From contig NC_090291.1 in NCBI RefSeq assembly GCF_037392515.1, positions 15,075,001-15,139,000 on the forward strand: 64,000 nt of DNA, read 5' to 3'. The stretch comes from Haliotis asinina (Eukaryota > Mollusca > Gastropoda > Lepetellida > Haliotidae). Below are positions 1-64,000 of this stretch, piece by piece. Under the pieces are notes generated by a model. It was given only the letters and a program-made list of their open reading frames with translations. It did no database searches and was not told the DNA's origin. The position numbers and the translations under genes were made by a program. Numbering within the stretch: position 1 is the stretch's first letter; each line of letters opens with the position of its first letter.

Positions 1-1858
1 TGTATATTTTATTGTTGTTAAAAAATGTTCTCAATAATGCCACAGTGGAATAAACCCACTTTAGCACGACCCGCTGCCTTGGTCATAACTTGAGTTGATA
101 AGCACATGCTGCTGAATGGTTCAATTGAAGACAATCTTTCTTGATGATTGCAAAATGATATAAATGGAGTATTTAAGAACATGTATATGTAGACATATGT
201 AACACATATATCTTAATACTTACAGACATGCACAGGCATGGAAGTGCACACACTTTCACAAACACACACACATGCAAGAACTGCTTTAAATAATTTTATT
301 GAAACATAAATATTTTTTTTAACTGTAATTATTATGAAAGATTTCTGTCTACTTGTAAACATCTTTATAACATCTTCAAAACAGGTAATTCTTAAGGCAT
401 AGTTTCACTAAAAATAACACTGAGTTTACACAGATGAATAACTGCCCTCCACATTTATTATTTTTGTACACATATTTACCTTGCATGTTTTTTGTGGTGA
501 TAGTCTAACTTCACCATGCAAAACATGGAAACGGCGTTTCAACTGCCCAATCCCTCTCTCGACTACACTTCGAGTCCTTTTATGAGCTCTGTCAGAAAAT
601 CAAATGCAGTGAATAATAATTTAAAATCTGCAACAGCATATTTGTAATTTCTTATTGTCACATAAATGAATAACATGATATTTATGAACATTGATAAATA
701 GTCCATTTAGCCCTGAAATATTCATTAATGGGTACTATCAGTTCAATAAGTACATTGTATTCATGAAGTAAATTAATCATTGAGGATTGTAATTTGTTCC
801 AGGAAAGAAACCTTCACTTTTTTAATGCAACCAAGTTACACTTTTATAGTTTTTTTTGAAAGGGGGCATAACTCTATTCTAGTACCCGATGGAAGTCCTG
901 TCGTTTTCGAGGTTTAGTTTACCTGTTGTATGCTGTCTGAGAGCCGGGATGTGGTTGAAGATAAGGTGTGAGGAGCCAATCTCTACATGGATATCCACTG
1001 TCCCCAAGCAAATGGCAGCCGGCAGGCATCACATGGCGTGTAAACAAAGCGCAAACGCCGCTCTCGGTCAGTATGCGCGAGTCATGAGTGGACCCGGGCC
1101 ATTTCGCTACAACATCGATGATTTGCGAACTGTGGTCAAAGATAACCTGAGTGTTGATGCTGTGGTATTGTTTCCTATTCACATAAGCAGGTTCGTGCTG
1201 GGATGGTGCCAGAATCTGAATGTGGGTGCCATCTATCACCCCAACCACTCCGGGAAAATTAGCGATGCCATAGAAACCTAGTTGGTTTCTTCGTATTTCA
1301 GCTTGACTGGTAGGAAACGAAATAAACTGTCGAACTATGGCAGGAGCAGACACTGCAGTTATTGTTTGTGTAATGGCCCTACTGACTGACGACTGTGAAA
1401 CTCCAATATGATCAGCATTACACAGCTGCATCTTCCCAGTGGCCAAGTATCGCAGCGTCAACAGAACTTTTTCTGTAGCCGATAAGGGATTGCTTCTTTG
1501 TGTCAGAGGTGAAATTTCATTGGAAATCAAACTTACTACAAACTGTATGCCATCTTTGGATAAACGAAATCTTCGTGTCAATTCTTTTTCAGTGTATTTT
1601 TCTAAAATGTTGTTTCTATCGGTGCTTGCATTGGCGGCCATCTTTGTTTACTTTAAGAAATTTCTTAAGGGCTTAAGTTACCTATGCATGGTTCTTAGTC
1701 TAAGAAAAAATCTTAAGCACTAAGAGGTTTGATGAATACGACTTAAGCAAAATTCTTAGTATTGTAGAGGTTGTTATGGAAACTAAGAATTCTTAGCAGA
1801 TTTAAGAATTCTTAAGGTTTAAGAAAATTCTAAGAAGTTTGGTGAATCCGGCCCCTGA
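1..1858 (-). mobile_element. PIF/Harbinger DNA transposon, one end outside the window
   Basis: The body is defined by the Harbinger transposase on the minus strand. The right end (about 1655-1858) is a dense field of CTTAAG and TTCTTAG motifs. It finishes in a segment that reads on the minus strand as GGGGCCGGATTCACCAAACT, the kind of terminus I associate with mollusc Harbinger elements. The opposite terminal repeat is not visible, so the left end lies before base 1 or has been lost. The DDE residues are all present and the reading frame is long, which suggests a fairly recent insertion. Confidence 0.75.
480..1641 (-). CDS. Harbinger transposase (HARBI1-like), spliced, C-terminal exon not found
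   Basis: This is a DDE nuclease that cuts and pastes Harbinger elements, normally with a separate Myb-like partner, which is not seen here. Exon 1 (923-1641, start ATG at 1641) encodes about 239 residues. It carries a helix-turn-helix-like stretch (HIGVSQSSVSRAI), the first Asp in GVIDGTHIQI and the second in LGDSGYPCRDW. It ends at a clean donor (AG|GTAAAC). The acceptor CTGACAG at about 589 opens exon 2 (480-588), which keeps phase and reads AHKRTRSVVERGIGQLKRRF; its Glu completes the DDE triad. A second donor (AAG|GTAAAT) follows at 479. The usual next block (ACAVLHNI-like) was not found between 1 and 470, so the C terminus is either outside the window or missing. Without splicing, exon 1 would end shortly after YNR. 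Confidence 0.8.
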
Positions 1859-1955
1859 AAATAGTTTCACCCTATGGATAACATTGACGTGATTATAATG
1901 CGGTTATTAGCATTGTATCCTAGCGACTGAACACGTGATATGTCACGTGAAATGA

Positions 1956-2045
1956 TGACGTCACAATATATGATTGATGACGTCACGTAGGCATTGTTTG
2001 TTTGCATGGATGAAAGCAGAACAGACACAGGACATATAGACACTT
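1956..2045. repeat. Dispersed repeat carrying two TGACGTCA sites, copy 1
   Basis: Perfect TGACGTCA palindromes lie at 1956-1963 and 1978-1985. The segment from the second site through the GGACATATAGACA stretch recurs at about 4895-4980 with few differences, so it is a dispersed repeat and not unique promoter DNA. Confidence 0.6.
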
Positions 2046-2689
2046 ATTACCCACGTGGTCAACGTATGTGTATGTGCATACTAATCTCGTACGCAATACA
2101 AGTGTCAAATCGGGTTGACCGGTGTCGTAACGACTTGACCTGAGATTCTAATGATTTGATTGGATAACCGATGACCTCTCAATACCGTTACGTTGTGATA
2201 GAAATACATTTCCATACCTAACAAACACGTGAATTCATTCATTCTACAACCTATATACACTGTGGGAATGTAAACATTTCTTCCGCAACCTCTCTATAAA
2301 ACCGGTTTCGGTTTGAAACCATGAAAATAAGAAAAATAAGCCATTGCTGTCAATTTAATGCTTGTTAGACGCAGATAATAAGTAAAATACTACACTTGGT
2401 TTCATTGCATGTAGATTGTAAGACACTCGTGACCTTCGCTCTGTTAGATACCACAGGAAGGACTTGTATAACTCATATTCAAAGAGACCTCGTTTAGTAT
2501 TCTCTACTTATTAGTGACCTACCTTCAGTTGTTGGCGACCTATAGCCTGTTTTTATTCTCTGTATCGTCCTCTCTAGTTTAAGTGTTTTAGATTTCATGA
2601 CTAGTTTTAACATCAATATATCTGTGATAATCTAGTTAGTTTTACTGTCCTTTGTCGACGGATATTTTAGATTGATTACCTTGTTCTCA

Positions 2690-2752
2690 TCGCTATATGG
2701 CTGTAATATTGCCGATGCGATGTAAAAATTTAACTCACTCACTCACTCACTC
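2690..2752 (+). repeat. Family A repeat, 3' tail only
   Basis: This is only the tail of the family A element described at 17735: the ATGGCTGTAATATTGC block, a short A-rich part, then four ACTC repeats. Confidence 0.55.
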
Positions 2753-3085
2753 TACCTATTATCCATAACTGAGTACATAAAATCATATTTTGCACACGTG
2801 TAACAAACCCTAAAAAGAATTTCACTGGGCATTTATCCGACCATGACCCCCATGACGCCATTGGAATGTGGAACCACTTTTTTTATTCATAACTTTTTAC
2901 TACAAATTTACTACGAATGTTCAGTCTCGCTACTACGAGAACAAAACATTGAAATGCTATCAAATACGTAAACGTTACAAACAAACATTTTTTAACACAG
3001 TGTTTATTGTTGTGAGATTTCAAGAAAAGGTAAAAATACACTCGGCTCCACAATGACAAGTGGAGCACATATCACTGACGACATC

Positions 3086-3201
3086 CATTCTTTATGGATA
3101 ACAACTTCTTTTATTGTACTTGATGCGTCGTTTCAGTATGGATTCATATACCGTTGTCAAACAAAATCATATACACGAGAAGTTGTTATTCATAAAGAAT
3201 G
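3086..3201. repeat. Foldback repeat, 24 bp arms
   Basis: The arm at 3086-3109 (CATTCTTTATGGATAACAAC...) is complementary to 3178-3201 with about two mismatches, around a 68 bp loop. The same TTTATGGAT..CAACTTCTTTATTG arm is found in the foldback at 49014-49113, so both belong to one foldback family. The 88-codon frame starting at 3114 crosses the arm and resembles nothing I know. Confidence 0.65.
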
Positions 3202-3491
3202 TATGTAGAGATGTTGGGTTTTGTAAATACATGTTCTCTGAATTTGCGTTCGATCCAATCAAAAATCATCTCAGCAGAGATGGTGAACTACTGGAAACTG
3301 TCATATGTCCAAGTACAAAGCAGGACTTGAAACTGAGTTTGCACCAGTTTCCGTTAGATCCAGTCATTCAAGAAAAATAGATGCACATGTAGTTTCTTTG
3401 CAACCCACAGACATGAAAACATGTCGTGTACAAATATCACACCTGCCTAATTACATAATATGGTCAATGTGAGTCATAAATCAATTTATTT

Positions 3492-3587
3492 TGTTTATAG
3501 CGTATAGCCTGATAGGTGTTAAGTTTAAATTGCATGTGGTCAATGATTGAAGCTGTGTATTGTATAGTGTCTTTAGCAGACAGGCAG
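3492..3587 (+). repeat. Dispersed repeat R1, copy 1 (inverted copy at 7051-7144)
   Basis: About 96 bp matching the reverse complement of 7051-7144 at roughly 80 percent by eye, including the shared TGCATGTGGTCA and TTAGCAGACAGGCAG blocks. The match stops at both ends. This is compatible with two copies of a dispersed repeat or with decayed terminal repeats of one 3.6 kb element. Confidence 0.6.
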
Positions 3588-4137
3588 ACAGACATATAGA
3601 TGTCAATAAACCAGACATTGAGCTTTCTCTGTGACAGAGGCTGCGTCCCACAATCAACTCCGGGCATGCATTATTATTTCAAGCTCCGCGAACCTATTTA
3701 CTGCGTATGCGTTTGGGCGCAGCACAGCACAGCTGTTGAAACCACTTTTTCCCCAAGTGCTGGTGGGAATTTAGTGAATCCGATTTCGCGGGCTGTTTTC
3801 AACTATATAGGTTGAATTGGCGTTTTGGATGATTTGTTTCGATAACTGCATACCGAAAGGTATCAGAATCTGCAAAGCTGTGTTTTACGTTGAATGTGAC
3901 CTTTAAGCTGATAAAGATTAAATTTCAATTCAAAATGTGTATGTATTTTTGTACCTATTCAATATATCACGTTATTTACTTCGTAGCATTACACAGGGAG
4001 GTTACGTCCGAAGTGCTGTATTACTGTTCTTACGCGACCTTGACCTTCAAGCAACAATTATAGCTGATTTCATTTTACATGGACTTTGTTGTTTAGAAAT
4101 AAAAAGTTAGATACAAACGGATAATAAAGAAATTAAC
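3588..4137. other. Intergenic stretch with nothing recognised
   Basis: No coding similarity, RNA gene or tandem repeat recognised. Short open frames here have no family signature. Confidence 0.5.
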
Positions 4138-4237
4138 GCACTCGCGAGTGTCTCATATTATTTTTACGAAACTCGTGTCTCACTCGGGAAATATGGACAC
4201 TCGTTTCGTAAAAACAATATGGCACACTCGCTCGTGT
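4138..4237. repeat. Imperfect 100 bp palindrome
   Basis: The left arm (4139-4176, ACTCGCGAGTGTC... through TTTTTACGAAACTCGTGTC) pairs with the right arm (4195-4236) around a short spacer. This is a near-perfect foldback rich in CACTCG motifs. It directly precedes the inverted-repeat element at 4248. Confidence 0.65.
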
Positions 4238-4247
4238 ATTAATCTCT

Positions 4248-4576
4248 ATTGTAAACCAAGAGTCACTGTGTTCTGTAATCTGATTGGTTGAAAAACATGA
4301 TCAAATGGTATTAGATTCCCGGAAACTGCAAGACTATTCACTGCGTATTGACACGTAGAAACATCGCAAACAATTGTTTTGTTGTGTCATCAACAGTGGT
4401 GACGTCATTCAAATCATATTGTGACGTAAAGTTAGAATGACGTCCCAAATGAGCAACTCCTGATGCTACCATGGGATCCAGCTGAAATGGCCAACTGATG
4501 ACACTCTGCTGTACTAGTACTCGATGTAAACAAGTACAGACAGTAAAACGCTTTGGTTAACTTTTGGGTTTACAGT
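4248..4576. mobile_element. ~330 bp non-autonomous element with TTGTAAAC ends, copy 1
   Basis: It aligns along its whole length with 47788-48119 at roughly 85 percent by eye. Both copies begin TTGTAAACC (or CTGTAAACC) and end GTTTACA(A/G)T, so the ends form short inverted repeats. There is no coding capacity. A TGACGTCA site lies at 4400-4407. A third, truncated copy lies at 32899-32945. The superfamily is unassigned. Confidence 0.7.
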
Positions 4577-4894
4577 GTCGATAAACATCATGTGTCGCCC
4601 GAACTGAAATCGTGGACCGATAACCTGACTTTGCTGCCGATGTTCTGTCAAGCTGACATCCTAGTTTACTTGCTAGGGCGGGCAAGTTGGAGCAAAGAGA
4701 GGCTGAAGGGGTTCAGGAAGGAGAAGGGCTACCGACTATATACCGATGGCCATATCCATGCTGTTGAGCTTCATAGTTTGTCACATAATCATACATATGT
4801 TCGAGTCCAGTGCACCCGTGAGACATCATAGTCTTAGAAACCCTACTTAACCTGGTGTCTGCTGGAGAGGGGAAATGCTTCTATTGTGTCACAC

Positions 4895-4980
4895 AGGAAC
4901 AATATATGATTGATGACGTCACGTGGGCATTGTTTGCTTGCATGGGTGAAAACAGAACAGACACAGGACATATAGACATT
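4895..4980. repeat. Dispersed repeat carrying TGACGTCA, copy 2
   Basis: Second copy of the segment at 1956-2045, with one TGACGTCA at 4914-4921 followed by the same GCATTGTTTG and GACACAGGACATATAGACA blocks. Confidence 0.6.
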
Positions 4981-5105
4981 GGAGACACAAATGTGCAAAT
5001 CTAGATCTGGGAAAAATTGTACTGGGAACGTAAACTTTCGTTCAAACACACGTGTGTTTCCGGTTGAACAAATATCAGCCGATCACTTAAGCACTTTCCG
5101 AAGTT

Positions 5106-5245
5106 ATATGACCCTGGTAGGTCAGCCTCCCTGACTTGGTTGACAACTGGATTGTGAGGTCCAGGGTAGATTATTGACAGACCGCTGTCATTTAGCTGGA
5201 ATATTGTGTGACATAAAAGTAAACTCACTCACTTACTCCTTCACG
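5106..5245 (+). repeat. Family A repeat, 5'-truncated
   Basis: Starts within the CTGACTTGGTTGACA block and runs through the GTCCAGGGTAGATTATTGACAG region to an AAACTCACTCACTTACTC tail. Confidence 0.65.
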
Positions 5246-5829
5246 CATTCCTGATCAGTAGGCCCTCCCAACAGACTTGCAGGATGGGTATGCAAAGATC
5301 CGGAATGTGGTGTTCAGGTTAAAATCTTCTCTTTGGAAGCCACCTGAACATTTGCTTCCAAGCTTGAAGTGTGATCCAGACCCAGTCCAGGATGGACACA
5401 GTTTGGATTCTGGCTCAGATACCTATGCTTGTCGTGGAGGTGACTTACAGGTAATTTATTGGATGGTCTCATTGTGTGACGATTGGTTTCATTGTGTGCT
5501 ACTGGTTTGGATCTTCCTCTGTTTCTTCCAAGACGAGAGTGCGGCGTAAAACTAAACACACTCACTCAGCCAGCTGGAACATTGCTGCCTTAATCAACAA
5601 ACGAATAACAAATAAAGGACAGACACTGCCCGAACAGTCGTGTTTTCTGTCCACACACATGTAGCCTCCAAAACTGGATTAAACAGTTACGTTGTCATGT
5701 CCCTCTTCTCCGAAAGCACCCAGTCGGAACCGACTGCTCATTTATACCCCTTTAGTGCATTTATTTGTTCGAGGTTGTCTATTTGCACGGTACATTGCTC
5801 ATTTGTTGTGCAGGAGTTATATACGTGAA

Positions 5830-8403
5830 TCGCAAACTGCAGGGTGCAGACATTACCTGAACTGAGCAGCGCACGTACGTACCTCTTGCTTTCTTTCACT
5901 GCACATCCTGATTAAAAATTCTAACATATGACATACACACAAAACTGATTATTAATTTGTCTCATAGTCGTAACTCTGGTTAGAATTACTAAATATGATA
6001 CTTTTGATAATCGCTGGTTGTTTGTTCATTTAAGTACATATAAACATCCAGTCCGCTCTGGGCGCTTTCATATGACAATGAATGCCTTTTCCAAAATTTG
6101 ACCTTGAAGCGAGTTTTCGTTTACTGTATGAGGTATTTGGAGCTGCATAATAGACAGCACTCGTTTGTTACATGCCTAACAGAAAAGGATTTACAGGTTT
6201 ATTGTTTGAAATAGTACAATAATTGGTCCAAGAGGTGCTAGGAAAAATGTAAATGACTGTGTGAACTTCTTTCAACAGGTGGGCGTTGTTATTACGCAGA
6301 TTGAGACAGGAGACAGGAATAACTGATGTATATTTATGTACATATATATTTATATTTATATATGTGACTTCTTGATCTCGGCGTTTAGGGACTGGTTTAG
6401 TTTTCGTCGTTGCGTTGCATTACCTAGGTCAGACTTTAATTAGAATCAGCATCAGCAATCAGTTGAAGATCTTCAGCGACGTACAGTATTGTCGCTGATG
6501 GGTCTGTTGTGTGTCCTACGGCTGTTGTGGCAGCTGGTATGAAGCGATTTCGCAAATGGGAGGTCACAATGTAGCGGTCTTGCCGGTATGACTTTACACG
6601 TGGACGTCCGCTAAGAGGGTGGTCAGCGACGGTGTTTGTGTAGATGGTGGACTGATGTGTTCCACAACGCCTGGCGACGTGTTACAAGCTCTAATCTGCC
6701 TCGCTATTCCCTATTGCTCTCTGGCGTTCTTTAGCGCTTAAACGTGGCGTGTTACTGTTGCATGAAAATGCGAATGCAGACGTTAAGCTGTATTCGTTCG
6801 TTAAGTAGCATCGTAAGAGCAAGAACATCATACAAAAATGCAATTCTAACTCCACGACCTGTCTCTACACGGGCAAAATGAAAATAATTGAGTTCACATT
6901 TTAGTGATATGTGAAGTCATGTATACGGAATCAATTACATACCAGAGACCTATTCAACACCGTAGATATACGTCACAGTAGATGCTGACGCGTTTCTCTG
7001 GGGGATATATATATATATAACTTATCCATTTATGCAACTTAATACCACATCTGCCTGTCTGCTAATGACAATATGCAATGCACAACTTCAATCACTGACC
7101 ACATGCAGTTTGAAATTGACACCTATCGGGCTTATATTATAAACCACAAACAGAGAGCCGGCTAAGTGTATCGGCAAATGAGCCAGCCAAAGAAAATATT
7201 TCGTTATACTTGAGTGCACACCCAACGGCTCGACTGGGTTCGGTATCCTGTGTCCTTCGTTTCGAACGTAGTAGACCCAAGTACAAAATAGTGCACTTTT
7301 TATATGCGATTGTACACCTATAATTTTTGTTTATTTGTTTTTTCATAATCACTAATGTATATTATATGCCATGAATAAGTGATAATCGTGTTTTAATTAT
7401 GTTTGATTTTTCGGTTGCATGTGACCTTTAACGAGCTGAGCAAGTGGGAATGAGCCATTCAAACAAGTCTAACTGGCATGCCATAGGGAAAACACTGCTC
7501 TCATGCATTCAAGGTGGGATCTGGTAGTCGGTGCCACAACATTTGGGTTTTTCGGTCTAAAAATAATAATTCGTGATAAAAAGTAGGGTGAGCTGTTAAA
7601 AATGTTAGATATACCGAACAGCAAAAGAAACGCAATTTTCGATAAAATAAAATCTCTTAAAAGTAAGCATCCCTGTTTATGTCTTATATTCAAAAACTTC
7701 ACAAAAACAGTTTTGCGTTTTTTTGCTGATCAGTATATTTTCAAAAGGTGAGTGGTGACACAGTTATGCATAGATTACAAATAAACACTGGATAATGAAC
7801 ATGAGTTAATGCATCTTTGTATATTGGGTAATTAAATTATGACCCTATTTTCGTCACAATGACGAAAGACATTATGATTAAAATAGTTTTCATATTGATA
7901 AAAACCAACGAGTTTTCCTATAAAGAAGATTCAGAGGTAAATATTAGCTGCGTATCTGCGCAAATTACACAAATATTCACGTGAACACTCAATTCTTATT
8001 AAGTCTCTTGTGGACAAGCACGCTTGGATTTTTGCAGATAACAATAAATAAGATAACTGAGGTATATTGAGAGTTTCTATTGCAGGCAATTTTCAGTCTT
8101 TCAGATCGTTTCTAATATTACAGATCAAATATAAATAACAAACACTTAAACCAATTTTATTATATTTTTACAGTTTATCGAAAATGGGGCAAAATGCCCA
8201 ATTGAATTAGAGTGAGTTTGGCATAATTTATTTTGATTAATATATTTGATTAAGGAATATTGACACCAGTTGAGATGATCACTGAGTTGCATAGTTCAGT
8301 GATCCAAGAAAGTTATCTGTAGCTCTGCAGGATTGGTATTGTTTCTGACTATCAGTATCCATAAAACCATCATAAAAATGTCACTTTATTCCATGTTTTG
8401 CAG
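5830..8403. other. Upstream flank of the PEPCK-like gene
   Basis: AT-rich DNA with no recognised coding exon. It contains repeat R1 copy 2 (7051-7144) and a short TA run near 7007. The first recognised coding exon is preceded by a splice acceptor (TTTTGCAG at 8396-8403). At least one further upstream exon, untranslated or coding a short leader, must therefore exist here or further left. I could not identify it, and no promoter can be called. Confidence 0.5.
7051..7144 (-). repeat. Dispersed repeat R1, copy 2
   Basis: Inverted partner of 3492-3587. Confidence 0.6.
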
Positions 8404-8409
8404 CGATCC

Positions 8410-11400
8410 ATGATGGAGGAGATTGAGAGTTCTGAGTTGTATGATGTACATGACGTTGTCACCCAATTTCTTGGCACTGTTCCCATCGTCAAAGGCAACT
8501 TTCCCCTTCTGCCAAAGAAAGTCCAAAAATGGGTGGTGAAACAGGTATGTCCTCTCGTAACTAATACCATCTGTGTCGGTGTTCTAGCAACATTACAAAC
8601 TCTGTATGCCATTCTTCTAGCAACAATACAAACTCTGTATGCCATTCTTCTAGCAACAGTACAAACTCTGTATGCCATTCTTCTAGTGATAACACAAACT
8701 CTGTATGCCATTCTTCTAATGATAATACGTTCTCTGTATGCCATTATTCTAGGAACAATACAAACTCTGTATGCCATTCTTCTAGCAACAATACAAACTA
8801 TGTATGCCATTCTTCTGGTGATAACACAAACTCTGTATGCCATTCTTCTAATGATAATACGTTCTCTGTATGCCATTCTTCTAGGAACAATACAAACACT
8901 ATATGTCATTCTTCTAACAACAATACAAACTCTGTATGCCATTCTTCTAGTGATAATACAAACTCTGTATGTCATTGTTCTAGTAACAATACAAACTCTT
9001 GATATCAACCTCCCAATAATATTACAAGCTCTAGTGTCTGACGGCCTGGGAAGATCCTGGTTAGAACTGGCCTTCAGCGATTCATGCTTGTGGTAAGAGG
9101 CAACTAAGAGAATCGCGTGTCAGTCTCGCTGACTTTCTTGACACGTCATCGTATCCGAATTGCGTAGATCGATGCTCATGCTGTTGATCTCTGGATTGTC
9201 TGGTCCAATTATTTATAGATGACTCCATACAGATGGAATATAGCACATAGCACATCTAAGTTAAGCTAAGTTAAGCTAAGTTAAGCTAAGTTAAGCTAAG
9301 TTAAGCTAAGTTAAGCTAAGTTAAGTCAACTTAGTCGATATTCCAGTAATCACCCATGAGGTGGTGTTTTTAAGATTTACACAGGACAGCAACAGAGATG
9401 CTTGTTGTATTTACATGATGTATGTTCGGTCAGAGTTTGGCACTTTGTATGCAGACTATAGTTCTTCGGCACTGTAGAACAAGGCCACAGCAATCTGTCT
9501 TTAAGATGCCATAGTGGATTTATATATGGGATTCAGCGACCTGCTTTACTCATCAAATTGAATTTCATTAGGTCAGAGAAATTTTGTTTCTTTTTTGACG
9601 AATCCGCTGGTTGTATTTTCTTTTTAAGAATAAGAACAAATAATAGATTTTCCCCGCTAAAAAATAAAATCCTAATGTTTTTTGTTTTTTATTTTGGGCC
9701 AAAAATGTAAACTTGCTATCAAATTCTCTTACATTACCTTTTGCCCCATATACTCATGATAAACTACCGAGAGTTAACGACTTTTAGCATTTAAAAGGAA
9801 TATTACTTTGACTGGTGACATTTTCACCCTCGTGCTTTTAGGTTTTCTGAGGACACAAACCCCTAAAAATGATGTATAATTGGTTTGGCCTAAAGGAGCT
9901 CTGCTCACTTTCATGAGCTGGACTGTTTTGTCAAGATTAATATATTTACAAGTTCTTATCTATCTTATAGCTTGAATGTTGCTCAGGGCAGTGTTGTAAG
10001 TGAGCAAACAACCAGTTTTTTTGTTTGTGTGCCTGTTTAATGTTGCACTCAGACAACAGTCTGTAAATACATGTAACTGAGTCTGGGTCAGACCAGACAA
10101 TCCAGTGATTAACTTTACGAACAGTGATCTCGTGACACATCTGGGCTTCTGTGACATGTTCACTAAGTTGGTGAGAGTGACCACCACCTGTTGACACCAG
10201 CATGGGTTGTTGAAGACCAGTTCTTCAGTAGCTGAAGATCTTCACAGTTGTCTATACACAACGTTTGTTCAGGTCGTCCTGTGTAAGCCAAGGGCTCTCT
10301 ACATCTGTGACGGAAGTCAGTTCGAAGCTGATGAGGTTATCCATAAGTTGGTGGAAAGTGGAACCCTTACTCAACTCCTGAAATATGAAAATTGGTACGT
10401 CAGCAGCTCCATTACATTGTACGTCCTAAAGTACAGTTAGAAAAAGAAAGAAAGGGCTTGTCTGAGGGCAGTTCAGAATGACCGCATGGAAGGTGAGGTA
10501 CGAGGAGAGACAGAAGGTATACTTTTCCAGCATGAGTTTCCAGCTCATGGCGGACGGGTCCGTTTTGGGCTTTGTAAGGATGGTCGAGCAGGACAAATAT
10601 GAGTTTTGTAAAAATATAGTTTCAACTGTCGTAGGAATTTAAAATGGGCATTTAAATGCTTTTAAGTACCCCAAAGAGGACTCTCTTCAAAGAATCATCA
10701 ACTGTTACAGATTTATTTGAGTTTACTATAGTTGGGGATGTTGCAGTTACCCGACCCACGTGATGCGGATGTTGTGGAAGGGAAGACGTGGATCTCCACA
10801 GAGGATCAGTACGAGACCGTTCCACATTTCAAAGCAGGGGTCAAGGGCATCCTAGGTCAGTGGAAGAATCCCAAGGACATGAAGGCGGAGCTTGATGAGC
10901 GATTTCCAGGGTGCATGAAAGGTAAGGTCAAGGACATTTTGAATTCACTTGTCAGTTATTGCTAGCGGTGTGGCGATTCATCGATAGGCATCAATGCATC
11001 GATCCATGGCTCGCCGATACAGTGAATCGATACAAAGTTTTACATTGTTTTATATCCCGATACGATACTTCAGATGAGCCACGATACATCAATGTTTATG
11101 TCTGATTATTGCGCAATATCTACCGAGAGAAACACCACTTACTTTTGTTTGATGATTAAATATATGCACAGTTAGTTTTCACTTCATAAGTTTCACTTCA
11201 CAGGAACTGTGTCAAACATAACGCTCGCATTTTAGTAACATTCACAAAGTTTGTGAATAAACTTAATTATCTCATTTCCGTACGAACATTTTGAAACAAG
11301 GTCGGAATTTAACGAAATACTTTAAAGTGGTTTTGTTTTTATTTCGCGGTGTTTCATAAAAGATTTTAGTATTGTGATATGTATACGATCACCAGCCTTA

Positions 11401-14400
11401 TATCGGGATTCACATCGTATCGCAGCTTCACTGCACAATACTTCGGCAATATATCGTCGTGACTTAGTATCGTCATATATCACATCGCAGGTAGAATGTC
11501 GGTACCTGTACATTCACACCACTGATTGTCATTGCTTAGGTACAGACGACACTTGAAATATATTTCTGTACTATCGCAGAACGCTGCAAATGTGCAATAA
11601 CTACTGGACTGTCTTCTCAATACCTTTAAGCATATTTTATGTGAAAACTTGCTTGTCAAGTCAACTTTGTTGATGGCAAATTGTTGGTTGTCAAAAGTCT
11701 TTAAACAAGCAAAAGGTATAATTCATATGTGATGACTGTCATGAGATCGTAGGTTATGCCCGCGTGAAGATCAGGATACGATTTTGGTCTTCAGCGTCCT
11801 ACACACGTCAAAAGAGTCGACTAAGCGGATCTGGCGGTCAGGCGTCCGCTCTTGGTTGACACTTCATGGAATCATAATTGTGTAGATCGAAGCTAATGTC
11901 ACCTGTCACTGGATTGTCTGGTCCAGATTTCATTATTTACCAATCACCATCATACAGCACTAGTGTTCGGCATTAAGAAACAAAATCAGTCAATATCCAG
12001 GCCAGCTGATTTTAATGTTCATGTTCCAGTGCCAATTACGACCACTAATGTTGGACCAAACTGTTTTTTCAGGACGCACCATGTACATGATTCCCTTCAG
12101 TATGGGGCCCGTGGGTTCCACGATGTCCAAGATCGGCATCCTGCTGACCGATTCCAGTTACGTGCTGTTGTCTATGAGGATCATGACCAAGGTGTCCCAG
12201 AAGGTCCTGGAGGTGCTCAAACATGGTGACTTTGTCAAGTGCGTGCATTCCGTGGGATGCCCTCGCCCTGTAAAGAGTAAGTCTTCAGACCATCACCGCT
12301 CATTTTTCAACAAATTCGTGAAGATCCTGGTTAAAATTGGTCTTCGGTAATTCATGCTTGTCGTAAGAGGCGACAAACGGGATCGGGTGGTCAGACTCGC
12401 TGACTTGGTTGTACACATGTCATGTTGTTGATCACTGGGTTGTCTGGTCCAAACTCGATTATTTTCAGACTGCTGCCAGGTTGCCGAAATATTGCTGACA
12501 ACAATCTAACCAACCATTTGCTCAATATACAATGAAAATGGTTTTGTAGGAAGTTTATATAGTAATATTGCCATATTGCTGTGATATTGCTGAGTCAATC
12601 GATCGATCAATCAATCAATCATTCATAGATCCAATCTTCAAAGGTTCACTCCCTGCGGGGAACAGTCCATTCTGTTGTTCCGACTTAGATATTGCCAGAA
12701 TATTGCTACCGTATTTAGTGCTCTGCTTCAATAAGCACCTTCTGACAAACTTCTAGACCAACCTGTAAGTAATCTTGCTATGTGTCCCAGTGATACTGGA
12801 AAATGACATGACACTCCATATTTCTTAGAGAAAGTGGTAGGTGAAACGGTATACCACAGTATTTTGCCTTCGGTTAGGTGTACCGTTATGCAATCCTGAA
12901 ATCGGTTATTTTCGGTTTTCCTACCGTCATTTCTAACTAGGCATAAACTGACAGTTTTGCTCATACAAAATAACAAAGACTATGGGTGTTGTTTTGGTTC
13001 TTGTTATTAAACAATTTTCAAGTCAATTTTCTTTTTCTTATGATCACATCTCTTATACCGAACAGAAGGCCTTGTACCACAAAACGTACCGTACCGTGGC
13101 AAGAACGTACCGTTTCACCCCTAGAAACTGGCAGCATAAAGTGGCATATTATTGCAGTGTAATTTTCGAAAAATGTTTTGTCATTCACCTCTGATCTAAA
13201 TTTGTCCAATCACAGATTTTAACTTATTTCCAACACAAGATGAAAGTTTTACGGTACATGTACTTTTTATGCTGCCCAAACCTTTCCTTTCCGGCATGTT
13301 GCCAACACCGGCATGAAATCTCCGTCCTAATCGTGACTTGTGCATTTACCATCAGCTATATAAATCCGGCACATTGTCTACAATGGATTATCTATTCAAT
13401 CCCAATGAGTGCCGGTTTAGACAGCTTCCATTGTATATTGGTCATGTATTTCCAGAGAAGGTGACCAACAACTGGCCATGTAACCCGGAGAAAGCCATCA
13501 TTGCTCATCTCCCTCAGGATCGTGTTGTCATGTCCTACGGGAGTGGGTATGGAGGCAACTCACTGCTTGGCAAAAAATGTTTTGCCCTACGAATTGCCAG
13601 TGTTATTGCCAGGGACGAAGGTTGGATGGCCGAGCACATGCTGGTAAGTTTGGCTCTCTACCTGCTTCATCTTTTGGGATAGAATGTCCTCAGCACCCAG
13701 TCCTTGTCTTGTGAGAATATTAAGTAGAATGTGTTCACAACACCCCATGCTTGTCTTCTAAAAGTTCAAGGGCAGGATAGCAGAAGATGGGTCCTCATCG
13801 ACAGTTATTTGCCTCGTGAGAAGGACAGGATAGACCTACGACCCCAAAAGCTTCACTTGTGATAATTAAAGGGAAGGATTGTTCCACTGTACCCCTTGCT
13901 TGTCCTGTTCAGGGTTTGATTCAGAATAGACGCCTGGTAGGATCCATATAGTCAGGGTTGTTTACAGTGCATTCGTGGGATTTGGGGCATTTTTCCCTCC
14001 AAAGTCAAGTTTGGTTTGGTCCTGTTAATGTATCTGTGATGGACCGTTTGGAACAACAGGCTGCTGAGTCCACAAGTGATGTCATTACGTTTTCTCCTGA
14101 CCTGTCGCGTTCGGAGGGGTCCCTCGCGTTTCGATCAAGGTTTTGACATATTTTGTGCAATCTGTCAAGACTTTCTACGGATGAAACGTGGACGCAGAGC
14201 AGCTTTGGACCACTTTTGTGACCAAGGTATAAAAATAAGGCCACCCAAGTAATAGCAGCCGTTGTATCCTGAGACACCGGGGGCTCCTTTCACGAAGCAA
14301 CCTCTACTAAGGTTGACCTTAATCCCATTTTTTAACATCGCACTAAGGTTACCTTAGTGACTTACGATCACCTTGGTGGTTTGTGAAAGGAGACGCTGAG

Positions 14401-17400
14401 CAGCATGAACCCCCATTATCACTGTACTTAAGGTGCGTTACCAGCATGCCAAAAATGGCGGCAGATCGCTTGGCGATTATTTCCCTCGAGTTAACAGTCT
14501 TCCACGTGTAAACTATCAAAATTATTTAACACAGTGATAAACTTTGATGGTGCAAATACATTCAGTTCACTGAATTTGCTTATTTAGGTCTATGTGTGGA
14601 GGAATAAGCGTTTATAAAATCGAGCGAGGATGTCGGTAACTCAGAGTTTGTGTGTCGGTTGAGTTACCAACATCCGATTTAACATCGATTTATAAAGTGC
14701 TTGTCAACATCACCTTAGGTTCAGTGAACATGAAGAAGATTGTGTGTTTGTATGTTTGCTGGGGGCTTCCATCGAGTCCTTGCGTCAACAAGAAGGCAAG
14801 CATCAGCTGCAGACATGGAATGAAGCCTGGATGTGTAGTCATAAAACGGGACGAATCGGATACCACACAAGGAAGTTTGGTGTGAGAACCGGGACAGAAC
14901 GGACAGCAAGGGTGAAACAAAAGTGACAAAACTTTACAGGATCGTGAAATGTCCTGGAATGCACATACCTCCTGTCCTATACGGACCCAATATGGACCGC
15001 CTACAAGTGGAAATCCGGCCTATTACCTGCTGTCAGGTTTAGAAGGCACTGTAGAAACAGTCAAGCCTTCACAGTCAGTAGTGATATGTATTAATTTGAG
15101 ACAATCCTAAATAATTTGGGCTAATCTGTGTTTCATTTACTGTGGCAACTGGGTTATAAAGTGAAAAAAAACCGTAATTTTTAGTATGTAGTGATCGATA
15201 CTTTATTCACAGACAAATATACAGTAAAGATTGTTTTTGAGTTTCCATGTTGTGCAGATATGTTCAGGAAAATTCTACAGAGTTGTTTCCTTGTCAGATC
15301 ATGAGCGTCACAGACCCAGCTGGCAAGAAGAAGTTCGTGTCTGCTGCCTTCGCGAGTGAGAGTGGGAAAACTAACCTGGCAATGATCAACCCCAGCGTTC
15401 CTGGGTTCAAGGTCAAGGTTGTTGGTAGGTTTTATGATGTGCCCTCTTCCTCTTTGTTCAGGTCTGCATTTATTAGTTTGTGTTAGAAATTGCAAACTAG
15501 GGCCACCTTTCACAAAGCACTACGGTGATCGTAAGTCACTATGGTTACTTTAGTGCAATGTTACTGAGTGAATGAGTTCAGTTTTACACGTCCCTCAGCA
15601 GTATTACAGCTATATTGCGGATGTCCGTAAATAATGACCAACAGCATGAGCATTGATCTGCGCACCTGGGAACCAATGACATGTGTCAACCAAGTCAGCT
15701 AGCCTGATCACCAGTTCACATTAGTCGCCTAGACATGCCTAGAGGACCCATGAACGCATGAACATGTTCATATCAGACAGTTTCTAGCTGTGTTAGATTT
15801 GGTTTGTTCCGCGATATTTTTCATGATTTGATTTGTACCAGAGAAGGTGACCAACTTTGCCTAATTTAATCAAATTGGACTTAATGATTATTTCTTGTCA
15901 TCTTCTTTGTCATCTTCTGACGACTCTTCTTTGTCATCTTCTGACAACTCTTCCTTGTCATCTTCTTTGTCATCTTCCGACGACTCTTCCTTGTCACCTT
16001 CTTTGTCAGCTTCTTTGTCATCTTCCGACGACTCTTCCTTGTCACCTTCTTTGTCATCTTCTTTGTCATAATCTGACGACCCTTCTTCGTCATCTTCTTT
16101 GTCATCTTCTTTGTCATCTTCTTTGTCATCTTCTGACGACTCTTCCTTGTCACCTTCTTTGTCATCATCTTTGTCATAATCTGACGACCCTTCTTCGTCA
16201 TCTTCTTTGTCATCTTCTTTGTCATCTTCTTTGTCATCTTCTGACGACTCTTCCTTGTCACCTTCTTTGTCATCTTCTTTGTCATCTTCTTTGTCATAAT
16301 CTGACGACCCTTCTTCGTCATCTTCTTTGTCATCTTCTTTGTCATCTTCTGACGACTCTTCCTTGTCACCTTCTTTGTCATCATCTTTGTCATAATCTGA
16401 CGACCCTTCTTCGTCATCTTCTTTGTCATCTTCTTTGTCATCTTCTTTGTCATCTTCTGACGACTCTTCCTTGTCACCTTCTTTGTCATCTTCTTTGTCA
16501 TCTTCTTTGTCATAATCTGACGACCCTTCTTCGTCATCTTCTTTGTCATCTTCTTTGTCATCTTCTGACGACTCTTCCTTGTCATCTTCTTTGTCATCTT
16601 CCGACGACTCTTCTTTGTCATCTTCTTTGTCATCTTCCGACGACTCTTTTTGTCATCTTCCGACGACTCTTTTTGTCATCTTCTTTGTCATCTTCCGACG
16701 ACGCTTCCTTGTCATCTTCTGACGACTCTTCTTTGTCATCTTCTGACGACTCTTCTTTGTCATCTTCTGACGACTCTTCTTTGTCATCTTCTGACGACTC
16801 TTTTTGTCATCTTCTTTGTCATCTTCTGACGACTCTTCTTTGTCATCTTCTGACGACTCTTCTTTGTCATCTGCTGACGACTCTTCTTTAACGCTACGCC
16901 AGTTGTATGGCAGTTACCTGTAACAAATTACTCTGTACCAGACAATTCTGTGTTCAACATCATGGACGTTGTTTTAATGTGTAGGGAATGACATCGCCTG
17001 GATGAAGTTTAACGACGCAGGGAACGGTGAGCTTCGAGGCATAAATCCCGAGGCAGGCTTCTTCGGCGTGGCACCAGGGGTCAACTCGAAGACAAATCCC
17101 AATGCGATGCTCACATTCCAGAAGGACTGTATCTTCACCAATGTTGCGGAGACTGCTGACGGAGGATTCTTCTGGGAGGGAATGGAAGATGAAGTGGATA
17201 AGGTAAGTCATAATGGTGTTCTGTTTAATTGAAGGAATCGAAGCTTACTCGCCTTGACCAAACGACCAAGCAATCGATCATTTTTTCTCATGATCGAACA
17301 CAAACGATTTTGGAACTACTGGGTTTTCGTCTTTGAAACACTTGACAACGGAACATATCTGTGAAGCTCCAGGGGCCTAAAAACGTGTTCAAATGTTAGA

Positions 17401-20400
17401 AAACTCACTGCATTAACTGAAATATGACTGAATATTTCATGAAGACTCAAGGAAGTTTATGCTCATGATATATTATTCATCACGTTAAAGGTGCATCATG
17501 TCAAGCTTATCTGCAATTGCAACCTGAATAGGAAAATCTGAAAAATGATACTAACCAATTTGTTTTCAATGATTACTGGTTAGTAATGAACCAGTCATCA
17601 TTTATGAGATATTAACCTGTTCCTAACACGAGTCAGTAATCAATTACTTTCATTGGACACCTCATGACAGGGTGGATTACATTTTGTGAGCTCAATGAAA
17701 CAACCCTTCAGCTCAGTCTGCTGGTGCTGCAGGGGCTTCTAAATTTCAAGGAAAAACAGGCCTTCAGCAACCCATACTTGCCATAAAAGGCGACTGTACT
17801 TGTCGTAAGAGGCGACTAACGGGATCGGGTAGTCAGACTCGCTGACTCGGTTGACACATGTCATCGGTTCCCCATTCCGCAGATCGATGCTCAAGTTGTT
17901 GATCACTGGAGTGTCTGGTCCAGACTCGATTATTTACAGACCTCCGCCATATAGCTGGAATTTTGCTGAGTGCGGCGTAAAACTAAACTCACTCACTACA
18001 TCACATGGTGGATGTATGGGTTTCAAAACCTTAGGTCATTTTGTTATCCTTCAGTTGCTGATGGAAGCATTATTTGAAGATGTTGTGTATTCAACGCATA
18101 AAAAAGTCTAAAGGGCGCCTCATTTAACGCACCTGTTGCTTTGATAGGACATATCATAGAAGAGGCTATTTTGGTGAACTCATAGAAACAGGATATCTTG
18201 CTTGACAACATTCCAATTCAATCAGTTGGTGCACATGGTTTTTTTTATGGTCTCAGTAAAACAGGTCATGTTTGTTTGACTTACTAATCAGTTAATTTAC
18301 TGTACTTAGACGCGCGTGGTAGGGTAGCCAAGTGGTCAAAGCGTTCGCTCGTCACACCGAAGACCCAGGTTTGATTCCCCGTATGGTTACAATGTGTGAC
18401 GCCCATTTCTGGGACATTGATAAAAGTGGTGCACAATCATACTCACTGCACGTACAGGCATCTTAATTCTCAGTCAAACCACAGGTGACGTTTGCTGAAC
18501 TTCTTGGGATTCTGAGAGCGGTGGGGTAGCCAGGCGGTTAAAGCGTTCACTTGTTACACCGCAGACACAGGTTCGATTCCTCAATGGTAAAATGTGTGAA
18601 GCCCATTTATGGTGTTTACTGACGTTATATTGTTAAAAACTGCGTAAACTCACTCACTCTTAGGATTCTGAGGATTCTGGTGAAAGGTTTATGAAAGGTA
18701 GAGCAGATGGAGGCTAGTGCACATGCAGTAGATGACGATGAAACTGATTCCGTACACGCCCTGCTCATAGGACTCTCTGTGTAGCAAGTCGATACTTTTT
18801 TTTACCTGGGGTCCCTTCGCTGGCAAGCGCCAGTGGGTGGTAATCATGCATACTAATAAGGGTCAATTGTCAGGTAGGTGCTCAACTTATCCTTGTTTGC
18901 CAGTAATGTAAGTAAGCTTCATAACTGCAGGATTTACCCCTGTATGTTGTGCAGAATATGAGAATGACAACATGGCTGAACCAGGAATGGCGTATTGGAA
19001 GCCCTGGCTTGGCTGCTCATCCCAACTCTCGGTTCATGGCACCGGCCAGTCAGTGCCCTATCATTCATCCCAAGTGGGAGGATCCAGCTGGGGTACCAAT
19101 CAGTGCCATTATCTTCGGCGGCTGCAGACCAAGAGGTTGATGTTGACAACCAACAAACATTTTTAATGGATGTCATAAGTCAGTATTTGTGAATTAAGAA
19201 AACTAATATTTGAATCTCAATAATCGAATTCTATTTTTTATTCCCACAGCACCCCCTATTTACACGCCTTTCATTAGTTGCACAACATCCAACGGGAATG
19301 TCTTTTGACAGGCTTTCAAGGAGAAGAACTATTATACTGATAGACATCATATGGCTCAGATTATTTGTAATTTTTTTTCTGACATGAGAACGGGATAAAA
19401 AAACAGTGAAAATTTACCCGGGGGTCTACGGGGTCTTTTATTGCGGATTTACATAAATCCCTAAACCAATGAAAAAAAATCCCGGAAATTCGCGAAAATA
19501 CTCATGTCTTTATTTTCTGGTTCAAGGATAAGATTCTTAAACTGATGACTTTTAGGGAATGCTGAAATGACCGTAATAAGGACTTAAATGGAACCTGTGG
19601 GTTTTCTAGGTGTTCCCCTGGTGGTGGAGTCATTCAGCTGGGAGCATGGGGTGTTGCTGGGAGCTTGTGTCAAGTCTGAAGCTACAGCTGCAGGAGACAC
19701 AGGTTTGTTATCCTGTTGCAGGGCAAAATGTCCTTGTGTCGTCTTGTGAAAGTGCAGAACACACATGAACGTATGTACTTTTATCAAATCTAGTCACAAT
19801 GTCATCACAGTTCATCCATGTTACGTCGGTCACAATGTCAGTAGTGGTCACGGGCCGGTGAGATAGCCTAGTGGTTGATATGTCCGCTCGTGACGGGGTC
19901 TGTTCCCCACATGGCTACAATGTGTGAAGCCGTTTGTCTGGTGTCTCCTATTGTGGTATGTTTGGAATGTTGCTCAAAGCGGTGCAAAAACGTACTCACT
20001 CAAACATTTGATGTGGTCAGAATGCGTGTAGAGGTCATTGATCTCACAATGTCAGTGATCACCCATGTGACAGGGGTCACAATGCCAGTAGGTCACCCAT
20101 GTGACAGAGGTCAGTATGTCAATGGGTTACCATGTCACAGAGGTCACAATGTTAGTAGGTCACCCATGGGACAGAGGTCACAATGTCAGATCACCCACGT
20201 GACAGAGGTAACAATGTCAGTAGGTTACCCTTGTGACAGAGATCACAATGTCAGTCTTTTGTCGCATGTGGACAACAGATCTCTAAAATGTCATTTTCAG
20301 GGAAGACGCATGACCCCATGGGGATGCAGCCATTCATTGGCTACAACTTTGGGAAGTACCTGCAGCACTGGCTGGACATGAAGAAGCCAGAGAGAAAGGT

Positions 20401-21623
20401 AGAATTATAAATCTCTTTTGCCCATGTAATACCCGAATAATGTTTGAGCAAATTTCTTTGTGTTATGTTCAACCATGTGACTATATCAAAACTTGGTGTG
20501 GTGTCCAGATGCCCAAGATTTTTCATGTGAACTGGTTCCGTGCTGATGGTGATGGTAAGCCCTTGTGGCCTGGATTGGGTGAGAACATCCGTGTCCTTGA
20601 CTGGATCCTGAAGCGGTGTGATGGAGAGGTGGAAGCCATCAAGACCCCTGCTGGATACGTGCCCAAGAAAGGTATAGCATGTCTTAGTGACAGTTATCAT
20701 TGACCTCTGAAGATCCTGGTTAGAGCTGGTCTTCAGAAACAAATGCTTTTCAGAAGACTAGTGGATTTGTTTCATGCCGCAATAATCAATATGACAGCTA
20801 TATGGAGGCGGTTCTTGCGGATCACATGTGACCCAGTGTGTGGTATATCCATGTGATACTGTGTGATATAGCCATGTGACCCACGTGTGGCATATCCATG
20901 TGATACTGTGTCATATAGACATGGGACCCATGTGTGGCACAGCCATGTGATTTCACGTGTGGTATAGCTATGTGACCAGATTTGTGGTATAACCATGTGA
21001 TTCCATGTGTGGTATAGCCATGTGACCCTGTGTGGTATAATGCTATTCCATGTGTGGTATAGCCACATGACCTCGTGTGTGGTATAGCCATGTGGTCCTG
21101 TGCAGTATAGGCATGTGATTCCATGTGTGGTATATATCCACATAATCCTGTGTGTTTATAACCATGTGATTCCATATGCGGTATAGCCATGTGACCCAGT
21201 GTATGATATATCCATGTGATACTGTGTGGTTTAGCCATGTAACTCAGTGTGTGGTATATCCATGTGACCCGTTGTGAGGTATATCCATGTGATACTGTGT
21301 GGCATAGCCATGTGGTCCCATGTATGGTATATCCATATGACCCATTTGTGGTATATCCATGTGATGCAGTGTGTGGTATAGCCATGTGATCCATGAGTGG
21401 TATAGCCATGTGGTGCCGTGATGCAGGTGATTTCAACCTGGATGGTCTGGACAAGCCTGTTGACTGGGAAGAGCTGTTCAGTCTGCCCAAGAAGTACTGG
21501 TTGGAAGACACCCGTGAGTCACGACGCTTCCTGGAGGACCAGATGGGCACTGATCTTCCGAAGGTCATGTCTACACTGCTTGACCAGCAGGAAAAGGACT
21601 TCTCCGACTTGCCAGACAAGTAA
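8410..21623 (+). CDS. PCK: GTP-type phosphoenolpyruvate carboxykinase relative with altered active site
   Basis: PEPCK converts oxaloacetate and GTP to phosphoenolpyruvate, CO2 and GDP. The twelve coding exons are 8410-8544, 10273-10398, 10747-10921, 12073-12276, 13456-13643, 15298-15424, 16985-17202, 18955-19135, 19610-19702, 20301-20398, 20509-20671 and 21427-21623. All junctions are GT-AG with matching phase, giving about 634 residues; human PCK1 has 622 and PCK2 640. The exon 2 donor and exon 3 acceptor are the least sure: exon 3 could start at 10732, or exon 2 could end at 10394. Family blocks are clear: [62 protein letters not shown] and FHVNWF. The Mn ligands (Lys244, His264, Asp311 in human numbering), Arg405 and the P-loop GKT are kept. 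Replaced are Arg87 (Val), Cys288 (Ser), Asp310 (Asn), Arg436 (Cys), Phe525 (Pro) and Phe530 (Leu). The frame is intact, so this looks like a maintained paralog, possibly with weak or no classical activity. Any leader sequence upstream of Met 8410 is unseen. Confidence 0.93.
8583..9003 (+). repeat. 33 bp minisatellite in PEPCK intron 1
   Basis: About 13 units of 33 bp (core CTCTGTATGCCATTCTTCTA) start some 40 bp after the exon 1 donor. Variant units recur in the same order: the block at about 8683-8780 repeats at about 8816-8910, giving a higher-order repeat. The unit length is a multiple of three, so long spurious frames open on both strands. Confidence 0.9.
9047..9250 (+). repeat. Family A repeat with GAAGATCCTGGTTAGA head
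   Basis: Variant head (AGATCCTGGTTAGAACTGG), then the CGATGCTCATGCTGTTGATC and GGATTGTCTGGTCC blocks. The tail is degenerate. Confidence 0.7.
9255..9325 (+). repeat. 10 bp tandem repeat (CTAAGTTAAG)
   Basis: About seven near-perfect copies directly follow the family A tail in PEPCK intron 1. They look like an expansion of the tail of that element. Confidence 0.9.
10963..11523. mobile_element. Probable ~560 bp non-autonomous hAT-like element
   Basis: The left end TAGCGGTGTG and the right end CACACCACTG are inverted. The interior is unusually rich in ATCGATA/TATCG motifs at both sides. No clear 8 bp target duplication was found. It starts about 40 bp after the PEPCK exon 3 donor. Confidence 0.45.
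11762..11960 (+). repeat. Family A repeat, diverged
   Basis: GTGAAGATCAGG head, CACTGGATTGTCTGGTCC core, weak tail ending near CATACAGCAC. Confidence 0.6.
12318..12515 (+). repeat. Family A repeat
   Basis: GAAGATCCTGGTTAAAATTGG head, followed by CGACAAACGGGATCGGGTGG, the GTTGATCACTGGGTTGTCTG core and a CCGAAATATTGCTGAC tail, in PEPCK intron 4. Confidence 0.75.
12829..13130. mobile_element. 286 bp non-autonomous hAT-type element with 8 bp target duplication
   Basis: The element spans 12837-13122. The inner ends GTAGGTGAAACGGTA and TACCGTTTCACCCCT are inverted. They are flanked by AGAAAGTG (12829-12836) and AGAAACTG (13123-13130), an 8 bp duplication with one mismatch, which is the hAT hallmark. 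There is no transposase. It lies in PEPCK intron 4. Confidence 0.7.
14281..14394. mobile_element. 114 bp short inverted-repeat element
   Basis: The ends GGCTCCTTTCACGAAGCAAC and ...TTTGTGAAAGGAGAC are inverted, with inner CTAAGGTTGACCTTA and TAAGGTTACCTTAG palindromes. A partial copy lies at 15500-15562, in the next PEPCK intron. Confidence 0.75.
14464..14676 (+). repeat. Dispersed repeat R2 with terminal hairpin, copy 1
   Basis: The blocks ATCGCTTGGCGATTA, CACTGAATTTGCTTATT and GAGGATGTCGGTAACTCA occur in the same order at 42879-43000. Here the last block is followed at once by its inverse (GAGTTACCAACATCC), forming a hairpin. Confidence 0.65.
15500..15562. mobile_element. Partial copy of the short element at 14281
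   Basis: CCTTTCACAAAGCAC followed by GTGATCGTAAGTCACTATGG. It matches the other copy read from its opposite end. Confidence 0.6.
15565..15735 (-). repeat. Family A repeat, minus orientation
   Basis: Tail-side TGAGTGAATGAGTTCAGTTT, then AGCAGTATTACAGCTATATT and the GTGTCAACCAAGTCAGC block. The head is lost. Confidence 0.7.
15893..16890 (+). repeat. ~1 kb array of 15 bp units in PEPCK intron 6
   Basis: Built from TTGTCATCTTCT and GACGACTCTTC modules, arranged in longer blocks (a ~120-150 bp super-unit containing TCATAATCTGACGACCC recurs several times). Because the unit is a whole number of codons, open frames of 344 codons (plus) and 250 codons (minus) result. The whole array lies between two phased PEPCK exons (15298-15424 and 16985-17202). 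Confidence 0.95.
17735..17998 (+). repeat. Family A repeat, near full length (reference copy)
   Basis: The order of blocks used to recognise this family is: CCTTCAGCAACCCATACTTG, CGACTAACGGGATCGGG, the CTGACTCGGTTGACACATG region, GATCGATGCTCAAGTTGTTG, AGTGTCTGGTCCAGACTCG, CATATAGCTGGAATTTTGC, GAGTGCGGCGTAAAAC, then an ACTCACTCAC tail. About 260 bp, no coding capacity. It may be a SINE, but no clear RNA-derived head or pol III box was recognised. Confidence 0.85.
18318..18460 (+). repeat. tRNA-headed SINE (family B), copy in PEPCK intron 7
   Basis: GGTAGCCAAGTGGTCAAAGC has A-box character and CCAGGTTTGATTCCCCGT is a B-box-like match, placed as in a tRNA. The tRNA fold decays after that. The tail is lost. 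Confidence 0.75.
18520..18656 (+). repeat. tRNA-headed SINE (family B)
   Basis: GGGGTAGCCAGGCGGTTAAA head, CACAGGTTCGATTCCTCA B box, short body, and a GCGTAAACTCACTCACTC tail shared with family A. It sits about 60 bp after the previous copy in the same orientation. Confidence 0.75.
19853..20003 (+). repeat. tRNA-headed SINE (family B)
   Basis: GTGAGATAGCCTAGTGGTTG head, TCCCCACATGGCTACAATGT body, and a tail ending near ACTCACTCAAAC. Confidence 0.65.
20085..20260 (+). repeat. ~34 bp minisatellite in PEPCK intron 9
   Basis: About five units built on GTGACAGAGGTCACAATGTC and AGTAGGTCACCCAT. It stops about 40 bp before the exon 10 acceptor. Confidence 0.85.
20825..21420 (+). repeat. ~25-27 bp minisatellite filling PEPCK intron 11
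   Basis: More than 20 units of the GTGTGGTATAGCCATGTGA type. The array runs to within about 7 bases of the exon 12 acceptor at 21426, so the sequence upstream of that acceptor is repeat and has no pyrimidine tract. A 308-codon minus frame across it is a by-product. Confidence 0.9.
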
Positions 21624-23869
21624 TCACTGTTGCTGTCATTGCACAACAGACACCAGAGACCAGTTGTCAGATGCATGATCCAGTGTCTAGCGATATGAAT
21701 ATTTATCGTGCCTCGCATATAAATGTCCTCTTCTGATTGGCTGAGCACTTATCTGTCATTTTCAACATACCCTGCTCACAAGCATATAACATTTTCTATG
21801 CACACACTGCTAATGCTGGTGCTTTGCTAGTGTGGATTAATCAATAATCAAATTTATCAATTCAAGCAAATATTTTGGACCAAGGACCATTGTTTCAGTT
21901 GACAATATGGATGATCAAGTTTCTGAGATCACCTGGAAACATTTTGAAAGAGTACCATTGTTTCAGTTGTTTATGGGGTTCACAGATATACTCTTAAAAA
22001 TGTAGGGGATAATGAACTTTGAGTTTGGATAGGAAGTGTAAACGTTAACAAACGTTTCAGTGACAGACATCTTATGAACGCACCACCATTTCCCTCTATT
22101 ACCACCCCACAACGCATGATATGCACATGCACAACGCAGTAGTCCCATACAGGTGCATGGGGTCCCATTCTTGATTTGACGTTTTATCAAGAAGGTCGAG
22201 AAATCACCAAGAACATAAATTTTGACACACATCTTGCAACACACATTTGTTAGTTTTTGTTTCTAGTTGTTTTAAAATGAAAATTGTATACATGCAAATT
22301 ACATGCCATACCCCAATCATCTTTCACAAGCGACTACATTCCAAATAACTATGGTTGTAAGGAAGTTGAAATGGTGATGCACCCTCAAACATTCAGTAAT
22401 ATCATATCAACACGGACTGACTCCAATAAATCTCCTAAATATTTTTAATTGTAAATTATAAAAAAATGAAGATGCTGTACATTTTTTGGAGAGTATAGTT
22501 TTGGGGAGGAGCACTCTGCTTGTATATTAGCATTAGAGGGTAATTTAAACAAAATGGAGAAATAAGTTTGCTCTATGTATCTTAAGTCATCTGCATTGTC
22601 CTAATGTATTGTTATGATGGCACATTCCGAACAAATCCGAGCCCATTCTGATAAATCCTGATTATTTTAATACCTCCCTTTGCTGGCTCTGCATTCTCAC
22701 AGTAGCACGTCAGCTTAGCCCCAGTTGCAACCGAGCTTGGCTGTGTCAACAAAGACAGCAGTCACAGCTGTGAAGGTTGATTTGATATAGTTACCAAGTC
22801 TTGCAGAAAAATATTAAACAGATTTTGAGTAATGCTTTGGAAACAAAGCCCACTCCTCCCTGCTGTCCAAAATGTTTCCATCAAAGCCAGGAAAAATAAA
22901 AAAGACAGAAATCAACATACTGCCAAAGGTTCCATCTTAGATTCTGTTTCTACCAATTTTTGTTGAGAAATATCGAATAGTTTTAGACTTATGCTCTAGA
23001 AGCAAAAAGATTACAGACGTATGGACAAGGCGTTGACTATATCCCCCTAGCATATAAAATAAAAAACTGTCAACATTTGCTAAATATTGCAATATGATGC
23101 AACTGTCTTTCCTGAGCTGACTTTGATTATAGTATATTTGTTGATCAAAATTTTGCACATTATGAGAAAGTTGTGTTATCTGTTTATATTATTTTGTTAT
23201 CTGTTATATGTTATTGTGTTATCGTTTTTTTATTAAGCACTAACTATCACTAAGATAATCAATATATTTAATACTGTTCCAAGGACAACTTTTTGAGAAG
23301 TCAAATATTATGTAATACTATTTGTATGACAACATATTAAAGCAATAAGAGAGATTAAGTATATGCACTCAAAGTATAAATATAAATATATATTACTTTC
23401 AAATTTTCACTGTCAATAACTGCAGTTTGTCTGTTGTCTGCATTATGTCTTTTGTTCCTGTTACCATTAAAACATATAATCTTCAGAATTTGTTCTGTTT
23501 TACACAAAAATTAGGAGTCAAAGGAATGTAACCAAAGCACTGTACATCAAAAACTGTTGCACATGTTGTCGGGGTTTGCCGAAGTGGCCTTAATCACAAG
23601 TTGCATTCCAAGGAACAGAAAATCTACGGGTTCCGCTTATAATAACATTTGGTCGGTAGAGGGCTCGAGAGTCGATTTAATGCAACATTGCATTAATTCA
23701 TTTGAACCTTTTGCAATTCATATTGTAATCTTAATATGTAACAATATTTGTAATACAATAAATGGCTGCTTCGCTTACTGTTAAATAAAGATAAGTTAAG
23801 GAACAGCTTGACAATTGACCGATACTAGCATGTATGTATACTAGTACTTGCCATTTTGAGCGAAGGGGA

Positions 23870-24015
23870 TCCTGCAGACTGTAAATAAGCGAGTCTGGGG
23901 CAGACAATCCAGAGATCAACATCATGAGCATCAATCGATACAATTGGGCACCAATGACAAGCGCCAACAAAGTCAGCAAATCTGACCATAGTCAGCAAAT
24001 AGGTCCAGTTAGTCT
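23870..24015 (-). repeat. Family A repeat, head-truncated
   Basis: CTGTAAATAAGCGAGTCTGG, then CAGACAATCCAGAGATCAAC and CAATGACAAGCGCCAAC blocks. Confidence 0.65.
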
Positions 24016-24139
24016 AGAAGCTGAAGATCTTACTGAAGTTTTAACCCATATCTTCATAGGCTACACAATTCCTAGAATACCAAAGTGAATAACTGTGCCA
24101 TTTGATCTTCCTGCACCAGGTACAGGCATGCTCATATAA

Positions 24140-24840
24140 TGAACAAGTTCTTTGGAGAAGGTTGATATTTTGAAATTAAATGAGAGTCATCAGAGGATGA
24201 CGTACCTCCACAGTGCCCACTTACATTTGCTTAAAGTCTTGCTCAGCTTCTATGGTAATCATGAAAATACAAAATACCAAACATCTGTAAATAGCACACT
24301 GCACCACTTCAAGATATGCCTCATAAATCTGTCACGTTCTGTTGAGAGATATTTACAGGTTTTCGAATTGTGCTTTGGAAACAAAGTCCATCCCTCCCTT
24401 TTGAGACCAAATCTGAATTGTTTCCATGGTCCAAATTGTTTTCATCTAAACAAGGAAAAATATCAATGACAAATAGTTGTAAATAACAAAAGGCACCACT
24501 TCAAGATCTGCCTCACATATCTGACAAAGTTTGCTGAATGATATTAAGAAGTTTCAAGTTGTGATCTGGAAACGAAACCCGCCCCTCCCTTTTGAGACTA
24601 AGTCCAAATCGTTTCCATGGAAACCTAGAAAAATAGAAAAGACAAAAGTCTGTAAATAACAAAAGGCACCATCTTCTGTCCTGTTTGTTACGTCTACCAA
24701 ATTTTGTTGAAATATATTGAACAGGGTTTGAGTGCTCCACACACAAAATGATTAAGATCCAATGATGAAGGATGGACAGACGGACAAGGCCTCAACTTTA
24801 TCCCCCTTGCATTAAATGCCTTGGTGAGATAAAAAAAAAA
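24140..24840 (+). repeat. Imperfect tandem triplication, ~180 bp unit, with A-rich 3' end
   Basis: Three diverged units are each marked by a GCACCA(C/T)(C)TTC..CCT start (near 24300, 24490 and 24663), with TTTGGAAACAAAG-type and CCCTCCCTTTTGAGAC blocks. The last unit ends in GACAGACGGACAAGGCCTC...CCCCCTTGCATT and a poly-A run (24832-24840). A related single unit lies at about 22800-23060. It looks like a SINE or retroposed unit with internal duplication; I do not recognise the family with confidence. Confidence 0.6.
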
Positions 24841-25732
24841 AATACTGGAAATCATTATGAAATATCAGATACGTTCATATGACAGTTAGATTTTGTTCAT
24901 CTGAAAAATGACACGTTTAGGTTAAGTCCAGCAACAATATAATGACAGGACGCCAGAAAGGAGCCTCACAAATTGTACCAATTAATTTTGGTCATATTTC
25001 AGCTTTCCCTATGCTTTTAATGTTGTCGCAATCTTGTGGTTGTTAAATTGTAAAAGATCAAGTTGAAATTCATATGAATACATCAGATAATTTGCATTTC
25101 CCTTCTTAAAAAGTTTTGCTGAACTCAAAAGTGGTCTTCACACGTCAAACTTAAGTTTGACAACACACGATAAAATTTTTCAAGTTGTTAGAGTCAGGTT
25201 TTCACAAGTCAAGCACATTTTGTCAAACTCTTCTGTCATTTGAGTGATGACATTTTGTACACTGAGTCGACCAAAACATCACGTGACAATTTTGTTCATT
25301 GCGATTGGTTGTTTCTGAAAACACATCAAACTTGAGTTTGGTAAGTTTAATGGAAAAGTAGGTGAGAATTGAGACTGATCCTATTTCTTGACAACAGTTT
25401 GAGAACTCTTAAATTAGTTTTGGTCGTGAGTTGTTGGAATGCTCTCAGACTCGGGTTTTACAACATGCACTAAGTTTGCCGAGCAAATGCCCCTTAAAAT
25501 GCTGATATTGTTGGCAACTTCTTTTAATCCAGCTCTATCTGTGATTATCATTGACTTGAGATCCCTTTCTTGGTCCTAATCCCTACTTCTTTAAAGCTCA
25601 TCACAGTCTGCTCTCGAAAAACACTTGAATTAAAACAAAAAAATGAATAAAAAAATCAGGTAAACCATGGACATATATTTAGCACATTGTTCCCTTCAGA
25701 TTTTGTATCTTGCTCTGACTGTCCAACCATGT

Positions 25733-42353
<16,621 letters not shown>

Positions 42354-42878
42354 CTTTGACACAAATCGTGATAAGAGCTTTTCGGTTGAATATGACAGGC
42401 GAGTCAGTCCACAGCTGATCAGCATTACACGATTGACATGTTTAGCGAGCTCATGTGCGCATGGAAGTCGCCATTTTGTAACAATTTCCAAGGGAGGCTA
42501 CTCTAACCAAACACACATATTTGCAGACCACAAAAGACGATGTTGTGCTGTTCTGTCATAATATTTTTTAACAAGGCTTACAGTTTTAAAAATCACTTCG
42601 TGGTACTGCCCAATTAAGATGCAGTACATTTCACATAGTTGAGATGTTTTCGTTACAGACAAAACATTACAACGGACGGAGAGAGAAGCTGCGTAACATA
42701 ACCGCACATTATACGCTTAAAAATGAAGATACATAACAACAGAACAGTGTTGAGATATAAACTTGGGTTTATGACTCTTATACGTCGCTGAAGTAGTCCC
42801 CAAATACTGTTATTGTTTTGTTTCCTCTTACCCTATCCTCCTTTAATCGTTGTCATGACAACACATCCAACCTTCACA

Positions 42879-43000
42879 GATCGCTTGGCGATTACTTCCT
42901 TCGATGGTACAAATGCATCGAATGCACTGAATTCGCTTATTAACATCAATATGTTGAAGGATAAACTGTATTAAGATTGCGCGAGGATGTCGGTAACTCA
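42879..43000 (+). repeat. Dispersed repeat R2, copy 2
   Basis: ATCGCTTGGCGATTAC, ACTGAATTCGCTTATT and GCGAGGATGTCGGTAACTCA in the same order as at 14464. Confidence 0.65.
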
Positions 43001-43317
43001 ATCGACAGACAATGAAATACATTAACCTTAGATAACTTGCTGATGGTTATAAGTGCAGTGTTAACACTTAATATTACCTGACAATTAATATTTCGAAATA
43101 TACCTTTCCTGGAAAAAACGACTTTTTTACCAACAGCAGAGAGAAAAGCGTGTTTCATTTTTCACTAAAAAGAATGATTAACCAGTTAGCATAATCTTAT
43201 GTTCGTTTTTCTCTGGTTATTTTCACTTTGAATTATTTATAATAACTGACACGTACTCTAACTTACTTTTTGCTAAGTTTGCTTATTTTGGCAGTAAACA
43301 AGCACACAGACCCTAAC

Positions 43318-43440
43318 ATTCCCACTATGTGACGGTGGTCTGTGAATAATCTAGTGATTGACATCATGAGCATAGATTTACGTACGCAATCACGAGACTC
43401 AACTAAGTCAGCGACTGTGACCACTCGGTCCAGTTAGGCA
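43318..43440 (-). repeat. Family A repeat fragment
   Basis: CGGTGGTCTGTGAATAATC, then ACATCATGAGCATAGATTTA and the AACTAAGTCAGCGACTGTGA block. Confidence 0.6.
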
Positions 43441-43859
43441 GCTCTTTGTACCCGTATATTACAATGTGCCACCTAAAAGTGTGAGCATTGATCAAAGTGG
43501 TGCTAGTCGCTTGTCGGTTTGGTGAAATCCCACAAGCAGGGGTAGTAGGTTTACAAACCTTGAAATCAGAGGCAGATACGGCTTTTAGAAAAAAAGGGGG
43601 TGGCGGTGTGTGTCCGCAGCCGTTTCGCGAGTTTTCATGGCCTGGGTTCGCTCACCCCTATCTGGTTCCGCCTTTGCTAGAAATATATTGAAATATAATG
43701 GCGCATACGACAACTTGAATTGCATTGTTTTGAACACTTACAGCGACGTTTCGGTTCACATTCTTTGCTTGACATCGGTGTAAGAATAAATACACTGAAA
43801 CGTCACTTTAAGCAATAAATAAGTTTTCATCCATAAAAGTCGTATGCTTCTTTGCTGAC

Positions 43860-46485
43860 TCACCAACTTCTAAAATGCTACAATTCAGCTTATACAGTCA
43901 TAGGAGATACACCCCAACAAATTACAGAGCCGTCGCCAAAGGGTTCAGCTGCATGGATCATCCGCTGTCGATAAGCCTCATTACCCCTTCTCCAAACTCG
44001 CCAATCAGTAACGCGAAGAAGAAAACGGCTTTCATCGGACCAGTGGATCCTGTGCCATGTCCTCAGATTGTGGTTTTGCCGTTGATTACACCACGCCAAA
44101 CGTTGAGCCTTGTGTCTTATCAGTGAGTAAGGGACGTCTGTTTGGACAACGTGCATGGAGTCCAGCGGACCTAAGCCTTCTCCGGATGGTGCTGGTTGAG
44201 AGTCGAACACCCACTCTCCATTGTTCTCTGAGATCTTTGGCATTGGTCATGGAACTGCGTCTCATTAAAGGGGCACTGATGCGGAGCGAATAATGTTTCT
44301 CGCCAACGGTCTAATTACGAAACCAAACCGCAATTTGGTCAGCACCCGCTCCTTCGACCGTGACGGACAAAGGAACTGGGCTCCTGTCCATATTTTTTCA
44401 CCTAAACTGTCAGGAGGCCGGATGCCCATCATATGCCATTTGTTTAAAAATATCCATGGTATTCCTTGTCCGATCGTAACCAAATATCCCAGCAGTGTAG
44501 TACTTTTAGGATGCTTGGATGGTATAGTTACTGATCCAATTTGATCCTATTTCAGTGTTTTTAACCTCGATATTTAATCATGTTACATCAAAATATGATG
44601 TCTACAGACACGTAGCAAGCCATTTGTTTCAGTACGGAAGATTGCAAAGCTTTATATTTAGGTAGTTTTGAGTGTTGGTAGAGCTGTGATAGCAAATATC
44701 ATACGTAAATTTTGGTAGCTATGGTAGCTACAATGGTTTCTTATTTATGATAATAAAAACACACAGTTGATTTATTTGAATTCGTAAACAAAAAACGATG
44801 ACTTTGCCTTTGGTAGAGAAATCTGAAAATTTTCTTACGTAAAAAAACCCTTATTTCACCTATTTACCCAAGTACACAGCAAATGCCTGTGTGTATTCCT
44901 TATGTAACGAAATTCCGTTGGTATGTATCCTCAAAACAGTTTCGGCCCATAAGTGTTTTCAGGCTGCATGCGACACAGAGATTACATCTTCCTTGCTGTA
45001 ACTCGCGCATGATGGTGTAAATACACGTGTTATTTGTCATCATTCCCTGGATGGTCAATTAATGATTTTTTAACAGGTATAATTAGTAGTAACACCACTT
45101 CGGTTACTCAACAAAGGTTCCCATTTGGCATTTCTCCTGTCTGGAGTAAATACTCAACATAAGGTCTGTAATGGCAAATGTATTGTATGTTATGTAATAT
45201 GTGCATGTATGTGATGCAAGAGGTTTTATCAGCTGAGTTACAAAAGCAAACATCGATCAAAGGATTAACCGATAACACACTGATTGATTAATTACTTTTA
45301 TCTTCTAGCGGATTTGTCAAAAGGCAGAGTGTGTAGATGACAACACCCTGTCGTAAAGTGTGAGTGCAAAAACAACATCCTCCCTTCAAAGAATTAACCA
45401 CCCTTGCGTTGATTGATTGATTACTCATTATTGGTTAACTAAATTACTTAGAATAGTGGACATCATACAATTAGTTGCCAGGTGTGCTATCTGGGAGACC
45501 AATGAGAGGTTTATCTGGTTTTCACCAACGAAAGACGTGAAACGATGTGTTACTTTTTCGCAAATGAGACAGTTGTAAGACACGCGACACAGAGCAGGAT
45601 TGTTTACCAGCTGCAGATGAATGGAATACGATTTCTTTTACGTGGATATTGATGGATACACTCCTGAACAAGGTAGTAGCCTGACATTGTTGCTATAAAA
45701 TTAGTTTGTTTTACATTCATTATTTGCATTTTGTTTTAATTTATTTATTGTAGCATTCAGCAGAATCTGTATGACAAAAAACAGACACTAGATCCCGTAT
45801 GTGTGTGAAATAGGATCCACATTGGCAATCTATACAATGTATAAATGTTGCTGTTATGTTAGAAATTTACTATGAGTATAAGCAGATCGTGTGTTCTTTT
45901 GTTAATTTTCAGAATCATACAAATATGACAATAAACTAATTAGGGTTATGAGGCAAAATATAGAGACGTACATTGGCTTCGTTATTTTCCGTCCTAATAG
46001 TTTTTTACCATTTCTACCACTGGCAGATGATTAACCTTCAAAGTGTTTCATTTGTTTTCATAATACCTTTGTAATGAAGTAAAAAATGACTTCACCTCAG
46101 TTGATCTGTCTATAATTAAACTATCAGTTGCGCCTACGGACTGCGCAGCAGAGGTCACGAACCAGTCACGAATTCTGGGATATCATCCGGGTACTCACGG
46201 GAGAAAAACAATAACAAAAGTTTACACCAGTCCACGGAAATTGCTCCGCATTAGTGCCCCTTTAACTAGGGCACGGTCATCACACGGAGTGGTCTTTCTC
46301 GCTCTTTCTGATCGTGGACGATCCTTGACGTAACATGTGGCCGCATGTTTCCTTGCAGTGCGACTAATGACGGTGTGATTGATATTCAATCTGGACCCAA
46401 TGCTGCGACAGAACAAACCAGCCTCATGCATGCCAATAATCTGCCATCTGGTATTTTCTGAAAGCCTACGCCTCGGCATGTCCAA
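43860..46485 (-). pseudogene. Tc1/mariner transposase, split by an insertion and truncated
   Basis: The N-terminal part (46266-46485) reads MPRRRLSENTRWQIIGMHEA, TVISRTARKHAAT and VKDRPRSERARKTTP, the paired-like DNA-binding region of Tc1. The catalytic part continues at 43890-44264, with LREQWRVGVRLSTSTIRRRL and HRIHWSDESRFLL, the second DDE-region block. The 2.0 kb element 44265-46265 lies in between. In the catalytic part the frame shifts between LLTDK and HKAQRLAW. The sequence stops resembling Tc1 after ICWGVSPMTV, so the third acidic residue and the C terminus are missing. It is not functional. Confidence 0.8.
44265..46265. mobile_element. ~2.0 kb inverted-repeat element inserted in the Tc1 copy
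   Basis: Both ends read inward TTAAAGGGGCACTRATGCGG, about 23 bp of inverted repeat with one or two mismatches, and both boundaries show TTAA. TTAA suggests a piggyBac-type target duplication, but TA is also possible because the end is palindromic with the target. No transposase was recognised inside. A frame at 44293-44483 (minus) resembles nothing known. Confidence 0.65.
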
Positions 46486-46603
46486 AAAAGTTCAATTTCA
46501 GCACTGTTGACCTATTAATGCGTCGATAAGAAAGCAATGAGAATACTTGATTTCAACTTTTCATACCCCTCAGTCGCTTGTACCATGACAGAACTTTAGC
46601 ATG

Positions 46604-46868
46604 AATAGTGAGTGAGTGAGTGAGTTTAGTTTTACGCCGCACTCAGCAATATTCCAGCTATATGGCGGCGGTCTGTAAATAATCGAGTCTGGACCAGACA
46701 ATCCAGTCATCAACAATAGGAGCATCGATCTGCGCAATTGGGAACCGATGACATGTGTCAACCAAGTCAGTGAGTCTGACCACCCGATCCCGTTAGTCGC
46801 CTCTTAGGACAAGCATAGTCGCCTTTTATGGCAAGCATGGGTTGCTGAAGGCCTATTCTACCCCGGGA
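46604..46868 (-). repeat. Family A repeat, full length
   Basis: The best minus-oriented copy: GTGAGTGAGTGAGTTTAG, ACGCCGCACTCAGCAATATT, GGCGGCGGTCTGTAAATAAT, GAGCATCGATCTGCGCAATT, and a head inverse ending TGGGTTGCTGAAGGCCTATT and CCCCGGGA. Confidence 0.88.
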
Positions 46869-46949
46869 CTTCCACCAGTCATTTCTTCTGCAGAAATTGC
46901 AATTAAACCCCCAGTCATATGAAAATGCTTTCAAACAGGTAAAAGTAAT

Positions 46950-47120
46950 CTTGGTTTGTAAATACTCAAGTCTGAGTCAGACAAGTCAGTGATCAACAAC
47001 ATGAGCATCAAACTTGCAACTGGAATATGATGATATGTTTCATGACGTTTCAACCAAGTCAGTCAGCCTGATCACACATTAGTTGACTCATATGACAAGC
47101 GTGGTTAGCTGAACACAAAT
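46950..47120 (-). repeat. Family A repeat, diverged
   Basis: TTGTAAATACTCAAGTCTG, GATCAACAACATGAGCATC and a GTTTCAACCAAGTCAGTC block. Confidence 0.65.
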
Positions 47121-47621
47121 GCAGCTAAAAGGTTACCAAACCTATCAATCATACATAAACGACATATATCCTAAGCCATTATGTTACGAAAAAGCAATGT
47201 GAAATTTTCTTTTTAATTGTTTATCTGTAAACAAATGTGTTTAAAGACTCTGAGCACATTTTTTCATAACATCATGTAAAACTATGTAAAAAAACAAATA
47301 AAAGACAAAAAAACAACAACCTCGATGTAAGCCCAATTCTGAAGTGTCTGTCGGCTCCTCTTATGCCCGGAATCATTGCCTGAGCAAAATATAAGTTCTG
47401 GTCTGTTTTGTTGAAACAGATCATTAATCTTCTGGAATGCAGTAAGTATTGAAAGATATGTTCACCATCCCAATTAATGTTAAAATTACATGCTATCAAC
47501 AGCTATAATATCCTGACTAGACAGATCATTTAGCTGATCTTATCAACATTCACATGTTTCTGGACCCAGTTTCCCTAATTTGTTTGTTTATTCAAAACAA
47601 CAATTCTTCTATATTCGTTAG

Positions 47622-47627
47622 TTTATT
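47622..47627 (-). terminator. Candidate polyadenylation signal of RNF212
   Basis: AATAAA on the minus strand, 47 bases after the stop codon at 47675. Confidence 0.45.
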
Positions 47628-47674
47628 AACAATATAGACTTTGTACAACCTAGCATACAAGCTGAATGTAGACT

Positions 47675-50600
47675 CTACAGACTATCCTCTCTTGTTATTG
47701 AATGGTCCTCTTCAAAATGGACGTTTAGGCGATGGACTTGGCAGACTGATGGGATGTGGGACAGATCTGAAATGCAGAACATCACACACTGTAAACCAAA
47801 ATTCAGTGTGTTCTGTAATCTGATTGGTTGAAAGACATGACCAAATGGTATTCAATTCCCGGAAACTGCAAGCCTATTCACTGCGTATTGAGAAGTAGAA
47901 ACATTGGACACAATTGTTTTGCTATGTCATCAGCAGTGGTGATGTCATTCAAGTCATATTGTGACATAAAGTCAGAATGACGTCATAAATGAGCAGCTCC
48001 CGATGCTACCAAGGGGACCAGCTGAAATGGCCAGCTGATGACACTTCAATGCTATACCCCTACTCCATGTAAACAAGTGCAGACAGTAAAAACCTTTGGT
48101 TTACTTCTTTGTTTACAATGTCAATAAACATGCTGTGTTGGCCAATTTCCGGGTGTTACTGAGTACTTGAAGCACTTGAATTTTTCAGTGAGTCTGACCA
48201 TCCGATCCCGTTAGTCGCCTCTTACGACAAGCATTGTCACATTTTACGGCAAGCATGGGTTGCTGAAGGCCTATTTTTCCCCTGGGACCTTCATGGGTCA
48301 AGTGAATGCAAATTGCTGGAAACGTTCTTGCTTAAAGATGAAATGGTTTTAGCCTTTGTTTGTTTTCCTGAACACTTCTTCACCAAGATGATCTAATTCA
48401 ACATATTAGCATGCTGAGATTCCCCACTCTTTGGTAATTCAAAGTACAGTCCAACACTTTATGTCAAACTCTGATAAGACATGGAACGAAATTAAGGAAA
48501 AACGTGGGTGGTATCTGAGTACAGATGTACCTACAATGGTGTCTGTGACCTGTGGAAGTCCTGTATCGGTGTCACTTGGCTGCTGGCTGAAACCAGACAG
48601 GTATCACAGGGTTATCATGCAGGCATTTACAGGATGCAAATTCCTGCACCCTATATGCATAAAAACTGACAGCATATGCAATGAAATAGATTAGCGCATC
48701 TAAAAGGACACAAAGTCCTAATATTTTTTTTAAAACGTTGATCAAGTAACAATAAGTATCACTGCGTCTGCTACTGGCTGGGTTATGATATCATTTGCAG
48801 TTTAATGACTGTGATGATAATGATACACAATGCAATAACAGTGACTGAATTGCAACAATATTATAACATTAATAATAGTATGTAAGTGTCTGGACCCCCA
48901 TTTCATAGTCCAGGACCCCTATAAATAAAGAGGATGAGTCTAAGAGACCCTGAAATACAGGACTCAAGGTGAATCCCTTGTTATCAATAGCCTGTTCATC
49001 AGGAAAAGCTTGATTTATGGATGTCAACTTCTTTATTGTGGAAAACAAAGTTATGGAGCGTATGCTTGCTCCTTCATCACCTTTTCCACAATAAAGACCT
49101 TGACTTCCATAAATTTGGCTTTTCTCATGCTTTCAAAGTGCATCCCTTGTTATCATGGTCAGTACATCTGGTTTAAAACGGTCATTACACAAGGGGCATC
49201 ATGGTCAGTATGCAAGGACCATGCATGAGGGTTATCATGACTTGAAAGAGAGCTCAATTAAATCTGGACAAATGAATATAAAAGATGATACAAGTATCTT
49301 GATGAAGTGTGTACCTATTCTGCCACCAGAAGGCGGTGTCCTGACAGAGATGCGTCCAGATGTCATCGGTGAGCTTCCAGAAATCTGTTGGTAGAAAGGA
49401 CATAGAATATAACACAGGTAGGAGTCATAATAAACTGTTAGTTACCCCCCAAACTCAAGGTCTTTTGGGGGGCATCTAAAGGGTAATTAGACATCCCAAC
49501 GACAAAAATAAGACCAAAGTTTAATTTCAAATAGATTAATCATTATTAATACTTATTTGAAGCTGATTAATAGTGTTCCCGGCTTTGATATTGCTGGAAT
49601 ATTGCTAAAAGTGGTATAAAATCAAGTTTCAAACTTACCGATTGAGGCTTGGAACTGGAGTAACTGAAAATCAGAGCAATCTTTACCAAACAGTCTACAC
49701 TTCTTTTACTAATAGTTTATACAGTGGAAACTGTCTAAACCGGCACTCACTGAAATAATCCAGTTTAGACAATGTGCCGGACTGTAGAGCTGGTGATAAA
49801 TGTACAAGTCACAAGGGGACTGTGATTTCATGCCAGTGATGACAACTTGCTGGATTGGACAGATGCCTGTTTTTGACAGCTTCCACTGTATTTGAAAGTA
49901 AAAAAGTGTACATGAACAATCACCTTTATGGATGTAAGGACAATTGTCATGAAATGAGGTGTTCATCCAGTGGGTATGTCATCATAAGTGAATGCAAATG
50001 AGTGAGTTTAGTTTTACAGCGCCCTCAGCAATATTCCAGCTATATGGCGGCGGTCTGTAAATAATCGAGTCTGGACCAGACAATCCAGTGATCAACAACA
50101 TGGGCATCGATCTGCGCAACTGGGAACCGATGACATGTGTCAACCAAGTCAGCGAATCTGACCATCCGATCCTGTTAGTCACCTCTTACGACAAGCATAG
50201 TTGCCTTTTATGGCAAGCATGGGTTGCTGAAGGTCTATTTTTCCTTCATGGGTCAAATGAATGCAAATTGCTACGTTTTTGTTGAAAGATGAAATGGTTT
50301 TAGTTTTTTGTTTGTTTTCCTGAACACTTCTTCACCAAGATGATCTAATTCAACATATTAGCATGCTAAGATTCTCCATTCTTTGGTAATTCATAGTACA
50401 GTCCAACACTTTATGTCAAACTCTGGTAAGTCTGATAAGCGCAATCTACTGTTTTTTTTATGTTTTCTTTCATGATGGTATGTGATAATATGCCAAACCT
50501 AGATGTGTCGATATTCCAAAAGTCAATATGTTTTCCTGATTCCGTAAATATCATGACCATAGTGTTCAACTGTATTTTACATTCACTCGTCATTATGTTT

Positions 50601-53600
50601 TTTCTCTTTCCGCAGGATACAGCATGATGCCAGTCTGTGCCAGAGCTTGTGTCACCAGTGGTCACAGGTGTTGGACTCATTCAGCTCAACAAAATTGTTT
50701 TTATATTTTTCTAGACTCAGCATTCAGGCTAATTTCTAGGGCCAGAGACAGTGAGTATGTGCCCTGTTCCCTAATCTGTAACAGGACATAGAGGCCTTGT
50801 TCTATACTCCTCCAATTAGAGTGAACTTACTGCGTGGGGGCAGAGTGTGCCCCACCCCTGGACTTGTAGGGTGAAGACTGGGTGCCAGGGGATCTAGTTG
50901 GAGAAGCTGCAAGGTGAAAACACAGCATCTTATGATGATGATCATGTTGACAAAGACTCATTGGATTATTTTTCTTGGTTATGAAATGCAAATCACTTAC
51001 ACACAGCTGCAACATGAATTATTTGAAAAATACCTAATTTATTAACTCTCTAGTCTCAATTTCAGTATTCTTTTTGCAGAAAATTATTTACGAATTTGGC
51101 CAAATATCGGGCTCTGAGAAAGTCAAGATAAATCCTGCAGTGACCAGTCTCACCTAAATTCCAAACAAACAATTCCATGTTACTAATCAGTCTGTGTTGC
51201 CTCTCATGACTGTGGTCTGGATACAAATAGGTCTGAACCAACACAGATGTCTGAACAAATTAAAGGTTGGTTAAGACTAATTCTAACCAAGTCTCCCTAC
51301 TGTGCTTAATCTCCAAGAATGCACAGCCATACATGTTAATACAATTTTGAGTCACAAACGTCTTGGGACTTTAAAAGAGTTCTTCAGTGTGACAAGCAAA
51401 CACTTGAACCACTAAGCCACCCTATTGCCCCTATACCTCGATAACTCCCTGGGGAAGACGATGCTGGACGCATACTCCCTGTGCTGGACCCTGGCCTGTG
51501 AAACAGATAGGAGTGAAAGGCATCCCCGTCAATGTAAACAGAAACTACACTTGACTTGCATATGAGAACACAGGTTTTTAGGAATCTGATTAATTGGATT
51601 TCTAGTATAAACTACCTTAACCAGATATGTGCTTGGTTTCATTCAAGTGAGGTAACTCGGATAATCCCTATTATTAGTTTGTGAAGAGTTATCCCCCTTC
51701 GTTTACTTGATAGCAGATGACACTTTCAGTGACACTCAGTAGGGATGATTTAGAGTATTATAACAAGGACATCAGATCAGCTTAAGTGATTTCAAGCAGA
51801 ACAGGCATCCCTTTGTCCACTGTTTATAGTGTTATGAAAAATACTGCAAATGGATATGGTACTGAGCACCAGGGAGGCACAGGTAGGTCCAGAAAATTGA
51901 CTGTTGGTGATAGAGGCAGCTTGGTATTCTTGTTTCTAATAACAAATGAAGGAGTTTAGAAAACTTAAGGCTGGATATGAGTGATAGAGGCACTGTAGCC
52001 GTCTGTAAGGAAACAATTAAAAAACTAAGCTGCATGCAATGAGTTAGCAGAAAAGTCGAGGAATTCCATCATCGATCACGAAACCTGAACAAAAGGCGAA
52101 GGTTGAACTGGTGCTTAAGCATAGAAATTTGAACTTGGACAAAGTGATTTTCTCAAATGAAAGTTCTGTGCGTCTGTTTCCTAATACACTGAAATTCTGG
52201 ACCAAACAAACTGAAAAACCTTCAGTACAGTCCAAAATCTGTGTTAAGGGCAACACCACTTTGTGTATTTGAAGAGTATTTGATGAGCGGTATACAGACA
52301 TTCTCCAGGGACATTTACTTCCATCTGCTCAAGTGTTCTATGGAAATTTTTGGATTTTCCAGCAGGACAACCCAAAACATCCTTCAAAGTATTTTCAGAC
52401 CCCAAATATGACATTAATAGATTGGCCAAGCTATAGACCTGAACTAAATGCAACATAAAATGTTTGGGGACTTACGAAGGAAAGTGTCAATAACAGAAAT
52501 CTGACAAATATTGCTGAAATGAAAGAAGAGGTGGTCCAATACTGGGACAGCATGGACTATGACTTCCCTACTTCTTTGATCAGTAGTATGCCCCACCACA
52601 CTGAAGCCTGCATTGCTGCCCAGGGCGACATAATACTAACTGTTCACCTGTCTTAGAGTCTGGAGTTAAGTTCTGCTAATATTCACTTTTAGTATGTGAG
52701 TAATGAGTGAAAAAATGAAGAAATTACAATCTTTAAATTCTCAATACTTTCTGGTCACATTATATTACACAGACAATATTTCCCACATATTCATAAATTC
52801 AAATTGGGCCTTAGTCAACTACTGCAAGAATACCCAAGGTGATTTTATATTACTTCTTATCATTTTACAGCAAGAGTTTCCCATCAACACAAGTTCCAGC
52901 ACTGACTTTTGGCCCATATCCTCATATGCACATCACACAAAGTATAGTTTATTATTAATGTTACTTACCTAGAATGACTCCCAAGCCCCTAAACATAAAA
53001 GAAAAAGAATAAAATTCACCATTCTTTAAATATAAAATGGATGTCAACATATATCACATTAATAATATAATATTGCCATATTGACACAAATTAACAATTA
53101 CTAATCTTTCGTTACAAAACTGTATTTTTTCAATTAACATGTTAAGATGGACAATAAGGCAATGATTCAAATTGAAAAGCGTAACGGATCAGTCTAGTTC
53201 ATATTTGGATTTGGCATGACAAGAGATTAAAAGCAGCTACCAGTGTTGTCATCTCAGAGATTCAGACTAGGGGCTAAAGGCCAATCTAACTCTCACTGCC
53301 ACATATTATTGAAGGTCTGTGTCACAGCTGACGGGTAATTCTGTATGGTCTTTCTTACTGTCTATACTTTACATAATCCTATTTCGACACTAAAATATAT
53401 AAGAGCCTGTAAACTTAGTGCTCTGCACAATTTGTTAACTGCTGGTGTAAAGAAGAGGACAAATAGGCTGACTAGGTCTGTCTTACAGAAGGAAATCTCT
53501 TGCCTCCAAAGGAATCTAACAATTATAATTATGGTATCAAATTTTAATATTTTTGTTATTACTTTATTTCAATATTTTTTTCACATATAACTTTGAGATA

Positions 53601-56600
53601 ACTTTCAACAACCCAAAATAGAAAATCTCATTTTCCATCTTCAACACAAGCAAACATGGCTTATAACACTTTTATAAATAATGATCTCTCAAGCCCAATT
53701 TTAGTCCAAGTTCAGTGCTTGTTCTTACAAGGCAAACAAGCAAATTACATCATTACCTTTTCTGATATCAATCGTTTCAGGTATGAATTTTCTTCTCTCA
53801 GTCGTATCAATTCTCTGAAAGTACAAATACAACTATCATATAATGATCAAAGATGATCATAATGAATCTCATTTACACACCCTTTACTATGATTTGACAC
53901 CTCGCCCCTCAACCTTCCCTTAGGGGTGACACTGTCATTGAACCTAGGATTCCAAAATAACTGACTCGAAAGCATTTGCGGAAACAATCATCATTTTGTT
54001 CAATAACATAAAAGTAAGCTTTTTAAACCACTTTGTCATTATTGGACTGGTCCTTTTATAAGAAAAACACATGCAAGCTCCTAAACGTATTACACTAAGG
54101 CATAAATTTCCATAATAATTATAATGCTTCCAGCCCTGTTTAATGATATTTGATTAAAAATAGGACAGACATAAGTACTAATCTTGTGGAAGGCACTGAA
54201 CAACATTTAACACTTCCAAGTCTTACCTCTCCACTTGCTGGTATTTCAGTATAGACTGCTGTGCCTTGTCCAACACCTCCTGCTGCTTCGAGACCTGAGA
54301 GGAATATACTTTAACATTGTTATAACAAAATGGACTGTGCAATTTTCCTTAATTCCTGTCTATTCAAGCTGTTATGCCAGGGGACAGACATTTCCCTTTT
54401 CTCCAGGAACAGTACTTGTATTTGTAGTCAGCTTCTTCATTAAGGAGGCAGTGGGGTAGCCTAATGGTTCAGCATTTGCTTGCCAGACCAAAGACGTGGT
54501 TCCGATTCCCATACACGGATCAATATTGGGAGCCCATTCTTACCAGGTGTCCCATGTTGTGATATTGCTGGAATATTGCTAAAAAAAGCATAAAACCATC
54601 CTCACTCACTCACTCATTCAGTAAGGAAGACAGGCACTGAGGCAGTCTTTACAAAGTCCTGAGAATTTGATCAAATAGACCACTAGTGAACTGGTGGTGG
54701 GGGAGAGAAGAGAGGGTCAGGAGACCTAATACAGTTCTATATGACTATAATACATCTGGGAGGTGGGGGATTGGTAGCAATAAGAAAGAATGCTGCCCCC
54801 AGGTAAGGGATTTTGCTACCTATTTTCAAACCAGGTAGCAAGTACTTGCTACAAGCTTAAAAAGTTATTTTCGAACACTGGACAGTCTTTACAAACTCCT
54901 GAATATTATATTTATGTTGGAACAGTACCTTTCCCTTAAAGTGACTCAGCATCCTTGCACGATGATTCTTCTGAAAGTCTAACACCTGCAACATAATGAG
55001 CAACATGATGATGGAGATGATGATACAGACCACAATGCTCTAAATTTTCAACCTCAGCTCCTTTCGGTGATTACAACCCAAGCTGTTCGAAGGTGAACAG
55101 TCACATTACAATCAACTGAGATGTGGAGATACCATACAATCATCTGTCTGAGAAGACACTTCCACTGCCCTGAGCAAAATTTAAGTTATTTGCAAATACT
55201 CTTTGTTACAGTTTTAACTATTATTTGGATTTGTAGCCCTGACTTGTATTTCAGTTTTGATTTCAGCTCTTTGGGGAGTATACATTCAATGTTGCCTATA
55301 AGGTACTATAGTTGATGAACCTATGCATAAAAAAGATGGGGTGCAGAGGTTTAGATGTAATTCATCCAATGGATGAAACATTAAAACACTTCTGAAATTA
55401 GATACTTTAAAAAAGAAAAACCCAAAATTTTGTGCACAATAATTATTTGTTTTGAACCTAAGACAAATAGCAGGGGTGACATTGCCTACTGTACCTGTAT
55501 GGCTTGCTTCAAACATTTCCGCAGTATGTCCACAGGGTCAGTGAAAAACAGTTCCACTTCTGGTTTCATCTGAAGTGTTGTAAGGTTTCATATCAGCATA
55601 CCAAACAAATCACTGTGTGAATTTAATAACAGTAAACATGATACATATCCAGTTACAGCTACCTGCATGAAAGGATCACTCAACTCCCCCATAACCCTAG
55701 GATTTAGATCAAAGTTGTTTGATCGGCATTCTAGAAGTTGGTCAATTAATAGGCACACTTAGCTTGAAAATAAAGTAAAAATCTTCACACAAAAACATTG
55801 CTGGTTGCAATAAACAAGAAGTTCATGTACAGAAAGTTGTATGTTTCATTAGACCACCTAACAAAATTGTTAATCTTGTTTTTCGTCACTTTTACAAAAT
55901 AAATATTGGTCTGAAAGGCAGATTTATTTTTTACATTCTGTTTTATTTTACTAAGTCCAAAATGCCTTGATTTCTGTTGAAATTTACACCTTTCCTCCAA
56001 TAGAAAATCAAAACTTAGAAGAATGTATATGCACATTTTGAGAGTCAAAGTTGAATTTCTCTTGTGGTAAAAACTAAATAATTGTTAGGGTCGAGTTGAA
56101 TTTGGGGTCAAGCAGTAATGAGAAACAAGAATATTTGTCTAATTGGCCTTACTTAGGAAAAGATCCCTGCCATTCAGCGTTGAGAAATAAATAAAAACAT
56201 CTCTGCATCCTATGACTATAATGACAGTCTGCTGTCACCTAAGACCTAGGTTTAGTGATAACTGACTTTGTGGTATATTACTGTTATTATGTTACAACAG
56301 TTATTATGTTATGGCCACTATCCTTATTATTCTCTAAACTGACATCAAACTGGGTTCTAATCTGGGGTTTTATCAATTACTGTTGGACCAATATACCATA
56401 GGTACGCAATTATATCTGAACAGACAGTATGTTTCAACAAAAAGCTAAAATTGTCAACAAAAGTCAGCTACGTGTCCAATAACTAATTATTCAGAAATAT
56501 ACTCACATTTGCAGACAGCTTGATGATTGTGCAGCTGGATCCACACATTCGACATCGTTCTTTGCAGCCTGAAACATCATCTATTTCTGAAAGTTTTTTA

Positions 56601-57366
56601 CATTTCACCTTATGTCCAAGATTGTTTGCCATAAGAAAATAGTGAGCAAAAGAATTGGGTTACAATTTGAGCATGGGCTCTGTAAGCTAATTCCTATGCC
56701 TCAGATGACTGCACTGACCATGTCCCCTATCATAAAGTACTGACTTTCATGTGGTAACCAGATACCTGGGACAGGTGGGTAACGAGTTGGATCCTAATAC
56801 CAGTCTCAGTACATGGATCCATTATGATCCTGTGACTATTAGATTAAACAATGTTATATTCTTTCATTATTAAATGGTTGTATTGTCGTTGAGAATTTAT
56901 GCATAATTCCAGTCACTTCTTTTGAATATGATACAGGGTTAAGATATTAAAATATTCGAAAGTTAAGCATCTGAGCTGAAGAATATGTTGCCATTACTTA
57001 CCAATTTGATATAAGGAATTAACATGTAGGGTAGAAAATCTGGACCTCTCCTAGAACATTCGGAGGGTGTGTTCCATGTCTAATTGGGGTACCTGGTGCA
57101 TGTACTTTTGCTATTTCAGCAAGAAAATGTTGTATGTTAAATGCAGAATACTATTTCACAAGATCTTGCTTCACCTGAAACCTGAACATTCCAATCAGCC
57201 AAAGTACATACATATTAACTGTATCAACTGGCAAACACAAATTATTATTTGACTCACCGTCCACCAAACATTTCTCGCAGTAGATATGTCCACAGTTGGT
57301 GAGGGAGAAGTGGGCTCCTGCACCAGGCTGTATGAAACACAGGTTACAGTGGAGCCAGTCCACCAT
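47675..57366 (-). CDS. RNF212: RNF212-family RING E3 ligase (meiotic crossover factor), complete
   Basis: Zip3/RNF212/RNF212B proteins are RING-type SUMO or ubiquitin ligases that sit on the synaptonemal complex and stabilise recombination intermediates that become crossovers. The twelve exons in gene order are 57258-57366, 56507-56568, 55495-55569, 54929-54985, 54227-54294, 53757-53814, 52969-52988, 51437-51495, 50831-50906, 49639-49663, 49315-49384 and 47675-47766. They total 771 bases, 256 residues, phases closed; human paralogs are about 300. The RING runs over residues 1-50: CNLC, then FSLTNCGHIYCEKCL and CRMCGSSC. A coiled coil follows at about 102-143 (VSKQQEVLDKAQQSILKYQQ, LIRLREENSYLKRL). 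Next is a Ser/Pro/Gly-rich tail, ending with the family's GRISVRTPPSGGR box near 212-226. Exons 7 and 10 are only 20 and 25 bases. It appears to represent the invertebrate form ancestral to both vertebrate paralogs (inference). The terminal exon frame was chosen by phase; exon 7 is weakest. Confidence 0.9.
47788..48119. mobile_element. ~330 bp non-autonomous element with TTGTAAAC ends, copy 2
   Basis: Full-length partner of 4248-4576. It lies 21 bp upstream of the RNF212 exon 12 acceptor (gene strand). One TGACGTCA at 47978-47985. Confidence 0.72.
48188..48480 (-). repeat. Local duplication, copy 1 (family A head part plus 180 bp single-copy DNA)
   Basis: It begins abruptly inside a family A element (AGTCTGACCATCCGATCCCG) and continues into CTGAACACTTCTTCACCAAG and AACATATTAGCATGCTGAG. 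It matches 50146-50440 at roughly 90 percent by eye. Confidence 0.8.
49014..49113. repeat. Foldback repeat, 32 bp arms
   Basis: TTTATGGATGTCAACTTCTT...GGAAAA (49014-49045) is the inverse of 49082-49113 with about three mismatches. Same family as 3086-3201. In RNF212 intron 11. Confidence 0.8.
50000..50247 (-). repeat. Family A repeat, near full length
   Basis: GAGTGAGTTTAGTTTTACAG, GGCGGCGGTCTGTAAATAAT, ATGGGCATCGATCTGCGCAA and GCATGGGTTGCTGAAGGTC. Its head end is part of the local duplication. Confidence 0.87.
50146..50440 (-). repeat. Local duplication, copy 2
   Basis: Partner of 48188-48480. Here the family A element is intact on its tail side, so this is probably the source copy. Confidence 0.8.
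51330..51430 (-). repeat. tRNA-headed SINE (family B), fragment
   Basis: Inverse of the head only: GAACCACTAAGCCACCCTAT preceded by GTGACAAGCAAACACTT. Confidence 0.5.
51727..52655 (+). pseudogene. Decayed Tc1/mariner transposase in RNF212 intron 7
   Basis: The DNA-binding part GIPLSTVYSVMKNTANGYG, EHQGGTGRSRKLT comes first. FWIFQQDNPKHPSKYF follows at about 52348 (the FQQDN block with the second catalytic Asp), then LIDWPSYRPELNAT at about 52412, the counterpart of DWPSQSPDLNPIE. Several frame shifts and in-frame stops separate these, for example a stop soon after TNEGV. It is clearly an old, dead copy. It spans parts of introns only. Confidence 0.8.
54447..54618 (+). repeat. tRNA-headed SINE (family B), complete with tail
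   Basis: GTGGGGTAGCCTAATGGTTC head, GTGGTTCCGATTCCCATAC B box, GATATTGCTGGAATATTGC tail domain and a CTCACTCACTCACTC end. The clearest copy that shows the tail shared with family A. Confidence 0.85.
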
Positions 57367-58106
57367 TTGTGGAACGAGGATGTTATTCTCTAAGGAGAGA
57401 TAATCAGTTCCAAGTGAAAATCAAATAAGACGTGTGTATGATACTTCTTGGCAATTTCGTTTGGCTGCATTTGCTCTGGTTCCGGCACATCACCATTATT
57501 CGTCTCATCTACATCACATATCGTTTCTACAACTTGTAAAAACTGGACTGACACGGCTTGTAAGAAATGATAAAAATCTCTGCTGTGAAATCAGAAATGG
57601 CTGCGCTGTCTCTTCACGTGATTGAAGTTTGGTGCCAAAAGCTAAGCTAAAGTTTGTTTAAACGTATCTGTGTTACACTTACTTGTTCGCTATGTTATTA
57701 GTTGCCCTCCTGAGAAACGCAACACCGTTTTATGAAGTGAGTTCTGGCAATTATAACTTCCAATAATCTACTTCGAGTGTATAATCATAAACGTTCCCGC
57801 CAAGCAAAGTACTTTCAGAGTTATCGCCCCTTAAATGCAGTCGGCACACCCCAATCAGAACATCTAGTGTGACCTTTGATTGACGTACTACATTGTTGAG
57901 AGAGAATTTCTAATCGAATTTTGGCTCAACATGTATGAGGCAAATGCATAAGAAAAGTGTTAAAAATGCTAGTATATATGGCGGTGGATTTAGAATATAT
58001 CGATCTAGAATCATATAACACATAATAAATAGTACATGTTTTAATACAAAACAGGCTAAGTTTAAACTTAACTTTCAAATACATGTACGCACAACCATAC
58101 ATACCA

Positions 58107-58302
58107 CGGGTCTTCAACAACCCATACTTGTGGTAAGAGGCGACTAACGGGATCGGGTGGTCTGGCTTGCTGACTACATGTCGTATCCCAATTGCGTAGA
58201 CTGATGCTCATGCTGTTGATCACTGGACTATCTGGTCCAGGCTGGATTACTTCCAGACCGATGCTAAATATAGCTGGAATATTGCTGAGTGCGGTGTTGA
58301 AC
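58107..58302 (+). repeat. Family A repeat, left member of an inverted pair
   Basis: TCTTCAACAACCCATACTTG head, CGACTAACGGGATCGGGTGG, CTGTTGATCACTGGACTATC, and a GAATATTGCTGAGTGCGG end joined directly to the next copy. Confidence 0.83.
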
Positions 58303-58570
58303 AGTGAGTGAGTTCAGTTTTACGCCGCATTCAGCAATATTCCAGCTATATTGTAAGGGTCTGCAAAAAGTCGAGTCTGGACAAGACAATCCAGTGATCA
58401 ACAGCATGAGCATCGATTTGCACAATTGGGAACCAATGACATGTTTCAACCAAGTCAGCGAGCCTGACCACCCGAACCCGTTAGTTGCCTCTTTCGACAA
58501 GCATAGTAGCCTTTCATAGGAAGTATGGGTTGCTGAAGGCTTTATCTACCCCGAAACTTCACGGGTCGCG
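58303..58570 (-). repeat. Family A repeat, right member of an inverted pair
   Basis: Full length in opposite orientation: GTGAGTGAGTTCAGTTTTAC through GTATGGGTTGCTGAAGGC and CCCCGAAACTTCACGGGTC. Tail-to-tail with 58107-58302, giving a ~195 bp stem. Confidence 0.85.
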
Positions 58571-59130
58571 ACGTTGAACAACCAAACAACTAACTGAGAC
58601 CTGCATCACTCAGTGATATCCACCCGCAACAAGTTAACACGTCCTGAATACAGACACGTTTAAACTTTTTATTCATTATACATCATTTCAGAGCTAATTC
58701 TTGCTCCTTCATTATGTGTATGTCCTTGAATAACTGGAATATTGTTGAAAGTGGCTTTGAACCCGACCATCTCCCTAAAAAGAAGTAAAATATTAATCAC
58801 GCCAAGCATCACAACCAGTATTGCGAATGTGTGCGTAGGCATGTAGATGTTTCTCATGCTTATTCGCGACTCCACATATATGTGTACAAGTAATTCTTAG
58901 AGCCCATGTTTTAAATTGTAAATAATATTGTAATGTCAAAATGAACACACGCAGTATGTGGGTAAAAGGGTGGTGGTAACTTTATTGCTGTTACATCTCT
59001 GGACAAAAAGTAAGAAAACGCAAGTAGTCGGATGAGCGTGGTTCCATTGACCATATACTAGATTACAATCGAGAGTGACATTGTGTTTCTGATGGTCTTG
59101 TGTATGTTAATTTGCATAGGCGGATCCAGT

Positions 59131-59177
59131 GTGGTGTGGTGTGGTGTGGTGTGGTGTGGTGTGGTGTGGTGTGGTGT
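59131..59177 (+). repeat. GTGTG pentanucleotide microsatellite
   Basis: About nine GTGTG/GTGGT units. Confidence 0.92.
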
Positions 59178-59670
59178 TGCGTGGTACGGTGTGTTGTTGT
59201 TGTTTTTGTTATATGACAATTGAAACCCCCACTTTTCACACTAGAGTGTACGTAATTACTTTAAATAGAAACGATGGAATCGACAACAGCTAAGACATCC
59301 TGAATAGCTTCAGTTCCCGGCTAGGGACAGTATTATTAAAAAAGAGCTCTACACCACAAGTGTGTGTATGTGTGTGCGTGTGTGCGTGTGCGTGTTTACT
59401 GTGGAGAAACGTTTTCCAGGTTTCACAAATCAAGACTGTTCTCAACTGTACATTGATACTCCACATACATCAACATACAAACCTGCTTGTCATCACCTGC
59501 ATGGGATTAGATCTATATTCATAAGATCAGCAACAGTTCACGTCACTCAAACTACATCTTTCTAAGACCACTAGGGTCTTTATTTGCAGAAATTTATTTT
59601 GTGCATCACACTGAGTTGGAATTATTGCTGAACTGAATGTTTCTACTCTATCCTGTTCTGAATCTGTAAT

Positions 59671-59760
59671 AGATTGGGTAGGTTAGTGGTTCACGCACTT
59701 TCTCATCACTGGACTGGGTTCGATTCCCTACACGGGTACAATGTGAGAACTCCATTTCAG
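59671..59760 (+). repeat. tRNA-headed SINE (family B), head only
   Basis: TGGGTAGGTTAGTGGTTCAC and CTGGGTTCGATTCCCTACAC give A- and B-box-like blocks. The body stops after about 90 bp. Confidence 0.65.
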
Positions 59761-60061
59761 TTTTCTACAAAACTGAGGCACCCAGTCCTCATTTCGGGAA
59801 CGTTCTGGTCCTTTCTGGGTTCGGGGTCACGTGGTGACTGCTCTCCCAGATATTGAGGAAACAAGACCACAGCGGATGGTGAATGAATGCACTAGAGTAA
59901 ATGAAATGTGAAACAAGATCTCCAGTCCCCTTCTTAAGTTGCCAATACTGTTCCTCACAGTCAGCTAAAGATTCTAAATTAGTTTGGGTACGGAGCTTAA
60001 AAAACAAATAATCATTTTTGTTTTACTATACAATTTGTTTGTGAACCTGAAAATGAAGACC

Positions 60062-60320
60062 CATGAAGGTCCCGGGTAGAATAAGCCTTCAGCAACCCAT
60101 GCTTGCCATAAAAGGTAACTGTGCTTGCTTGTCATAAGACTAATGGGGATCAGGTGGTTAGGCTCGATGACCTGGTTGACACGTCATCAGTTCCCAATTG
60201 CGCAGGTCAATGCTCATATTGTTGATCACTGGATTGTCTGGTCCAGACTCGATTATTTACAGACGGCTGCCATATAGCTGGCATATTGAGTGTACTGTAA
60301 AACTCAACTCACTCACGGAA
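60062..60320 (+). repeat. Family A repeat, full length
   Basis: GAAGGTCCCGGGTAGAATAA head, CCATGCTTGCCATAAAAGG, GTTGATCACTGGATTGTCTG, CCATATAGCTGGCATATTG, and an ACTCACTCAC tail. Confidence 0.87.
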
Positions 60321-60705
60321 AACACAAAACTGTTCCATCCTCTGAATCTTGTTGTTCCTTGTTTCTCAGCAGCGGTGAAATTATCTGTTATGGATTTAGC
60401 AAAATGTACGTTGAAATACCTTGTATAACTTCTTGATATTGTCATTCTCTTCCCACAGAGGTTACTCCTGTCATCTCCTCCTAGCTTACACAGGAAGTAA
60501 TGAAAGGCAACCACTGTTGTCAGAGAATGGGTCAATTTAGGACTTTCGTAAAAATAATTTGTTTCCAAGACAACAAAACACAATAGTTAGCACTGACTCA
60601 TGACGTAATGCTAATCTTGTATGAATGCTTTCATGATCTGATGAACCAGTTCATAAAGTTGTTCTTTGAGGTATACCAGTTTTGTTTGTCATAAAAGACT
60701 TATGC

Positions 60706-61050
60706 CCTGTCTCACCATGGTGGTGTGTGGGCTCATGCATAGAGCTTAGGTCACAAATCAGTTGAAGTTAAGCAAGGACAGGCTTGGAAAGTCCTTGGAT
60801 GGGTGACAGAGTGTCGCAGTTTGACTCCTGCGGGCTTCTAAGACTTCAGTCCTACCCCACAACAAAGCACATGTGATGGATGTGGTCTCACCTTTGGCAA
60901 GTGAGTTCGTTTAAAATTGCCTATGTTCACCCAACAGAAAATGGGTACCCGGTGGGATAAGTCAAGAGATTACTGCCATTCTAGCCCTTCACAGGCAGCT
61001 TGGGTTATCCAGGTAATAATCATAGTGCTATAAGCAAGATATTCACCCTG
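60706..61050 (+). repeat. 5S-rRNA-derived SINE
   Basis: The first ~110 bp resemble 5S rRNA: GTCTCACCATGGTGGTG, then GTTGAAGTTAAGCAAGGAC (A-box/intermediate region) and CTTGGATGGGTGACAGAG (C-box region). The rest is a non-5S body with AACAGAAAATGGGTACCCGG and GGCAGCTTGGGTTATCC. It sits just downstream of the DPM1 stop, in opposite orientation to that gene. Confidence 0.75.
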
Positions 61051-61114
61051 GAATGTCGCCATGATATATTTACCATAAATAAAAGCAAAATAAAGAGAAA
61101 CAGTAAGGTATAGA

Positions 61115-61120
61115 TTTATT
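61115..61120 (-). terminator. Candidate polyadenylation signal of DPM1
   Basis: AATAAA on the minus strand about 20 bases after the DPM1 stop codon. If used, the 3' UTR is very short and the 5S-derived SINE stays outside the mRNA. Confidence 0.5.
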
Positions 61121-61138
61121 AACAACATCACAACATAT

Positions 61139-63939
<2,801 letters not shown>

Positions 63940-64000
63940 CTGAAAATAAAATCAGTTTTCTTCATTAGAATTAAAGCAAGCTAAAAATCCCAAAGTAGGT

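Follow-up and report, generated by a model that had tools for sequence, protein, structure and literature searches.

Phosphoenolpyruvate carboxykinase (PEPCK), a monomeric enzyme, stands at the branch of glycolysis, gluconeogenesis, and the anaerobic succinate route used by molluscs. The stretch of the Haliotis asinina genome analyzed here (64,000 nucleotides, NC_090291.1, positions 15,075,001 to 15,139,000, referred to below as the window) carries a gene that resembles a GTP-dependent PEPCK along nearly all of its length, with several of the residues expected in the active site replaced. The question raised by this locus is whether the gene encodes a working enzyme, a protein that has kept the fold of PEPCK and given up its chemistry, or nothing at all, being a copy that has recently lost its reading frame.

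The gene was modeled as 12 exons, placed from splice signals and homology (Table 1). The spliced protein matches the Pfam domains PEPCK_N (PF00821, 488 bits) and PEPCK_GTP (PF17297, 267 bits), each along nearly the whole domain, and its score against the NCBIfam model NF003253 is 722 bits, with a cut-off of 504, which places it in the GTP-PEPCK sequence family. The match to rat PCK1 amounts to 784 bits, compared with 1009 bits for the canonical abalone copy described below. Intron 1 contains, soon after exon 1, a 33-base tandem repeat in 12.7 copies (8582-8999), through which the exon 1 frame remains open for 243 codons from stop to stop (8365-9096). A 12/108-base minisatellite of ~1 kb in intron 6 (15895-16886) contains long open frames of 346, 264, and 254 codons, distributed over both strands, and is probably not a gene, and a 25-base tandem repeat of ~24 copies in intron 11 (20825-21412) lies inside a minus-strand open frame of 308 codons (20822-21748). 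Elsewhere in the window, also on the minus strand, an open frame with a DDE_Tnp_4 transposase domain (919-1647, 85.9 bits) represents a DNA-transposon relic or copy, and mobile-element frames are found at 34250-39161, including an RVT_1 reverse transcriptase (35273-37477, 78.9 bits); the three frames adjoining the latter gave no Pfam match on the scan.

Table 1. Exon model of the altered PEPCK gene, with positions counted from the first nucleotide of the window and residues numbered as in rat PCK1.
Feature	Position	Strand	Remarks
Exon 1	8404..8544	+	First ATG at 8410; PEPCK_N match begins at residue 40, within this exon
Exon 2	10273..10394	+	Conserved donor TTG|gtacgt at its end, following KYEN + TG, which the canonical copy shares
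Broken-phase junction	10395..10404	+	Intron begins at 10395 with the conserved donor, at 10399 with the poor donor tac|gtcagc
Exon 3	10732..10921	+	Start at 10732 (conserved context) or 10747; R87V at 10771-10773
Exon 4	12073..12276	+	Splice signals and homology
Exon 5	13456..13643	+	Y235, K243, K244, and H264 retained
Exon 6	15298..15424	+	P-loop: P285A, A287E, C288S (codon 15361-15363)
Exon 7	16985..17202	+	D310N at 16987-16989; D311 retained
Exon 8	18955..19135	+	N403 and R405 retained; R436C at 19123-19125
Exon 9	19610..19702	+	Omega-lid begins
Exon 10	20301..20398	+	Completes the lid; three residues, aligned with rat 473-475, missing close to the junction with exon 9
Exon 11	20509..20671	+	F517 retained; F525P at 20560-20562; F530L at 20575-20577
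Exon 12	21427..21623	+	Includes the stop codon

Residues are numbered in the text, as in the table, according to rat PCK1, by alignment. Compared with the vertebrate cytosolic GTP-PEPCK (PCK1; PDB 4ywb and 2qew, the chains of which we take to be rat PCK1), the altered protein shares both Pfam domains at full length, the Mn site, the GKT motif, Arg405, Asn403, and Tyr235, and differs by the substitutions R87V, P285A, A287E, C288S, D310N, R436C, F525P, and F530L, as well as by a lid that lacks three residues. Six of these substitutions had been named in the original prediction, made from the DNA alone, and the codons, read again, are as claimed: GTT at 10771 (Val), AGT at 15361 (Ser), AAT at 16987 (Asn), TGC at 19123 (Cys), CCC at 20560 (Pro), and TTG at 20575 (Leu) align with positions 87, 288, 310, 436, 525, and 530, respectively. 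The retention of the metal ligands, of Arg405, and of the lysine and threonine of GKT, claimed at the same time, is equally borne out. Lys244, His264, and Asp311 of the M1 metal site are all present, as are Lys290 and Thr291 of the kinase P-loop, and Lys243, Trp516, Phe517, Trp527, and Asn533 are also kept.

Conservation of these positions was assessed in a set of 28 sequences, comprising the canonical abalone copy, rat PCK1, and 26 bacterial GTP-PEPCK loci; the latter were drawn from matches in 3 of 3, 15 of 100, and 9 of 41 genomes, with each of the last two sets including one of the first three. Positions 87, 285, 288, 310, and 436 carry the same residue in all 28 sequences, and all five are replaced in the altered copy, with Val in the R-loop in place of Arg87, Ser in the P-loop in place of its reactive cysteine, Cys288, and Asn and Cys in the nucleotide site in place of Asp310 and Arg436. 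The near-invariance asserted earlier for all six replaced positions thus stands for 87, 288, 310, and 436, whereas it is softer for the remaining two, which are mostly aromatic: position 525 is Phe in 23 sequences, Trp in three, and Tyr in two (aromatic in 28 of 28), and position 530 is Phe in 19, Tyr in seven, Ile in one, and Met in one (aromatic in 26 of 28). The aromatic guanine pocket formed by residues 517, 525, and 530 is therefore reduced in the altered copy to Phe517, with Pro and Leu at the other two positions. Beyond the substitutions first listed, the changes include V85A (Val in 26 of the 28), A86D (Ala in 27), P285A, A287E (Ala in 26), and T339V (Thr in 26). At position 461 the altered copy has Lys; Arg occurs there in only two of the comparators, both animal. 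The gap in the Omega-lid is aligned at rat residues 473-475, and the sequence flanking exons 9 and 10, inspected by eye, showed no donor or acceptor that would restore the missing residues in phase. All three mobile loops of the active site, namely the R-loop, the P-loop, and the Omega-lid, are altered.

The literature on these loops gives an indication of what their loss may entail. The accessible part of PMC12529880 distinguishes an R-, a P-, and an Omega-loop in the active site and describes a lid that must order for the reaction and remain closed, since on early opening the intermediate is lost as pyruvate. Density in rat PEPCK was read, in PMC8420759, as CO2 contacted by the main chains of Arg87 and Gly237, together with the side chain of Asn403. 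Docking and simulation, as far as they are described in the available text of PMC4631375, place Arg87, Asn403, and Arg405 in contact with oxaloacetate (OAA) or phosphoenolpyruvate (PEP), and the same text includes Cys288, Asp310, Arg436, Phe525, and Phe530 in its list of the GTP site, whereas an excerpt of PMC7948413 calls the R-loop with Arg87 essential for catalysis. A literature search on the experimental effect of C288S in PCK1 yielded a single paper, in which C288S concerns another protein.

Taken together with the conservation data, these descriptions suggest that canonical PEPCK activity has very probably been lost in the altered protein. An enzyme that is still active in a PEPCK-like manner, with another nucleotide (ATP, ITP, or PPi) or another substrate, would agree with the retention of the M1 ligands, of GKT, and of Tyr235, Asn403, Arg405, Trp516, Phe517, Trp527, and Asn533, and a change in nucleotide use would agree with the presence of the guanine-pocket positions 525 and 530 among those replaced. 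Such an enzyme nevertheless appears improbable, as Arg87, Asp310, and Arg436, invariant in all 28 sequences and assigned to the substrate or nucleotide site in the accessible part of PMC4631375, are all missing, and the lid is shortened.

The distribution of the losses along the protein was compared with that expected from conservation. Seventy-four columns are invariant in the other 28 sequences, and the altered gene keeps 66 of them, the losses being at positions 87, 141, 175, 285, 288, 310, 325, and 436. The same invariant-column control, applied to seven of the 28 rows, gave no loss in the canonical abalone copy, in rat PCK1, or in the bacterial loci L032 and L016, one loss in L018, five in L038, and six in L039. 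With a list of ligand sites that was taken from papers and drawn up after several lost residues had already been named, so that the p values are only indicative, 7 of 30 ligand columns are lost versus 11 of 126 others among the columns identical in at least 26 of the 28 sequences (one-sided p = 0.033), 5 of 19 versus 3 of 51 among the fully conserved columns (p = 0.030), and 8 of 37 versus 10 of 119 when the three loops are added to the ligand set (p = 0.033); an initial two-sided test, for which the site list differed slightly, had given 18 of 23 site columns kept versus 48 of 51 others (p = 0.098). When the comparators were tested in turn, 26 of the 28 lost no ligand column. L038 and L039, which lose 10 of the 30 ligand columns each, are bacterial GTP-PEPCK relatives that diverge further than the remaining 24 (371 and 348 bits versus at least 526) and possibly belong to a separate subfamily. 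The bias of the losses toward the active site is modest, and what is striking is which residues went.

A search of the genome for a second, canonical PEPCK, as had been proposed together with the original prediction, located one upstream on the same contig and strand (C12:15056908-15064401), 19,009 bases before the first ATG of the altered gene. The ten exons of this copy read through into a PEPCK of 642 residues, in which the R-loop, P-loop, GDDIAW, GGRRP, and FLWPGFG are canonical and the usual residue is present at all six positions replaced in the altered copy. No further PEPCK was found outside these two loci by family and whole-protein searches of the genome in which the best candidates were scored, with all 10 matches to PF00821 and all 21 matches to the altered protein falling within them. 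The forward qPCR primer for pepck of Haliotis discus hannai (MH220521.1), taken from the accessible part of PMC7924355, matches the canonical copy at 20 of 20 bases, whereas the reverse primer, with five mismatches in the canonical copy and four in the altered gene, is a good fit to neither. Because the forward primer is exact there, the published abalone pepck probably corresponds to the canonical copy, as judged by one primer of two. The exact primer match also agrees with an assignment of the genome to Haliotis, as do six matches on contig C14 to Egg_lysin, a family typical of abalone and its kin; an abalone source is very probable on these grounds.

The two copies also differ at their N termini. 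Judged by eye, the start of the canonical protein is basic and presequence-like, and the only other PEPCK found is the altered copy, which as modeled has an acidic N terminus without the look of a presequence. This difference suggests a cytosolic location of the altered protein, although an exon earlier than exon 1 is possible, since an acceptor-like ag precedes exon 1.

In addition to the contig and strand, the two abalone genes share 55.3% identity (617 positions), close to the 56.0% (602 positions) between the altered copy and rat PCK1, whereas the canonical copy and rat PCK1 are 69.1% identical (609 positions). In a three-way alignment, all three sequences agree at 292 sites and all three differ from one another at 97; the altered copy alone departs at 124 sites, compared with 45 for the canonical copy and 44 for rat PCK1. 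Four introns, at rat positions 136, 204, 266, and 440, were found by script to coincide in position and phase, and two more coincide by inspection, at ~75 (phase set by hand) and at 471/472. Five introns are present only in the altered copy and three only in the canonical copy, two of these inside the region common to both and the third in the N-terminal extension of the canonical copy. The duplication looks old, both from these differences in intron position and from the distance of the altered copy to its canonical neighbor, which equals that to rat PCK1. A recent tandem duplicate was also considered and is not favored, given the same differences in intron positions and the number of sites that the altered copy has in common with the canonical copy and not with rat (44), which does not exceed that in common with rat and not with the canonical copy (45).

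A tree of 27 rows comprised the altered gene, the canonical abalone copy, rat PCK1, and 24 bacterial rows. The altered gene groups with the two animal sequences with support of 100/100 against the bacterial rows, on a branch of length 1.15, compared with 0.34 for the canonical copy and 0.34 for rat PCK1. The order within the three animal sequences is weakly supported (78/32), and neither a clade of the altered and canonical copies (p-AU 0.363) nor one of the altered copy and rat PCK1 (p-AU 0.34) is rejected, so that the tree is compatible with a duplication either before or after the separation of abalone and rat.

Selection on the altered copy was judged from its comparison with the canonical one. 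At four-fold degenerate sites their identity is 0.296 (169 sites), pS is 0.744, and pN is 0.304; GC3 of the altered copy is 0.62 versus a GC content of 0.41 in its introns. As synonymous sites are saturated while the proteins are 55% identical, these values indicate that purifying selection kept the altered protein for most of its history, which speaks for the past and not for today. The lack of stops alone is not decisive, because neutral simulation at half the divergence, with a mean of 6.6 stops, reached a minimum of 0 in 300 runs.

The present state of the gene depends on the junction of exons 2 and 3. According to the original prediction, every one of the 12 exons is open and all splice sites are phased. 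The exons are indeed open, and phase is kept at 10 of the 11 junctions; the exception is exon 2/3, where phase is lost when the conserved donor is used. Joined from that donor, the frame stops after 126 residues (codon 127), or after 121 (codon 122) with the later acceptor, and a scan of donors from ~10333 to 10533 and of acceptors from ~250 bases before 10747 to 120 after it found no stop-free in-frame join of the conserved donor to exon 3. The least disruptive alternative is tac|gtcagc, four bases further on, which yields a stop-free frame and is a poor donor, with C as the third intron base, seen in none of the 19 donors listed. The same scan lists five more donors that lead to a frame free of stops, of which any before 10395 would remove part of the conserved exon 2 and any beyond 10399 would insert additional foreign residues. 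A continuous protein would thus call for a shifted exon 2 donor, at 10399 or elsewhere, or else the sequenced haplotype or its assembly would carry a one-base frame difference, as a private allele or an error.

Owing to this junction, the main rival to a maintained protein is recent gene loss, that is, a gene long functional in which the frame at exon 2/3 is now lost in the lineage or the haplotype. It is suggested by the persistence of the conserved donor, and of the acceptor in its conserved context, which yet join into a frame that shifts to a stop, as well as by the fast evolution of the protein, with 124 changes of its own versus 45 for the canonical copy. The several stops or frame breaks typical of a pseudogene are nevertheless not found in the 12 exons, only this one doubtful junction; a donor four bases further restores the frame; and decay should be blind to position, whereas the losses somewhat, if modestly, favor the active site over equally conserved columns. 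We regard this explanation as unlikely, with an appreciable residue of plausibility. Much the least probable is an artefact of alignment, assembly, or gene model behind the odd residues: a single frame difference at a single joint could have such an origin, but the six replaced codons are spread over five exons, inside well-aligned blocks, and the canonical copy is normal in the same assembly. The claim of a selected paralog that is not a dead copy is half supported, the long purifying selection of the past being supported, whereas "not dead" is weaker than claimed in view of exons 2 and 3; the gene may be functional at present or recently lost.

The reading that we consider somewhat the more probable is that of an old animal GTP-PEPCK paralog, located behind the canonical gene, that was under selection for most of its history and has lost the canonical GTP-dependent chemistry of OAA and PEP. 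A more specific version of this paralog reading, a PEPCK pseudoenzyme or pyruvate-releasing oxaloacetate decarboxylase of early-animal age, in which the R-loop, P-loop, guanine pocket, and Omega-lid were remodeled and the metal site and fold were kept, is put forward tentatively, as falling somewhat short of an even chance. In either version, the PEPCK fold would still form, Mn or Mg would be bound via Lys244, His264, and Asp311, and a phosphate-bearing ligand via GKT, Arg405, and Asn403. Deprived of Arg87, Asp310, Arg436, the P-loop cysteine, and a full lid, however, the active site would not close over the enolate, and phosphoryl transfer would not be completed. The outcome would be either a pseudoenzyme, with a part in ligand binding or in regulation, or at most a leaky decarboxylase of oxaloacetate, dependent on metal, from which the enolate would escape as pyruvate.

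Although PEPCK is a monomer, a catalytically impaired copy next to an active one, as proposed here, has a parallel in the prozyme of trypanosome AdoMet decarboxylase, a regulatory dead paralog according to the accessible part of PMC5201418. Among the matches listed from a part of the open-access literature, no title or abstract opening describes such a PEPCK copy, which is weak evidence of novelty. A retained copy that lacks its catalytic loops would offer a natural experiment on what the PEPCK fold can do without PEPCK chemistry. It would also speak against taking the gene, which the NCBIfam model names an equivalog, for another gluconeogenic PEPCK, and, if true, the pseudoenzyme or decarboxylase reading would give molluscs a non-gluconeogenic protein with the PEPCK fold.
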